DNA of 64,000 nt, from the NCBI RefSeq assembly GCF_014852585.1, contig NZ_JACVBX010000003.1, positions 124,001 to 188,000 on the forward strand, in the 5' to 3' direction. The position numbers and the translations under genes were made by a program. How positions within the stretch are numbered: position 1 is the first letter of the stretch; each line of letters opens with the position of its first letter. Source of the stretch: Pseudomonas sp. PDM18 (lineage in GTDB: Bacteria; Pseudomonadota; Gammaproteobacteria; Pseudomonadales; Pseudomonadaceae). Positions 1 through 64,000 of the stretch are shown here, piece after piece. The notes under the pieces were generated by a model, which saw only the letters and a list, made by a program, of their open reading frames with translations, did no database searches and was not told the origin of the DNA.

Positions 1-608
1 AGCAGGTTCGGGTAGCGGTTGACCAGGGAAATCGCGGTCTCGCCACCGAAGTCGACGTAGGCCTCGTCCACCAGCACCACGCTGTCCGGGCTCGCTTGCA
101 GCAGGCGTTCGATGGCCTCGAGCGGCAGCAGGCAACCAGTGGGCGCGTTGGGGTTGGGGAAGATGATGCCGCCGTTCGGGCGCGCGTAATCCTCGACGCG
201 GATCTGGAACTGCTCATCCAGCGGCAGCGCTTCGAAGTCAATGCCGTAGAGGCCGCAGTAGACCGGGTAGAAGCTGTAGGTCACGTCGGGGAACAGCAGC
301 GGCTTGCCGTGCTGGAACAGCGCGTGGAAGGCGTGGGCCAGGACTTCGTCCGAACCGTTGCCGACGAAGACCTGGGAGGTCTTCACACCGTGGTACTCGG
401 CGATGGTCTGCTTCAGGCGGTCGGCGTTCGGGTCCGGGTACAGGCGCAGCGTATCGTTCAGCTCGACCTGGATCGCGGCGACCACCTTCGGCGACGGGCC
501 GTAGGGGTTCTCGTTGGTGTTCAGCTTAACCAGCTTGGCCAGCTTCGGCTGCTCGCCCGGAACGTAGGGCACCAGTTCCTTGACGAAGGGACTCCAGAAT
601 TTGCTCAT
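1..608 (-). CDS. hisC: histidinol-phosphate aminotransferase HisC, N-terminal part (cut by window edge)
   Basis: Catalyses the PLP-dependent transamination of imidazole acetol-phosphate to histidinol-phosphate in histidine synthesis. About 202 residues are visible from ATG at 608; the C-terminal part, including the PLP-binding lysine, lies outside the window. The visible part opens with [12 protein letters not shown] and shows the class-I/II aminotransferase landmarks [29 protein letters not shown] and VDEAYVDF. It follows hisD by 3 nt on the same strand, so the two are very probably co-transcribed and translationally linked. The adjacency to hisD and hisG matches the hisC1 copy of P. aeruginosa rather than a stray paralogue. 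Not a pseudogene in the visible part. Confidence 0.95.
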
Positions 609-611
609 CGA

Positions 612-1934
612 TTACTCACTCTTGCCGTCAAGGATACGGAACTCAGCGCTGCGCGCATGTGCGGTCAGCGACTCGCCACGGGCCAGGATCGAAGCGGTCT
701 TGCCCAGTTCGGAAGCGCCCGGCGCGGAGCAGAAGATGATCGAGGAACGCTTCTGGAAGTCATACACGCCCAGTGGCGAGGAGAAGCGCGCGGTGCCGGA
801 AGTCGGCAGCACGTGGTTCGGCCCGGCGCAGTAGTCGCCCAGCGCCTCGGCGGTGTAACGGCCCATGAAAATGGCACCGGCGTGACGAATCTTGGGCAGC
901 CAGCTTTCCGGGTCTTCCACCGACAGCTCCAGGTGCTCCGGGGCGATGCGATTGGCGACCTGGCAGGCCTGCTCCTGGTCCGCGACAAGGATCAGCGCGC
1001 CGCGGTTGGTCAGCGAAGTGCGGATGATCTCGGCGCGCTCCATGGTCGGCAGCAGCTTCTCGATGCTGGCGGCAACCTTGTCGAGGAAGGCCGCGTCCGG
1101 GCTGACCAGGATCGACTGGGCGTCTTCGTCGTGCTCGGCCTGGGAGAACAGGTCCATGGCGATCCAGTCCGGATCGGTGCCGCCATCGCAGACCACGAGG
1201 ATTTCGGAGGGGCCAGCGATCATGTCGATGCCAACCTGGCCGAATACATGGCGCTTGGCGGTGGCGACATAGATGTTGCCCGGACCGACGATCTTGTCCA
1301 CCTGCGGCACGCTCTCGGTGCCGTAGGCCAGCGCGGCCACGGCCTGGGCGCCACCGATGGTGAAGACGCGGTCGACCCCGGCGATGCAAGCGGCGGCCAG
1401 GACAATCTCGTTGATCTCGCCACGCGGGGTCGGAACGACCATCACCACTTCGTTAACGCCGGCGACCTTGGCTGGAATGGCGTTCATCAGCACGGAAGAC
1501 GGATAGGACGCCTTGCCGCCCGGCACGTACAGGCCGGCGCGGTCCAGCGGGGTAACCTGCTGGCCGAGCACGGTGCCGTCGGCTTCGGTGTAGCGCCAGG
1601 AGTCTTGTTTCTGCTTCTCGTGGTAGCTGCGCACACGTTCGGCAGCCGTTTCCAGAGCTTCGCGCTGGGCTGGGGTGATGCGGGTCAGGGCCAGTTCCAG
1701 ACGCTCGCGCGGCAGGATCAGGTCGGCCATGGTCTTGGCATCGACACCGTCGAAGCGCTGGGTGAACTCGACCACGGCAGCATCACCGCGCTTGCGCACG
1801 TCGGCAATGATGTCCAGGACGCGCTGGTTCACCGACTCGTCGGACACGCTTTCCCAGGAGAGCAGATGGTCCAGATGACGCGCGAAGTCCGGATCGGCGG
1901 CGTTGAGTCGACGGATAGCGAAGGGTGCGGTCAT
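612..1934 (-). CDS. hisD: histidinol dehydrogenase HisD
   Basis: Performs the last two NAD-dependent oxidations of histidine synthesis, histidinol to histidine, with one Zn per active site. The protein is 440 residues, the usual length. Family landmarks include [42 protein letters not shown] and [13 protein letters not shown], and the Zn/catalytic region around [12 protein letters not shown] and [15 protein letters not shown] longer reading frame extends to 1982, but ATG at 1934 starts at the family-like [11 protein letters not shown] and has GAGG six bases upstream, so it is preferred. It lies between hisG (122 nt upstream) and hisC (3 nt downstream) in one leftward transcription unit. Confidence 0.96.
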
Positions 1935-2056
1935 AGCTGGCCTCTTTAATTGGCATGATCTCGGGCGCCGCAAGACTATCAAGCCTTCCGTGCGGGCACC
2001 CGAGAAAATTTGGCTATGACACGGATAGGCGGCCGCGACCGAAGCCGCGGTATGAA

Positions 2057-2692
2057 TTACGCCCGGTGTCGAGACTCCACTGCTTCGCGCAGGGTGTCGA
2101 TCAGGGCCTGGATGCGCGCGTGCTGCATCTTCATCGAGGCCTTGTTCACGACCAGGCGCGAGCTGATGTTAGCGATCAGTTCCTGGGGTTCCAGGCCGTT
2201 CGCACGCAGTGTGTTGCCGGTGTCGACCACGTCGATGATCTTGTCGGCGAGGCCGACCAGCGGTGCCAGCTCCATGGAGCCGTAAAGCTTGATCACGTCG
2301 ACCTGACGGCCCTGTTCGGCGTAGTAGCGCTTGGCGACATTGACGAACTTGGTGGCCACGCGCAGGCGGCCCTTGGGCTCCGGCGCGCCGACCGCACCAG
2401 CGGTCATCAGCTTGCAGTTGGCGATCTTCAGGTCCAGCGGCTCGTAGAGGCCCTGGCCACCGTACTCCATGAGCACGTCCTTGCCCGCGACGCCGAGGTC
2501 GGCAGCGCCGTGCTCGACATAGGTCGGCACGTCGGTGGCGCGCACGATCAGCAGGCGCACGTCATCGAGGGTGGTGGGGATGATCAGCTTGCGGCTCTTG
2601 TCCGGATTCTCGGTCGGCACGATGCCCGCCGCTGCGAGCAGCGGCAGGGTGTCGTCGAGGATACGGCCCTTGGACAGGGCAATCGTCAGCAT
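2057..2692 (-). CDS. hisG: ATP phosphoribosyltransferase HisG, short form
   Basis: Catalyses the first, feedback-regulated step of histidine synthesis, joining ATP and PRPP. At 211 residues it is the short form that lacks the C-terminal regulatory ACT-like domain of the E. coli enzyme. In known systems such proteins need the HisZ regulatory subunit; no hisZ is in this window. Landmarks are [19 protein letters not shown] at the start, [19 protein letters not shown] in the middle and the PRPP-loop region [14 protein letters not shown]. An upstream in-frame extension to 2764 runs into murA and is rejected because the family start is the [10 protein letters not shown] methionine. It begins 14 nt after the murA stop, as in other pseudomonads. 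Confidence 0.95.
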
Positions 2693-2706
2693 TGTCTGGC
2701 TCAGCC

Positions 2707-4234
<1,528 letters not shown>

Positions 4235-4280
4235 GCTCAACCTCGTTCGGCGCCCTACGCGCGCGGGTCGGCCATGATAC

Positions 4281-4314
4281 AAAAAAGCCCCCCGCCTGCG
4301 AACCCCGGCAGGGG
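4281..4314 (-). terminator. intrinsic terminator of the mla operon
   Basis: Read leftward, a GC-rich stem CCCCTGCC / GGCGGGG with one bulged base and a roughly 10-nt loop is followed directly by six T residues. It lies 30 nt past the mlaB stop and 47 nt before ibaG, so it separates the mla operon from the ibaG-murA-his unit. Rho-independence is inferred from hairpin plus T run. Confidence 0.75.
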
Positions 4315-4344
4315 AAGTCGCGGACGGAGGGCCCTTTTAGTGTC

Positions 4345-4653
4345 TCAATGCTGTAACGGCAGGATCTCCAGGAGCTCGCCAACTTTGGCGATTTCCTGCA
4401 TGTCCTTGGGCAGGCCGGATATCTGCAGCGTCTTGCCGGCCTTGCGCGCATCACGGGTATAGGACAGCAGCAGCGACAATCCGACGCTGCTGGAGTGCTC
4501 CACCGCCGAGCAGTCCAGACGCAGCGCGCCGGCCTTGCTGGAAGCGATCAACCGGGCGCCCTGCTGACGCAGCGCCGGGCCGGTGCTGTAGTCCAGCACG
4601 CCAGCAAGGGACAGTTCGCCCTCGCTACGCTCCGTGATACTGCCCTGACTCAT
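4345..4653 (-). CDS. mlaB: MlaB, STAS-domain subunit of the Mla lipid transporter
   Basis: A 102-residue cytoplasmic STAS-domain protein that in known systems binds the MlaF ATPase and stabilises the MlaFEDB complex, which moves phospholipids between the inner membrane and the periplasmic carrier MlaC. The STAS signature region LRLDCSAVEHSSSVGLSLLLSY is visible; conserved serines at the SSS stretch match the loop that contacts MlaF. The start codon overlaps the mlaC stop by 4 nt (ATGA), indicating translational coupling. Last gene of mlaFEDCB, called ttg2 in Pseudomonas for its role in toluene tolerance. It is followed by a strong terminator. Confidence 0.92.
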   Translation of the reverse strand: MSQGSITERSEGELSLAGVLDYSTGPALRQQGARLIASSKAGALRLDCSAVEHSSSVGLSLLLSYTRDARKAGKTLQISGLPKDMQEIAKVGELLEILPLQH

Positions 4654-5297
4654 TCTGCGCCGCCTTCCGGATGGCCCTTGGCAGCGTCCTTGGCTTTGGC
4701 GACCACCTGGCCCCAGCCGGCGATGGTGGCTTCCAGGTCGTTGCGGTTCTTCTGCATGGAATCGGCGAACTGGTCGCGGAACAGCTTGCCGATGTTGATG
4801 CCATTGATGATCACGTTACGCAGGCGCCAGGTGCCGCCCTGGTTGACCATGGTGTACTGGACCGGATAGACGGCACCGTTGCCACCGACCACTTCCATGT
4901 TCACCGAAGCGCGGTCCTGATCCTGTTTGCCGCTGTTCAGCACGCGGATGTCCTGGTTGTCGTACTCCAGCAGCGCGTTGCCATAGAACTGGAACAGGCT
5001 GTTCTTGAAGGTTTCCTCGAAGCGCTTGACCTGCTCCGGAGTCGCCTGACGGGAGTACTTGACGGTCATCACGCCCTTGGCGATGCCCTCGGAATCCACG
5101 ACCGGGCCGAGAATGCGGTTCAGGGTGTCGTAGAACGCCTGGGGATTGGCCTTGTAGCTGGCCTTGTTGGTCTTCAGGTCCGACAGCAGACTGTCGACGG
5201 TCTGCTGCACGACCTGCTGGGCGGTCTGCTCGGCCTGGGCGAACAGCGGCAGGATCGCGAGCAGAACCAGGAAGCCACGGCGCAAGGTTTTCAACAT
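4650..5297 (-). CDS. mlaC: MlaC, periplasmic phospholipid carrier
   Basis: Soluble periplasmic lipid chaperone that shuttles phospholipid between the outer-membrane MlaA complex and inner-membrane MlaFEDB. The 215-residue product has an N-terminal signal peptide (MLKTLRRGFLVLLAILPLFAQA, cut probably after AQA) and MlaC/Ttg2D family features such as YSRQATPEQVKRFEETF and the middle YTMVNQGGTWRLRNV. Two starts are possible: ATG 5312, which overlaps the mlaD stop by 4 nt, and ATG 5297, which has GAGGA nine bases upstream and gives the cleaner signal peptide. The second is chosen. Position between mlaD and mlaB fits the family order. Confidence 0.92.
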   Translation of the reverse strand: MLKTLRRGFLVLLAILPLFAQAEQTAQQVVQQTVDSLLSDLKTNKASYKANPQAFYDTLNRILGPVVDSEGIAKGVMTVKYSRQATPEQVKRFEETFKNSLFQFYGNALLEYDNQDIRVLNSGKQDQDRASVNMEVVGGNGAVYPVQYTMVNQGGTWRLRNVIINGINIGKLFRDQFADSMQKNRNDLEATIAGWGQVVAKAKDAAKGHPEGGAE

Positions 5298-5308
5298 GGA
5301 GTGAATCC

Positions 5309-5782
5309 TCATTTCTTCGAGTCGTCTTTGTTGACCGAATTCAGCAGGAACTTGCCGATCAGGTCTTCCAGCACGAGTGCCGACTGGGTGTCCTTGATGG
5401 TATCGCCTTCCTTCAGCAGCTCTTCATCGCCACCGACGCTGATGCCGATGTACTTCTCGCCCAGCAGGCCGGCGGTCAGGATGGAAGCGGTGGAGTCATC
5501 CGGCAGGTTGTTGACCTGGCGATTGATCTCCATGGTCACACGACCACGATAGCTGTCATGGTCCAGATCCACCGCAGTGACCTTGCCGATGGTGACGCCT
5601 GCCATGGTGACTTTGCCACGCACGGTGACGCCGGCGATGTTGTCGAAATAGGCATACAACTTGTAGGTATCGCCCGAATTGCCGATGGTCAGTCCACTGA
5701 CACGCAGGGCCAGCAGCAGCAGGGCCAGCAGGCCGGCCAGAATGAACAGGCCTACACCGATTTCCAGGGTGCGGGTTTGCAT
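5309..5782 (-). CDS. mlaD: MlaD, MCE-domain substrate-binding subunit
   Basis: Inner-membrane protein with a single N-terminal transmembrane helix (about residues 7-27, IGVGLFILAGLLALLLLALRV) and a periplasmic MCE domain. Known MlaD forms a hexameric ring on MlaE through which phospholipids pass. MCE landmarks YFDNIAGVTVRGKVTMAGVTIG and LLGEKYIGISVGG are clear. At 157 residues it has the usual short length. Its ATG shares one base with the mlaE stop (TGATG), so it is translationally coupled to the permease gene. Confidence 0.95.
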   Translation of the reverse strand: MQTRTLEIGVGLFILAGLLALLLLALRVSGLTIGNSGDTYKLYAYFDNIAGVTVRGKVTMAGVTIGKVTAVDLDHDSYRGRVTMEINRQVNNLPDDSTASILTAGLLGEKYIGISVGGDEELLKEGDTIKDTQSALVLEDLIGKFLLNSVNKDDSKK

Positions 5783-6579
5783 CAGAAGTCTCCAAACATC
5801 AAGGCGGTCAGGATGAAGTCCAGCCCCAGCACGGCCAGGGAGGCATACACAACGGTACGGGTGGTGGCGCGGCTGATCCCTTCGGAGGTCGGTTCGCAGT
5901 CATACCCCTGGAAAACGGCGATCCAGGTCACGACGAAGGCGAACACCACGCTCTTGATCACGCCATTGAGAATGTCCTTGGTGAACTGCACGCTGTTCTG
6001 CATGTTCGACCAGTACGAACCGTCATACACACCAAGCCAGTCCACGGCGACCAGGGCTCCGCCCCAGATGCCGACGACACTGAAGATAGCTGCCAGCAGC
6101 GGCATCGAGATGAAGCCCGCCCACAGACGCGGAGCGATAATGTACTTGAGCGGATCGACGCCGATCATTTCCAGGCTAGACAGCTGCTCAGTGGATTTCA
6201 TATTGCCGATCTCCGCGGTCAGCGCGGAACCCGCGCGCCCGGCGAACAACAGACCGGTCACCACAGGCCCCAGTTCACGCAGCAGCGTCAGCGCGACCAT
6301 CTGGCCGACCGCCTGCTCGGAGCCATAGCTGGCCAATATGTTGTAGCCCTGCAGGGCCAGCACCATGCCGATGAACAGACCGGACACGACGATGATCGCC
6401 AGGGACAGCACACCCACCGAGTACAACTGCTTGACCAGCAGCTGGAACGCGCCACTGTGCACGCGACGACCGAAGATGGCGTGTACCAGGAACAGGGTCG
6501 AACGACCCAGCGACTCAAGGACATCGAGGCCCGCGCGCCCGAGCAGGCGAACGCGCTCGAGCGGTGAAGTCTTGCGCAT
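5782..6579 (-). CDS. mlaE: MlaE, permease subunit
   Basis: Multi-spanning inner-membrane permease of the MlaFEDB ABC complex (265 residues). It shows the MlaE/YrbE family core: [34 protein letters not shown] and [18 protein letters not shown], the EIG/E-loop that couples to the ATPase, then [16 protein letters not shown]. The ATG at 6579 shares a base with the mlaF stop (TGATG); a TTG three bases upstream is less likely. Gene order mlaF-E-D-C-B is canonical, and no frame damage is seen. Confidence 0.95.
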
Positions 6580-7388
6580 CAACGTTCTCCCAGCAGGTCG
6601 GCGCGGTAATCGCGAGCAGGATAGTGGAACGGCACCGGACCATCCGGGATACCCTTCATGAACTGACGAACCCGCGGATCATCGAGACCCTGCAGGTCGG
6701 CCGGCGTTCCGTGACCGAGCACGCGGCCGTCGCCGACGATGTAGATGTAGTCGGCGATACTCGCGGTTTCCGCAAGGTCGTGGGACACCACGATGCTGGT
6801 GATTCCCAGGGCATCATTGAGCAGGCGGATCAGGCGCACCAGCACGCCCATGGCGATCGGGTCCTGGCCCACGAACGGTTCGTCGTACATCAGGATCTGA
6901 GGGTCCAGCGCGATGGCGCGGGCCAGCGCCACGCGGCGCTTCATGCCGCCGGACAGCTCATCGGGCATCAGATCGACCGCCCCGCGCAAGCCCACGGCCT
7001 GCAACTTCATCAGCACGATGTCGCGGATCATGTCCTCGGGCAGCTCGGTGTGCACGCGCAGCGGGAAAGCCACGTTCTCGAAGACGTCGAGGTCGGTGAA
7101 CAGCGCACCGCTCTGGAACAGCACGCCGAACTGCTTGCGCATGTCGAACAGATCGCTGCGGCCCAGCGTCGGGAGGTTCTGGCCATTGACCCATACCTCA
7201 CCGCTCGCCGGACGCAGCTGGGCGGCGATCAGTCGCAACAGGGTGGTCTTGCCACAACCCGACGGTCCCATGATCCCGGTGACCTTGCCGCGTGGAATGC
7301 GGATGTCCACGTTATCGAAAATCTTACGCGTGCCACGCTTGAAGCTCAGGCCCTTCAGCTCGACCGCGTATTGGTCATTGGTGCTCAT
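6579..7388 (-). CDS. mlaF: MlaF, ATP-binding subunit
   Basis: Cytoplasmic ABC ATPase that powers Mla phospholipid transport; first gene of the leftward operon. 269 residues with Walker [13 protein letters not shown] signature LSGGMKRR, Walker [14 protein letters not shown] and the H-loop VSHD. The frame extends to 7445, but ATG 7388 with AAGGAG four bases upstream gives [11 protein letters not shown], the family-like start. It is divergent from kdsD; the 238-bp gap between them must carry both promoters. Confidence 0.95.
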
Positions 7389-7587
7389 AGAACTCCTTTC
7401 ATCACGGCGCTGTCCGTTGCCCCGTCTGTCACACGGTAGAAACACGGCGCGGCAGGCCGAACGGCCGCGAACTATAACACCCCGCGAAGCCGCGCCCCAA
7501 GGGCTGCTAAGCCACCGTTAAGGCACAGTTCAGCAAAATGCGCTCAACATTGAGATGCCAGTGATGAAGCCTTTGCCGCTTTCCCGT

Positions 7588-7593
7588 TATAAT
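7588..7593 (+). promoter_or_regulatory. candidate -10 box upstream of kdsD
   Basis: A perfect TATAAT lies 34 nt before the kdsD start in a locally AT-rich patch of the divergent mlaF/kdsD gap (7389-7626). The hexamer 17 nt upstream (TGAAGC) is a poor -35 match, so only the -10 call is supported. Nothing else recognisable was seen in the gap. Confidence 0.4.
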
Positions 7594-7626
7594 CTCGCAC
7601 TTCATTTTGCCCCGCGCCTTTCGAAC

Positions 7627-8601
7627 ATGAGCCAGAAACACGATTTCATCCAGTCGGCACAACGCACCATCCGCCTCGAGCGTGACTCGGTGGACGCTCT
7701 GCTGCCGCGCATTGGCGCCGATTTTTCCCTGGCCTGCGGGCTGCTGCTGGCCTGCAAGGGCCGCGTGGTTGTGGTCGGCATGGGCAAGTCCGGGCACATT
7801 GCCCGCAAGATTGCCGCCACCCTGGCCAGCACCGGCACCCCGTCCTTCTTCGTGCACCCAGCCGAGGCCAGCCACGGCGACATGGGGATGATCACCAAGG
7901 ACGACGTCGTCCTCGCCCTGTCAAACTCGGGCTCCACCGCCGAAATCATCACCCTGCTGCCGCTGATCAAGCGCCTGGGCATCACCCTGATCAGCATGAC
8001 CGGCAACGCCGAATCGCCGCTGGCCAAGGCCGCCGAGGTCAACCTGGACGCCAGCGTGGAACATGAAGCCTGCTCGCTGAACCTGGCGCCGACCTCTTCC
8101 ACCACGGTCTCCCTGGTGATCGGCGACGCGCTTGCCATTGCCCTGCTGGAAGCCCGCGGCTTCACCGCCGAAGACTTCGCCTTTTCGCATCCAGGCGGCG
8201 CACTGGGCCGGCGATTGTTGCTGAAAGTGGAAAACATCATGCACGTGGGTGAAGCATTGCCGCAGGTTTCCCCCGGCACTTCGCTCAGTGGCGCGCTGCT
8301 GGAAATGACCCGCAAGGGCCTGGGCATGACCATCGTGCTCGGCGAAGACGGCCGCCTGGCCGGGATCTTCACCGACGGCGACCTGCGCCGCACCCTGGAC
8401 AAGGGCCTGGACGTGCGCCAGGTGACCATCGACCAGGTGATGACCGTGCACGGCAAGACCGCCCGCCCGGACATGCTTGCCGCCGAAGCCCTGAAGATCA
8501 TGGACGACCACAAGATCAACGTACTGGTGGTGGTCGACGACAAGGATCACCCGGTCGGCGTCCTGCACGTCCACGACCTGACCCGCGCGGGGGTCATCTG
8601 A
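7627..8601 (+). CDS. kdsD: D-arabinose 5-phosphate isomerase KdsD
   Basis: Interconverts ribulose 5-phosphate and arabinose 5-phosphate, the first step of Kdo synthesis for LPS inner core. 324 residues: a SIS sugar-isomerase domain (about 35-170; GMGKSGHIARKIAATLAS, FVHPAEASHGDMG, LSNSGSTAEI, then HPGGALGRRLL) and two C-terminal CBS domains (about 205-324; GIFTDGDLRR, VGVLHVHDLTRAG). ATG 7627 (MSQKHDFIQSA) is chosen over an in-frame ATG at 7555 because the family begins there. kdsC follows immediately (TGA then ATG), so this gene opens the kdsD-kdsC-lptC-lptA-lptB run. Confidence 0.95.
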   Translation: MSQKHDFIQSAQRTIRLERDSVDALLPRIGADFSLACGLLLACKGRVVVVGMGKSGHIARKIAATLASTGTPSFFVHPAEASHGDMGMITKDDVVLALSNSGSTAEIITLLPLIKRLGITLISMTGNAESPLAKAAEVNLDASVEHEACSLNLAPTSSTTVSLVIGDALAIALLEARGFTAEDFAFSHPGGALGRRLLLKVENIMHVGEALPQVSPGTSLSGALLEMTRKGLGMTIVLGEDGRLAGIFTDGDLRRTLDKGLDVRQVTIDQVMTVHGKTARPDMLAAEALKIMDDHKINVLVVVDDKDHPVGVLHVHDLTRAGVI

Positions 8602-9126
8602 ATGACCGCCGACCTGCTGCAACGCGCAAAAGCGGTCCGCCTGGCGGTGTTTGACGTCGATGGCGTGCTCACCGACGGCAAGCTCTACTTCCTGCCCGAT
8701 GGCGGTGAGCTCAAGACCTTCAACACCCTGGACGGCCAAGGCATCAAGATGCTGATGAACTCCGGCGTGCGCACCGCGATCATCACCGGCCGCTCGAGCC
8801 CGGTGGTCGAGCGCCGGGCGAAGAACCTGGGCATCAACCACCTGTTCCAGGGCCGCGAGGACAAGCTGGTCGCCCTCGACGAGTTGCTCGCCGAACTGGG
8901 TCTAGGCTATGAAGAAGTCGCCTACCTGGGCGACGATCTGCCCGATCTGCCAGCCATTCGCCGTGCAGGCCTCGGAATGGCAGTCGCCAGCGGCGACGCT
9001 TTCGTCCGTCAGCACGCCGACGGTGTAACCCAGGCCCGTGGTGGCGAAGGTGCCGCCCGCGAGTTCTGCGAATTGATCCTGCGCGCCCAGGGCAACCTCG
9101 AAGCTGCCCAGAACGCGTATCTCTAG
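8602..9126 (+). CDS. kdsC: 3-deoxy-manno-octulosonate-8-phosphatase KdsC
   Basis: HAD-superfamily phosphatase that releases Kdo from Kdo-8-phosphate. The 174-residue protein has HAD motif I VFDVDGVLTDG (nucleophile Asp), motif II IITGRSS, the C-terminal lysine of GREDK and motif IV YLGDDLPDL, all intact. It lacks a cap domain, as expected for the tetrameric KdsC type. Its ATG abuts the kdsD TGA with no spacer, so expression is coupled. LptC begins 8 nt downstream. Confidence 0.95.
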   Translation: MTADLLQRAKAVRLAVFDVDGVLTDGKLYFLPDGGELKTFNTLDGQGIKMLMNSGVRTAIITGRSSPVVERRAKNLGINHLFQGREDKLVALDELLAELGLGYEEVAYLGDDLPDLPAIRRAGLGMAVASGDAFVRQHADGVTQARGGEGAAREFCELILRAQGNLEAAQNAYL

Positions 9127-9134
9127 AGCCGAAC

Positions 9135-9707
9135 ATGCCCAAGACATTCCAACAGAAGCTGTTGTTCGCCCTGATCGCCATCGGGCTGATCGCCCTCGGC
9201 TATTACTGGAACGTGCGCCTGGACTTCAACGAGCGGCAACTCAAGTCGCAGACCAGCGACGCGATCGATTTCTACGTGGTGAATGCCAAGAGCGTTCAGT
9301 ACCGCGTCGACGGCTCCCTCGCCTACGAGATGACGGCCGACAAACTCGAACACCTGAAAGCAAGCGACGTGACCCTGGTTACCACGCCCGACCTCTACTT
9401 CCACAGGGAGAATGAGCCTCAGCCGTGGCACGTCCAGAGCGTTCGCGCCGAAGTGGCCCCCGAAGGCAAGCAGGTCGAGCTGATCGACGATGTGCGCGTC
9501 GCGCGCACCGACGCGCAGCAGCGCACGCTCCTGCTCAACACCTCGCGCATGACGGTGTTCCCAGACAAGGACTATGCGCAGACTGACCAGCCCGTGAAGA
9601 TCACCGAACCCAACGGTGTAACCACGGCAGTTGGCATGAAAGCGTATCTGAAAGACAGCCGGATGCTCCTGCTGTCCAACGTAAGAGGTCAGCATGAGGC
9701 TCGTTAA
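9135..9707 (+). CDS. lptC: LptC, LPS-export bitopic protein
   Basis: Inner-membrane component of the Lpt bridge, taking LPS from LptB2FG and passing it to LptA. 190 residues with one N-terminal transmembrane helix (about 8-25, KLLFALIAIGLIALGYYW) and a periplasmic beta-jellyroll; family-like stretches are YEMTADKLEHL and YAQTDQPVKI. No strong ribosome-binding site is visible; coupling to kdsC is likely. Its last 14 nt overlap the start of lptA in another frame, an unusually long overlap that ties the two products' expression. Confidence 0.92.
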   Translation: MPKTFQQKLLFALIAIGLIALGYYWNVRLDFNERQLKSQTSDAIDFYVVNAKSVQYRVDGSLAYEMTADKLEHLKASDVTLVTTPDLYFHRENEPQPWHVQSVRAEVAPEGKQVELIDDVRVARTDAQQRTLLLNTSRMTVFPDKDYAQTDQPVKITEPNGVTTAVGMKAYLKDSRMLLLSNVRGQHEAR

Positions 9708-10230
9708 CACCCTCCCCCTTCTTTTCAGCCTCGCCGCCGCTATCGGCAGCACTGCCGCCTGGGCTCTTCCCACCGACCGGGAACAGCCGATCCGCGTCCA
9801 GGCCGACAGCGCCGAACTGGATGACAAGCAGGGCGTGGCCGTGTATCGCGGCGACGTGGTGGTAACCCAGGGCAGCATGAAGCTGACTGGCAACACCGTT
9901 ACGCTCAAGCAGAACAAGGACGGCGAAATCGAGGTCGTCACCTCGGTTGGCAAGCCCGCCTACTTCGAACAGAAGCCGGCGCCGGACAAGCAGATCACCC
10001 AGGCCTACGGCCTGACCATCCAGTACTTCGTCTCGCAGAACCGCGTCGTTCTGATCGACCAGGCCAAGGTGATCCAGGAAGGGAACACCTTCGAAGGCGA
10101 GAAGATCGTCTATGACACCCAGCGCCAGATCGTCAACGCAGGCCGCGCCACCGGCTCCCAGGTGACCACGCCGCGCCCGCGTATCGACATGGTCATCCAG
10201 CCCAAGAAAAAGCAGGATCAAGCGCAGTAA
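9694..10230 (+). CDS. lptA: LptA, periplasmic LPS-bridge protein
   Basis: Periplasmic OstA/LptA-type protein that forms the head-to-tail bridge carrying LPS to LptD. 178 residues with a signal peptide ([18 protein letters not shown], cleavage near AWA-LP) and the jellyroll signature [20 protein letters not shown] and [12 protein letters not shown]. The C-terminus is basic and low complexity (PKKKQDQAQ). It overlaps lptC by 14 nt and shares one base with the lptB start (TAATG). No anomaly apart from this tight packing. Confidence 0.94.
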
Positions 10231-10955
10231 TGGCTACGCTAACCGCCCAGCACCTCGCCAAGAGCTACAAGAGCCGGCAAGTCGTCCGCGACGTCAGCAT
10301 GAGCATCGAGAGCGGGCAGATCGTCGGCCTGCTCGGCCCCAACGGAGCGGGCAAGACCACCTGCTTCTACATGATCGTCGGCCTGGTCCGTGCCGATCAG
10401 GGCATCGTGCGCATCGACGAGCAGGACGTCACCCACCTACCCATGCACGGCCGCGCCCGCGCCGGCATCGGCTACCTGCCGCAGGAAGCCTCGATCTTCC
10501 GCAAGCTGTCGGTGGCGGACAATATCGGCGCGATCCTCGAGACCCGCACCGACCTCGATCGCGCCGGTCGCCAGGAAGCCCTGGAAGGCCTGCTCGAGGA
10601 GTTCCACATCCACCACATCCGCGACAACCTCGGCATGAGCCTGTCCGGTGGTGAGCGACGTCGCGTGGAAATCGCCCGCGCGCTGGCCAGTTCGCCGAAG
10701 TTCATCCTGCTGGACGAACCCTTCGCCGGCGTCGACCCGATCTCCGTGGGCGACATCAAGCAGATCATCCATCACCTCAAGGCCAAGGGCATCGGTGTAC
10801 TGATCACCGACCACAACGTCCGCGAGACCCTGGATATCTGCGAAACGGCTTACATCGTCAACGACGGTCAGCTGATCGCCGAAGGCAGTGCCGAGAGCAT
10901 CCTCGCCAACGACCTGGTGAAGGAAGTCTACCTGGGCCACGAGTTCCGCCTCTAA
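10230..10955 (+). CDS. lptB: LptB, ATPase of the LPS exporter
   Basis: Cytoplasmic ABC ATPase that, with LptF and LptG encoded elsewhere, extracts LPS from the inner membrane. 241 residues with Walker [11 protein letters not shown]-loop [14 protein letters not shown], signature [15 protein letters not shown], Walker [15 protein letters not shown] and switch histidine TDHNVRETL; all motifs are intact. Its ATG shares one base with the lptA stop. Last gene of the kds-lpt run; a GC-rich hairpin follows, then 255 nt before rpoN, which probably has its own promoter. Confidence 0.96.
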
Positions 10956-10966
10956 GCCCCTGCGCC

Positions 10967-10984
10967 GCGCCCTTTCCAGGGCGC
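10967..10984 (+). terminator. GC hairpin after lptB, weak terminator candidate
   Basis: GCGCCC (10967-10972) pairs perfectly with GGGCGC (10979-10984) around a 6-nt loop, 12 nt after the lptB stop. There is no T tract, so it may be a pause or RNA-stability element rather than an intrinsic terminator. Confidence 0.35.
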
Positions 10985-11122
10985 AGCAGCTCCACCTCTC
11001 CCCCAAGCGTGGCGCGGCTCGTCGGCCGTTCCGCGACGTACCCGGCTGCCTGGGCTGCCCTGGCGCAAGCGGGTTGTAACGAAAGGTCGACAGCCCCTAG
11101 GCAAAGCGTCCAAACTCAGGCA

Positions 11123-11128
11123 TATAAT
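11123..11128 (+). promoter_or_regulatory. candidate -10 box upstream of rpoN
   Basis: A perfect TATAAT lies 83 nt upstream of the rpoN ATG within the 255-nt lptB-rpoN gap, the only AT-rich patch there. No convincing -35 at 16-18 nt was found. It supports separate transcription of rpoN from the lpt genes. Confidence 0.45.
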
Positions 11129-11210
11129 TTGCTTCCTCGCGGCACCCCGGTGTCCGTAGTCGTGGATATGGCGCGCTTCGCGCCAGCGAACAAGGTGCCT
11201 AGTTCCAGCC

Positions 11211-12713
11211 ATGAAACCATCGCTAGTCCTCAAGATGGGCCAGCAGCTGACGATGACTCCGCAGCTGCAACAGGCCATCCGACTGCTCCAGCTCTCCACG
11301 CTGGACCTCCAACAGGAAATCCAGGAAGCCCTGGAGTCCAACCCGATGCTGGAGCGCCAGGAAGAAGGCGAGGATTTCGACAACAGCGATCCCATGGCGG
11401 ATGGTGCCGAGTCGGGCGCCAACAGCACCAGCAGCAATTCCCAGGATAACTTCCAGGAAAGCAGCACGCCCAACGCCGACAGCCTCGACGAAGACCAGTG
11501 GGCCGAGCGCATCCCCAACGAGCTGCCGGTCGATACCGCCTGGGAAGACATCTACCAGACCAGCGCCAGCAGCCTGCCCAGCAACGATGACGACGAGTGG
11601 GACTTCACCTCCCGCACTTCCGCCGGCGAAAGCCTGCAGAGCCACCTGCTGTGGCAGCTCAACCTCCTGCCGATGTCCGATACCGACCGCCTGATCGCCC
11701 TGAGCATCATCGATGGCATCACCGACGACGGCTACCTGGACGAATCCCTCGACGACATCCTCGCCTCCATCGACCCCGAACTGGGGGTGGAGATGGATGA
11801 AGTGGAAGTCGTCCTGCGTCGCGTGCAGCAGCTCGAACCCGCCGGCGTCGGTGCGCGCAATCTGCGCGAATGCCTGCTGCTGCAGCTGCGCCAGATGCCC
11901 ACCAAGACCTACCTGCTGGCCGAAGCCATCCGTCTGGTCAGCGACCACCTGGATCTGCTCGGCAGCCGCGACTACAGCCAGCTGATGCGGCGCATGAAGC
12001 TCAAGGAAGACGAGCTGCGCGAAACCATCGAGCTGATCCAGTCGCTGCACCCGCGCCCCGGCTCGCAGATCGAGTCCGGCGAAGCCGAGTACGTCGTCCC
12101 GGATGTCATCGTGCGGAAACATAACGACCGCTGGCTGGTGGAGCTGAACCAGGAAGCGGTGCCGCGCCTGCGCGTGAACTCGCAGTACGCGGGCCTCGTG
12201 CGCCGCGCCGACTCCAGCGCCGACAACACCTTCATGCGCAACCAGCTGCAGGAAGCGCGCTGGTTCATCAAGAGCCTGCAGAGCCGCAACGAGACGCTGA
12301 TGAAGGTGGCGACCCAGATCGTCGAGCACCAGCGCGGTTTCCTCGAGTACGGCGAGGAGGCGATGAAGCCACTGGTCCTGCACGACATCGCCGAGGCGGT
12401 GGGTATGCACGAATCGACCATCTCCCGCGTCACAACGCAGAAATTCATGCACACGCCGCGGGGCATCTTCGAGCTGAAGTACTTCTTCTCCAGCCACGTC
12501 AGCACCTCCGAAGGCGGCGAATGCTCGTCCACCGCGATTCGCGCCATCATCAAGAAACTGGTCGCGGCGGAAAGTCCGAAAAAGCCATTGAGTGACAGCA
12601 AGATCGCTGGTTTACTGGAGGCACAGGGCATTCAAGTGGCACGTCGTACCGTCGCCAAGTACCGGGAGTCCCTAGGAATCTCTCCCTCGAGCGAGCGCAA
12701 GCGGCTGGTGTGA
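11211..12713 (+). CDS. rpoN: RNA polymerase sigma-54 factor RpoN
   Basis: Alternative sigma factor recognising -24/-12 promoters and needing AAA+ enhancer-binding activators; in Pseudomonas it governs nitrogen assimilation, motility and much carbon metabolism. 500 residues: glutamine/leucine-rich region I at the N-terminus ([20 protein letters not shown] and following), an acidic Asn/Ser-rich linker (about 48-110), the core-binding domain, a helix-turn-helix ([20 protein letters not shown]) and the RpoN box [10 protein letters not shown] near the C-terminus. It is followed by hpf-ptsN-rapZ-ptsO, the classic rpoN-linked nitrogen-PTS order. Confidence 0.97.
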
Positions 12714-12791
12714 CGTTGATCCACGCCAAGGTGTTCCGGCGGCAGGCCCCATAACCTGCCACTTACACACGGGCAACAAGGAGAAAGCGGT

Positions 12792-13100
12792 ATGCAAGTC
12801 AACATCAGTGGACATCAACTGGATGTGACCGACGCCCTGCGCGACTATGTCGGCGAGAAACTTGGCCGACTGGAGCGCCACTTCGACAAGATCACCAATG
12901 TTCAGGTCATCATGGAGGTCGAGAAGCTGAAGCAGAAAATTGAAGCCACCCTCCACATCGCCGGCGGCGAAGTGGTGGCCTGCGCCGAACATGAAGACAT
13001 GTACGCGGCCATCGACCTGCTCACCGACAAGCTCGACCGCCAACTGATCAAGCACAAGGAAAAATACCTCGAACGCCAGCAAGGTGTTGGTGTCCGTTAA
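12792..13100 (+). CDS. hpf: ribosome hibernation-promoting factor, short HPF
   Basis: A 102-residue HPF/YfiA-family protein (MQVNISGHQLDVTDALRDYV; conserved DMYAAIDLLTDKLDRQLIKHKEK) that binds the 30S decoding region and, with RMF encoded elsewhere, produces 100S hibernating ribosomes in stationary phase. It is the short gammaproteobacterial form without the C-terminal dimerisation domain of long HPF. A strong AAGGAG lies 9 nt before the ATG. It lies 78 nt after rpoN and 9 nt before ptsN. Confidence 0.94.
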   Translation: MQVNISGHQLDVTDALRDYVGEKLGRLERHFDKITNVQVIMEVEKLKQKIEATLHIAGGEVVACAEHEDMYAAIDLLTDKLDRQLIKHKEKYLERQQGVGVR

Positions 13101-13109
13101 CCCCTCCCT

Positions 13110-13577
13110 ATGATCCGACTTGAGCAAATCCTGACCCCCGGCCGTTCCCTCGTGAACGTGCCGGGCGGCAGCAAGAAACGTGTCCTCGAACAAATCGCCA
13201 ACCTGGTGGCTCGCGAGCTGCCGGGTTTTGATTCCCAAGACATCTTCGACAGCCTGGTGGCCCGGGAACGCCTGGGCTCCACCGGCTTCGGCAATGGCAT
13301 CGCCATTCCGCATTGCCGCCTCCCCGGCTGCCAGTCGCCCATCAGCGCCATTCTGCACCTGGATCACCCGGTAGACTTCGACGCCCTCGACGGCGCGCCG
13401 GTCGACCTGGTGTTCGTGCTGCTGGTGCCGGAAGCAGCCACCGAGGAGCATCTGGAACTGCTGCGGCAGATCGCCTCCATGCTCGACCGCTCCGACGTCC
13501 GCGACCGCCTGCGTCACGCCGCCAACGGCGAGGACCTGTACCGGATCGTCGTGGACTTTCAGAACAACGGGCACTGA
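13110..13577 (+). CDS. ptsN: PTS IIA-like nitrogen-regulatory protein PtsN (EIIA-Ntr)
   Basis: Terminal phospho-acceptor of the nitrogen PTS (PtsP-PtsO-PtsN), which regulates rather than imports: it controls potassium uptake, carbon storage and stress responses. The 155-residue PTS_EIIA type-2 domain holds the phosphorylated histidine at residue 68 in [11 protein letters not shown], with LERLGSTG-type flanks ([12 protein letters not shown]). Both the preceding hpf and following rapZ are within 10 nt, so it is part of one operon. No membrane segment, as expected. Confidence 0.96.
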
Positions 13578-13579
13578 TC

Positions 13580-14437
13580 ATGCGCCTGATCATCATCAGT
13601 GGGAGATCCGGCTCGGGCAAGAGCACCGCGCTCAACGTGCTCGAGGACAACGGTTTCTACTGCATCGACAACCTGCCGGCCAGTCTCCTCCCGGACCTGG
13701 CCCAGCGCGCACTGCTGCACACCGAGCTGCTGCACCCGCAGGTCGCCGTGTCTATCGACGCGCGCAACCTGCCCAGCCAACTGCAGCGCTTCCCCGAGCT
13801 GCTGCAGGAAGCCCGCGACAAGCACATCCAGTGCGACGTGCTGTACCTCGATGCCGATGATGAGACGCTGCTCAAGCGCTTCTCCGAGACTCGCCGACGC
13901 CACCCGCTGACCACCGACACCCGCTCCCTGGCCGAGGCCATCAGCGACGAGTCGAACCTGCTGGCGCCGATCGCCGACCTGGCCGATCTCAAGCTCAACA
14001 CCACCAACCTGAACCTCTACCAGCTGCGCGATGTGCTCAAGCTGCGCCTGCTGAACAAGCCCGAACTGGGTACCGCCTTCCTGGTCGAATCCTTCGGCTT
14101 CAAGCGTGGCATGCCGGTGGACGCCGACTTGGTATTCGACGTGCGCTGCCTGCCCAATCCGTACTGGAAGCCCGAACTGCGCGAGCACACCGGGCTGGAA
14201 ACGGAAGTCCAGGAGTACCTGGCGGCGCAACCGGACGTCGAAGAGATGTACCATGACATCCTCGCCTACCTGAACAAATGGCTGCCGCGCTTCGCCGCGA
14301 GCAACCGGGCCTACGTGACCATCGCCATCGGCTGCACCGGTGGCCAGCACCGCTCGACTTACATTGCCGAGCGTATTGGTCAGGCCCTCAAGGAAACCCT
14401 CACCAACGTACAGATTCGCCACCGCGACCTGAGCTAA
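13580..14437 (+). CDS. rapZ: RNase adapter protein RapZ
   Basis: P-loop protein of 285 residues. In enteric bacteria RapZ binds the small RNA GlmZ, brings it to RNase E and so tunes glucosamine-6-phosphate synthase; in Pseudomonas the RNA target is not established. Walker [13 protein letters not shown] is at residues 8-19, and the C-terminal nucleotide/RNA-binding region shows [20 protein letters not shown] and a basic tail. The frame runs far upstream into ptsN; ATG 13580, two bases after the ptsN stop, gives the family start MRLIIISG. Confidence 0.94.
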
Positions 14438-14471
14438 GCAGCGACAGACAACAAAAGGACAGCCCCTCGCG

Positions 14472-14744
14472 ATGCCCGCCCTCGAAGTCACCATCATCAA
14501 CAAGCTTGGCCTGCACGCCCGCGCGGCGGCCAAATTCGTCGGCGTCGCAGGGCGATTCCCTTGCCAGGTTCGCGTGGGTCGCAATCCGGAGAGTACAGTG
14601 GACGGCAAAAGCATCATGGCCGTGATGATGCTGGCCGCCGGCAAGGGCACCAATCTGCACCTTGCCGCCGAGGGTGAGCAGGAAGACGAAGCGATCAAAG
14701 CGTTGGTCGACCTGATCAACAACTACTTCGATGAAGGCGAGTGA
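14472..14744 (+). CDS. ptsO: phosphocarrier protein NPr (PtsO)
   Basis: HPr-like carrier of the nitrogen PTS, moving phosphate from PtsP to PtsN. 90 residues with the phosphorylatable His15 in NKLGLHARAA and the regulatory-serine region DGKSIMAVMMLAAGKG (Ser47). Last gene of the rpoN-hpf-ptsN-rapZ-ptsO run, 34 nt after rapZ. In P. aeruginosa an iron-regulated fagA-fumC-sodA block follows; here the next gene is pmbA on the opposite strand, 221 nt away. Confidence 0.96.
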   Translation: MPALEVTIINKLGLHARAAAKFVGVAGRFPCQVRVGRNPESTVDGKSIMAVMMLAAGKGTNLHLAAEGEQEDEAIKALVDLINNYFDEGE

Positions 14745-14934
14745 CGCGTCGGGCTATCAGCCCCGCTACACATCGAGCCCTCCCCTCTTATCCAGCAGCT
14801 CCGCGGTTCAGCCCTGCACGGCCTGAGCCGCGTGCTCGCACCGCCACTTCTCGGAAGACTCCCGTCCATATAGCCCTTGGCGATAGCTCTGGCCAGCGCG
14901 CCAGCTCGAAGACGTGAAGCGAGAAAATCTGGAA

Positions 14935-14957
14935 GCCGCGGCCAGACTAGCCGCGGC
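14935..14957 (-). terminator. hairpin downstream of pmbA, weak terminator candidate
   Basis: GCCGCGGC (14935-14942) and GCCGCGGC (14950-14957) form an 8-bp perfect stem with a 7-nt loop, 8 nt past the pmbA stop. Reading leftward it is followed by a moderately T-rich stretch rather than a clean T run. The rest of the 14745-14965 gap shows no gene or motif I recognise. Confidence 0.4.
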
Positions 14958-14965
14958 GTGCAGGC

Positions 14966-16315
14966 TCAGTTGCCGGCGACCATCATCTTTTCGATGAGCA
15001 CGGAGCCGGTGTGCAGGTTGCCGCGGTACTCCACATCGTTGCCAATGGCGACGATGCTGCGGAACAGGTCGCGCAGGTTTGCGGCGATGGTGACTTCCTG
15101 CACCGGGAACTGGATTTCTCCGTTCTCTACCCAGTACCCGCCAGCACCACGGGAATAGTCGCCAGTCACCAGGTTGACACCCTGCCCCATCAGCTCGGTA
15201 ACCAGAAGGCCACGTCCCATACGGCGGATCAGGGCGGCCTGGTCCTCGTCGCCATGGCTGACGAACAGATTGTGCACGCCACCCGAGTTGGCCGTGCTGG
15301 GCATGCCCAGCTTGCGCCCAGAGTAGGTGCCGAGCACGTATGACACCAGTTCGCCGCCCTCGACGAAGGGCTTGGCGTAAGTCGCCAGACCATCGTTGTC
15401 GAACGAGGCGCTGCCCAACGCGCCGTGCAGCAGCGGGCGTTCGTCCAGGGTCAGCCATTCCGGGAACAGCCGCTGGCCCAGCGCGCCCTCGAGGAACGAC
15501 GACTTGCGGTACAGGCTGCCGCCGGAGATGGCACCGAGGAAATGGCCGAACAGTCCGACCGCGACTTCCGGGGCGAACAGCACCGGCACTTCGGCGGTCG
15601 GCACCGGGCGCGCACCGAGACGGCTGGCGGCGCGTTCGGCGGCGCGACGGCCGATGGATTCGGGAGTGGCCAGCAACTCACCGCGACGGTTCACGTCGTA
15701 CCAGTAGTCGCGCTGCATCTGCCCTTCCAGCTCGGCGATCATCACGCAGCTCAGGCTGTGGCGGGTGCTGGCGTAGCCGCCGACGAAGCCGTGGCTGTTG
15801 CCGTAGACGCGGCAGCCCTGGTGGGTATTCAGCGTGGTGCCGTCGGCCTTGGTGACGCGCTTGTCGGTAGCGAACGCAGCGGCCTCGCAGGCCAGCGCGC
15901 GCTCGATGGCCTGGTCGGGGGTGATCGACCAGCCGTGGTACAGGTCCAGGTCCGGCAGGTCGCGCGCCATCAGCGCCGGGTCCGCCAGGCCGGCACAATC
16001 GTCTTCGGAAGCGTGCTTGGCAATCGCCAGCGCCGCCGCCACGGTCTCGCGAATAGCATCCGCGCCGGTGGCCGAGGTGCTCGCGGAGCCCTTGCGCTGG
16101 CCGACGTAGAGGGTGATGCCGAAGCCTTGGTCGCGGTTGAACTCGACGGTCTCGACTTCGCCCTGGCGCACCGAGGTCGACAACCCCTGCTCCACCGATA
16201 CCGCCACCTCGCAGGCGCTGGCGCCCTGCCGGGTGGCCTCGGCGATGATCCGCTCGACCTGCTCACGCAGTTCGGGAAGGACCTCCGGGCTCACTGCCGG
16301 GTTGTGTTCGCTCAT
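14966..16315 (-). CDS. pmbA: metalloprotease-family subunit PmbA (TldE)
   Basis: Partner of TldD in the TldD/TldE zinc protease that, in known systems, matures microcin B17 and degrades unfolded peptides such as CcdA in the cytoplasm. The 449-residue protein belongs to the PmbA/TldE branch: it lacks the HExxxH metal motif found in TldD and keeps the C-terminal glycine-rich shell (GGVHNLFVSHGDED, GQGVNLVTGDYSRGAGGYWV, GNDVEYRGNLHTGSVLIE). The start MSEHNPAVSPE is plausible. It is separated from tldD by the divergent yjgA, as in P. aeruginosa. Confidence 0.94.
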   Translation of the reverse strand: MSEHNPAVSPEVLPELREQVERIIAEATRQGASACEVAVSVEQGLSTSVRQGEVETVEFNRDQGFGITLYVGQRKGSASTSATGADAIRETVAAALAIAKHASEDDCAGLADPALMARDLPDLDLYHGWSITPDQAIERALACEAAAFATDKRVTKADGTTLNTHQGCRVYGNSHGFVGGYASTRHSLSCVMIAELEGQMQRDYWYDVNRRGELLATPESIGRRAAERAASRLGARPVPTAEVPVLFAPEVAVGLFGHFLGAISGGSLYRKSSFLEGALGQRLFPEWLTLDERPLLHGALGSASFDNDGLATYAKPFVEGGELVSYVLGTYSGRKLGMPSTANSGGVHNLFVSHGDEDQAALIRRMGRGLLVTELMGQGVNLVTGDYSRGAGGYWVENGEIQFPVQEVTIAANLRDLFRSIVAIGNDVEYRGNLHTGSVLIEKMMVAGN

Positions 16316-16432
16316 TGAATGCCTCTCCTGTTCATGGTCCGGCCCCCGCCATCAGGCGGCGGCGACCGGCGCGGGCCGGACAAGCGGCCCCTGACTCGTT
16401 ATCATGGCGGCGTTTTCAACGAGACCCCCGCC

Positions 16433-16957
16433 ATGGCTGAAATTCACGATGACGACTCGTCCTTCGATGAGAAGAGCAAGTCGCAAGTAAAACGCGAAAT
16501 GCACGCGCTGCAGGAACTCGGCGAGCGCCTGACCACGCTCAAGGCCGACATGCTCGACCGCATGCCGCTCACCGATCCGCTGCGCCGCGCACTGGAAGAA
16601 GCTCCCAAGCACAAGGCCAACGCCGCCAAGAAACGCCACCGGCAGTTCATCGGCAAGCTGATGCGCGACCAGGACGTCGAGGCCATCCTCGCCCTGCTGG
16701 AGCAGGTAGATACCTCGACCCGTCAGTACAACGAGCGCTTCCACGCTCTGGAGCGCTGGCGCGACCACCTGATCACCGGCGGTGACGCGGCGCTGTCGGC
16801 CTTCTTCGGCGAATACCCGGAAAGCGACCGTCAGCATCTGCTCCAGCTGATCCGCCATGCCCAGCACGAGGCCGCTCACAACAAGCCTCCTGCCGCAGCA
16901 CGGAAGATCTTCAAGTACATCCGCGAGCTGGACGAAATGAAACGCGGCCTGCGCTGA
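16433..16957 (+). CDS. yjgA: ribosome-assembly protein YjgA (DarP)
   Basis: A 174-residue highly charged, helical protein of the DUF615/DarP family, which in E. coli associates with late 50S assembly intermediates and helps peptidyl-transferase centre maturation. Family features: [20 protein letters not shown] near the N-terminus, [13 protein letters not shown], and [17 protein letters not shown]. The frame extends to 16319, but ATG 16433 ([18 protein letters not shown]) matches the family. It is divergent from pmbA and convergent with tldD. Confidence 0.92.
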
Positions 16958-16997
16958 GCAGCCGCGCCCTTCCCTTCCAGCCCCACCGGCAACGGCC

Positions 16998-18440
16998 TCA
17001 GGCGCCCGTGCCGCCAACGGTGATCGCGTCGATCTTCAGGGTCGGCTGGCCGACACCGACCGGCACGGACTGGCCGTCCTTGCCGCACGTGCCCACGCCG
17101 CTGTCCAGCGCCAGGTCGTTGCCGACCATGGACACCCGGCTCATCACTTCCGGACCGTTGCCGATCAGGGTCGCGCCCTTCACCGGGCGGGTGATCTTGC
17201 CGTTCTCGATCAGGTAGGCCTCACTGGTTGCGAAGACGAACTTGCCGCTGGTGATATCTACCTGGCCGCCGCCCAGGTTCGCGCAGTAGATACCGCGTTC
17301 GACGCTGGCGATGATTTCCTGCGGATCGCTCTGCCCGGCCAGCATGTAGGTGTTGGTCATGCGCGGCATCGGCAGGTGCGCGTAGGACTCGCGGCGACCG
17401 TTGCCGGTGCGCGCCACTCCCATCAGGCGGGCGTTGAGCTTGTCCTGCATATAGCCCTTGAGGATGCCGTTCTCGATCAGCACGTTGCAGTTCGTCGGCG
17501 TGCCTTCGTCGTCCACCGACAGCGAACCACGACGACCGGCAATGGTGCCGTCATCGACGATGGTGCACAGGCTGGAAGCGACCTTCTCGCCGATGCGCCC
17601 GCTGTAGTTCGAGCTGCCCTTGCGGTTGAAGTCGCCTTCCAGGCCGTGGCCCACGGCTTCGTGCAGCAGCACGCCGGACCAGCCTGCGCCCATCACCACC
17701 GGCAGGCTGCCGGCCGGCGCGGGCACCGCTTCGAGGTTGACCAGGGCCTGGCGCAGTGCCTCGCGGGCGTAGCTCATGGCGCGGTCTTCCTGCAGGAAGT
17801 ACTTGTAATCGGTACGCCCGCCGCCGCCATGGCCGCCACGCTCGCGGCGGCCGTTCTGCTCGACGATGACGCTGACATTGAAGCGCACCAGCGGGCGGAT
17901 ATCCGCGGCCAGCGAGCCGTCCGCCGCGGCGATCAGTACCTGGTCCCAGACGCCGGCGAGGCTGACGGTAACCTGCTGGATACGCGGATCGAGGGCACGG
18001 GTGGCGGCGTCGATCTTCTGCAGCAGCTCGACCTTCTCGGCACGGCTCATCACATCCAGCGGATTCTCGCCGGCGTACAGGCGGGTCGGTAGCACGGCCT
18101 GGAACGCCTGCACCTTGCCGTTCTGCCCGGCACGGGAGATCGAGCGGGCAGCGCGGGCGGCCTGGATCAGCGCTTCATGGTTGATCGCGTTGCTGTAGGC
18201 GAAGCCGGTCTTCTCGCCGGACTGCGCACGCACACCGACGCCCTGGTCCATGTGGAAGCTGCCTTCCTTGACGATCCCGTCTTCGAGCATCCAGGACTCG
18301 GAAACCTGGCTCTGGAAGTACAGATCGGCGGCGTCGATGCCGGGACCGCTCAGCTCGTGCAGGATCGGCGAGAGCTGGTCGATATCCAGACCACCGGGGG
18401 CCAGCAGGTGCTGACTGACGGATGACAACAGTTCGCTCAT
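16998..18440 (-). CDS. tldD: zinc metalloprotease subunit TldD
   Basis: Catalytic subunit of the TldD/TldE protease. 480 residues with the HExxxH zinc motif in [18 protein letters not shown] and the C-terminal family block [34 protein letters not shown] at 18446 is in frame, but ATG 18440 is favoured by GGAG five bases upstream and by the usual 480-residue length. It begins 2 nt after the nitrilase-family gene stop, with its ribosome-binding site inside that gene's end, indicating an operon rng-yhdP-nitrilase-tldD. Confidence 0.95.
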
Positions 18441-18442
18441 AT

Positions 18443-19291
18443 TCACTCCGTACGCGCCGGTCGTGGTTCGACCGGCGGGAAAAATCTTCTGTGCCGGGCA
18501 ATCGGCATGCGGTGCCGGACCGCCGACTGTTCCTCGCTGTCGCGCTCGGCCAGCAGCACGGCCTCACCCTTGGCCTGTTCGGCGAGGATACGCCCCCAGG
18601 GGTCGACGATGGCCGACTGGCCCCAGGTTTCCCTTCCCTTGGGGTGGGTGCCGCCCTGCCCGGCCGCCAGCAGGTAGCACTGGGTCTCGATGGCGCGGGC
18701 GCGGACGAGGATTTCCCAGTGCGCGGCGCCGGTCACTGCTGTGAAGGCCGCGGGGGCGCTGATCAGCTCCGCGCCCGCCTCGCGCAGCGCGGTGTATAGC
18801 TCAGGGAAACGCAGGTCGTAGCAGACCGTCATGCCCAGGCGCCCGACCGGAGTATCCTCCACTACCACACGTCGGCCGAAGGCGTAGTCGTCCGACTCGC
18901 GATAGCGGCCACGGGCGTCGGCGACATCCACGTCGAACAGGTGCAACTTGTCGTAGCGCGCCGCCACTTCACCGCGCTCGTCCACCAGTAGCGAACAGGC
19001 ATTGGCCTTGGCGTCCGGCTGGCCTTCGGGTGGCAGCGGCAGGGTGCCGGCGACTATCCACAACCTGAGGTCGCGGGCAGTACTTTTCAACCAGGGCAGG
19101 ATCGGGCCTTGCCCCAGAGCTTCGGCGCGACCGATCTCCGCGAGGTCGCGGCGGCCCATGGCAGCGAAGTTCTCCGGCAATACGGCGAGGCGTGCGCCAC
19201 CCTCGGCGGCCTGCTCGAGCAGGCGACGGGCGGCGGCGAGATTGGCCAGGATATCGTCCTGGCTGACCATCTGGATGACGGCAAGGGACAT
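18443..19291 (-). CDS. carbon-nitrogen hydrolase (nitrilase/Nit family)
   Basis: A 282-residue member of the nitrilase superfamily, Nit/omega-amidase-like branch. The catalytic triad is readable: Glu40 in VLPENFA, Lys115 in RYDKLHLFD and Cys157 in [14 protein letters not shown]. Nit1-type relatives hydrolyse deaminated glutathione or other amides; the substrate here cannot be assigned from sequence. GGAG lies ahead of the ATG. The gene sits between yhdP (67 nt) and tldD (2 nt), an arrangement shared by many gammaproteobacteria, suggesting a conserved but unexplained link to envelope and proteolysis genes. Confidence 0.9.
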
Positions 19292-19358
19292 GCTGAGCTC
19301 CGTCGGTGTCTGGGTTTCATGCTAACTGAAGCCCGGCCTTTCTGCTCGATTGAGGGGC

Positions 19359-22300
19359 TCAATGAGGCTTTTCGAAAGGTTTCTCGAAAGCGATGGTGGG
19401 GCTCTGCCATGGGCCCTTCACGCTGTACTGCACGCTGGCGAAGCGCGCGACTTTGTCGCCCAGCAGCTTGTCCACCACGAACAGCGCACCACCAATGGCC
19501 GGCGCACCAACGATCAGCGCCGCCAGCGGCAGGTTGTTGGTCACCGGCAGGGTCACCAGCAGCTTGGCGTCGATCTCGTCATGGGCGAGGTCCAGGGTGC
19601 CGTTGAGCTCAAGGTTGCTCGACGGCCCGTCCAGGCGCAGCGGTTCGCGGGTGAAGTAGACGCCGTCGGTGGCGGTGAGCACGCCCTTCACGCGGTCGTA
19701 GCTCAGACCCTTGCCGAGCAGGTCGGAGAAGTCCAGGCGCAGGCGGCGGTTGATGGCGTTGAAGTTGAGCAGGCCGAATACGCGCAGGGCATTGGCGCCG
19801 CCCTCCACTTCGACGAACTGGCCTTTGCGCAGACTTGCGTCGAGGGTGCCGCCGAAACGCCGCAGGTTCAGCGCCGCCGGGGAGCCTGGCCAGTTGCCGT
19901 TGATGTCCACGCGGAAACGCTCGCTGGTAACGCTGGGGGCGAAGTCCCAGGCTTTGAGCACGTCGCCCAGGTTCTTGCCTTCGAGCTGGCCCTGGAAGGT
20001 ACTGCGCGCGCTGGCCTCCATGCCGTCCCAGCGCAGGTTGCCCTTCACCGAGAGGCCGCGCAGGTCCAGATTTACGTCGTTGAAGCCAACGCCGGTAGGG
20101 GTCGGGCGCACGTTGAAGCTCCAGGCACCAACCGGCTTGCCAGCCTTCAGCACCTGGCGAATGCTCACGTCCATCGGCGGCAGGGTCCGCGGGTCGATCT
20201 TCGCCAGCGGGTCCGGCGCTACCACCGCCTTCTCGGAGTCGATCGCCTCGCCTTTGGGCAGGTCGATGCGGTCCAGGGCAATCTGGATTGGCTTCACCTT
20301 GCTGTCGGGCAATGTGACCTTGCCCGAAACCAGCGAGCTGACCAGCCCGACCTGCCAGCTGCTGTCGCTGCGCGCCACATCCAGTGTGAGGTTCTCCAGG
20401 GTCTGGCCGAAGCCCTTGAAACGGCCGATCTGCAGGTCTGCACCGCGCAACAGGCCAGCCGCACCTTCAACCCCAGTATTGGAGTATTTCTTGGCGACGG
20501 CCATCCAGGCATCGGCGTCGACTTCGTCGATCTTGCCGCGCACCTGCACACCGCTCCAGTTCGGCAGCACGGCGGGGTCGCCGCCCAGGCGCAGCACGCC
20601 ACGGCCGGCCAGCGGCTGCTCCGCCGGCGCGGCATAAGCCAGGCTGGCGCGGTCACCGTAGGTGGCCCAGTAGCGCCGCTCGGCGCCATCCAGGGTCATG
20701 CGCCACTCGCTCTCGCGAGTTTCCTGCGCAGACTTGCCCAGCGGCGCTGGAAGGTCGATGGTGACGCCCTGCAGATTCGAAGCGACCTGCAACTGGCTGT
20801 CCTTGCCGTCGAGCAGGAGGTTGAGCTGGAAGGGAATCCTCCCGTCAACCGGCAACTGCTTCTGCACCTTGCCCCAGTCGAGCAGGGACTTGACCGGCAC
20901 CTGGCCGCCCACCAGTACCCGCGTGCGCGGTACGCCGTTGCGGCCTTCGGCGCGAATGCTGCCGGTGACGCGGGCGCCCAGCACCTGCGCCGCGATGTTC
21001 TGCCCGCTCAGGCCGCTGTCGGTGTCGTAGCGGAACTTCCCCTTGACCTGTTCGAGGTTCAGCTCAGGCTTGGCGATCTTCAACTTCGCCTTGTCGGTGT
21101 CGAAGTCGACTATCACCCGCGCCTTGCTCGCCTCGCCCTTGGCCAGGGGAATGTCGAGGTTGAGGTGGCCGTTCAGGTCACCGGAGCCTTCCCAGCCGGC
21201 GAAGGTATGGGTCGCACCGATCGGCGAATCCTGGAGAATCTTCAGGCCATCGACGAGGTTGCTGTCGATGTCGCCATTCACATGCAGGTGGGCGACTTCG
21301 CCCGGGTCCGAATGGGGAATCTCCACCGACACATCGCGCACCTGGCTGTTGAGTATCTGCCCGCTGCTGGCGTTGATGCTGACGCCGGTGTCCTCGACCC
21401 GCACCTCGCCCTCGGCCTTGCTCAGGCCGGGCCAGCCGGGTTGATAGTCGAGCACGCCGTCGTGGACCTTGAAATACAGGGTCATGGCATGGGCTTCGGG
21501 CGCCGAGCCCTTCTGCAGCGAGCCCTGCCAGAGGAAATAGCCCTGCTCGATGCGACCGCTCTTGATCGAACCCTTCAGCCAGGCGGCAAGGTCCTTGCTC
21601 ATCTGCGGAATGACGGTCGGCAGGTACTTGCCGGTGTAGCGCGCATCGCCATTGCTCATGCCGACACGCAGGTCCATGTAGTCCTCCAGCGCCGGGTCGC
21701 GCATCAGGCGGATCAGCATGTCGCCGGCGATCGTGCCCTCCTCGCCTTCCACCTGCATCAGGTGGCTGCCGAGGGTGAAAGCTTCGTCGTTGAGCTTGAA
21801 GAACATGCGCGTGTGCGCAGTGCGATAATGCCAAGGCTCCGGGAAGAGAGTAGCCAGGTGAAGCATGAAATCCTGGGCGTTGGCATCCAGCGTGCCTCCC
21901 TCCAGGTTGCCGCGCAGGGTGCCATCAACATTGGCCACCGCAGGCACATCATGGAAGGCTCGGACGCCGACCTTCTCCAGGTTGGTGGCATAGGCAACGC
22001 GCTCAGCACCCTCACGCTGCGGCCAGTAATCGAAGTTGACGTTGTGCAGTACGCCCTGCGGCTTTAGGCCGTCTAGCCACTCGATGGCTTTGTCCGGCAG
22101 CGGTGCCAGGGCGGTAATGGCCGACCCCAACGGGGCCAGGTCGAGACGGTCGGCGCGCAGTTGCCAGTGTTCCTCATCCTTCATCCGGCGAGTCAGATCC
22201 AGCTCGACTTCGCCCCAGCGGGTATCGCCGATGCTCGCCGCCAGATCGGCGACGCGCAGGTTCAGATCGTCGCCATTGCGCTCAAAGAACAGGCTGACGC

Positions 22301-23177
22301 CCAAGTCACTCAGGCTCACTGGCTTGCGATCGCCCAGCGCCGCGTCGATCTTCGGCGCATTCAGGCGCGCCGCCGCGGATACCGGCACGCCTTTGTTGAT
22401 GGTCGCCCATAGCTCGCCGCCGGCCTTGGCCTGGGACAGCCTCCAGGCACCGGTGAGGCGCTCGGGCAGCCACTTGGCCCAGTCGGCCTGGGGCAGGCTG
22501 AGGTAAAGCTCGGCTGAACTCTTCGCCCAGTCATCACGGTTCAGGCGGGTTTCCAGACGCGCCGCCACCGGCTCGCCGCCGGGCAGGCTGAGGCGTGCTT
22601 CGAGACGCTGGCGGCTGCCGCTGCGCAAGGTCATGCCGACGTAGGTCAGCGACAACGGGTTGGCCTGTTGCGGCAGCACGGTCAGTTGGCTGTCCATCAG
22701 CGACAGACGACGCGGGGTCAGCAGCAGGTCGATGAGTTTGCGCGGATCGGTATCACCGCCGCGGCTGGGCAGACCGTCTGCATGCCACTTGCCATCCTCG
22801 TCTTCGCGCAGGGTCAAGTGCAGGCCTTCCAGCTCCAGGCTGTCGATTCGCGGCTGGCGCGCCATCACGCTGCCGAGGATGTCCGGAGTCAGGCGCACAC
22901 GCTCCAGGCGCAGCGAATCGTTGCCTTCGCCGAGTTGGATATCGCGCACCACGATGATCGGGCTGAAGGCGTGCCAGTGCCCTTCCAGGGCGCCGATTGC
23001 TACCGGCAGGCCCAGTTGCTCGCTGGCCTTCTGCGCGAGCTCGTCACGGTACTCCGCCACCAGCGGCACCAGTTGCCGGCCGAGGCTGACGTACAGCGCG
23101 AGCAGCACCAGTCCCAGCGCCAGAAGCGCCAGGACGATGCGCAGGGAAGTGGCGAACAGGCGACCGGCGCGTTCCAT
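19359..23177 (-). CDS. yhdP: YhdP, AsmA-like giant inter-membrane lipid transporter
   Basis: A 1272-residue protein with one N-terminal transmembrane helix (about 13-35, LRIVLALLALGLVLLALYV) and a long periplasmic beta-rich groove (DUF3971/AsmA-like C-terminal part). YhdP, TamB and YdbH together deliver phospholipids to the outer membrane in E. coli, YhdP being the main route in stationary phase. The C-terminal block with GLSYDRVKGVLTATDGVYF and LPLAALIVGAPAIGGALFVVD, a second hydrophobic segment, is typical. Full length, no frame break. A very long reverse-complement frame over it is a GC-driven shadow. Confidence 0.94.
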   Translation of the reverse strand: MERAGRLFATSLRIVLALLALGLVLLALYVSLGRQLVPLVAEYRDELAQKASEQLGLPVAIGALEGHWHAFSPIIVVRDIQLGEGNDSLRLERVRLTPDILGSVMARQPRIDSLELEGLHLTLREDEDGKWHADGLPSRGGDTDPRKLIDLLLTPRRLSLMDSQLTVLPQQANPLSLTYVGMTLRSGSRQRLEARLSLPGGEPVAARLETRLNRDDWAKSSAELYLSLPQADWAKWLPERLTGAWRLSQAKAGGELWATINKGVPVSAAARLNAPKIDAALGDRKPVSLSDLGVSLFFERNGDDLNLRVADLAASIGDTRWGEVELDLTRRMKDEEHWQLRADRLDLAPLGSAITALAPLPDKAIEWLDGLKPQGVLHNVNFDYWPQREGAERVAYATNLEKVGVRAFHDVPAVANVDGTLRGNLEGGTLDANAQDFMLHLATLFPEPWHYRTAHTRMFFKLNDEAFTLGSHLMQVEGEEGTIAGDMLIRLMRDPALEDYMDLRVGMSNGDARYTGKYLPTVIPQMSKDLAAWLKGSIKSGRIEQGYFLWQGSLQKGSAPEAHAMTLYFKVHDGVLDYQPGWPGLSKAEGEVRVEDTGVSINASSGQILNSQVRDVSVEIPHSDPGEVAHLHVNGDIDSNLVDGLKILQDSPIGATHTFAGWEGSGDLNGHLNLDIPLAKGEASKARVIVDFDTDKAKLKIAKPELNLEQVKGKFRYDTDSGLSGQNIAAQVLGARVTGSIRAEGRNGVPRTRVLVGGQVPVKSLLDWGKVQKQLPVDGRIPFQLNLLLDGKDSQLQVASNLQGVTIDLPAPLGKSAQETRESEWRMTLDGAERRYWATYGDRASLAYAAPAEQPLAGRGVLRLGGDPAVLPNWSGVQVRGKIDEVDADAWMAVAKKYSNTGVEGAAGLLRGADLQIGRFKGFGQTLENLTLDVARSDSSWQVGLVSSLVSGKVTLPDSKVKPIQIALDRIDLPKGEAIDSEKAVVAPDPLAKIDPRTLPPMDVSIRQVLKAGKPVGAWSFNVRPTPTGVGFNDVNLDLRGLSVKGNLRWDGMEASARSTFQGQLEGKNLGDVLKAWDFAPSVTSERFRVDINGNWPGSPAALNLRRFGGTLDASLRKGQFVEVEGGANALRVFGLLNFNAINRRLRLDFSDLLGKGLSYDRVKGVLTATDGVYFTREPLRLDGPSSNLELNGTLDLAHDEIDAKLLVTLPVTNNLPLAALIVGAPAIGGALFVVDKLLGDKVARFASVQYSVKGPWQSPTIAFEKPFEKPH

Positions 23178-23335
23178 GTCAGTCGGCTGCCTGTGAAGTG
23201 GAGCGTAGGGTCATCGAGCGGCCTCCCAGCCAGGCAATGTCGAACCAGGTCTGACAGTGTGCGTCAGGCAAAGCTCCAAAAACTCCCATTGCACGATGGC
23301 CTCCTGCCGGAACCCCGCGTTGTGCGATCCGCCGC

Positions 23336-24793
23336 TCAAAGCAGGACCACGTCGTACTGCTCCTGGGAATACATGGCCTCGACCTGGAACTTGATAGGGC
23401 GACCGATGAACAGCTCCAGATCCGCGACATTACCCGACTCCTCATCGAGCAGACGGTCCACGACCTTCTGGTTCGCCAGCACCAGGTAGGAATCGGCCTG
23501 GTAGGCGCGCGCCTCGCGGAGGATTTCGCGGAAAATCTCGTAGCAGATGGTCTCGGGCGTCTTCAGCATGCCGCGCCCCTGGCAGCTCGGACAGGGCTCG
23601 CAGAGAACCTGCACCAGGCTTTCGCGGGTGCGCTTGCGGGTCATCTGCACCAGACCCAGTTCGGTGATGCCGATGATGTTGGTCTTGGCATGGTCGCGTT
23701 CGAGCTGCTTCTCCAGGGTCCGCAGGACCTGGCGGCGGTGCTCCTCGTCTTCCATGTCGATGAAGTCGATGATGATGATCCCGCCCAGGTTGCGCAGGCG
23801 CAGCTGGCGGGCGATGGCGGTGGCCGCCTCGAGGTTAGTCTTGAAGATGGTCTCTTCGAGGTTGCGATGGCCGACGAAGGCGCCGGTGTTCACGTCGATG
23901 GTGGTCATCGCCTCGGTCGGGTCGATGATCAGGTAGCCGCCGGACTTGAGCAGCACCTTGCGCTCCAGCGCCTTCTGCACCTCGTCCTCGACGCCGTAGA
24001 GATCGAAGATCGGCCGCTCGCCTGGGTAGTGCTCCAGGCGGTCGGCGATTTCCGGCATCAGTTCTTCGACGAACTGCGTGATCTTCTGGAAGTTCTCCCG
24101 GGAGTCGACACGGATTTTCTCGATGCGCGGATTCACCAGGTCGCGCAGGGTGCGCAAGGCCAGGGAAAGGTCTTCGTAGATCATCGTCGGCGCGCCGACG
24201 GTCTGGATCTGCGCGTCGATCTGGTCCCACAGGCGACGCAGGTAGCGGATATCGGCGAGGATCTCGTCCTCGCCAGCGCCCTCGGCGGCAGTACGCAGGA
24301 TGAACCCGCCGCGCTCGACGATGCCTTCGGCCTCGACGCACTTGGCGACCACCTGTTTGAGTCGCTCGCGCTCGTGTTCGTCCTCGATCTTCAGGGAAAT
24401 GCCGACATGACTGGTGCGCGGCATGTAGACCAGATAGCGCGAGGGGATCGACAGGTGCGTGGTGAGGCGCGCGCCCTTGGTGCCGATGGGGTCCTTGGTG
24501 ACCTGCACCACCAGGCTCTGCCCTTCGTGGACCAGCGCGCCGATGCTCTCCACGGCGCTGCCCTCGCGGGTGGATATCTCCGCGGCGTGGATGAAGGCCG
24601 CGCGCTCCAGGCCAACGTCGACGAAGGCCGCCTGCATGCCGGGAAGCACACGCACGACCTTGCCCTTGTAGATGTTGCCGACGATCCCGCGGCGCAGCGT
24701 GCGCTCAACATGGACCTCCTGCAGGACGCCGTTCTCCACCACCGCCACGCGCGATTCCATCGGCGTGATATTGATCAGGATCTCTTCACTCAT
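23336..24793 (-). CDS. rng: ribonuclease G
   Basis: Endoribonuclease of the RNase E/G family that matures 16S rRNA 5' ends and degrades some mRNAs. 485 residues: N-terminal S1 domain (about 38-128; GNIYKGKVVRVLPGMQAAFVD), the DNase-I-like catalytic part with GGIIIIDFIDMEDEEHR and TIDVNTGAFVG (the two catalytic aspartates), and the Zn-link cysteines of CPSC at about residues 401 and 404. It lacks the long C-terminal scaffold of RNase E. AAGGAAGG precedes the ATG. Lies between maf (47 nt upstream) and yhdP (158 nt downstream). Confidence 0.96.
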   Translation of the reverse strand: MSEEILINITPMESRVAVVENGVLQEVHVERTLRRGIVGNIYKGKVVRVLPGMQAAFVDVGLERAAFIHAAEISTREGSAVESIGALVHEGQSLVVQVTKDPIGTKGARLTTHLSIPSRYLVYMPRTSHVGISLKIEDEHERERLKQVVAKCVEAEGIVERGGFILRTAAEGAGEDEILADIRYLRRLWDQIDAQIQTVGAPTMIYEDLSLALRTLRDLVNPRIEKIRVDSRENFQKITQFVEELMPEIADRLEHYPGERPIFDLYGVEDEVQKALERKVLLKSGGYLIIDPTEAMTTIDVNTGAFVGHRNLEETIFKTNLEAATAIARQLRLRNLGGIIIIDFIDMEDEEHRRQVLRTLEKQLERDHAKTNIIGITELGLVQMTRKRTRESLVQVLCEPCPSCQGRGMLKTPETICYEIFREILREARAYQADSYLVLANQKVVDRLLDEESGNVADLELFIGRPIKFQVEAMYSQEQYDVVLL

Positions 24794-24840
24794 GCGCCCT
24801 TCCTTATCGCGCCCGGAGTCGTGCCAGCGCTACTTTCCGA

Positions 24841-25425
24841 TCAAGACTGCCAGCTGGAGATGGAGAAGTCAGCCAGCAATGCCGAGGTTTCGCAAAGAGG
24901 CAGGCCAACCACGGCGCTGTAGCTGCCCTCGACGCGGCTGACGAAGACCGCCGCAAGCCCCTGGATAGCATAGCCACCGGCTTTATCCTGCGGCTCGCCG
25001 GTTTCCCAATAGCGCTCGGCTTCCTCGGCGGAGACCTCGCGGAAAACCACACGGCTGCTGACCACGCGCGCCTCGCAGCGATCCCGATCAGCTACCGCCA
25101 CGGCGGTCAGCACCTCGTGCTCGCGGCCGGACAAGGCCTGCAGCATGGCCAGGGCGTCGTCGCGATCCACCGGTTTGCCGAGGATACGGCCGTCCAGCAC
25201 CACGGCGGTATCGGCGCCGAGCACGCAGACGTCGGCGCGCTGGGCGAGGAAGTTCAGCCCGGCCAGCGCCTTGCCGCGCGCCAAGCGCTCGACATAGGCA
25301 CGCGCCGGCTCGCCGGATTCGGGCGTTTCATCGATGGACGCGGGCACTATGTGGAACGGCAGGCCAATCTGGGTGAGCAGCTCGCGGCGACGCGGCGAAC
25401 TGGAGGCGAGGTACAGCTGGGCCAT
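24841..25425 (-). CDS. maf: Maf-family nucleotide pyrophosphatase
   Basis: House-cleaning nucleoside-triphosphate pyrophosphatase; the copy linked to rng and mreBCD is the YhdE-like dTTP/UTP (and modified nucleotide) hydrolase in other bacteria. 194 residues with the Maf signature [15 protein letters not shown] at the N-terminus, [16 protein letters not shown] and [21 protein letters not shown] 25425 ([13 protein letters not shown]) is chosen over an in-frame upstream ATG because the family begins there. It follows mreD by 61 nt that hold two strong hairpins. Confidence 0.93.
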
Positions 25426-25439
25426 CAGGGACTCCGAAG

Positions 25440-25482
25440 CGGGCCCGCGCAACGCGGGCCCGGCGATTCCCCCGCAAGGGGG
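25440..25482. repeat. two tandem hairpins between mreD and maf
   Basis: CGGGCCCGCG (25440-25449) pairs perfectly with CGCGGGCCCG (25453-25462) around a 3-nt loop, and CCCCC (25469-25473) pairs with GGGGG (25478-25482) around a GCAA tetraloop. They fill the mreD-maf gap. Read leftward neither is followed by T residues, so they may insulate, pause or protect mRNA ends between the mre and maf-rng parts of the unit. Confidence 0.6.
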
Positions 25483-25486
25483 GCGA

Positions 25487-25975
25487 TCAGTTGATGTTCA
25501 GGCGCAGCCGCAGGGCCCGCAGCAGTGTGTAGACCCAGGGCCAGAGCAAGGCGCTGACCAGTGCCGGCAGGAGGAACACCAGGGTCGGTGGGCGGTTGCC
25601 GGTCAGGGCGCTGATCCACAGCTGGACCAATTGTGCGAGACCGAAGACCACCAGCAACACCAGGCACTGCTGCCAGATGGGGAACATACGCAGGCGCTGA
25701 TGCAGCGACAGCACCAGGCAAATGATCAGGCTGAGGATCAGCGCGTTCTGCCCCAGCAGGCTGCCGTAGAGCACATCTTCGGCGACGCCCAGCACCCAGG
25801 CGGTCAGCATGCCGACCTTGTGCGGCAGGTAGAGCACCCAGTAGGTGAGGAACATCGCCAGCCACAGCGGGCGGCCGATCTCCATGAAGCTGGGCATCGG
25901 CGCCACCGACAGCAGCAGCGCCGCCAACAGGGTGAGCCAGATGGCCCAGCCGTTGTTCGAGCCCTGGGCCGCCAT
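25487..25975 (-). CDS. mreD: rod-shape-determining protein MreD
   Basis: Small integral membrane protein of the elongasome, 162 residues with about five or six hydrophobic segments (for example [18 protein letters not shown] and [14 protein letters not shown]) and the family motif [19 protein letters not shown]. Works with MreC and RodA/PBP2 to guide lateral wall synthesis. Its ATG shares one base with the mreC stop (TGATG), so it is translationally coupled. Sequence is otherwise ordinary. Confidence 0.93.
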
Positions 25976-27030
25976 CAGTGACGGGTCCTTGCATCCGGGT
26001 GCGATGCGGGCGCACCGGCCGGCGCAGCAGGGGCCGCGCCATTGGTGCCGGCCGGATGGGCAGGCTGCGCGGCGGGAGCAGCAGGCTGCGCACCGTCATG
26101 AGGCTGAGCGGCGGGAGCGCCGCCCGGCGCAGGCATGCCGGACTCGGCGGCCTTGCGGTCAGCCTCGGCCTGGGCTTCGGCGGCATCGGTGGCGCGCTGT
26201 TCGGGGGTACGGCTGTCGCTGAAGACCAGCAGCACGTAGCGGCTGCGGTTCATCTTGGCGGTCGGCACGGCACGAATGGTGGCGAAAGGCCCGCCAGTGT
26301 CGTGCAGCACTTCCTTCACCACCGCCACCGGATAGCCGGCCGGAAAACGCTGGCCAAGGCCGGAGCTGACCAGCAGGTCGCCTTCCTTGATGTCGGCAGT
26401 ATCGGCGACGTAGCGCAGTTCCAGGCGTTCGGGGTTGCCGGTGCCCACGGCGATGGCGCGCAGGCCATTGCGGTTCACCTGAACCGGAATGCTGTGGGTA
26501 GTATCGGTCAGCAGCAGCACGCGCGCGGTGTAGGGCATGACCTCGACCACCTGGCCCATCAGGCCGCTGGCGTCGAGCACTGGCTGCCCCTGGAACACGC
26601 CGTCCTTCTCGCCCTTGTCGATGAGGATGCGCTGGGTGAAGGGGTTCGGGTCGACACCGATCAGCTCGCCCACCAGCACCTTGTCATCGACCAGGGCGGA
26701 GGAGTTGAGCAGCTCGCGCAGGCGCACGTTCTGTTCGGTGAGAGTCGCCAGCTTCTGCAGGCGGCGCTGCATCAGCAGCTGCTCGGCCTTCAGGCGCTCG
26801 TTCTCGGCCAGCAGCTCGCTGCGGCTGGTGAACTGGTCGCGCACGCCTTCCCACGCACGAACGGGAAAGTCGGCGATGCCATAGAAGGGGCTCAGCACGA
26901 GGCCCATCTGGCTGCGTACCGGTTTCAGATAATCGAAGCGGGCATCGACCACCATCAAGGCGACCGACAGGACAGCGAGCACCAGCAGGCGCGCGCCCAG
27001 CGAGGGCCCTTTGGAGAATATCGGTTTGAT
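25975..27030 (-). CDS. mreC: rod-shape-determining protein MreC, probable non-canonical start
   Basis: Bitopic periplasmic scaffold of the elongasome. Transmembrane helix near residues 14-29 (the VLAVLSVALMVVDARF region), coiled coil (about 67-105; ELLAENERLKAEQLLMQRRL), then the beta-barrel MreC domain (GLMGQVVEVMPYTARVLLLTD). The last 53 residues are an Ala/Pro-rich tail of unknown role. The start is a problem: the first standard start codon in frame is GTG 26982, which has no ribosome-binding site and would begin inside the membrane helix. Upstream the frame continues as a normal cytoplasmic N-terminus (KPIFSKGPSLGARLL) back to ATC at 27030, six bases after AGGAG; a stop closes the frame just beyond. 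I place the start there (351 residues) as inference; GTG gives 335. Confidence 0.85.
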   Translation of the reverse strand: MKPIFSKGPSLGARLLVLAVLSVALMVVDARFDYLKPVRSQMGLVLSPFYGIADFPVRAWEGVRDQFTSRSELLAENERLKAEQLLMQRRLQKLATLTEQNVRLRELLNSSALVDDKVLVGELIGVDPNPFTQRILIDKGEKDGVFQGQPVLDASGLMGQVVEVMPYTARVLLLTDTTHSIPVQVNRNGLRAIAVGTGNPERLELRYVADTADIKEGDLLVSSGLGQRFPAGYPVAVVKEVLHDTGGPFATIRAVPTAKMNRSRYVLLVFSDSRTPEQRATDAAEAQAEADRKAAESGMPAPGGAPAAQPHDGAQPAAPAAQPAHPAGTNGAAPAAPAGAPASHPDARTRH

Positions 27031-27040
27031 GACCGGCTCC
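27028..27040 (-). promoter_or_regulatory. ribosome-binding site and ATC start of mreC
   Basis: Read leftward: AGGAG (27040-27036), then CCGGTC, then ATC (27030-27028) in frame with MreC. GTC at 27033 is the other non-standard option but sits only three bases from AGGAG. This is the only Shine-Dalgarno match in the right place for the gene. ATC/ATT initiation is rare but known, for example infC and pcnB in E. coli (ATT). Confidence 0.5.
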
Positions 27041-27112
27041 TAGCTGTTGGGGTCGGTTGAAGTGTCGCCCCAGGCGAACAAACGTCAACCGACCTTGACA
27101 GGAATCTCCGCC

Positions 27113-28213
<1,101 letters not shown>

Positions 28214-28231
28214 CTAACAATGACGGGGGTT

Positions 28232-28260
28232 TTGGGCAAGGCGGCAATTTATGCTAGATT
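28232..28260 (+). promoter_or_regulatory. candidate sigma-70 promoter of gatCAB
   Basis: TTGGGC (28232-28237), 17-nt spacer, TAGATT (28255-28260) in the 239-nt divergent mreB/gatC gap, 130 nt upstream of the gatC ATG. It is a moderate match at ideal spacing. No equally good site was found for mreB on the other strand. Confidence 0.4.
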
Positions 28261-28389
28261 CCTCGTTTTTCGGGCCTGCCGGCCCGTCCCAGCGGCCTTC
28301 GACCGTCTGCCGCGGGTTCTGTTCCCTGCCCCCTCAATTCCTTCCGGCCAGGTCCAGTTCGAACCGGGCCGCTCTAGCTGGAGACCCCG

Positions 28390-28677
28390 ATGGCGCTTGA
28401 ACGCTCCGACGTGGAAAAGATCGCCCACCTCGCCCGCCTGGGCCTGGAGGAAGCCGACATTTCGCGCACCACCGACACCCTGAACAACATCCTCGGCCTG
28501 ATCGACGCCATGCAGGCGGTCGACACCGACGGCGTGGAGCCCCTGGCCCACCCGCTGGAAGCCACGCAGCGCCTGCGCGCCGACGCAGTCACCGAGGAGA
28601 ACCGCCGCGAAGCCTACCAGGCCATCGCGCCGGCCGTGGAAGACGGCCTTTACCTCGTCCCGAAAGTCATCGAGTAA
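28390..28677 (+). CDS. gatC: Asp/Glu-tRNA amidotransferase subunit GatC
   Basis: Small (95 residues) bridging subunit that wraps GatA and GatB in the tRNA-dependent amidotransferase, which turns misacylated Asp-tRNA(Asn) and/or Glu-tRNA(Gln) into the amide form. Typical features: the N-terminal [17 protein letters not shown], the middle [13 protein letters not shown] and the end [10 protein letters not shown]. It is the first gene of gatCAB, 19 nt ahead of gatA, on the + strand and divergent from mreB. GatCAB presence implies indirect Asn-tRNA (or Gln-tRNA) formation in this organism. Confidence 0.95.
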
Positions 28678-28696
28678 GCGCTAAGGACACGGACAT

Positions 28697-30151
28697 ATGC
28701 TGCATCAATTGACCCTCGCCGAAGTCGCTCGGGGACTCGCCGACAAGCAATTCTCCGCCCAGGAACTGGCCACTGCCCTGCTCGCGCGCATCCAGCAGCT
28801 CGACCCGCAGCTGAACAGTTTCATCACCGTCACCGAGGACATCGCCCTGGCACAGGCCAAGGCGGCCGACGAGCGGCGCGCCAAAGGCGAGACCGGTGCC
28901 CTGCTGGGCGCACCGATCGCCCACAAGGACCTGTTCTGCACCCAGGGCGTGCGCACCAGCTGCGGTTCGAAGATTCTCGACGCCTTCGTTTCGCCCTACG
29001 ATGCCACCGTCGTCGAACGCCTGGCGGACGCCGGTACCGTGAGCCTGGGCAAGCTGAACATGGACGAGTTCGCCATGGGCTCGGCCAACGAATCCAGCCA
29101 CTACGGCCCGGTGAAGAACCCCTGGGACACCTCCCGCGTACCGGGCGGCTCCTCCGGTGGCTCCGCCGCCGCCGTGGCCGCGCGCCTGATCCCGGCCGCC
29201 ACCGGCACCGACACCGGCGGCTCGATCCGCCAGCCGGCGGCGCTGACCAACCTCACCGGCATCAAACCCACCTACGGCCGCGTATCGCGCTGGGGCATGA
29301 TCGCCTACGCCTCCAGCCTCGATCAGGGCGGCCCGCTGGCCCGCACCGCCGAGGACTGCGCACTGATGCTCGGCGCCATGGCCGGCTTCGATCCGAAGGA
29401 CTCCACCTGCGTCGACCAACCGGTGGACGACTACCTGGCCGCCCTGACCAAGCCGCTGACCGGCCTGCGCATCGGTCTGCCGAAGGAATACTTCGGCGCC
29501 GGCCTGGACAGCCGCATCGCCGACGCGGTGATGAAGGTGGTCGAGCAGCTCAAGCAGCTTGGCGCGGTGGTCAAGGAGATCTCCCTGCCGAACATGCAGC
29601 ACGCGATCCCTGCCTATTATGTGATCGCGCCCGCAGAAGCCAGCTCCAACCTCTCGCGCTTCGACGGCGTGCGCTACGGCTACCGCTGCGAGGACCCGAA
29701 AGACCTCCAGGACCTGTACAAGCGCTCCCGCGCCGAAGGCTTCGGCGCTGAGGTGAAGAACCGCATCATGGTCGGTACCTATGCGCTTTCCGCCGGTTAC
29801 TACGACGCGTATTACCTGAAGGCTCAGAAAATTCGCCGTCTGATCAAGAACGATTTCACCAGCGCCTTCGCCGAAGTCGACGTGATCCTCGGCCCGACCA
29901 CGCCGAACCCGGCCTGGAAGCTGGGCGAGAAGAACAACGACCCGGTCGCCCAGTACCTGGAAGACATCTACACCATCACGGCCAACCTCGCCGGCATTCC
30001 GGGCCTGTCCATGCCGGCGGGCTTCGTCGACGGCCTGCCGGTGGGTGTCCAGCTGCTCGCGCCGTACTTCCAGGAAGGCCGCCTGCTCAACGTCGCGCAC
30101 CAGTACCAACTGGTCACTGACTGGCACAAACAAGCACCGGCTGGATTCTGA
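28697..30151 (+). CDS. gatA: Asp/Glu-tRNA amidotransferase subunit GatA
   Basis: Glutaminase subunit that releases ammonia from glutamine for transfer by GatB. 484 residues of the amidase-signature family; the Lys-cisSer-Ser triad is visible as Lys in [12 protein letters not shown], the glycine/serine-rich [15 protein letters not shown] stretch and the nucleophile serine in [14 protein letters not shown]. The C-terminal [20 protein letters not shown] is typical. A GGACA stretch precedes the ATG at 28697. Operon gatC-gatA-gatB with gaps of 19 and 11 nt. Confidence 0.97.
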
Positions 30152-30162
30152 GGACGACACAC

Positions 30163-31608
30163 ATGCAATGGGAAACCGTGATCGGGCTGGAAATCCACGC
30201 ACAGCTCTCCACCCAATCGAAGATCTTCTCCGGTAGCGCCACCACCTTCGGCGCCGCCCCGAACACCCAGGCCAGCCTGGTCGACCTGGCCATGCCCGGC
30301 ACCCTGCCGGTGCTGAACCAGGAAGCCGTGCGCATGGCCTGTCAGTTCGGCCTGGCGATCAACGCCGAAATCGCCGAGCGCAACGTCTTCGCCCGGAAGA
30401 ACTACTTCTACCCGGACCTGCCCAAGGGCTACCAGACCAGCCAGATGGATCACCCCATCGTTGGCAAGGGCCATCTGGACATCACCCTGGAAGACGGCAC
30501 CGTCAAACGTGTCGGGATCACCCGCGCGCACCTGGAAGAGGACGCCGGCAAGAGCCTGCACGAAGACTTCCACGGCATGAGCGGCATCGACCTGAACCGC
30601 GCCGGCACTCCGCTGCTGGAGATCGTCTCCGAGCCGGATATCCGCAGCGCCAAGGAAGCCGTCGCCTACGTCAAGGCGATCCACGCCATGGTGCGCTACC
30701 TGGGCATCTGCGACGGCAACATGGCCGAAGGCTCGCTGCGTTGCGACTGCAACGTCTCGGTGCGCCCCAAGGGCCAGGCCGAGTTCGGCACCCGTGCCGA
30801 GATCAAGAACGTGAACTCCTTCCGCTTCATCGAGAAGGCGATCAACCACGAAGTGCAGCGCCAGATCGAGCTGATCGAGGACGGCGGCAAGGTCGTGCAG
30901 GAAACCCGCCTGTATGACCCGAACAAGGACGAAACGCGCTCCATGCGCAGCAAGGAAGAAGCCAACGACTACCGTTACTTCCCCTGCCCGGACCTGCTGC
31001 CGGTGGTGATCGAGCGCGCCTTCCTCGAAGAACTGCGCACGCAACTGCCGGAACTGCCGGACCAGAAACGCGAGCGCTTCGAGAGCCAGTACGGCCTGTC
31101 CGCCTACGACGCCAGCGTGCTGTCCGCCAGCCGCGAGATGGCCGACTACTTCGAACAGGTCCAGAGCATCTGCGGCGACGCCAAGTTGGCGGCCAACTGG
31201 GTGATGGGCGAGCTCTCCAGCCTGCTCAACAAGGACAACCTGGAGATCGAGCAGTCGCCGGTTTCCGCCGAGCACCTGGGCGGCATGATCCTGCGCCTGA
31301 AGGACGGCACCATCAACGGCAAGGCGGCCAAGACCGTGTTCGCCGCCATGGCCGAAGGTGAAGGCTCGCCCGACGAGATCATCAAGGCCAAGGACCTGGT
31401 GCAGAACACCGACTCGGGCGCCGTCGAGAAGCTGCTTGACGACGTGCTGGCGGCCAACGCTGAGCAGGTCGAGCAGTACCGCGCCAGCGACGAAGCCAAG
31501 CGCGGCAAGATGTTCGGCTTCTTTGTCGGCCAGGCCATGAAGGCCGCCAAGGGCAAGGCCAACCCGGCGCAAGTGAACGAACTGCTGAAGAAGAAGCTCG
31601 AAGCCTGA
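30163..31608 (+). CDS. gatB: Asp/Glu-tRNA amidotransferase subunit GatB
   Basis: Kinase and amidotransferase subunit: activates the misacylated aminoacyl-tRNA with ATP and transfers ammonia. 481 residues with the start [39 protein letters not shown], metal/ATP residues in [10 protein letters not shown] and [12 protein letters not shown], and a C-terminal YqeY-like tail domain (about 330-481) that binds tRNA. It ends the gatCAB operon, with an excellent intrinsic terminator 17 nt downstream. Confidence 0.97.
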
Positions 31609-31624
31609 GCCCACACTTCAACGA

Positions 31625-31648
31625 CGCCGGGCTTGCCCGGCGTTTTTT
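31625..31648 (+). terminator. intrinsic terminator of gatCAB
   Basis: Perfect 7-bp stem CGCCGGG (31625-31631) / CCCGGCG (31636-31642), CTTG loop and six T residues directly after. It begins 17 nt after the gatB stop and ends 15 nt before the next ATG. Confidence 0.92.
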
Positions 31649-31662
31649 CGTCCGGAGGATCG

Positions 31663-32046
31663 ATGCTGCGCCCCATGGCCCTCGTCGGCTGCCTGGCCCT
31701 GCTGGCCGGCTGTAGCACCACGTCTTACGACAGCGACTCGGAGGTTTCCGGCCGCGGCTACCGCGCCGAAGGCACCGCGTCGTATTACGGCAAGGCACAC
31801 CATGGCAAGCGCACCGCCAGCGGCGAGCGCTTCAACCAGAACGCGCTGACCGCCGCGCATCGCACCCTGCCCTTCGGCACGCGGGTGCGAGTGACCAACC
31901 TCGATAACGGGCGCAGCGTCGTGGTGCGCATCAACGACCGCGGACCATTTGGCCGTGGGCGGATCATCGATGTCTCCAAGGCCGCTGCCGAACAACTCAA
32001 CATGCTGCGCTCCGGCACCGCGCCGGTGCGCCTGGAAGGTCTCTGA
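31663..32046 (+). CDS. RlpA-like septal-ring lipoprotein (short, DPBB domain only)
   Basis: A 127-residue predicted lipoprotein: short signal with lipobox LLAGC (Cys17), then a double-psi beta-barrel domain with [20 protein letters not shown] and [27 protein letters not shown]. The DRGPF aspartate is the catalytic position of RlpA lytic transglycosylases. Unlike full RlpA it has no SPOR domain, so septal targeting through denuded glycan is not expected. GGAGG lies seven bases ahead of ATG 31663; an upstream in-frame start would lie inside the gatB terminator. It is close (10 nt) to the next gene. Confidence 0.88.
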
Positions 32047-32056
32047 AGGAGCCAGA

Positions 32057-32446
32057 ATGAGCAACGACAACCGCAAGGCCGGCGAGCAGGTCCGCCGCGA
32101 AGTGATGGGCGACGCCTTCGTCGACCGCGCCCTGGGCAACGCCACCAAGTTCACCCAGCCACTGCAGGACTTCGTCAACGAGCACGCCTGGGGCGGCGTG
32201 TGGAACCGCGACGGCCTGCCGCTCAAGACCCGCAGCCTCATCACCCTGGCCGCGCTGACCGCGCTCAAGTGCCCGCAGGAGCTGAAAGGCCACGTGCGCG
32301 GCGCGCTGAACAACGGCTGCACGTTGGAAGAGATTCGCGAGGCGCTGCTGCATTGCGCGGTCTATGCCGGTGTTCCGGCAGCTATCGATGCCTTCCGTGC
32401 GGCGCAGGAAGTGATCGACGCGTGGCAGGCGGATCAGAAGGTCTGA
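32057..32446 (+). CDS. carboxymuconolactone decarboxylase family protein
   Basis: 129-residue member of the carboxymuconolactone decarboxylase/AhpD-like superfamily (PcaC-type). The core LKTRSLITLAALTALKCPQELKGHV and EIREALLHCAVYAGVPAAIDAF is recognisable; there is one histidine-cysteine pair (HC) rather than the CxxC redox pair of AhpD, so a peroxidase-reductase role is doubtful. True PcaC would normally sit with other beta-ketoadipate genes, which are absent here. Function unassigned. A ribosome-binding site AAGGAGCC lies ahead of the ATG; likely co-transcribed with the RlpA-like gene. Confidence 0.85.
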   Translation: MSNDNRKAGEQVRREVMGDAFVDRALGNATKFTQPLQDFVNEHAWGGVWNRDGLPLKTRSLITLAALTALKCPQELKGHVRGALNNGCTLEEIREALLHCAVYAGVPAAIDAFRAAQEVIDAWQADQKV

Positions 32447-32586
32447 TTGTCAGCAGCGCCAATAGGCGCTGTTCGCGGGCGTGGCCTGCTCCTATGAGTG
32501 CGTTGCACGCCGTTGCTCTTGCCTTGAGGGCTTCCAGCGAAGCATCCGCGCGCGCCGAAGTGCCCCTTTCAGGAGGCCGAAGGTGA

Positions 32587-32775
32587 TCGGAATTTCAGGG
32601 GGAGAGCGGCATGGATGCCGCGGAAGCCGCGACTGGCCAGGGATGGCCCTTCGCGGCGGCCCCCTGAAATTCCGAAGAACCGAGGGTACTTTTCGCGAAG
32701 CGAAAAGCTGGATGGCAGGGACAAGACCTTTGCCTACTTTGGGTGGGGCGGCCATCCGTCGTTTGCCAAAGTAGG
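32587..32775. repeat. array of nested perfect inverted repeats in a 444-nt gene-free region
   Basis: The 32447-32890 gap between two convergent genes contains no plausible gene but six perfect inverted repeats. A 16-bp outer pair (32587-32602 with 32660-32675) encloses GCGGCAT/ATGCCGC (32606-32621), CGCGG/CCGCG (32619-32631) and GGCCA/TGGCC (32635-32648). Next come CTTTTCGC/GCGAAAAG (32689-32707) and CCTACTTTGG/CCAAAGTAGG (32733-32775). This looks like an extragenic palindromic element of the kind dispersed in Pseudomonas chromosomes; copy number cannot be seen from one window. The symmetrical hairpins could also end transcription from both sides. Confidence 0.8.
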
Positions 32776-32890
32776 TCGCCCGAGGGGGCGAAACGAGAAG
32801 TCCGCGTGCATGCCGACGCGGCGCAGAAAGACCTCATCCGAAGCAAATATCCTGTGCTTCCACAATCACCGAGTGCACGGCATTTCAGCC

Positions 32891-33715
32891 TTACGGGTAA
32901 CTGAACCGCTTAACCAGCGTCAGTTCCCCCGGCTGGCGCATCGGGATCAGGAAGGACTCCTGCTTCTCGTTCACCGTCCCCTCTTCCGTGACGATGGTCA
33001 CCTGCGCCGTGGTCAGCGGCTTGGCCGCGTTCACGTCGCCCGAGCTTTCATCCGAGCTCCAGCCGCCGCCGTAGTAGTTCACGTAGACCAGGTACTGCCC
33101 CTTGAGCGGAGTCGGGCTGGCGATGATTTCCGGGCCGTAGCCGGTGGTCACGTCGACATCCTGGGCAGCACCATTGGGCAGCGACCGGTTGCCGTACCAG
33201 ACGTGCCCGCCATCGGGCGTCACCAGGTGCAGGTCAAGGTCGGTGTTGTCCGAATCCCAGGACAGCATGACCCGCAGCTTGGCCGCCACCTCGCCGCCAC
33301 CACCGCCGTGGTAGAACTGCACGCGCTTGCGCTGCTGGCCGTCCGGGCTGACGACTTCGACGCTGTTGGGGCCCGCCGGGAAGGCGAACGGACGGTCGAA
33401 CTTGCCGTCGCTCTCCACCCGCATCGGCATGGCCACGCCATTGACCACCAGGCGCGCCGGCTCCTTGCTGTCCTTGGGCAGGCCACGGATTTCGCCACGG
33501 ATGCGCGCCGTATCGGACTGGTCCTCCCGCGCGTTCACTGAAGACGCCGGGTAGTTCACCGTCTGCCGGAAGTCGGCCTTGTCGCCATCGCCCGAACGCC
33601 AGCCGCCCAGCGGGGTGTCCAGGCTGATCGGCGATTCGGCGGCCTGCGCGCCCAGCGGGATCAGGCTGGCGAGCAGGGACAGGTGGAGCGCGTGGGCGAG
33701 TTTCATGCTGATCAT
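32891..33715 (-). CDS. magF: MagF, DUF2135 periplasmic protein of the alpha-2-macroglobulin operon
   Basis: 274-residue predicted secreted protein (signal peptide MKLAHALHLSLLASLIPLGAQA) with a C-terminal DUF2135/YfaP-like domain: LSWDSDNTDLDLHLVTPDGG, then YGNRSLPNGAA and YLVYVNYYGGG. In P. aeruginosa MagF was found in the inner-membrane complex with MagA, MagB and MagD. ATG 33715 overlaps the magE stop by 4 nt; ATG 33706 is also possible and has a GGA at better spacing. It is a clear paralogue of MagA at the other end of the operon. Last gene of magABCDEF; the palindromic region lies downstream. Confidence 0.88.
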   Translation of the reverse strand: MISMKLAHALHLSLLASLIPLGAQAAESPISLDTPLGGWRSGDGDKADFRQTVNYPASSVNAREDQSDTARIRGEIRGLPKDSKEPARLVVNGVAMPMRVESDGKFDRPFAFPAGPNSVEVVSPDGQQRKRVQFYHGGGGGEVAAKLRVMLSWDSDNTDLDLHLVTPDGGHVWYGNRSLPNGAAQDVDVTTGYGPEIIASPTPLKGQYLVYVNYYGGGWSSDESSGDVNAAKPLTTAQVTIVTEEGTVNEKQESFLIPMRQPGELTLVKRFSYP

Positions 33716-35355
33716 TCCAGTATCAGGCGACGGGCCAGGCTTTCCACGTAGCCCTCGTCTTGTCCATTGGGGTGCGCCTGGAAGGCCAGGTGCAGGTATT
33801 CATGAGCCAGGTCGAGGCGGTCCTGCTGGGAATACAGGCCACGCACATAGATGCGCTGGCGTTCGCGGTCGACGTAGGGCCGGCCACTGCTCAGGCGGCA
33901 CACGGCGAAGGATTGCAATTCTTCATAACCAGCCTCTGTTTCCAGGCGCGGGCGCCAGTCGCGGCGCTGCACCTTCAGCCAGCGCTCGGCCTCGGGCAAT
34001 GGTTGGCAGGCGGCAATCGGATTGCTCCAGCGGCTGAGGCTGGTGCGCAGGAAGGCACGGGCGAGGATCGCGTCATAGCGCAGGCCCTTGGCGGCCTGCT
34101 CCTGGGCGTCGCGCCAGGACAGCTTCGACTGCCCCGCCTCGTCCGAGTGGTAGGTGACGGTGCCGCCGGCCAGCACCAGATCGGCAGTCCAGGCCGCGAT
34201 ACCGCGTGCCGCCTCGCTGGCCGGACGCGGCGCCACGCGCTGGCGTTGACTGCTGTCATCGATGCTCAGGCAGTCGCCGCGCGGGGCGCCGTTCTGCAAC
34301 AGGTAGGTGCGGATAGTCACCGCCAGCGCCTTGGCCGCTTCCGCTGGCGTGGCGGAGGCTTCGCGGTCGAGCACGCGGGCGACATATTCTTCGCGGGACA
34401 GACGGGCCGTCAGGCGTGGCCCCTGCGCACCGCGCTCAAAGAAAAGGTCACCACTGCTGTTCACGTCGAGTCGAACGCCATTGGCGAACACCACATTCTG
34501 CCGGCCGGCCAGCAAGCCTTCGACCGCCGGCTGATTGCGCGCGTCGTAGACCTCTTTCAATGGATAGCGGCTGAACAGCCCGACCTCCACACATCGCCCC
34601 GCATCGCTGGGCCACGGCGCCGGCAGCGCAGCGCCGATGGCGTTGCCGTACTTGGCCAGTACCGTCTTGCTGGTGCCCGGCCCACGCGCCCACAGCGGCG
34701 TGCCATCCACCAGCCAGCCGGCGAAGCCTCCCTCCCGCTCGCCGCCTTGGTCCCAGCTCCAGGTCTTCACCCGCAGGCGTCCACCCAGGGCGGCGGGAGC
34801 GCGGCCTTCGTCGGCGGCGAGGCTGACATCCAGCAGCACCTTGCGCGCCTGCTCCTGGGCCGGCAGGTGCTGCAGTTGATCGAGCAGTTCGGCGACCGGA
34901 ACTTCGGTCTGCGGCGCCAGCTTGTCCAGCTGGGCGATCCAGGCCGGCGCGTGGCGCGCCTGCCAGTATTGCTGCCAGACCGAGCCGTCGATGCCCAGGC
35001 GCTGCGGCTGGAAGTACAGACCGCAGGACTTCACCAGCGCGGCGTCGCGCTCGATGCTCTGCCCGGCCGTGCAGCAATAGACCTCTTCCCTGCTTTCACC
35101 TCGGCACGAGTAGGCCGGCTCCTGCTGGCCGGTATCGCTGAGCCAGGCATAGACGAACAGCTTCCACAGGCTGCCCAGCGGAGCCTGCAGGTCGGCCGGC
35201 AACGGCTGGCGGTCGAGCACCTGCTGCGGCCCGAGCCGCAGCAATTCGTCGCCCTGCGCGGTACGCCAGGCGAGCTGCGCCGGCTCTTGCGAGCCGGGCG
35301 CCGCCAGGGCACTCAGTGGCAACAGCAGGATCAGCCCGGCCAGACGCGCACGCAT
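33712..35355 (-). CDS. magE: MagE, DUF2300 protein with PBP-like, SpoIID-like and HExxH segments
   Basis: 547 residues with a signal peptide (MRARLAGLILLLPLSALA). Family DUF2300 (E. coli YfaQ), no established activity. Reading the sequence suggests three parts. (1) About 20-250: a penicillin-binding-protein-like series, SLWK (Ser62, Lys65), LVKSCGLYFQ (Ser110-Cys-Gly) and RVKTWSW (Lys197-Thr-Trp), in PBP order and spacing but with Asn and Gly replaced. (2) About 290-440: a SpoIID/LytB-like stretch LSREEYVARVLDREASATPAE then AVTIRTYLL. (3) C-terminus: DLAHEYLHLAFQ, an HExxH zinc motif at 518-522 with acidic residues after it. These assignments are inference. Starts 3 nt after magD. Confidence 0.85.
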   Translation of the reverse strand: MRARLAGLILLLPLSALAAPGSQEPAQLAWRTAQGDELLRLGPQQVLDRQPLPADLQAPLGSLWKLFVYAWLSDTGQQEPAYSCRGESREEVYCCTAGQSIERDAALVKSCGLYFQPQRLGIDGSVWQQYWQARHAPAWIAQLDKLAPQTEVPVAELLDQLQHLPAQEQARKVLLDVSLAADEGRAPAALGGRLRVKTWSWDQGGEREGGFAGWLVDGTPLWARGPGTSKTVLAKYGNAIGAALPAPWPSDAGRCVEVGLFSRYPLKEVYDARNQPAVEGLLAGRQNVVFANGVRLDVNSSGDLFFERGAQGPRLTARLSREEYVARVLDREASATPAEAAKALAVTIRTYLLQNGAPRGDCLSIDDSSQRQRVAPRPASEAARGIAAWTADLVLAGGTVTYHSDEAGQSKLSWRDAQEQAAKGLRYDAILARAFLRTSLSRWSNPIAACQPLPEAERWLKVQRRDWRPRLETEAGYEELQSFAVCRLSSGRPYVDRERQRIYVRGLYSQQDRLDLAHEYLHLAFQAHPNGQDEGYVESLARRLILE

Positions 35356-35358
35356 GGA

Positions 35359-38300
35359 TTACTGGACCTTGATCTTCGCCAGGGCCGGCTGCTGCTCCAG
35401 CGCCTGTTCTTGCGGCGCATAGAGGCGCTGGTAGCGCGCCGGCGGCAGGACGAACTCGCCCTTCTGCGAGAAGCGGACCAGATGGCGGAAGCGCAGCTCG
35501 CCGCTGAGGGTATCCACCGGCACGCCGTAGAACAGGTCACCCGGCTCGTTGCGCGCACGCTCCAGGCTGGTCGCCTCGACGCCGCCCAGGCCGCTGATCT
35601 GCAGGCCCCAGGTGGTGCGCTCGACATCCGCGCCCGGCGGCAGCGGCACTTCCAGCATGCCGTAGCGCAGGGCTTGGGCCTGCTCGGTGGTCAGGGTCAC
35701 TTCGTCGAGGTACAGCTCGTCGCTGGACAGCGGCTTGTCGCCCAGAGCCTCCGCACTGAAGGCGAAAGCGTCTTCGCCCGGCACCAGGCGCAGCAGGCGG
35801 CGCTTGATGGTGACCGGCAGCTGGCTGGCCGGGGTTTCGGCACTGCGGAAGCTCACGGAAGCATTGAGCGGACGCGACGGCGCGGCGCTCAGGTCCAGCT
35901 GCGCCGGCACCTCCTTGCCCTGCCAGCGCCAGAAGGCATCGCCGGTGGTGCTGTGGCTTTCCTTCCAGTCCGCGACCGGCTTGGGCAGCTCGGCAGCCGG
36001 AGCGTCGGCCACGGCGCGCTGCATCCAGGTCAGCGCCAGGGCGCGTTCGAGGGTGGACTGCTGCGGCGCCAGGCTCTGCAGCAGAGCGCGGGCGCGGCTG
36101 GCATCCACGCTGCCGCTATAGAGCTGCACAGCGCGGGCGAATGGCTGGTCGCTGGTGTTGAGCTTCAGACGAGCGGCATCCAGTTGCTTGGCGAAGCCTT
36201 GCGGTAGCGCGATCTTGTTCTGCTCGGCCAGGCTGGCCGTCAGCACGCGCGCCACCGCCAGGCCCAGCTCGGAGTCCGGCTGGCCCATGACCAGGCTGTC
36301 CTCGCTGTCGAAATCGTTCACCGACTTCGCCGCCTCGCCGCTGCCGGTATTCTCCAGGTCGGTGAGCAGGCCGCTGACCAGGGTCTGCACCGGCAACTTC
36401 ATGTCGCGGGCGAAAGCCAGGATCAGCGCGCGTTGCAGCAATGGCGTGGCACTGGCACGCGCCGAGTACAGTTCCAGCACGCGCTGCCAGTGGTCCGGCG
36501 GCAGCTGGATTTCCAGCGCGCGGCTGGCATGCCAGTCGGCGTAATAGGCGTAGGCGGTGAGGAAGGCGTCGTTGTCTTCACCGCCCCACCAGGTGAAGTA
36601 GGCATCCGGGCCGGCCATCTGCACCAGGCGCAGACGGCTGGTCTGCATGATCAGGCGCAGGCGATCGCGCACGCGCGGTTCGCCATTCGCCAGCATCGGG
36701 TAGGCAACGCTCAGCGGCAGCAGCTGGCTGGCGGTCTGCTCGACGCCACCCCAGGGGTAATTGAGCAGCGAGTCGAGGTTGCCACGTAGCAGGGCCTGGG
36801 CGCTGTCATCTAGGCGCAGGCTGACGTCGCGGGCATCCGCCGGCAGCTGCAGCGGGGTGTTCTGTGCGTTGACCTGCAGCGGCCGGGACTGCAGCACCTG
36901 CCAGCTGTCCGCCACCAGGCTGAAGTGCACGCCGAGGCTGTCGCGTACCTGCCCGTCCTGGCGCAGCTCGACGCTCCACTCGCCATCATTGAGCGGCTGT
37001 TGCGGCAAGGCGATGTAGTTGACGCCACGCTTGAGCTCCAGCGCCTGGGTCTTCTCCGCGCCGTTGGCCCGGATCAGCAGCTCGGCCTTGGTGTCCTGCT
37101 CGCCCTGGTTGAAGACAAACAGGCCGAGGTCCGGCACATCGCCCGTGCGGAAGCGTTTCGGGCCACTCCATTTCAGGTACAGCGGCTTCTCGGAGCGGAT
37201 GAACTGCTTCTTCTGGCCGACCTGCCCCTGGTCATCCATGGCGCGGGCGGTGATGCGCCAGCGGGTCAGGGAGTCGGGCATGCGGAACTTGAACTGGGCC
37301 TTGCCGTTGGCGTCGGTGACCAGTTCCGGCTCCCAGGCGGCGGTGTCGACTTCCTCGCGGCGCGGGCGTTCCAGCACCTTCACGCCGCGCTCGCTGCGGT
37401 TGGCGCGACCGGGCGCGCTGGGCGTGCCGGGCAGCGCCACGTCGTAACTGATGAACGCGAGACTGGCGCTGGTGCGCACGTTGTTGCGGCGTGGGTGGTA
37501 GAAGAACTGGTCGATGCCCGGGGCGATCTCCGGCTGCAGCGCGTAGATCATCTCGTCGACCACGCTGACAGTGAGGTGGCTGGAGACGGGCTTGCCGGCG
37601 TAGGCGGTGTCGAGATTGACAGTGACCGTCTCGCCCGGCTCGTAGCGCTCCTTGTCGGTGCTGACGGCGATTTCTACCTGCGGTACCGCAACCTTGATGC
37701 CGGCGTTCTGGAAGCTGTAGTCGCCGCTGCGGGTGTAGAGCACGGAGAAGGTCAGGTTCGGCGAGAACTCCGGCTTCACCGGGATGCGCGCGCGGTACTG
37801 GGTCGGGTTGAGCTTCTCCAGCTTCAGCCAGTCGCCTCCCTTGGACAGCAGCGCGGTGGCCTCGACCTTGTCGCGCTCCAGCGACAGCAGCGCGTCATCC
37901 ACCGGCTCGGGGAAGGTGATCAGCGCCAGCGCTTCTTCGCCGGCCTTGTACTCGGGCTTGTCGAGGACGATTTCCACGGTGCCCGGCACGGCCTTCACGC
38001 CATCGCCGCTGACCGAGTGGCCGGTGCCGCCGAGCAGCTGGCCAGCCTTGTCGCGCAGCTCGACGCTGTAGGTGCCGGGCTTGTCGAAGGTGATCGCGAA
38101 CTTGCCGTCGGCCACCGCGCCGTCGCCGCTGCTGCGGTCTTCCAGGCGCAGCCAGCGATAGGCGGTGGGCTGGATCTGCGTCTGCTGTTCGGCGGCGTAG
38201 CTGAACTCGACCTTGTCCCCGGCGGCGCTGAAGCGCTGCGGTGCGCTCACGCGGTAGCGTGCGGCGCCGCGCTCGATGAGGATTTCCTTGCTGGTCTTCA

Positions 38301-39912
38301 CCCGGTAAGCCGCGCCATCGCTGGCAAACACGGTGAGCATGTAGCGGCTGGGTTTTTCCGCTGCCGGCAGATCCAGCGCGGCGCGGCCCTGTTCGTCGGT
38401 GGTGATCTGCGCGCTGCTCAATTCAACGGGGAACTGGCCGAGGTACTGCAGTTCGTTGTCCACCATGGACAGCTGCTGGGCGCGCAGGCTCAGCTCCAGG
38501 CGGGCGTTGGCCACCGGCTTGCCGTCCGGGTAGAGGAGGATCAGGTTGCCCTTCACCGGCTCGCCAGTCTTGAAGTCCGGCTTGGCCAGGTCGAGGGAAA
38601 TCTCGAAGTGCGGCTTGATGTATTCGGCGACGCGGAAGGCGCTGCTGTAGGTCTGGTCGCGGTAGTCGAAGCGCAGCTCGTAACCGCCGGCCACGGCGTT
38701 GGCCGGCAGCTGGAAGCGGCCGTTGGTGCCGCTCTTGGCGTCGTACTTGAGGTCCAGGGTCTGCAGCGTGGTGCCGGCGGCGTCGATCACCGACAGGCGC
38801 AGCGGCGCGCTCTGCGGCGCCTGCGATTCGCGGGAATTCTTGAACTCGCGGCCGACGATCTTCAGCGATACCCAGTCGCCCGGACGGTACAGCGGGCGGT
38901 CGGTGAAGGCGTAGAGCTTGGTGTCGTAGATTTCGCTGTCGTAATAGAAGTTCTCGGAGACGAAGACACCGCCCTCCTCGTCCTCACCGATCACGAAGGA
39001 GCGCTCGGGGCTGACGTGCTGCAGGCGCAGCAGGCCGTCGGCATCGCTGCTGCCGCTGCTCATCACGCCCAGGCCGTCGGTCCACAGCACCTTGGCGCCG
39101 CTCACCGCCGTGCCTTCATGCTTGCGCGCGGTCCACACCAGCAGTTCGTTGCCGGCAATCTTGCTCACCGCGACGCTGTTGGAGACGAACACCACGGTGG
39201 TCGCGCGGTATTTGCCGACCAGCGCCTCGACCAGATAGAGGCCCGGCTTCAGCTTGCCCAGCGGCACGTAGACGTTGCCCGGAGCGACGTTGATGAACTC
39301 GCTGGAGGAACCGGCCAGGGTGACTTCCTTCGGCGGCTGGATGGGCTTGGCATCCCACAGCGGGTAGCGGAACTGGCTGACCATCGGCAGGCCGGGGATC
39401 GGTGCGTACTGCGGCTGCGCGTCGTAGGGGGTCGGCGCCTTGATCGCGTTGCCCATCTTCAGCTCAGGCACTACTTCGGTGACCTGCTGGCGCGATTCGT
39501 AGGAGAAGGTCCGCTGCATCACCCGACGCGACTTGCGGTACCAGTTGTCCCACAGGTAGGCCAGGGTATTGGACAGGCCCTCGCCCTTGAACTGCCCCTC
39601 GGACAGCACGCGGTGCAGGTTCTTCTGGCGCTTGAGGAAGTCCAGCGGCTGGTCGATGCGGTAGACGCGGATGTCGGCGCCGCCATACGGCTCCATGCGG
39701 TAGCGACGGTAGTCGCGGCCCGGCGCTTCCAGGCGCACCTTGGCCACCTCGTCGGAAGCGAAGCTGCTGTCGGCGAGCAGGAAGAACGACTCGCCGGCCA
39801 TGGGCGTGTAGCCGCTCACCGGGACATCGTCGTCCGCCTGCACGATCGCGGGCGCGGCGGCGAACAGGCCGGCGCAGGCCAGGGCAGCGGCAATGCCGCG
39901 CAGCACGTTCAT
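35359..39912 (-). CDS. magD: MagD, bacterial alpha-2-macroglobulin homologue without thioester cysteine
   Basis: 1517-residue secreted protein with signal peptide ([20 protein letters not shown], cut near VQA). It has macroglobulin (MG) domains, an MG2-type segment ([20 protein letters not shown]), the A2M domain near 850-930 ([20 protein letters not shown]) and a thioester-domain-like helical region from about 1040. There the usual GCxEQ reads [10 protein letters not shown]: Gly1056 replaces the cysteine, so no thioester can form, as in the YfaS/MagD branch. In P. aeruginosa MagD lies in the inner-membrane/periplasmic fraction, binds neutrophil elastase, is processed from about 165 to 100 kDa and is controlled through RetS and RsmA. 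ATG 39912 overlaps the magC stop by 4 nt. Confidence 0.95.
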
Positions 39913-40541
39913 CGGGTCAGGAAGGACAAGCGATAGACGCCGATAAAGTTGGGATTGGATTCGTCGGGTATCCATCGGGTGTCCTTCCATGTCATGAGTT
40001 GTTGCAGGCTGACCGAGCGCATGCCGTTGTCGGTCGCCGTACGAGTTCCAGTGTGATAAGCAATGTCGCGGCCCATCCAGATCATCAGATGCTGGTCATC
40101 GCCCTGGTCGAAGAACATCAGGTCGCCGGGGCGCGCCTGGTTGAGGTCGCGGCCAACGAGCTGGCTGTTGTATTGAATGAGTTTGATCGCGTTGACGTAG
40201 GGGCCGGTCTTGCCGCCGCCCTGCTGCCAGGTCTGCGCGAGATTGCGCTGTGCGTCGGACAGTTCCAGCTCCGGCGGCAGGTAGCGGTTGGACATGCCGT
40301 TGGCGCGCAGCCACTTGGCGTCATGCACCTTCAGCGCCTCGTTGGCGGCAAAGCGCACGAGGCCGGCGCAGTCCTGCTGATACCAGCGCGGGTTCGGACC
40401 GCGGCGCAGCTGCTCCTCGGCGATGCGCACGAACCAGGCGCGGAACACCTGGGTCTGCTGCGCATCCAGCGCCGGCTCCGTTGCGTGCGCCAGCGTGGCG
40501 AAAAGCAGACCGGCCAGCAGCATGTGGGGTTTGCGGATCAC
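39909..40541 (-). CDS. magC: MagC, DUF1175 protein with NlpC/P60-like Cys/His pair
   Basis: 210-residue exported protein of the DUF1175/YfaT family (signal peptide about residues 1-21, [14 protein letters not shown]). The core resembles NlpC/P60 papain-like enzymes: [18 protein letters not shown] gives a candidate nucleophile Cys58, and [22 protein letters not shown] gives His151. That points to a peptidoglycan or amide hydrolase, but family activity is unproven. The start is GTG 40541, whose GTGA overlaps the magB stop by 4 nt and which follows GGAAGG; ATG 40552 and 40523 are alternatives. The longer frame upstream is out-of-frame magB sequence. Confidence 0.85.
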
Positions 40542-42289
40542 AGCGCCTTCCATTCCAGCGGCAGCCACTCCCATTCGCCGCTGGGTTCGCTGCCGGCCGG
40601 CAGGGTCAGGGCGTAGGAGCCGTTGCCGGCGAGGGTCTTCAGGCGTGGCAGGAGCAGCGTATCGGCGGCGTTGCGGAATACCGGCTCGATGTCCTGCGGC
40701 AGGCTGTCCAGGGTCTCGCGCTGGAGCAGTGCGGACAGCGTCTTGGGCGCCAGGTACGCGGGCACCAGGGCGTCCTTGGGCAGCACGTCGGCCAGCGGCG
40801 GGTAGCGCTTGGCCAGGGTGTTGCGGGCCTTGTCGAGCAGCTTGTCGTCGATGGAGAACAGCAGGGTGTTGCCATCGCGCAGCAGGCTGACGCGGAAGAA
40901 GCCGTTGCCGCTGACCTGGTCGGGATTCTCCGCCTCGCTGGCCGGGTACTGGCCGAAGCGCGAGCTGACCTGACGCTGCCACAGGCGACCTTCGCCCTCG
41001 GCACGACTTTCAACCTCGAAGGCGCCGGCCTCCACGTTGGCCTCGTAGGCGCCGATCATGCTGCCGAACAGCTTGCCCAGTTGCTCGTCCAGCTCGGGGC
41101 TGGCCGGCGCGTCGAGCTTCACCGCGAGCAGCGGCGAGTGCAGGCGCGAGTCCGGGTACCAGCACAGGCCGGCAGCGCCGGAGAGGTGCTCGGAGAAGGC
41201 GGCGGCCATCTTCTGCTCGGCGCCCAGCTTCACCAGCATGTTGTCGTACAGGCCCGGCGTGACCGGCAGCGCGACGCAGGCGCTGGCGCCCATGGGCATG
41301 GCCTGCCAGACAGGGGTGAAGTCCAGGTCCGGCTGGCGGGCAACCTCGTTGAGCGCCAGGTAGCTGTGCCAGCCGTCCTTGCCCTGTTCGAAGCGCACGC
41401 CAGCGAAGGTCGGGATGAAGCGCTGGTAGCCCATGGCGAGAACACCGGCGCCCAGGGTGATGCGCTGCTTCAGCTCACCACGCGGCTCCAGGGCGAAGTC
41501 CTTGGCGAACAATGGCTCGCCTTCCAGCGCGCTGCCCAGGTCCTTGACGACGGCGGCATCAGGCTCGCCCAGGTTGTCGTAATCCGGGTTGGGGAAGAGC
41601 ATTTTCGGGTTCGACAGAACCAGCATCTGGTCCCCGCGGGAGACGAACAGCAGGGTCTTCTCGGCGCCATAGCGCAGGCTGTAGACCGGCGTGGCGCTGC
41701 CCTTCACCTGGATTTCCGCGACCTTCTTCAACTGGCTGTCATCGGCCGCGATTTTGGCCAGCGGCTCCAGCACCTTGGCAAGACCGCCGCGCTTGAGCAC
41801 CACCATGAAGTCGCGCAGACGGCCATCGGCACCGCGCCACAGGGCAACCTGGGCCGGCTGGTCGAGCAGCTCCTCGATCACGCTGTCCTTCAGGGTCAGG
41901 TCGTGTTCGTAGACGATGCGCCGCAGGGTGCCGGTCAGGCCCAGGCGGTCGGCGTTGTTCTCGTAGTAGAAGACGAAGTCCTCGGTGAGCACGTCGCGCA
42001 GCAGCGGCACTTCCAACACGGCCTTGGGCAACTGGCTGAGGGAGGCGCTTTCGATCAGCGCGTCGGGGCGCTTGAGGTCGCGGACCACTTCCGGGCTTTC
42101 CGGCGCTTCCAGGGTACCCACCGGCGCCGAATGGAAAGCCGGGATCAAGCCGAAAGCCAGGGCCAGGCCGCCGGCGACCAGCGCGGCGGCGAGCGCGCCG
42201 ATGGCGATCAGCGGACCACGGCTCGGGGCCTGGGCCGGCGTCGGCGTGGGGGTGCTGTCTTGGCTGCTGGAGGGCGTATTGTCGCTCAT
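40538..42289 (-). CDS. magB: MagB, DUF2138 inner-membrane protein
   Basis: 583-residue protein of the DUF2138 (YfaA-like) family. The N-terminal 30 residues are Ser/Thr/Pro/Gln-rich and cytoplasmic, followed by one transmembrane helix ([20 protein letters not shown]) and a large periplasmic domain without recognisable catalytic motifs ([19 protein letters not shown] near its start). In P. aeruginosa MagB is a partner of MagD in the inner membrane. ATG 42289 is chosen; ATG 42310 is in frame with no better ribosome-binding site. It lies 38 nt after magA, the loosest junction in the operon. Confidence 0.85.
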
Positions 42290-42327
42290 GGATCGCTTGT
42301 CCCGTGTCATCCCTGCGAGGGGCGAAT

Positions 42328-43140
42328 TCAGTAGTTGAAGGTCTTCACCAGCACCAGATCACCGATGGTGCGCATGGGCACCACGAAGGTCTCGCGCTTC
42401 TCGTTGACGGTATTTTCGTTGAACACCAGGTTGATCTCGGCGGTGATCACGTCCTGCTCGTGGTTGTCTTCCTGGAAGTTGTAACCCTGGCTGGCGTTGT
42501 AGTTGCCCCAGTAGTTCACGTAGACCAGATAGGTGCCGTGCAGCGGCGCGGCCATGGTGAACATTTCCGGGCCGGGGCCATCGACGCCGTCCGGATCGAG
42601 GCCGCCGCCATTGCTCAGGCGCGGCCGCGCCCAGAAGGCATGCTGGCCATCGGGCGTGACGATATGCAGGTCGAGCTCGGCCTTGGGGTCGTTCCAGCCC
42701 AGCGCCAGGCGCAAGCGCGGCGCGACCCGGTGGTTGTTGGCCTCATAAAACTGGATGCGCTTGAGGGATTTGCCCTCGGCGCTGGCCACCTCGACGCTGT
42801 TGCTGCCGGCGCCGAAGTTGTACGGACGGACGAACCTGCCTTCGCCGTCGGTATAGAGAGGGAGCGGGTTGCCGTTGACCACCAGGCGCTGGGCGCGGTC
42901 GACGCCGGCCACTTCGCGCAGGTGGCCTTCGATCAGGCTGCGGCCACGGGAACCACCCCGGTCGATAGGGGGCGTGGGATAGGCCACGCGGGGCACGCTG
43001 GGATCACCGGTCAGGCCGGAATAGCGCCAGCCGGCGGTGGGACTGGAGAGGTCCGCACTCGGCTCGGCAGCGACCGTCGCAGCCAGGAGACTGGCTGACA
43101 GAAAAAAGACGGCACGAACCATCCGACGCGTGAGCTGCAT
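42328..43140 (-). CDS. magA: MagA, DUF2135 periplasmic protein, first gene of the mag operon
   Basis: 270-residue secreted or membrane-anchored protein (signal VRAVFFLSASLLAATVAA) with a C-terminal DUF2135/YfaP-like domain: LGWNDPKAELDLHIVTPDG and YLVYVNYWGNY, closely parallel to MagF. Known partner of MagD. ATG 43140 is preferred because AAGGA lies six bases upstream; the same AAGGA with its flanks (CAAGGAATG) resembles the GGA core of RsmA-binding sites, in line with the RsmA control reported for the operon. No clear promoter was identified in the 170 nt up to the AEC gene. Confidence 0.86.
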   Translation of the reverse strand: MQLTRRMVRAVFFLSASLLAATVAAEPSADLSSPTAGWRYSGLTGDPSVPRVAYPTPPIDRGGSRGRSLIEGHLREVAGVDRAQRLVVNGNPLPLYTDGEGRFVRPYNFGAGSNSVEVASAEGKSLKRIQFYEANNHRVAPRLRLALGWNDPKAELDLHIVTPDGQHAFWARPRLSNGGGLDPDGVDGPGPEMFTMAAPLHGTYLVYVNYWGNYNASQGYNFQEDNHEQDVITAEINLVFNENTVNEKRETFVVPMRTIGDLVLVKTFNY

Positions 43141-43311
43141 GAACATTCCTTGATCGTGCATAGCGGGGGGAGCCAAATGTAACCGGTCTTGTCGACGCGC
43201 GGAACGGCGTTCGCGCGGCGTTGCGACTCAGGGCAATCTTTCAGAAATTTCCTACAAGCCGAATAGCCTTTTTTCGCAACACCCATTGGAAGAATCTCGA
43301 CTTCCCCCAAG

Positions 43312-44253
43312 TCACATCCAGCCGCCCCACTGCAGGACGAAGATGCCGATGTTGGTCGTCAGCGTCGCCACCAGGGTAGTGATGACGATAATCGACGCCG
43401 CCAGCTCGTGATTGCCATTGGCCGCACGGGCCATGACATAGCTGGCTGCTGCCGTGGGGCTGGCGAAATAGAGGAACAGCACGCCCAGTTCAGCCCCGCG
43501 GAAGCCCAATGCCCAGGCGACGGAGGTGCAGATCAGCGGCAGCCAGACCATTTTCATCAGGCTCGCGCTGATCGCCAGCCCGCCGCTTTCGCGCAGCGAG
43601 GCCAGCGACAGGGTGCCGCCGATGCACACCAGCGCCAGCGGCAGGGTCATCTGCGCGAAGTAGTCGGCGGAAGTCAGCAGCCACTTCGGCAGGTCGATAC
43701 CGAACCACGAAAACGGCAGCGCGGCCAGCACACTGATGATCAGCGGATTGCAGATGACGTTGCGGGCGATGCTCAGCGGGTCGGACTTCATGCTCGGGCT
43801 GTAGATCGCCAGCACCACCGAGGACAGCGTGTTGTAGCAGAGGATGACCAAGGCAGCGAGGACCGAACCCAGCGCCAAGCCATGGTCACCATAGAGGCTG
43901 GTGGCCAGCGCCAGGCCGATGATGCCGTTGTTGCCGCGGAACGAGCCCTGCACATAGACGCCCCGCTCCTCGCGCGGCACCCGCCAGACGGACCAGCCCC
44001 AGGCCAGAAGGAAGCCCACCAGGGTCGCCGCGCAGAAGTACAGCAGCACTTCCGGGCGCGCCGCGCTGTGCAGGTCGGAGTGGTAGATGCCGAGGAACAG
44101 CATCGCCGGCATGGTGGCGTTGAACACCAGCGCCGACGCCGTCTGGATGAACTCCGGGTTGATCGCCCCCACGCGGCGCAGCAGCACTCCGAGGAACAGC
44201 ATGGCGAAGACCGGGGCGGTGATGCTGAACGTCTGGAGCAGGAGTGCGAGCAT
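43312..44253 (-). CDS. AEC-family transporter
   Basis: 313-residue polytopic membrane protein of the auxin-efflux-carrier superfamily with about ten hydrophobic helices. Family-like stretches: TAPVFAMLFLGVLLRR, FIQTASALVFNATMPAMLFL, GSFRGNNGIIGLALA (the conserved N/G-rich half-helix), TLPLALVCIGGTL and SPTAAASYVMA near the end. Bacterial AEC members move carboxylates such as malate or malonate, or amino-acid-like substrates; the substrate is not predictable here. ATG 44253 is chosen over an upstream TTG. It is one of five genes between mag and roxR that PAO1 is not recalled to have. Confidence 0.88.
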   Translation of the reverse strand: MLALLLQTFSITAPVFAMLFLGVLLRRVGAINPEFIQTASALVFNATMPAMLFLGIYHSDLHSAARPEVLLYFCAATLVGFLLAWGWSVWRVPREERGVYVQGSFRGNNGIIGLALATSLYGDHGLALGSVLAALVILCYNTLSSVVLAIYSPSMKSDPLSIARNVICNPLIISVLAALPFSWFGIDLPKWLLTSADYFAQMTLPLALVCIGGTLSLASLRESGGLAISASLMKMVWLPLICTSVAWALGFRGAELGVLFLYFASPTAAASYVMARAANGNHELAASIIVITTLVATLTTNIGIFVLQWGGWM

Positions 44254-44322
44254 GGCGCGGGAGGGTCTGGGCGGGAGGAGCGACAATCATAGCAAGCTAA
44301 GTACCCACCGCGACGGGGCAAA

Positions 44323-44757
44323 TCAGGCGTCAGTTACCTCTTCGCGCACCGGAGCCGGCAGCTCCAGCGGCTTGGGGGCTTCGCCGTCGGCCAGGCGGGT
44401 CAGCTTGCCGTCCACGGTGGCGCCGTTTTCCATGCTCAGCTGGCGATACTGGATGTTGCCGACCACCCGCGCGTTGGAGTGCAGTTCCAGCAGGTGCTCG
44501 ACATAGAGGTCGCCGATGATGGTGCCGTCGATCAGTGCGTCGTAGCTGCTGACGTTGCCTTCGATCCGCCCTTCCGCGCTGAGCGCCAGCAGGCTGGCCG
44601 CGCCGGGCTTGTGGCTGACGTTGCCTTTCACCGTGCCGAGTATCTTCAGGCCGTCCTGGAACTGCATATCGCCGACCAGATCGACATTGCCCGAGAGCAG
44701 GCTGGAGAACTTGTCCACCGACACCTGCGGGCCTTTCTTCTTGCTGTTGCTGAACAT
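44323..44757 (-). CDS. bactofilin (polymer-forming cytoskeletal protein)
   Basis: 144-residue bactofilin: a central right-handed beta-helix made of short repeats (LVGDMQFQDGLKILGTVKGN, GRIEGNVSSYDALIDGTIIG, ARVVGNIQYRQLSMENGATV) with short disordered ends, the N-terminal one basic (MFSNSKKKG) as in membrane-associated bactofilins. Bactofilins self-assemble without nucleotide into filaments or sheets and often position cell-wall enzymes. GAGGAA precedes the ATG. It lies 18 nt after the coiled-coil membrane protein gene and close to an M23 endopeptidase gene, a pairing seen in Helicobacter, Caulobacter and others for shape control. Confidence 0.93.
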   Translation of the reverse strand: MFSNSKKKGPQVSVDKFSSLLSGNVDLVGDMQFQDGLKILGTVKGNVSHKPGAASLLALSAEGRIEGNVSSYDALIDGTIIGDLYVEHLLELHSNARVVGNIQYRQLSMENGATVDGKLTRLADGEAPKPLELPAPVREEVTDA

Positions 44758-44775
44758 CGCAATTCCTCGCGCGTA

Positions 44776-45141
44776 CTACTTGCCAGGTTTCTGCTGGCGG
44801 AAAAAGGCCAGCTCGGTCTTGAGTTTCTTGATTTCGGCGGACATCGCGTCGATCCGCAGCATCAGTTGCTCGCGGTTGGCGCGCTCCTCTTCGGCTTGCA
44901 GGCGCTTTTCTTCCAGCTCCTGCGTCAGCTCGGCGTTCTGCGCCTCGAGCGCATCGATGCGTTCGCGCACCTGTCCGTCGTCACGGGCACGCAGTTGCCA
45001 GCCACCTAGCGCGAGGGCTGTCAGCACGACGAGCACCAGCGCCGTCCAGCCCAGCCAGGCGAAGCCACAGGGAACGTGGGGGCGGTGCTCGGCGCGCAGC
45101 AGCTGGCGGGTAGAGGGCCGTTTAGTCCGTGGCCAGGCCAT
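44776..45141 (-). CDS. single-pass coiled-coil membrane protein
   Basis: 121 residues: basic cytoplasmic N-terminus, one transmembrane helix (about 31-47, WTALVLVVLTALALGGW) and a long charged coiled coil (about 50-118; RIDALEAQNAELTQELEEKR and following). I do not recognise a named family with certainty. The start at 45141 lies inside the 3' end of the M23 gene (20-nt overlap) with GGAG ten bases upstream, so the two are coupled. Topology would put the coiled coil in the periplasm or the cytoplasm; the positive-inside rule favours the periplasm. It may be a linker between the bactofilin and the peptidase. Confidence 0.75.
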   Translation of the reverse strand: MAWPRTKRPSTRQLLRAEHRPHVPCGFAWLGWTALVLVVLTALALGGWQLRARDDGQVRERIDALEAQNAELTQELEEKRLQAEEERANREQLMLRIDAMSAEIKKLKTELAFFRQQKPGK

Positions 45142-46090
45142 CGCTGTCGATCTCCATGCCGCCCAAGGATAGGAAGTTCTGCGGGTCGACGAACTCGCCG
45201 TGGTAGAGCACTTCGAAATGCAGGTGCGGGCCGGTGGAGCGTCCGGTGGAGCCGACCCTGGCGATCTCCTGCCCCGGCAACACAACGTCGCCGACCTTCA
45301 CCAGCAGCTTCGAGGCGTGGGCGTAGCGTGTCACCAGGCCATTGCCATGGTCGATTTCCACGCGATTACCATAGGAAGCGTGCCGGCCGGAAACGATTAC
45401 CCGGCCGCCAGCGGCGGCATGGATCGGGCTGCCAGAAGGCGCCGAGAAGTCCTGCCCGGAATGGAAGGCGAGATGGCGGTTGAACGGATCGACGCGATTG
45501 CCGAAAGGCGAACCCAGTCGCGCCTGCTCCATCGGACGACGCGCGGGGATGGCCATGAAGGCGGCATTGCGGCGGGCCACCTGGTCCATCAGCAGGTCGA
45601 AGACGCGGCGCAGGCACTTGACCGATTGTTCGTTGCGCTCGAGATCGGCAGCCGATGCGGGCAACGGGTCGACGCAGGCTCGCGGCGGCAGCAGGATACC
45701 GCCCTCGTTGCGAGTGGAGTCGGATTTGGACTTGGGCGCAGGCACCAGCTCCGGGTCGACCTTGGACAGCTTGCGGGCGATCTCCTCGTGGCTGTCGACG
45801 GCCTTGAGCAGGTAGTCCGCGTCCTTTTCCAGGACCTGCAGGCGGCCGGTCAGCTCGCCGATGCGCTCGGCGGCAAAACGCTCGCCGGACTCATCCGGCG
45901 CTTCGTCGGCCTGGGTCACCGGCACCATCACCGGCTCGGCCTGGCCTCGCCCGAGCCACAACCCGCCAGCGAAGGCGACCGCGGCGAGGACCAGCGATGC
46001 GCAGGCGGCGCCCAGCACATACCGGCGCGTGTCGACCAGGCGCAGGTCCGAGCGGGTCAGGGCTTGCCGTGAGGGGGAAAGGGATTTCAT
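45122..46090 (-). CDS. M23-family metalloendopeptidase
   Basis: 322-residue membrane-anchored LytM-type peptidase: N-terminal transmembrane helix (about 25-47), a helical linker (about 70-110, GRLQVLEKDADYLLKAVD) and a C-terminal M23 domain. Zn ligands are complete: His210 and Asp214 (HSGQDF), and His291 in GPHLHFEV with catalytic His289 and His258 (YAHAS). It should cleave peptidoglycan cross-bridges rather than act as a degenerate activator such as NlpD. ATG 46090 is used; ATG 46111 is equally possible. Shares its 3' end with the coiled-coil gene, two genes from the bactofilin. Confidence 0.92.
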   Translation of the reverse strand: MKSLSPSRQALTRSDLRLVDTRRYVLGAACASLVLAAVAFAGGLWLGRGQAEPVMVPVTQADEAPDESGERFAAERIGELTGRLQVLEKDADYLLKAVDSHEEIARKLSKVDPELVPAPKSKSDSTRNEGGILLPPRACVDPLPASAADLERNEQSVKCLRRVFDLLMDQVARRNAAFMAIPARRPMEQARLGSPFGNRVDPFNRHLAFHSGQDFSAPSGSPIHAAAGGRVIVSGRHASYGNRVEIDHGNGLVTRYAHASKLLVKVGDVVLPGQEIARVGSTGRSTGPHLHFEVLYHGEFVDPQNFLSLGGMEIDSDGLATD

Positions 46091-46279
46091 GACGGTACCG
46101 TTGGAATGCATTCGACCCGGCGGATGGCCGCCGGGTGCACAGGGTACCTGTTCTTGAAAACTTCGCAGCGGCTAAACACTGAAAAATGTAAATAAATAAG
46201 AAGAAATCATCCCGCCTGAGAAGACTTTCAGATGTTTCCCACTAACGCGATCACATTATCCCAGTGAATCAAACTGCCA

Positions 46280-48013
46280 CTACGCTGGCAAAACGGACTC
46301 GATCTCCTGCAAACGATGCTCCTCCAGACGCAGTTGGCGCGGGTGGAATAGCTTCAGGCTGACCCGATGGCCAATGCTGACCAGGGTCACGCCCGGCAAC
46401 TGGTCGAGCAGCACTTGATAAAGCACGGCCTCGTCGGTTTCGTCCAGCGCCGAGGTGGCTTCGTCGAGGAACAGCCACTGTGGTGCGAAGAGCAGCGCGC
46501 GAGCGATGGCCAGACGCTGCTGTTCGCCCGGAGAGAGCACGCGTTGCCAGTGATCGGCCTCATCCAGGCGCGGTACCAGCGAGTCCAGGCGGCACAGGTG
46601 TAGCACCTGCTTCATCTGCTCGGGGGTATGGCGGTCGCCTGCCTCCGGGTAGCAAAGAGCCTCGGCCAGGGAACCTATGGGCAGGTAGGGCTTCTGCGGG
46701 ACAAACAGGCTGCGCGCGTCGGGCATCTGCACCACGCCGCTGCCGTAGCGCCACAGGCCGCTCATGGCGCGCAACAGGGTGCTCTTGCCGCCGCCGGAAG
46801 GGCCGCCGATCAGCACGTGCTCGCCGGGGTTCAACTCCAGGCTGGTGGACTGCAGCAGTTCGCGGCCGTTGCCCAGGTTCAGCGTGAGGTTGTGCAGTTG
46901 CAGGTTGTCGCCGGTCTTGCGCACATCGATGTTGGCGGACTCATGGGCCGTCTCGTCCATGGTCTCGCGGAAGCTCAGCAGACGGTCACAGGTGGCGCGC
47001 CAGCTGGCGAGGCTGGCGTAGGCGTCGATGAACCAGCTCAGGCCGTCCTGCACGTTGCCGAAGGCGGAGTTGATCTGCATGAGCTCGCCCAGCTGGATCT
47101 GTCCGGAGAAATAGCGCGGCGCGGCGACGATAAAGGGGAATACGGTGGCGATCTGTGCATAGCCGGAGCTGAAGAAAGTCAGGCGCTTCTGCACTTTCAT
47201 CAGTTCCCAGAAGTTGCTCCAGACGTTGCGGAAGCGCCCCATCAACCGGTTGCTCTCGTTGGCCTCGCCGTTATACAGGGCGATACTTTCGGCGTTCTCG
47301 CGCACCCGCACCAGGCCGAAACGCAGATCCGCTTCGTAGCGTTGCTGGCGGTTGTTCAGGCCGATGAGGCGGCGGGCGATGAGGTGGGTCAGCCAACTGC
47401 CCACTGCGGCGTAGAGCAGTGCCGCCCAGAACATGTAGCCGGGAATGTTGATGCCGAAGAGCTCGATGCTGCCGGACACGCCCCATAGGATGACCGAGAA
47501 GGACACCAGGCTGACGATGTTGCGGATGAGCCCCAGGCCGAGGGTCAGGGTGGTGTCGGTGAAGCTGTTGAGGTCTTCGGAAAGACGCTGATCGGGGTTG
47601 TCGGTGTGGCCGCGCTGCTCCAGGCGGTAGTAGTTCTTGTCGCCCAGCCAGGCGGCGAAGTGCTTCTCCGTGAGCCAGCGGCGCCAGCGGATGGTGAGCA
47701 TCTGCGTGAGGTACAGCCGGTACACCGCCGTTAGGATGAACACCGCGGCGATGCCGCAGAACATCAGCATCAGGTGGATGAAGCTCTTAAGGTCCTTGTT
47801 CTGCAGGGCGTTGTAGAAGTCTCGGTACCAGCTGTTGAGCCAGACGCTGAGGGCAACGCCGACCAGCGACAGGGCGATCACCACGATCAGCAGCAACCAG
47901 GCCATGCCCTTCTCTTCGCTGCGCCAGTAGGGCGCAGTGAGTTGCCAGACTCGGTGGAAGAAGCGGCTGCGAACGGCGTCGTTCGCGGCCCGGTATTCGG
48001 CGCTGTCGGTCAT
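46280..48013 (-). CDS. SbmA/YddA-type ABC transporter (fused permease and ATPase)
   Basis: 577-residue half-transporter of the SbmA/BacA-like (ABCD/YddA) family: an N-terminal membrane domain with the family patterns WLNSWYRDFYNALQNKD, RWRRWLTEKHFAAWL and DNPDQRLSEDLNSF, then a C-terminal ATPase with Walker A GGPSGGGKSTL, signature LSPGEQQRLAIARALL and Walker B WLFLDEATSALDE. Homologues relate to peptide, vitamin B12 or long-chain acyl transport; the substrate is unknown here. ATG 48013 is preferred over GTG 48028. The roxR terminator lies upstream; 189 nt separate it from the M23 gene downstream. Confidence 0.9.
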   Translation of the reverse strand: MTDSAEYRAANDAVRSRFFHRVWQLTAPYWRSEEKGMAWLLLIVVIALSLVGVALSVWLNSWYRDFYNALQNKDLKSFIHLMLMFCGIAAVFILTAVYRLYLTQMLTIRWRRWLTEKHFAAWLGDKNYYRLEQRGHTDNPDQRLSEDLNSFTDTTLTLGLGLIRNIVSLVSFSVILWGVSGSIELFGINIPGYMFWAALLYAAVGSWLTHLIARRLIGLNNRQQRYEADLRFGLVRVRENAESIALYNGEANESNRLMGRFRNVWSNFWELMKVQKRLTFFSSGYAQIATVFPFIVAAPRYFSGQIQLGELMQINSAFGNVQDGLSWFIDAYASLASWRATCDRLLSFRETMDETAHESANIDVRKTGDNLQLHNLTLNLGNGRELLQSTSLELNPGEHVLIGGPSGGGKSTLLRAMSGLWRYGSGVVQMPDARSLFVPQKPYLPIGSLAEALCYPEAGDRHTPEQMKQVLHLCRLDSLVPRLDEADHWQRVLSPGEQQRLAIARALLFAPQWLFLDEATSALDETDEAVLYQVLLDQLPGVTLVSIGHRVSLKLFHPRQLRLEEHRLQEIESVLPA

Positions 48014-48035
48014 GGGTTCGGCTCGCACGGCTGGA

Positions 48036-48066
48036 AATAAAAAGGAGCGCTCATTGGCGCTCCTTT
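48036..48066 (-). terminator. intrinsic terminator of roxSR
   Basis: Perfect 10-bp stem AAAGGAGCGC (48041-48050) / GCGCTCCTTT (48057-48066), 6-nt loop; read leftward the stem runs into TTTTTATTT. It sits 14 nt after the roxR stop and isolates the downstream ABC transporter gene. Confidence 0.88.
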
Positions 48067-48080
48067 GTCTTATCGATCGC

Positions 48081-48641
48081 TTAACGCCTCACCGGGCGTT
48101 TCTGCAGCTTACGTTGCAATGTGCGCCGGTGCATACCCAGCGCTCGGGCGGTCGCGGAGATGTTGCCGTCATGTTCGGCAAGCACGCGCTGGATATGTTC
48201 CCACTGCAGGCGGTCGACCGACATGGGGTTTTCCGGCACCAGGGTTTCCAGATCCGCATGTTGTGACAACAGTGCAGTGAGCACGTCGTCGGCATCGGCC
48301 GGTTTGCACAGGTAGTTGGTGGCGCCGCGCTTGATGGCCTCCACCGCGGTCGCGATGCTGGAGTAGCCGGTGAGGATCACCACGCGCATCTCGGCATCGA
48401 GCTCGAGCAGCTTGGGCAGCAACACCAGGCCGGAGTCGCCATCCATCTTCAGGTCGAGCACGGCGTAGTCGGGCAGATCTTCCTTGGCCATGGCCAGGCC
48501 TTCTTCGGCGGAGCCGGCGACCGACACCCGCAACCCGCGACGGGTCATGGCGCGGGCCATGACGCGGGTAAAGGTGGCATCGTCGTCCACCAGCAGCAGG
48601 TGGGGCTGCTCTTCGCCTTCGAACAGGATCTCTTCGCTCAT
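48081..48641 (-). CDS. roxR: redox response regulator RoxR (RegA/PrrA family)
   Basis: 186-residue response regulator: receiver domain (about 13-125) with LVDDD, phospho-acceptor Asp63 in VLDLKMDGDSG, Thr91 and Lys113 (CKPAD), then a Fis-type helix-turn-helix at the C-terminus (ISATARALGMHRRTLQRKL). RegA-family regulators respond to the redox state through their RegB-type kinase and control respiratory oxidases; in P. aeruginosa RoxSR governs the cyanide-insensitive oxidase. GAGGAA precedes the ATG; 24 nt after roxS and followed by a strong terminator. Confidence 0.95.
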   Translation of the reverse strand: MSEEILFEGEEQPHLLLVDDDATFTRVMARAMTRRGLRVSVAGSAEEGLAMAKEDLPDYAVLDLKMDGDSGLVLLPKLLELDAEMRVVILTGYSSIATAVEAIKRGATNYLCKPADADDVLTALLSQHADLETLVPENPMSVDRLQWEHIQRVLAEHDGNISATARALGMHRRTLQRKLQKRPVRR

Positions 48642-48665
48642 GGTACTTCCTCGCGGGCGCGGCCC

Positions 48666-49922
48666 TCAGGCCACGCCATAGCTTCTGGGCAGACGCAACT
48701 CGGTCAGAGTGCCGCCATCTTCATGGTTATACAACTTCACCGTTCCACCCGCGCGGGTCACGCTGGCCTGACTGAGGAACAGCCCCAGGCCGAAACCCTT
48801 GCCCTTGGTGGTAAAGAACGGCTTGCCGAGTTGTTCGGCAATCGCCAGCGGCACGCCTGGGCCCTGATCGCGGATGCTCAGGCAGATTTCACCGGCATCC
48901 CAGTCCAGGCGGATGTCCAGATCGTCCGGACAGGCGTCCGTCGCGTTATTGAGCAGGTTGAGCAGCGCCTGGCTCAGGTCGGTCGGCGGCGTCATCCGCG
49001 GCGCCTTGCCTTTGCCCAGCGTCTGGTAGCGATAGCTCGCCTCGGGGCGCATCAGGTGCCAGCGACGCAGCACCGATTCGACCCATTCGTTGGCACCCTG
49101 TTCTTCCACCGCCTGGCGACGATCCGCCTCGGCGGCGCGCACCAGATGCTGAAGAGTGGTCTTGCAGAGCTTGACCTGCTCCTGCAGCAGGGCGAGATCT
49201 TCCTGCAACATCGGCTGGTCCGCATTGGTCTGGCGCAATTCCTTGAGCAATACGCTCATGGTCGCCAACGGCGTACCCAGCTCATGGGCGGCACCGGCGG
49301 CCTGGGTGGCGACAGCCAGCAATTGCTGGTCGCGCATGCCTTCCTCGCGGCGTTGCGCCTGCAGTTGCTCCTGCCGACGCAGCGATTCGGACATGCGGGC
49401 GACGAAGAAGGTGATCAATGCGGCAGCGAGCGCGAAGCTCAGCCACATGCCATAGATCAGCAGGTTGTCGCGCTGCCCGGCAGCCATCTCCAGCGGATGG
49501 AACCACACCAGCAGCACCGTATAGCTGGCCAACGCGAGGCCCGCCAGGGCAATGGTATAGAGCCACGGCAAGGTTGCCGCAGCGATGGTCAGCGGAACCA
49601 GGTAATAGGAGACGAAGGGATTGCTGGAGCCGCCCGAGTAATAGAGCAGCACGCTGTGGATGACCAGGTCGCAGGCAAGCTGGACGGCATACTCCAGCTC
49701 TGTGACGGGCCACGGGCCGCGCAGGCGCAGCGCAGTACCCAGGCACAGTACGAGGGAGACGCCGATGGTCACGCCGAGCGCAAGCCAAGGCAGCTGGATC
49801 AGCTGGGCCTTGTAGGCGAGCCCGACGGAACCGGCCTGGGCGGCAAGGACGAGAATACGGATGAGCGTCAGATGCAGAAGATTCTGACGACTGGCGGACA
49901 GCTGGAAAACCGGTGGGCGCAT
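48666..49922 (-). CDS. roxS: redox sensor histidine kinase RoxS (RegB family)
   Basis: 418-residue membrane kinase with about six N-terminal transmembrane helices (residues 17-175). The RegB quinone-binding heptad GGSSNPF is at 97-103, between helices. The H-box GAAHELGTPLATM gives phospho-His213, Cys253 (KLCKTTL) matches the position of the redox-active cysteine of RegB, and the ATPase domain has NNATDACPD, GPGVP and GKGFGLGLFLS. An in-frame extension to 50102 is rejected: MRPPVFQLSASRQN with a GGA upstream is the family start. Senses the respiratory quinone pool. Confidence 0.94.
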   Translation of the reverse strand: MRPPVFQLSASRQNLLHLTLIRILVLAAQAGSVGLAYKAQLIQLPWLALGVTIGVSLVLCLGTALRLRGPWPVTELEYAVQLACDLVIHSVLLYYSGGSSNPFVSYYLVPLTIAAATLPWLYTIALAGLALASYTVLLVWFHPLEMAAGQRDNLLIYGMWLSFALAAALITFFVARMSESLRRQEQLQAQRREEGMRDQQLLAVATQAAGAAHELGTPLATMSVLLKELRQTNADQPMLQEDLALLQEQVKLCKTTLQHLVRAAEADRRQAVEEQGANEWVESVLRRWHLMRPEASYRYQTLGKGKAPRMTPPTDLSQALLNLLNNATDACPDDLDIRLDWDAGEICLSIRDQGPGVPLAIAEQLGKPFFTTKGKGFGLGLFLSQASVTRAGGTVKLYNHEDGGTLTELRLPRSYGVA

Positions 49923-50152
49923 GGTGAATTCCGGAATTTGCGCGAGTATAGCCAAGAGCCCCCTCCCCTTTATGCGGCATAGCGCCACAGCATACTCCAC
50001 AGCACCCTGTGACGGCGGTCTCAGCCCGAAACAATTGGTGACATCCGAGCTTAACCCGCTTGCGAACAAATGTCCGTCACAGGGTCTGACAGTCCTCGCC
50101 ACCGCCTCTACTAAGCTGTGGCCCGGACACTTTCTGGATCAAGGAGTCATCC

Positions 50153-50869
50153 ATGTCTGTACTGAAGAAACCCTTCACCGCCATCGCCGCCGCCATCGCC
50201 CTGTGCGCCACCAGCCTGGGAGCCCTGGCAGACGAACCTCGCTACAACCTGGTTTCGCTGCGCGCCGAGGTCAGCCAGGAAGTCGCTCACGACCTGATGC
50301 ACGTCACCCTGTTCAGCGAAGGCCAGGGCACCGACCCGGCGAAGCTGGCCGCCGAGACCACCACCGCGATGAATGCGGCGGTCGAGCAGGCGCGCAAGGT
50401 GAAAGGCGTGACCGTCAGCCTGGGCAGCCGCAGCAGCTATCCGGTGTATGACGACAAGGGGCAGAAAATCACTGCCTGGCGAGAGCGCGCGGAAATCCGC
50501 CTGGAAAGCACCGACTTCGCCGCCCTCTCCCAACTCACCGCCGACCTGCTGGGCAAGCTGAAGATGGGAAGCATGGACTTCAGCATCGCCGACGCCACCC
50601 GCGCGAAGAACGAGGACGCGATGATGAAAGGCGCCGTGGATGCCTTCAAGGCCCGCGCCCAGGTGCTCACCGACGCGCTCGGCGGCAAGGGTTACAAGCT
50701 GGTCAGCCTGAACCTGAACACCTCCGGCGCGCCGCGCCCGATGCCGGTGATGCGCATGGCGGCGATGAAGGCCGATAGCTACGGCGGCGCCCCGGCACAG
50801 GAAATCGAGGCGGGCACCAGCCAGGTCACCGTCAGCGCCGACGGCACGATCGAGGTGCAGATGCCGTAA
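50153..50869 (+). CDS. periplasmic SIMPL-domain protein (DUF541)
   Basis: 238 residues with a signal peptide (FTAIAAAIALCATSLGALA) and a SIMPL/DUF541 domain as in E. coli YggE: YNLVSLRAEVSQEVAHDLMHV, SYPVYDDKGQKITAWRERAEI and ARAQVLTDALGGKGYKLVSL. YggE-type proteins have been linked to oxidative-stress tolerance, but a molecular activity is not known. AAGGAG lies seven bases before the ATG. It is divergent from roxS (230-nt gap) and followed by a 223-nt gap before dppA1. The PAO1 order roxS-PA4495-dppA1 is the same. Confidence 0.88.
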   Translation: MSVLKKPFTAIAAAIALCATSLGALADEPRYNLVSLRAEVSQEVAHDLMHVTLFSEGQGTDPAKLAAETTTAMNAAVEQARKVKGVTVSLGSRSSYPVYDDKGQKITAWRERAEIRLESTDFAALSQLTADLLGKLKMGSMDFSIADATRAKNEDAMMKGAVDAFKARAQVLTDALGGKGYKLVSLNLNTSGAPRPMPVMRMAAMKADSYGGAPAQEIEAGTSQVTVSADGTIEVQMP

Positions 50870-50940
50870 CACCTGCGGTCTCCTCCAGCGCGGCGCCTCC
50901 TTCGGACCGGGGCGCCGCCACCCGACCGCGCGGTTCCCAT

Positions 50941-50956
50941 TGTCGAAATTGCGACA
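50941..50956. promoter_or_regulatory. palindrome upstream of dppA1, candidate regulator site
   Basis: TGTCGAAATTGCGACA: perfect 5-bp arms TGTCG/CGACA around a nearly symmetric centre (14 of 16 positions symmetric), just upstream of a possible -35 at 50962. The binding protein is unknown. The GCGAC-type half is reminiscent of RegA/RoxR sites, but this is not a firm match. Confidence 0.35.
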
Positions 50957-50961
50957 TTCCC

Positions 50962-50988
50962 TTGCACCCGCGTCACAACTTCTACACT
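50962..50988 (+). promoter_or_regulatory. candidate sigma-70 promoter of dppA1
   Basis: TTGCAC (50962-50967), 15-nt spacer, TACACT (50983-50988), 104 nt upstream of the dppA1 ATG. The spacer is short, so the match is moderate. Further downstream, 51012-51031 carries a block (CGGCATGTGCCGTGCATAGC) closely shared with the dppA3 leader. Confidence 0.35.
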
Positions 50989-51092
50989 CACCCCGGTCGA
51001 CCGCTTGCGCCCGGCATGTGCCGTGCATAGCTTCACGCAACGCAGCTCACGAGGCTGCCCCTCGATGACAACCAGAATAAACAGAGGTCCGT

Positions 51093-52694
51093 ATGCGTAA
51101 GAACGCCGTCATCCGCTCCATGATTGCCGCTGGGCTGATCGCCAGCGCCCCGCTCGCCCACGCCGCCAACAACCTGGTCTACTGCTCCGAAGGCAGCCCC
51201 GCGGGCTTCGACCCCGGCCAGTACACCACCGGCACCGACTTCGACGCCTCGGCCGAGACGGTCTTCAATCGCCTCACCCAGTTCGAGCGCGGCGGCACCC
51301 AGGTCATCCCGGGCCTGGCGGAAAAGTGGGACGTATCCGATGACGGCAAGACCTACACCTTCCATCTGCGTTCCGGCGTGAAGTTCCACACCACCGACTA
51401 CTTCAAGCCGACCCGCGAGTTCAACGCCGACGACGTGCTGTTCACCTTTAACCGCATGCTCGACAAGAACCACCCGTTCCGTAAGGCGTACCAGACCGAA
51501 TTCCCCTACTTCACCGACATGGGCATGGACGCGAATATCGCCAAGGTGGAGAAGGTCGACGACCACACCGTCAAGTTCACCCTCAACGAAGTCGACGCCG
51601 CGTTCATCCAGAACCTGGCCATGAGCTTCGCCTCGATCCAGTCCGGTGAATATGCCGACCAACTGCTCAAGCAGGGCAAGGCCGCCGATATCAACCAGAA
51701 GCCGATCGGCACCGGTCCGTTCGTGTTCAGTCGCTACCAGAAGGACGCGATGATCCGCTTCAAGGCCAACCCGGACTACTGGAACAAGGGCGAGGTGAAG
51801 ATCGACAACCTGATCTTCGCCATCAACACCGACGCCTCGGTGCGCATGCAGAAGCTCAAGGCCAACGAGTGCCAGGTCACCCTCTTCCCGCGCCCGGCCG
51901 ACCTGGAAGCGCTGAAGAAGGATGCGAACCTGAACATGCCGTCGCAGCCGGGCTTCAACCTCGGCTACATCGCCTACAACGTCCTGCACAAGCCGTTCGA
52001 CAAGCTCGAAGTGCGCGAGGCGCTGGACATGGCGGTGAACAAGAAGGCAATCATCGACGCCGTCTACCAGGGCGCCGGCCAACTGGCCGTGAACGGCATG
52101 CCGCCAACCCAGTGGTCCTACGACGACACCATCAAGGACGCCGGCTACAACCCGGAGAAGGCCAAGGAACTGCTGAAGAAGGCGGGCGTGGCCGAAGGCA
52201 CCGAGATCACCCTGTGGGCCATGCCGGTGCAGCGCCCCTACAACCCCAACGCCAAGCTGATGGCCGAAATGCTGCAGTCAGACTGGGCCAAGGTCGGCAT
52301 CAAGGCGAAGATCGTCACCTACGAGTGGGGCGAGTACATCAAGCGCGCCAAGGGCGGCGAGCACGACGCCATGCTGATCGGCTGGAGCGGTGACAACGGT
52401 GACCCGGACAACTGGCTGGGCACCCTCTACGGCTGCGACGCCGTGGACGGCAACAACTTCTCCAAATGGTGCGACCCGGCCTACGACAAGCTGATCAAGG
52501 ATGCCAAGCGGACCTCTGACCAGGCCAAGCGCACCGAGCTGTACAAGCAGGCCCAGCACATCCTCAAGGAGCAGGTGCCGATCACGCCGATCGCCCACTC
52601 CACCGTATACCAGCCGATGCGCAAGACGGTGCAGGACTTCAAGATCAGCCCGTTCGCGCTGAACTCGTTCTACGGCGTCAGCGTCGGCAAGTAA
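51093..52694 (+). CDS. dppA1: peptide ABC transporter substrate-binding protein DppA1
   Basis: 533-residue periplasmic binding protein of family SBP_bac_5 with signal peptide (MIAAGLIASAPLAHA). Starts LVYCSEGSPAGFDPGQYTTG; the family signature FHTTDYFKPTREFNADDVLFTFNRM is clear. A cysteine near the N-terminus (YCSEG) and two in GCDAVDGNNFSKWCD can form disulfides as in DppA. Captures di/tripeptides for the DppBCDF permease. Most similar within the window to DppA3, whose text it shares over long stretches. GAGGTCC precedes the ATG. A strong terminator follows, limiting read-through into dppA2. Confidence 0.92.
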   Translation: MRKNAVIRSMIAAGLIASAPLAHAANNLVYCSEGSPAGFDPGQYTTGTDFDASAETVFNRLTQFERGGTQVIPGLAEKWDVSDDGKTYTFHLRSGVKFHTTDYFKPTREFNADDVLFTFNRMLDKNHPFRKAYQTEFPYFTDMGMDANIAKVEKVDDHTVKFTLNEVDAAFIQNLAMSFASIQSGEYADQLLKQGKAADINQKPIGTGPFVFSRYQKDAMIRFKANPDYWNKGEVKIDNLIFAINTDASVRMQKLKANECQVTLFPRPADLEALKKDANLNMPSQPGFNLGYIAYNVLHKPFDKLEVREALDMAVNKKAIIDAVYQGAGQLAVNGMPPTQWSYDDTIKDAGYNPEKAKELLKKAGVAEGTEITLWAMPVQRPYNPNAKLMAEMLQSDWAKVGIKAKIVTYEWGEYIKRAKGGEHDAMLIGWSGDNGDPDNWLGTLYGCDAVDGNNFSKWCDPAYDKLIKDAKRTSDQAKRTELYKQAQHILKEQVPITPIAHSTVYQPMRKTVQDFKISPFALNSFYGVSVGK

Positions 52695-52701
52695 GGCCAG
52701 C

Positions 52702-52732
52702 GGCCGCCGGGTTTCCCGGCGGCCCTTTCTTT
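52702..52732 (+). terminator. strong intrinsic terminator between dppA1 and dppA2
   Basis: 10-bp perfect stem GGCCGCCGGG (52702-52711) / CCCGGCGGCC (52715-52724) with a TTT loop, followed by CTTTCTTT. It starts 7 nt after the dppA1 stop; dppA2 begins only 12 nt after its tail, so dppA2 would be expressed by partial read-through. Confidence 0.85.
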
Positions 52733-52743
52733 CGGCAGCCGCC

Positions 52744-54336
52744 GTGCGCGAAGCGCTCATCCGCCTGACCCTCGCCAGCCTGCTCGGCTGTGCGCCGGCA
52801 TTCGGCCAATCCCTGGTGGTCTGCACCGAGGCCAGCCCGGAAGGGTTCGACATCACCCAGTACACCGCCGCCACCACCGCCGATGCCTCGGCCGAAACGG
52901 TCTTCGAGCGCCTGGTGCAGTTCGCCCCCGGCAGCACCCGCGTGGTACCCGCGCTGGCCCAGAGCTGGGAAATCAGCGACGACGGCCTGCAGTACACCTT
53001 CGCCCTGCGCCAGGGCGTGAAATTCCACAGCACCGACTACTTCACCCCGACCCGCGACTTCGACGCCGACGATGTGCTCTGGAGCTTCGAGCGCCAACTC
53101 GACCCGAAACATCCATGGAACAAGCTGGCCCCGCGCGGCTTTCCCTACGCCGAGGCCATGGGCCTGCCCGGCCTGATCAGCGCGGTGGAAAAGCTCGACG
53201 ACCACCACGTGCGCTTCACCCTCAGGCATCCCGAGGCGCCCTTCCTCGCCGACCTGGCGATGGGCTTCGCCTCTATCTATTCCGCCGAATACGGCGACCT
53301 GCTGCTGGCCGCAGAGAAGGCCGACCAGTTGAACAACCTACCCATCGGCACCGGCCCCTTCGTCTTCCAGCGCTACCAGAAGGACGCCCAGGTGCGCTTC
53401 AACGCCAATCCCGACTACTGGGCCGGCAAGCCGAAGATCGACCGCCTGCTGCTGGCGATCACTCCTGATCCAAACGTGCGTATCCAGAAGGTCAAGGCCG
53501 GCGACTGCCAGATCGCCGTCTACCCCAAGCCTACCGACGTGCCCGCGCTGCGCCAGGACCCGAAGCTGAAGGTCGAGGAACTGGACTCGCTGCTGGTCGC
53601 CTATGTCGGCATCAATACCCGGCACAAGCCGCTGGACGACGTGCGCGTGCGCCAGGCGATCAACCTCGCCTTCGACCGCGATGCCTACCTGCGCGCCCAG
53701 TTCGGCGAGGGCGCCGCCACCCTGGCCGTGGCGCCCTACCCGCCGACGCTGTGGGGTTCCGACCCGCAACTCAAGGTCTGGCCGCATGACCCGGCGCGGG
53801 CGAAACAGCTGCTGGACGAAGCGGGCATCAAGCCCGGTCTGAAACTGTCGATCTGGACCCGCCCCGGCGGCGGGCCGACCAACCCCAACCCCGGCATCGG
53901 CGCGCAGATGCTGCAGAACGACCTGGGGCAGATCGGCATCCAGGCGGACATCCGAGTGTTCGAATGGGGCGAGCTGATCAAACGCGCCAAGCAGGGCGAG
54001 CACGACCTGATATTCATGGGCTGGGCCGGCGACAATGGCGATCCGGACAACTTCCTGACGCCCAACCTGTCCTGCGCCGCCGCCAAGAGTGGCGAGAACC
54101 AGGCGGGCTGGTGCAACGCGGAGTTCGACGAACTGCTGCGCAAGGCCCGCGCCATTACCGATCAGGAAGCCCGTGCGGGCCTCTACCGCCAGGCTTTGGC
54201 GATCTACCAGCGCGAGGCACCGTGGATCGCCCTGGCCTACCCGAAGCAGTTCGCCGTGGTGCGGCCGGGCGTGAGCGGCTTCACCCTGAGCCCGCTGGGG
54301 TCGAACAACTTCTCGCGGGTTGAACTCGCGCCCTGA
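52744..54336 (+). CDS. dppA2: peptide ABC transporter substrate-binding protein DppA2
   Basis: 530-residue SBP_bac_5 protein with signal peptide (LTLASLLGCAPAFGQ) and mature start LVVCTEASPEGFDITQYT. The signature FHSTDYFTPTRDFDADDVLW is present. It belongs to the second subtype in this locus (with DppA4), marked by VCTEASPEGFDI, FLADLAMGFASIYSAEYG and NLSCAAAKSGEN. GTG at 52744 is used; no ATG upstream is possible because the dppA1 terminator is there, and no good ribosome-binding site is visible. Convergent with mdpA; a REP-like palindrome lies between. Confidence 0.9.
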   Translation: MREALIRLTLASLLGCAPAFGQSLVVCTEASPEGFDITQYTAATTADASAETVFERLVQFAPGSTRVVPALAQSWEISDDGLQYTFALRQGVKFHSTDYFTPTRDFDADDVLWSFERQLDPKHPWNKLAPRGFPYAEAMGLPGLISAVEKLDDHHVRFTLRHPEAPFLADLAMGFASIYSAEYGDLLLAAEKADQLNNLPIGTGPFVFQRYQKDAQVRFNANPDYWAGKPKIDRLLLAITPDPNVRIQKVKAGDCQIAVYPKPTDVPALRQDPKLKVEELDSLLVAYVGINTRHKPLDDVRVRQAINLAFDRDAYLRAQFGEGAATLAVAPYPPTLWGSDPQLKVWPHDPARAKQLLDEAGIKPGLKLSIWTRPGGGPTNPNPGIGAQMLQNDLGQIGIQADIRVFEWGELIKRAKQGEHDLIFMGWAGDNGDPDNFLTPNLSCAAAKSGENQAGWCNAEFDELLRKARAITDQEARAGLYRQALAIYQREAPWIALAYPKQFAVVRPGVSGFTLSPLGSNNFSRVELAP

Positions 54337-54339
54337 CTG

Positions 54340-54383
54340 TAGGAGCGCGCCATGCGCGCGATCGCAGGCATGGCGCGCTCCTA
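54340..54383. repeat. REP-like palindrome between dppA2 and mdpA
   Basis: A 15-bp perfect inverted repeat TAGGAGCGCGCCATG (54340-54354) / CATGGCGCGCTCCTA (54369-54383) around a 14-nt loop. The TGTAGGAGCG...GCGATCGC pattern is that of Pseudomonas repetitive extragenic palindromes. Sitting between convergent genes it can act as a bidirectional transcription stop. Confidence 0.8.
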
Positions 54384-54392
54384 AACCAAACT

Positions 54393-55610
54393 TCAGGCAC
54401 CCAGGCCGAACGGATCGTCCACTGAATGACTCGGCTGGGTGAACCAGCGCGGACCTTCCGCCGTCATGTAGAAGTGGTCTTCCAGGCGGATACCGAACTC
54501 CCCCGGCACGCAGATCATCGGCTCGTTGCTGAAGCACATGCCGACGTCCAGCGCCGTGCTGTCGCCGCGTACCAGGTACGGCCCCTCGTGGATATCCAGA
54601 CCGATACCGTGGCCGGTGCGGTGCGGCAATCCGGGCAGCGCGTAATCCGGCCCTAGGCCGCCGGCCTCCAGGCAACGGCGGGCGGCGGCGTCCACCTGCT
54701 CGCAGGGTTCACCCAGTACAGCGGCATCGAACGCAGCCTGCTGCGCGGCCTTCTCCAGGTTCCACAGCTCGCGCTGGCGAGCGCTGGGCGAGCCGAACAC
54801 GTAGCTGCGGGTGATATCCGAGTTGTAGCCGAACAACTGGCAACCCGTGTCGATCAGCACCATGTCGCCTTCACGCAACGGGCGTGGTTGGCGCACGCCG
54901 TGGGGGAAGGCGCTGTCCTCGCCGAACAGCACGATGCAGAAGGTCGAACCCGGCGCGCCGACCTGCCGGTGCGCCGCCTCGATGAAGCGCGTCACCTCGG
55001 TGGTGGTGATGCCCTCGCGCAGGATGCTCGCAGCGGCCTTGTGCACTTCGAGGGTCATCTCCTTCGCCCGCTGCATCAGCGCCAGCTCCGCCGGCGACTT
55101 GCAGCGACGGCACTGCTCGATCAGCGCACCGGCGTCCACCAGTTGCAGCTTGCCCGTCGCCTGGCGCAGGCGCTCGAACATGCCGAACGGCAGGCTGTGG
55201 GAAAGGCCGACCCGCGCGCCCTCACGCACTTCAATCTCCGCCAGCATTCCAGCCAGCAGGGCGAACGGACTCTCATGCTCGGCCCACACGCTGATGCTGC
55301 CGGGCAGCACCTGCAGATCGCGCACCGTGCCCTCTTCGAAAGCCGGGGCGATGTAGCGCACTTCGCCCCGCGCCGGCACCAGCGCGCCCACCAGCCGTTC
55401 GCTGGGGCTCCACTTCAGGCCGGTGAAATAGACCAGCGTGCTGCCGGCATCGACGAATACCGCCGAGATATCCCGTGCCTGCATCAGTTGCTGCAGTTGT
55501 GCGATGCGCGCCTGGTACTCCTCGATCGCTATGGGGCGAGCGCCGGCCGTCATGACCTGCAATTTCGCCAGCGCCTGCTCGGGGCTCACGCCCCCAACTC
55601 CCAATGTCAT
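54393..55610 (-). CDS. mdpA: M24-family metallopeptidase MdpA (Xaa-Pro-dipeptidase-like)
   Basis: 405-residue pita-bread-fold peptidase: creatinase-like N-terminal domain (about 25-170) and an M24 catalytic domain whose five metal ligands are visible in order: Asp in VLIDTGCQ, Asp in NSDITRSYV, His in RTGHGIGLDIHEGP, Glu in CFSNEPMI and Glu in FGIRLEDHFY. It should cut dipeptides in the cytoplasm after uptake. GGGAG lies six bases before the ATG. Divergent from psdR, which represses it in P. aeruginosa; a half-perfect copy of the candidate PsdR operator lies 39-53 nt upstream of the start. Confidence 0.93.
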   Translation of the reverse strand: MTLGVGGVSPEQALAKLQVMTAGARPIAIEEYQARIAQLQQLMQARDISAVFVDAGSTLVYFTGLKWSPSERLVGALVPARGEVRYIAPAFEEGTVRDLQVLPGSISVWAEHESPFALLAGMLAEIEVREGARVGLSHSLPFGMFERLRQATGKLQLVDAGALIEQCRRCKSPAELALMQRAKEMTLEVHKAAASILREGITTTEVTRFIEAAHRQVGAPGSTFCIVLFGEDSAFPHGVRQPRPLREGDMVLIDTGCQLFGYNSDITRSYVFGSPSARQRELWNLEKAAQQAAFDAAVLGEPCEQVDAAARRCLEAGGLGPDYALPGLPHRTGHGIGLDIHEGPYLVRGDSTALDVGMCFSNEPMICVPGEFGIRLEDHFYMTAEGPRWFTQPSHSVDDPFGLGA

Positions 55611-55648
55611 GCGACTCTCCCGAGGAATGGAATGAAACGACCCGAAAT

Positions 55649-55663
55649 TTAAGCAGCACTGAA
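55649..55663. promoter_or_regulatory. degenerate PsdR-like operator upstream of mdpA
   Basis: TTAAGCAGCACTGAA keeps one perfect CACTGAA half-site and 4 of 7 bases of the other, at the same 15-nt length as the palindrome upstream of dppA3. It is in the mdpA/psdR divergent gap, 39 nt from the mdpA ATG. Confidence 0.4.
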
Positions 55664-55788
55664 ATTCCCGGTCAAAGGCTTTTCGGTGTCCTGCCTTCTT
55701 GCGGCCGATTTTCCGTCCGCTGATGGCTCGATGCTTTCACCGGCCGACGACACTGGTATGCTGCCGGCGTCCCACAAGAGCCTTGCCA

Positions 55789-56352
55789 ATGTCCGCAGAT
55801 CGTATCGGAGAACGCCTGCGCCGTTATCGGCGCGCAGCGAAGAAGACCCTGACCCAGGTAGCCGCCGAGTCCGGCCTGACCGCCAGCTTCCTGTCCCAGG
55901 CCGAGCGCAATCTCACCGGCGTCTCGCTATCCTCCCTGGCCAGCATCGCCAAGGCGCTGGACGTGCCGCTCAACGCCCTCTTCGACTCTCCGCAGCAAAT
56001 CCCACCGGACTCGCACCAAGGCGAGCGCGTGCGTTACACCATCGAAGGCCAGCCGCTGAGCTACGAGCGGCTGTCCAGCAGCTTCCCCGGCAACCAGTTG
56101 AACGCAGTGAAGGTGACGGTCCCGGTGGGCTACGAATCCGAACTGATCACCCATGACGGCTCGGAGTTCGCCTACGTCCTCAGCGGGCGCATTGCCTACG
56201 ACATCGATGGCCACAGCTATCCGCTTGGTCCCGGCGACTCCGTACACTTCGACTCCGGCAAGCGTCACTGCCTGCGCAATGTCGGTGACAGCGTGGCGGA
56301 AATGCTCACCGTCACCACTCTTCCGCTGTTCGGCGAACATCCCGCCAGTTGA
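55789..56352 (+). CDS. psdR: dipeptide-metabolism repressor PsdR (XRE plus cupin)
   Basis: 187-residue regulator: N-terminal XRE helix-turn-helix (about 5-62; LTQVAAESGLTASFLSQAE) and a C-terminal cupin_2 domain (about 110-180; EFAYVLSGRIAYDIDGHSY). In P. aeruginosa PsdR represses the neighbouring dppA3 and mdpA genes, and psdR loss mutations arise in populations selected on casein because they speed dipeptide use. ATG 55789 (MSADRIGERLRRYRR) is preferred over upstream in-frame starts. Divergent from mdpA; dppA3 lies 197 nt downstream in the same direction. The cupin could sense a peptide or amino-acid ligand. Confidence 0.92.
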   Translation: MSADRIGERLRRYRRAAKKTLTQVAAESGLTASFLSQAERNLTGVSLSSLASIAKALDVPLNALFDSPQQIPPDSHQGERVRYTIEGQPLSYERLSSSFPGNQLNAVKVTVPVGYESELITHDGSEFAYVLSGRIAYDIDGHSYPLGPGDSVHFDSGKRHCLRNVGDSVAEMLTVTTLPLFGEHPAS

Positions 56353-56371
56353 TTCACAGATCGGCAAAATT

Positions 56372-56386
56372 TTCAGTGCCACTGAA
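56372..56386. promoter_or_regulatory. candidate PsdR operator upstream of dppA3
   Basis: TTCAGTGCCACTGAA is a perfect 7-bp palindrome with a single central base, flanked by AT-rich sequence, 20 nt after the psdR stop and 163 nt before dppA3. Size and symmetry suit an XRE-type dimer. Confidence 0.55.
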
Positions 56387-56395
56387 TTTTAAGTT

Positions 56396-56423
56396 GAAGT
56401 TAATTTCAGCCTGACTTAACTTC
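56396..56423. promoter_or_regulatory. second inverted repeat upstream of dppA3
   Basis: GAAGTTAA (56396-56403) and TTAACTTC (56416-56423), perfect 8-bp arms with a 12-nt spacer, immediately downstream of the candidate operator. It may be a second regulator site; the arms are too far apart and AT-rich for a terminator. Confidence 0.4.
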
Positions 56424-56549
56424 GGCGCGGCATGGCCGTGCACAGCCCGACCATGAATGGATAGGCCTTATCCGGACCAGTCCGACCAGGCCGGCTGCAA
56501 ACCCCATCGGTTCGCCGGCCCCTCAGAAAAACAAGAATGAGGTCAGGCA

Positions 56550-58157
56550 ATGCGCAAGATGCGACGTAATCCCCTGCACGCACTCGCCCTCGGCGGGCTG
56601 CTCCTCGCCGGTTCCACAGCCCAGGCGGCCTCCAGCCTGGTGTACTGCTCCGAAGGCAGCCCGGCAGGCTTCGACCCCGGCCAATACACCACCGGCACCG
56701 ATTACGACGCCACCTCGGAAACCCTGTTTAACCGCCTCGTGCAGTTCCAGCGCGGCGGCACCGAAGCCCAGCCGGCCCTCGCGCAAAGCTGGGAAACCTC
56801 CGCCGACGGCAAGACCTGGACCTTCCACCTGCGCCCGGGTGTGAAGTTTCACACCACCGACTACTTCAAGCCGACCCGCGAATTCAACGCCGACGACGTG
56901 CTGTTCACCTTCAACCGCATGCTCGACAAGGAGCAGCCGTTCCGCAAGGCGTACCCAACCGAGTTCCCGTACTTCACCGACATGGGCCTGGGCCGCAACA
57001 TCGCCAGGGTCGGCAAGGTCGACGAGCACACCGTGACCTTCACCCTGAACGAGGTCGACGCGGCCTTCGTGCAGAACCTGGCAATGAACTTCGCGGTGAT
57101 CCAGTCCGCCGAATACGCCGACCAGTTGCTCAAACAGGGCAAGCCCGGCGAGATCAACCAGAAGCCCATCGGCACCGGTCCGTTCGTGTTCAGCCGCTAC
57201 CAGAAGGACGCGATGATCCGCTTCAAGGGCAACAAGGATTACTGGAGGCCCGAGGACGTGAAGGTCGACAACCTGGTCTTCGCCATCAATACCGACGCCT
57301 CGGTGCGCATGCAGAAGCTCAAGGCCGGCGAATGCCAGATCACCCTGAATCCGCGCCCGGCGGACCTCGAGACGCTGAAGCAGGACCCGAACCTGAACAT
57401 GCCGTCGCAGTCGGGCTTCAACCTGGGCTACCTAGCCTACAACGTCACCCACGCCCCGCTGGACAAGACCGATGTGCGCCGCGCGCTGGACATGGCGCTG
57501 AACAAGCAGGCGATCATCGACGCGATCTACCAGGGCGCCGGCCAGTTGGCGGTGAACGCGATGCCGCCGACCCAGTGGTCCTATGACGAATCGATCAAGG
57601 GCCAAGCCTACGATCCGGAGCAGGCCAAGGCGCTACTGAAGAAAGCCGGCGTCGCCGAAGGCACCGAAATCACCCTGTGGGCGATGCCCGTGCAACGCCC
57701 GTACAACCCCAACGCCAAGCTGATGGCCGAGATGATCCAGGCCGACTGGGCCAAAGTCGGCATCAAGGCCAGGATCGTCACCTACGAGTGGGGCGAGTAC
57801 ATCAAGCGTGCCCATGCTGGCGAGCATGACGCGATGCTGTTCGGCTGGACCGGCGACAACGGTGATCCGGACAACTGGCTGGGCACCCTCTACGGCTGCG
57901 ATTCGGTGAGCGGCAATAACGTCTCCAAGTGGTGCGACGCCGACTACGACAAGCTGGTGCACCAGGCCAAGGCCACCACCGACCACGACCAGCGCGTGGC
58001 CCTCTACCAGCATGCCCAGCGACTCCTCGCGCAGCAGCTACCCATCAGCCCCATCGCCCACTCCACGGTCTACCAGCCCATGCGCAAGTCGGTGCAGGGC
58101 TTCCTGATCAGCCCCTTCGGGCGCAATTCCTTCTACGGCGTGGCCAACCAGCGCTGA
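56550..58157 (+). CDS. dppA3: peptide ABC transporter substrate-binding protein DppA3
   Basis: 535-residue SBP_bac_5 protein with signal peptide (ALALGGLLLAGSTAQA). Mature start LVYCSEGSPAGFDPGQYTTG and signature FHTTDYFKPTREFNADDVLF are the same as in DppA1; both belong to subtype A and share WAMPVQRPYNPNAKLMAEM. In P. aeruginosa DppA3 has a broad di/tripeptide range and its gene is repressed by PsdR. GAGGTCAGGC precedes the ATG. First of the dppA3-opdP-dppA4-dppBCD run. Confidence 0.93.
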   Translation: MRKMRRNPLHALALGGLLLAGSTAQAASSLVYCSEGSPAGFDPGQYTTGTDYDATSETLFNRLVQFQRGGTEAQPALAQSWETSADGKTWTFHLRPGVKFHTTDYFKPTREFNADDVLFTFNRMLDKEQPFRKAYPTEFPYFTDMGLGRNIARVGKVDEHTVTFTLNEVDAAFVQNLAMNFAVIQSAEYADQLLKQGKPGEINQKPIGTGPFVFSRYQKDAMIRFKGNKDYWRPEDVKVDNLVFAINTDASVRMQKLKAGECQITLNPRPADLETLKQDPNLNMPSQSGFNLGYLAYNVTHAPLDKTDVRRALDMALNKQAIIDAIYQGAGQLAVNAMPPTQWSYDESIKGQAYDPEQAKALLKKAGVAEGTEITLWAMPVQRPYNPNAKLMAEMIQADWAKVGIKARIVTYEWGEYIKRAHAGEHDAMLFGWTGDNGDPDNWLGTLYGCDSVSGNNVSKWCDADYDKLVHQAKATTDHDQRVALYQHAQRLLAQQLPISPIAHSTVYQPMRKSVQGFLISPFGRNSFYGVANQR

Positions 58158-58320
58158 TCGCCGACAGGACAGCGGCGGCCACGGCCGCCTGAACGCCAGC
58201 CCGGCACAGACCGGGCGGCACACCCCGCCTTCCCTTCCGCCTGCCGGCTCCCCCATCACGTCAATGGGTGGAGGGGATGCATTCGTTGCTAGGAAAACCG
58301 ACAACAACAAGGAGCAACTC

Positions 58321-59730
58321 ATGCAGCATCACGTACTCACCCGCACGCTTCTGGCGCTCGCGGTCTGTAGCGCCACGTTGGGCCAGGCATTCGCCGACGA
58401 AGACGATCTGCCGCCAGACGAAACCCGCCGCGACAGCGAAGTGATGGTCAAGGGCCAGGCCGGCGCGAAGGGCTTCGTCGAAGGCCAGAGCCTGACCTTC
58501 AGCACCCGCAACTTCGCCGCCCGCGAGCAGATGAAGGACAGCTTCCACTTCAACATCAAGAAGGACGGCTACACCGAGCCGACCCACAGCCGCTACACCT
58601 GGACCCAGGGCAGCCAGCTCAAGTACAGCTCCGGCTTCACTCAGGGCACCGTGGGTGTCGGCCTGGACGCCTCCGCCTTCAACGAGATCGCCCTGGAGCG
58701 CGGCCACGGACGCATCGCTGGCGGCGGCACGCGCACCTTGACCGACAGCGACGGGGATGCCGTGCCGCAGTGGTCGAAGATGGGCGTGGCCAACGTAAAG
58801 CTGCGCGCCTCCAACACCGAACTGCGCGCTGGCCGCCAACAGACCGAGACCCCGGTCTTCAACATCAACGACAACCGCGCCCTGCCGTCGTCCTTTGATG
58901 GTGTCAGCCTCCTCAGCGAAGAGCTGGAAGGCCTTCAGGTACAGGCCGGCAGCTTCACCCGCGCCAGCCCGCGTACCGGCGCCGGCTCCGAAGGCCTGAC
59001 GACCGAATACGGTTCACAGGACTTCACCGGCAGCCATTTCAGCTACCTGGGCGGCAGCTACCAGGCGATGAAGGAGCTGAAACTCACCGCTTACGGCGCG
59101 CACTTCGAGGACATCTGGAACCAGTACTACTTCGGCGCCTCCCACGACCTCGGCGACCCGGCCAGCCTGGCGCTGAACACCAGCCTGAACTACTACCACA
59201 CCGGCGACACCGGCGAGCGCAAGGCAGGCTACATCGACAACGATGCCTACAGCCTGGCCTTCACCCTCACCCACGGCGCCCATGCCGTGCTGCTGGGCTG
59301 GCAGCAGATCCGTGGCGACGAGTACTTCGACTACGTGCACGAGACCGCGGCCATCTACCTGGCCAACTCGTTACTCTCCGACTACAACGGTCCCAACGAA
59401 AAGTCCCTGCAACTGCGCTACAGCACCGACTGGGCGGCCTTCGGCGTGCCCGGCCTGACCACCATGGCGTGGTACGCCAAGGGCTGGGGTATCGACGGCA
59501 CCCACTACGACGGCGACCGCAACGGCGTGAGCGGCTACAACGTGCGCAACATGGACGACGAGAAGCACCACGAGCTCGGCCTCTCCACCGGCTACACACT
59601 GCAGGACGGCCCGCTCAAGAGCAGCAGCTTCCGCGTGACCTACATGAAGCACCTGGCGAGTCAGAACCAGGCGGACGGCAACGTCAACGAGATCCGTCTG
59701 GTCAGCAATTTCCCCTTCAACCTGCTGTAA
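58321..59730 (+). CDS. opdP: OprD-family outer-membrane porin OpdP
   Basis: 469-residue OprD-family 18-strand porin with signal peptide (LLALAVCSATLGQAFA). OprD landmarks: TRNFAAREQMKDSFHFNI, YTWTQGSQLKYSSGFTQGTVGVG, then ELRAGRQQTETPVFNINDNRALP, and the terminal aromatic-poor but hydrophobic strand RLVSNFPFNLL. Within a dipeptide locus it fits OpdP, the glycine-glutamate dipeptide porin of P. aeruginosa, which also admits carbapenems. ATG 58321 with AAGGAG upstream is chosen over an in-frame upstream ATG. It lies between dppA3 (163 nt) and dppA4 (11 nt). Confidence 0.93.
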   Translation: MQHHVLTRTLLALAVCSATLGQAFADEDDLPPDETRRDSEVMVKGQAGAKGFVEGQSLTFSTRNFAAREQMKDSFHFNIKKDGYTEPTHSRYTWTQGSQLKYSSGFTQGTVGVGLDASAFNEIALERGHGRIAGGGTRTLTDSDGDAVPQWSKMGVANVKLRASNTELRAGRQQTETPVFNINDNRALPSSFDGVSLLSEELEGLQVQAGSFTRASPRTGAGSEGLTTEYGSQDFTGSHFSYLGGSYQAMKELKLTAYGAHFEDIWNQYYFGASHDLGDPASLALNTSLNYYHTGDTGERKAGYIDNDAYSLAFTLTHGAHAVLLGWQQIRGDEYFDYVHETAAIYLANSLLSDYNGPNEKSLQLRYSTDWAAFGVPGLTTMAWYAKGWGIDGTHYDGDRNGVSGYNVRNMDDEKHHELGLSTGYTLQDGPLKSSSFRVTYMKHLASQNQADGNVNEIRLVSNFPFNLL

Positions 59731-59741
59731 GGAGAACCGGC

Positions 59742-61328
59742 ATGCCCATCCCGCGTCTGCTCCCCCTTCTGCTCGCGCTCGGCAGCGGCACCGCCCTGGC
59801 GCAGAACCTGGTGGTCTGCACCGAGGCGAGCCCGGAAGGGTTCGACATCGTCCAGTACACCGGCGCGGTCACCGCCGACGCCAGCGGCCAGACCGTCTTC
59901 AATCGCCTGGCCGACTTCCGCCCCGGCACCACCGAAGTGGTGCCTTCGCTGGCGCAAAGCTGGGAGGTCAGCCCCGACGGGCTGACCTACACCTTTCACC
60001 TGCGCCCGGACGTGAAGTTCCATACCACCGACTACTTCAAGCCCACGCGCGCCCTCAATGCCGACGACGTGCTCTGGACCTTCGAGCGTCCGCTGGACCC
60101 GAAGCACCCCTGGCATGCATCGTCCGCACGCGGCTATGCCTACTTCGACGCCATGGGCATGCGCGAACTGATCAAGTCGGTGGAAAAGCTCGACGACCTC
60201 ACCGTGCGCTTCACCCTGAACCACCCGGAGTCGCCGTTCCTGGCCGACATGGCGATGGACTTCGCCTCCATCTACTCGGCCGAATACGGCGACCAGCTGC
60301 TGGCCGCCGGTAAACAAGGGCAGCTCAACAACCTGCCCATCGGCACCGGGCCCTTCGTCTTCAACCGCTACGCCAAGGACGCCCAGGTTCGTTTCCGCGC
60401 CAACCCGGACTACTTCGGCGGCAAGCCGAAGATCGACAACCTGATCTTCGCCATCACCCCGGATTCCAACGTCCGGCTGCAGAAGATCCGCCGCAACGAG
60501 TGCCAGATCGCGCTCTACCCCAAGCCATCGGACGTCCCCGGTCTGGAGCAGGACAAGAACCTGGCAGTGGACAGCATCGACGCCCTGCTCACGACCTATG
60601 TCGCCCTGAACACCCGGCACAAACCGCTGGACGACGTGCGAGTGCGCCAGGCCATCAATCTGGCGTTCGACAAGAAAGCCATGCTGGATGCCGTCTACGG
60701 GGCCGGCGCGGCCACGCCGGCCATCAATCCGTACCCCGCCACCCTGCTGGGTTACAACAACGACATCCGGGACTGGCCCCACGATCCAGAGCGCGCCAGG
60801 GCGTTGCTCAAGGAAGCGGGCGTGGAGAACCTCAAGCTGACCCTGTTCACCCGCAACGGCAGTTCCTCGACCATCCCCAATGCAGCGCAAATGGCACAGA
60901 TGCTGCAGTCGGACCTGGCCAAGGTGGGCATCACGCTGGACATCCGCACACTGGAGTTCGGCGAGCTGATCAAGCGCATCAAGGCCGGCGAGCACGATCT
61001 CTCGCTCTACGGCGGCTGGGCCGGCGACAACGGCGACCCGGACAACTTCCTCTCACCCAACCTGAGCTGTGCTGCGGCGAAATCAGGCGAAAACCATGCT
61101 TTCTGGTGCGATCAGGGCTTCGAAACGCTGATCCAGGAAGCCCGCCAGACCAGCGACAACGCAAAACGGGCGGAACTTTACAAAAAGGCGACATCCATAT
61201 TCCACGAGCAGGCCCCATGGATTCCCCTGGCACATCCTAAGCTGTTCAATGTGCGCCGCAGCAATATCTCGGGCTACACCATCAGCCCGCTGACAAAAAA
61301 CAACTTCGCCGACGTTCAGATCCAGTAA
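59742..61328 (+). CDS. dppA4: peptide ABC transporter substrate-binding protein DppA4
   Basis: 528-residue SBP_bac_5 protein, signal peptide MPIPRLLPLLLALGSGTALA, mature start LVVCTEASPEGFDIVQYTG. It belongs to subtype B with DppA2 (shared FHTTDYFKPTRALNADDVLW-type signature, FLADMAMDFASIYSAEYG and NLSCAAAKSGEN). AAGGAG precedes the ATG 11 nt after opdP. Base composition shifts a little in its last 200 nt (61140-61330 is more A-rich), perhaps the remains of a recombination end. Followed 74 nt later by dppB. Confidence 0.92.
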   Translation: MPIPRLLPLLLALGSGTALAQNLVVCTEASPEGFDIVQYTGAVTADASGQTVFNRLADFRPGTTEVVPSLAQSWEVSPDGLTYTFHLRPDVKFHTTDYFKPTRALNADDVLWTFERPLDPKHPWHASSARGYAYFDAMGMRELIKSVEKLDDLTVRFTLNHPESPFLADMAMDFASIYSAEYGDQLLAAGKQGQLNNLPIGTGPFVFNRYAKDAQVRFRANPDYFGGKPKIDNLIFAITPDSNVRLQKIRRNECQIALYPKPSDVPGLEQDKNLAVDSIDALLTTYVALNTRHKPLDDVRVRQAINLAFDKKAMLDAVYGAGAATPAINPYPATLLGYNNDIRDWPHDPERARALLKEAGVENLKLTLFTRNGSSSTIPNAAQMAQMLQSDLAKVGITLDIRTLEFGELIKRIKAGEHDLSLYGGWAGDNGDPDNFLSPNLSCAAAKSGENHAFWCDQGFETLIQEARQTSDNAKRAELYKKATSIFHEQAPWIPLAHPKLFNVRRSNISGYTISPLTKNNFADVQIQ

Positions 61329-61402
61329 CCGGCAAAGTCATAAGAAACCGGCGCCCGTCGTGATCCGATGGGTAGCCGCTCGGTGAGGAGCCCCCAACCA
61401 TC

Positions 61403-62413
61403 ATGCTCAGTTTCATCGCACGCCGATTCGGTCTGCTGATCCCGACTTTCTTCGGCGTCACCCTGCTGACCTTCGCGCTGATCCGCCTGATTCCGGGCGA
61501 CCCCGTGGAAGTGATGATGGGTGAACGCCGCGTCGATCCGCAGATGCATGCCGAGGCCATGCACCGCCTGGGGCTCGACAAGCCCCTCTACCAGCAGTAC
61601 CTCGACTACATCGGCAACCTCGCCCAAGGCAACCTCGGCGAATCGCTGACCACCCGCGACAGCGTCTGGCACGAGTTCCTCACCCTCTTCCCCGCGACCC
61701 TCGAACTGTCCCTGGCCGCCCTGCTGTTCGCCGGCGTCTTCGGGCTGCTCGCCGGGGTGATCGCCGCCTTGAAGCGAGGCTCGCTGTTCGACCACGGGGT
61801 GATGACCATCTCCCTGGCCGGCTACTCGATGCCGATCTTCTGGTGGGGCCTGATCCTCATCATGCTGTTCTCCGTATCCCTGGGCTGGACGCCGGTTTCC
61901 GGGCGCCTGGACCTGCTCTACGACATCGAGCCGAAGACCGGTTTCATGCTCATCGACACGCTGCTCTCGGATGAAGAAGGCGCCTTCATGGACGCCGTGC
62001 GCCACCTGATCCTGCCGGCCATCGTGCTGGGCACCATCCCCCTGGCGGTAATTGCGCGGATGACTCGCTCCTCGATGCTCGAAGTACTGCGCGAGGACTA
62101 CGTGCGCACCGCCCGCGCCAAGGGCCTGTCGCCGGCCCGCGTGGTGTTCGTGCACGCCCTGCGCAACGCCATGATCCCGGTGCTCACCGTGTTCGGCCTG
62201 CAGGTCGGCACGCTGCTCGCCGGTGCGGTACTGACTGAGACCATCTTCTCCTGGCCGGGCATCGGCAAATGGCTGATCGACGCCATCGGCCGCCGCGACT
62301 ACCCGGTGGTGCAGAACGGCATCCTGCTGGTGGCGACCCTGGTGATCCTGGTGAACTTCATCGTGGACATCCTCTACGGCCTCGCCAACCCACGCATCCG
62401 TCACCAACGCTAA
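61403..62413 (+). CDS. dppB: dipeptide ABC transporter permease DppB
   Basis: 336-residue inner-membrane permease with six predicted helices. N-terminal RRFGLLIPTFFGVTLLTFAL and IPGDPVEVMMGERR are typical of DppB. The EAA loop DYVRTARAKGLSPARVVFVH, which docks the ATPase, is intact, and EAA-adjacent NAMIPVLTVFGLQVGTLLAG follows. GAGGAG lies upstream of the ATG. Forms a heterodimer with DppC, 14 nt downstream. Confidence 0.95.
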   Translation: MLSFIARRFGLLIPTFFGVTLLTFALIRLIPGDPVEVMMGERRVDPQMHAEAMHRLGLDKPLYQQYLDYIGNLAQGNLGESLTTRDSVWHEFLTLFPATLELSLAALLFAGVFGLLAGVIAALKRGSLFDHGVMTISLAGYSMPIFWWGLILIMLFSVSLGWTPVSGRLDLLYDIEPKTGFMLIDTLLSDEEGAFMDAVRHLILPAIVLGTIPLAVIARMTRSSMLEVLREDYVRTARAKGLSPARVVFVHALRNAMIPVLTVFGLQVGTLLAGAVLTETIFSWPGIGKWLIDAIGRRDYPVVQNGILLVATLVILVNFIVDILYGLANPRIRHQR

Positions 62414-62427
62414 CCGGAGCCGACGCC

Positions 62428-63339
62428 ATGAATGCCAACGCCAAAGCTCCCGCCAGCGACCCGAGCCTGGTCTACCCGTCCCCGCTGAAAGAATTCTGGC
62501 AAGCCTTCTCGCGCAACAAGGGCGCGGTCGGCGGCCTGCTGTTCATGCTGGTCATCGTGTTCTGCGCGCTGTTCGCCCCCTGGGTCGCTCCCCACGACCC
62601 CAGCGAGCAGTTCCGCGACTTCCTGCTCACCCCGCCGCTCTGGCTCGAAGGCGGCAATTCGCAGTTCCTGCTGGGCACTGACGAGCTGGGCCGCGACCTG
62701 CTCTCGCGCCTGATGCACGGTGCACGGCTGTCGCTGATGATCGGCCTGACCTCGGTGCTGATCTCCATGATCCCCGGCATCTTCCTCGGCCTGCTCGCCG
62801 GCTTCTCGCCGAGCCGCCTGGGCCCGGTGATCATGCGCCTGATGGACATCATGCTGGCCCTGCCCTCGCTGCTGCTGGCGGTGGCCATCGTCGCCATCCT
62901 CGGCCCGGGCCTGATCAACACCGTGATCGCCATCGCCATCGTCTCGCTGCCGGCCTATGTGCGCCTGACCCGCGCCGCCGTGATGGGCGAGCTGAACCGC
63001 GACTACGTCACCGCCTCGCGCCTGGCCGGCGCCGGCACCTTGCGCCTGATGTTCGTCACCGTGCTGCCCAACTGCATGGCGCCGTTGATCGTGCAGGCCA
63101 CCCTGAGCTTCTCCTCGGCCATCCTCGACGCCGCAGCACTCGGCTTCCTCGGCCTGGGCGTACAGCCACCGACGCCCGAGTGGGGCACCATGCTGGCCTC
63201 CGCGCGCGACTACATCGAGCGCGCCTGGTGGGTCGTCTCGCTGCCCGGCCTGACCATCCTGCTCAGCGTGCTGGCAATCAACCTGATGGGCGACGGCCTG
63301 CGCGATGCGCTGGATCCGAAGCTGAAGAATGCGGCGTGA
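62428..63339 (+). CDS. dppC: dipeptide ABC transporter permease DppC
   Basis: 303-residue permease: N-terminal OppC_N segment ([19 protein letters not shown]), HDPSEQFRD and [20 protein letters not shown], a standard DppC/OppC hallmark, then the EAA loop [20 protein letters not shown] and [23 protein letters not shown] 62428 is chosen; the upstream in-frame extension lies inside dppB. It ends 11 nt before a short reading frame that leads into dppD. Confidence 0.95.
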
Positions 63340-63350
63340 GGACAGTGACC

Positions 63351-63410
63351 ATGCTCAGCCTCAAGATCGCCAACGACAACAAGAAAAGCCTGATGGAGAC
63401 CGCCGTATGA
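63351..63410 (+). CDS. 19-codon reading frame coupled to dppD (candidate leader peptide)
   Basis: [19 protein letters not shown], preceded by GAGGA seven bases upstream and ending in TGA that overlaps the dppD ATG by 4 nt (ATGA). Size, ribosome-binding site and overlap suit a leader or coupling peptide, though the frame could be fortuitous. The middle (NDNKK) is unusually A-rich for this genome. Whether it is translated is not known. Confidence 0.4.
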
Positions 63411-64000
63411 GCCTCCTCGACCTGCGCAATCTTTCGGTGCGCTTCGGCGACCGCAACGCCATCCCGGTGGTGGACGGCCTCGACCTCTCGGTGGACAAGG
63501 GCGAAGTCCTGGCCATCGTCGGCGAGTCCGGCTCCGGCAAGTCGGTGACCATGATGGCCCTGATGGGCCTGATCGACGCCCCCGGCATCATCACCGCCGA
63601 CACCATGCAATTCGACGGCACCGACATGCTGCGCCTGAAGGGCCGCGAGCGGCGGCGCATTGTCGGCAAGGACATCGCCATGGTCTTCCAGGACCCGATG
63701 ACCGCCCTCAACCCCAGCTTCACCGTCGGCTACCAGATCGAGGAAGTGCTCAAGCTGCACCTCGGCCTGCGCGGCAAGGCCCTGCGCCAGCGCGCCCTGG
63801 AACTGCTCGAACGGGTGGAAATCCCCGGCGCCGCCCAGCGCCTGGAAGCCTACCCGCACCAGCTCTCCGGCGGCATGAGCCAGCGCGTCGCGATCGCCAT
63901 GGCGATTGCCGGCGAACCCAAGCTGCTGATCGCCGACGAACCCACCACCGCCCTGGACGTGACCATCCAGGCGCAGATCATGGAGTTGCTGCTCGACCTG
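63407..64000 (+). CDS. dppD: dipeptide ABC transporter ATP-binding protein DppD, N-terminal part (cut by window edge)
   Basis: 198 codons visible of about 320. Walker [15 protein letters not shown] (residues 39-52), Q-loop [17 protein letters not shown], signature [16 protein letters not shown] and Walker [20 protein letters not shown] are all intact. The C-terminal oligopeptide-transporter Fe-S/Zn-type cysteine tail lies outside the window. GGAG eight bases before the ATG, inside the short upstream reading frame. Energises DppBC together with DppF, expected just beyond the window. Confidence 0.95.

Follow-up and report, generated by a model that had tools for sequence, protein, structure and literature searches.

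What does the DUF2300 protein MagE do beside the macroglobulin MagD? The question is raised by a locus in the window, the whole stretch of 64,000 nucleotides from Pseudomonas sp. PDM18 that was analysed. Macroglobulins are protease-trap proteins; the type II bacterial ones, to which MagD belongs, have no thioester, unlike the immune proteins that resemble them. In the available text of PMC12663445 their function is termed unclear; P. aeruginosa MagD defends chiefly against VgrG3, with a limited effect against Tae1, two T6SS effectors that target peptidoglycan; it gives no protection against TseH and is not needed against B. thailandensis.

Deletion of magE in P. aeruginosa alters the amount of MagD and yields MagD forms of higher mass. 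The authors propose a chaperone role or help in signal-peptide removal, consider MagE cytoplasmic and observed no stable MagD-MagE complex (PMC5764988, in the part available). In that part the text and the legend of Figure 6 conflict as to whether the magC or the magE deletion affects MagD processing. The E. coli orthologue YfaQ is described in the main text of PMC12282094 as having a transpeptidase-like module at its N-terminus and a SpoIID-like one at its C-terminus; its deletion gives wider cells, its profile is connected with those of mepK, mepS and nlpI mutants, and an envelope role is proposed. The transpeptidase-like plus SpoIID-like reading and the envelope role are therefore already published for YfaQ. 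New here are a third module that is predicted well, its place as conserved core of the protein and operons that carry it as a stand-alone mini-MagE. The words "metallo", "HExxH" and "zinc" are absent from the main texts of PMC12282094 and PMC5764988, whose supplements may hold the third module; no mention of a metallopeptidase module of MagE was found in the literature searched, and the supplementary domain table or figure for YfaQ may show it.

The mag operon and its fifth gene

The genes were assigned by Pfam as follows.
42328..43176, minus strand: magA, DUF2135
40538..42310, minus strand: magB, DUF2138
39909..40553, minus strand: magC, DUF1175, with NlpC/P60-like Cys and His (Pfam and 12-sequence alignment; start codon uncertain)
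35359..39990, minus strand: magD, type II macroglobulin, directly upstream of magE
33712..35355, minus strand: magE, 547-aa secreted DUF2300 protein, orthologue of E. coli YfaQ (translation and Pfam)
35299..35355, minus strand: apparent Sec signal peptide of MagE, residues 1–19, read by eye
32891..33715, minus strand: magF, DUF2135, its start codon overlapping the magE stop (open reading frame and Pfam)

This six-gene run, with the order DUF2135, DUF2138, DUF1175, A2M, DUF2300 and DUF2135 from magA to magF, is the mag operon of Pseudomonas, and magE is its fifth gene. In the translation of the minus strand of the window, magE is a single open frame of 547 codons starting with ATG, and its product matches Pfam DUF2300 (PF10062) with 248.3 bits against 25 (E 1.9e-74). 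The only Pfam match to the A2M bait-region domain in the window genome is that of MagD, in which a motif search found no CxEQ motif. A search of the PDB with the MagE protein as single query gave no match; PADLOC gave none and PHROGs one weak match (E 0.031).

In 80 full-length loci, the best 80 of 384, MagD lies upstream in 80, a MagF/MagA-like gene downstream in 78, and MagB and MagC are present at 79; all except one of these loci are titled Pseudomonas, so that the counts say little on breadth. MagC scores weakly against NlpC/P60 in Pfam (22 bits, with the cut-off at 23), and its Cys (DCA motif) and His (QHLM) are kept in 12/12 aligned operons, making it a possible second wall peptidase of the operon.

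MagE is called cytoplasmic in the available text of PMC5764988, yet its sequence begins with an apparent signal peptide; residues 1–22 have a pLDDT under 50 in the model. Cysteines 84, 94, 95, 111, 255, 362, 450 and 486 (window 33712–34020 and 34591–35295) are invariant in 87/87 sequences, which suggests disulfides and a periplasmic location.

Three modules in MagE

The first-pass annotation, made on the letters of the window alone, had read MagE as a fusion of a degenerate PBP/beta-lactamase-like part, a SpoIID-like part and a C-terminal HExxH metallo motif. The three modules and their motifs are:
34606..35295, minus strand: module 1, class D beta-lactamase/BlaR1-sensor-like serine fold, residues 21–250
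35161..35172, minus strand: SxxK motif SLWK, residues 62–65
35020..35028, minus strand: SxN-position motif SCG, residues 110–112
34759..34767, minus strand: KTG-position motif KTW, residues 197–199
34021..34488, minus strand: module 2, SpoIID-like, residues about 290–445 (Pfam SpoIID, residues 316–372)
34360..34362, minus strand: Glu332, aligned with the SpoIID catalytic Glu
33715..34020, minus strand: module 3, minigluzincin-like zinc-metallopeptidase domain, residues 446–547 (AF2, fold search and stand-alone homologues)
33790..33804, minus strand: HEYLH, residues 518–522, in a predicted active-site helix (510–524)
33742..33756, minus strand: Glu534–Glu538, candidate third zinc ligand, on helix 534–546

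All motifs were found at the residues claimed, including the segment LSREEYVARVLDRE ending at Glu332. Conservation was evaluated in 87 full-length sequences, i.e. the window protein, the best 80 of the 384 loci and 6 more, E. coli YfaQ among them; being mostly from Pseudomonas, they are not independent. S62, K65, S110, K197, T198, E332, H518, E519, H522, E534 and E538 are invariant in 87/87, among them all five residues (Ser62, Lys65, His518, Glu519 and His522) that had been named as the ones to check. The background of invariant columns in the same set is 42/226 for residues 25–250 and 21/100 for residues 448–547. A chance origin of the motifs is ruled out by the conservation of their residues in this set and in an 11-sequence set described below. 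The observation of a single 547-aa frame with motifs beyond chance thus held as a whole. Its interpretation held in part: the three modules stand, the label "degenerate" for the N-terminal fold does not.

The nearest folds to module 1 are class D beta-lactamases and BlaR1/MecR1 sensors, in a search with full-length MagE that effectively tests residues 21–248. The proposed SxxK-type serine fold was recovered, nearest to this group. With this fold, the Ser62 nucleophile and the Lys65 base (87/87), module 1 belongs to the SxxK serine acyl-transferase superfamily and could in principle form an acyl-enzyme. PBPs and class D beta-lactamases have by consensus a KTG third motif and an SxN or SxV second motif. 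Both are absent from the 87 MagE sequences, which have SCG throughout and a third motif that reads KTW in 86 and KTF in 1. Since Ser62, Lys65, Ser110 and Lys197 never vary among them, "degenerate" is too strong a term; Thr198 is kept as well, and only the third positions of the two motifs differ.

Module 2 exceeds the cut-off of Pfam SpoIID (28.2 bits against 23) in the window protein, and SpoIID matches were obtained in 7/7 diverse MagE members at E 10 or better, as expected from the SpoIID-like middle stretch noticed earlier. The stricter NCBIfam model SpoIID_LytB (TIGR02669) gave 16.3 bits, far below its cut-off of 83.3 (E 0.0071), and for this reason the module is named SpoIID-like and not SpoIID/LytB. 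When a profile of seven MagE proteins was compared with the PDB at E up to 10, three matches were returned, all of them SpoIID (E 0.0021, 0.025 and 0.028). By hand count in this alignment, the position opposite Glu332 is residue 101 of chain 5txu_A; in C. difficile SpoIID the glutamate E101 is essential, according to the available text of PMC6221140. A second collinear segment (profile positions 417–440) had a negative bit score and is no more than suggestive. The zinc site C140/H145 is cited in the same text as exclusive to C. difficile SpoIID, and a comparison by eye gave no clear MagE counterpart of its residues; the SpoIID profile alignment ends ahead of the invariant Cys362.

The AF2 model of module 3 has a pLDDT of 94.5 and a pTM of 0.88, and its nearest structures are minigluzincins, with weak scores. 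In HEYLH, only Y520 and L521 vary, once each in 87 sequences. The HExxH, the subsequent HP and the two Glu are invariant in 11/11 sequences of a second set, which includes six stand-alone proteins of another class; E. coli YfaQ, outside this set, has YP in place of HP. These features agree with the claimed C-terminal metallo motif and specify it as gluzincin-like, with Glu534 and Glu538 as candidate zinc ligands. The metzincin motif HExxHxxGxxH was rejected, the Gly position being Phe in 86 and Leu in 1 of the 87 sequences, and a third His (His528) was dropped as zinc ligand because E. coli YfaQ has Tyr there.

The DUF2300 model covers two stretches of MagE, window 34747–35100 in module 1 and 33766–34125 across the SpoIID-like tail and module 3. 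An internal duplication was discarded: hhalign comparison of residues 80–205 with 405–547 gave a probability of 0.7% one way and 0.4% the other, and the remaining region pairs gave 0.1–0.4%. The RefSeq name "tandem DUF2300" of YfaQ looks like an artefact of the model.

Stand-alone forms of the third module

PF10062 was found in 16/398 genomes of the phylum: two matches, the pattern of full MagE, in nine of them, a single match in six and a weak match in one. The six one-match genomes, all in one class (6/48 genomes there), carry a short frame, and three further mini-MagE occur in one genus within the class of the window (3/40 genomes of that order). The nine frames, 134–237 codons from stop to stop, align with the end of MagE only, from residue 395–456, depending on the locus, to 545–546; readings of their start codons and signal peptides were made by eye and are provisional. 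MagF follows in 9/9 loci and MagD precedes in 7/9, the contig ending at the other two (G057 and G089). No match to MagE residues 1–445 was obtained at E 0.01 in the nine genomes, some of which are incomplete (e.g. G125 at 78%), whereas both control genomes matched; SpoIID was likewise found in 0/9. Because the HExxH module occurs alone in mag operons, it is the more widely kept piece, and on this comparison it, rather than the wall-enzyme-like part, appears to be the conserved core of MagE.

Two further matches were dropped. In G019, the frame opposite a match to the mini-MagE profile (23 bits) is IspH-like by eye. The weak DUF2300 match in G009 (G009:C1:2204914-2205141, 20.5 bits, below cut-off) has five stops, and no further mag gene matched in the 18 kb around it; it is either a chance match or a decayed remnant.

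A MagD tree was computed from five of the nine mini-MagE operons and 10 full-length rows, four mini-MagE operons, three of them cut off, staying outside. One branch with 100/100 support parts the 5 mini from the 10 full-length operons. Under midpoint rooting, the only rooting applied, the mini form occurs to either side of the root, and a single later fusion is for this reason the simplest story. We infer that the mini form is ancestral and that the front modules were fused once; domain loss may instead have produced mini-MagE.

A possible role for MagE and its relation to known systems

The anatomy of MagE, its conservation, its operon linkage and the occurrence of its core alone are backed by calculation. 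We lean, at somewhat less than even confidence, to reading MagE as a periplasmic protein of three modules, in which a zinc-metallopeptidase-like core (residues 446–547, the HExxH and a glutamate helix) works with MagD and carries wall-directed folds fused in front. Since the HExxH domain is kept beside MagD in both operon types, the common task of MagE and MagD would lie in this domain. Its likeliest task would be to cleave MagD or mature it in another way, or to do so to some protein that MagD has bound. Modules 1 and 2, probably placed ahead of it by a single fusion in full-length operons, would direct both MagD and the peptidase to the wall through their class D beta-lactamase/BlaR1-type and SpoIID-like lytic-transglycosylase domains. 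They may also act on the wall, adding recognition or wall chemistry. Such a core would offer a specific explanation of the MagD forms described in print and of the protection against wall-directed toxins. Two observations bear on narrower roles: in E. coli K-12 (L107:2649-8903) yfaQ is intact beside the macroglobulin pseudogene yfaS, which speaks against a MagD-only role, and mini-MagE speaks against a wall-only role.

MagE could instead be chiefly a peptidoglycan remodeller, acting by acyl-serine and lytic transglycosylase chemistry as proposed for YfaQ, with the HExxH domain as a structural or binding appendage. In favour are the folds of modules 1 and 2 with their invariant catalytic residues, the NlpC/P60-like residues of MagC, the envelope phenotype of the yfaQ deletion in the available text of PMC12282094, where a term search gave no E. 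coli strain, and the yfaS pseudogene of K-12. Nevertheless, nine genomes have the HExxH domain alone in the mag operon, with modules 1 and 2 unmatched, the HExxH and two Glu are invariant, and KTW and SCG differ from transpeptidase motifs; we consider this explanation rather unlikely. A non-catalytic folding or secretion factor for MagD, the suggestion of the MagE authors, would account for the altered amount and higher-mass forms of MagD after magE deletion (PMC5764988, in the part available) and for the adjacency of MagD in every one of the best 80 full-length loci and in all mini-MagE loci long enough (7/9). Three invariant sets of catalytic residues would be unusual in a pure chaperone, however; MagE, by its apparent signal peptide, lies outside the cytoplasm, and loss of 21 residues is a minor shift in a 165-kDa protein. 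We thus regard such a factor as improbable. Least probable is a pseudo-enzyme scaffold retaining relics of dead enzymes for binding: the replacement of the KTG Gly by Trp or Phe and of the SxN Asn by Gly, and the lack by eye of a clear SpoIID zinc-site counterpart, would fit, but the nucleophile, the base, the catalytic Glu and the HExxH never vary between Pseudomonas and E. coli, and the HExxH is kept even in another class.

Among known proteins close to MagE, the orthologue YfaQ is 53% identical, with the same operon place and the motifs throughout; it differs by Tyr at His528 and by its neighbour yfaS, annotated as a pseudogene in K-12. Module 3 shares with the minigluzincins selecase, proabylysin and projannalysin, its top structural neighbours, a size of about 100 residues, an HExxH in the active-site helix and a next helix with Glu. 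Unlike them, it is secreted, has two invariant cysteines (450 and 486) and is fused to, or encoded beside, a macroglobulin system; sequence similarity is seen only at E about 0.1. Residues 21–250 share with class D beta-lactamases and BlaR1/MecR1 sensors the fold, SxxK, the second-motif Ser and the third-motif Lys-Thr, and differ from the enzymes by SCG and KTW in place of SxV/SxN and KTG. Module 2 has the catalytic-Glu segment of SpoIID/LytB, and possibly the negatively scoring C-terminal one; it differs by falling below the SpoIID_LytB cut-off, by lacking a clear equivalent of the zinc site in C. difficile and by its occurrence in a Gram-negative, Pseudomonas-like genome.

BlaR1 couples a class D-like serine domain to a gluzincin metalloprotease, both halves being among the structural matches, and hence serves as a working model for MagE. 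BlaR1 is an integral membrane receptor, and in BlaR1/MecR1 the metalloprotease is N-terminal and the sensor C-terminal, an order with which the matched chain ranges of the fold searches agree. This order is reversed in MagE, which was therefore rejected as a BlaR1/MecR1 receptor; an apparent signal peptide and a SpoIID-like module further set MagE apart. By analogy, it might be a soluble periplasmic counterpart, a proposal to which we give a small share of belief. The class D-type and SpoIID-type domains would sense wall damage, for example stem peptides or denuded glycan freed by the wall-cutting toxin of an attacker, and turn on the minigluzincin, so that MagD would be cut and armed at the site of the breach; mini-MagE would be the ancestral form without a sensor.

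Type I macroglobulin genes often adjoin a PBP1c gene (PMC3328433, in the part available), so that there, as for MagD and MagE, a macroglobulin gene is paired with one for a penicillin-binding-type protein. MagE is not a PBP1c, and BiPBP_C, the C-terminal domain of PBP1c, has no Pfam match in the window genome. The likeness suggests that an SxxK-type wall protein accompanies each kind of bacterial macroglobulin, PBP1c in one case and MagE in the other.
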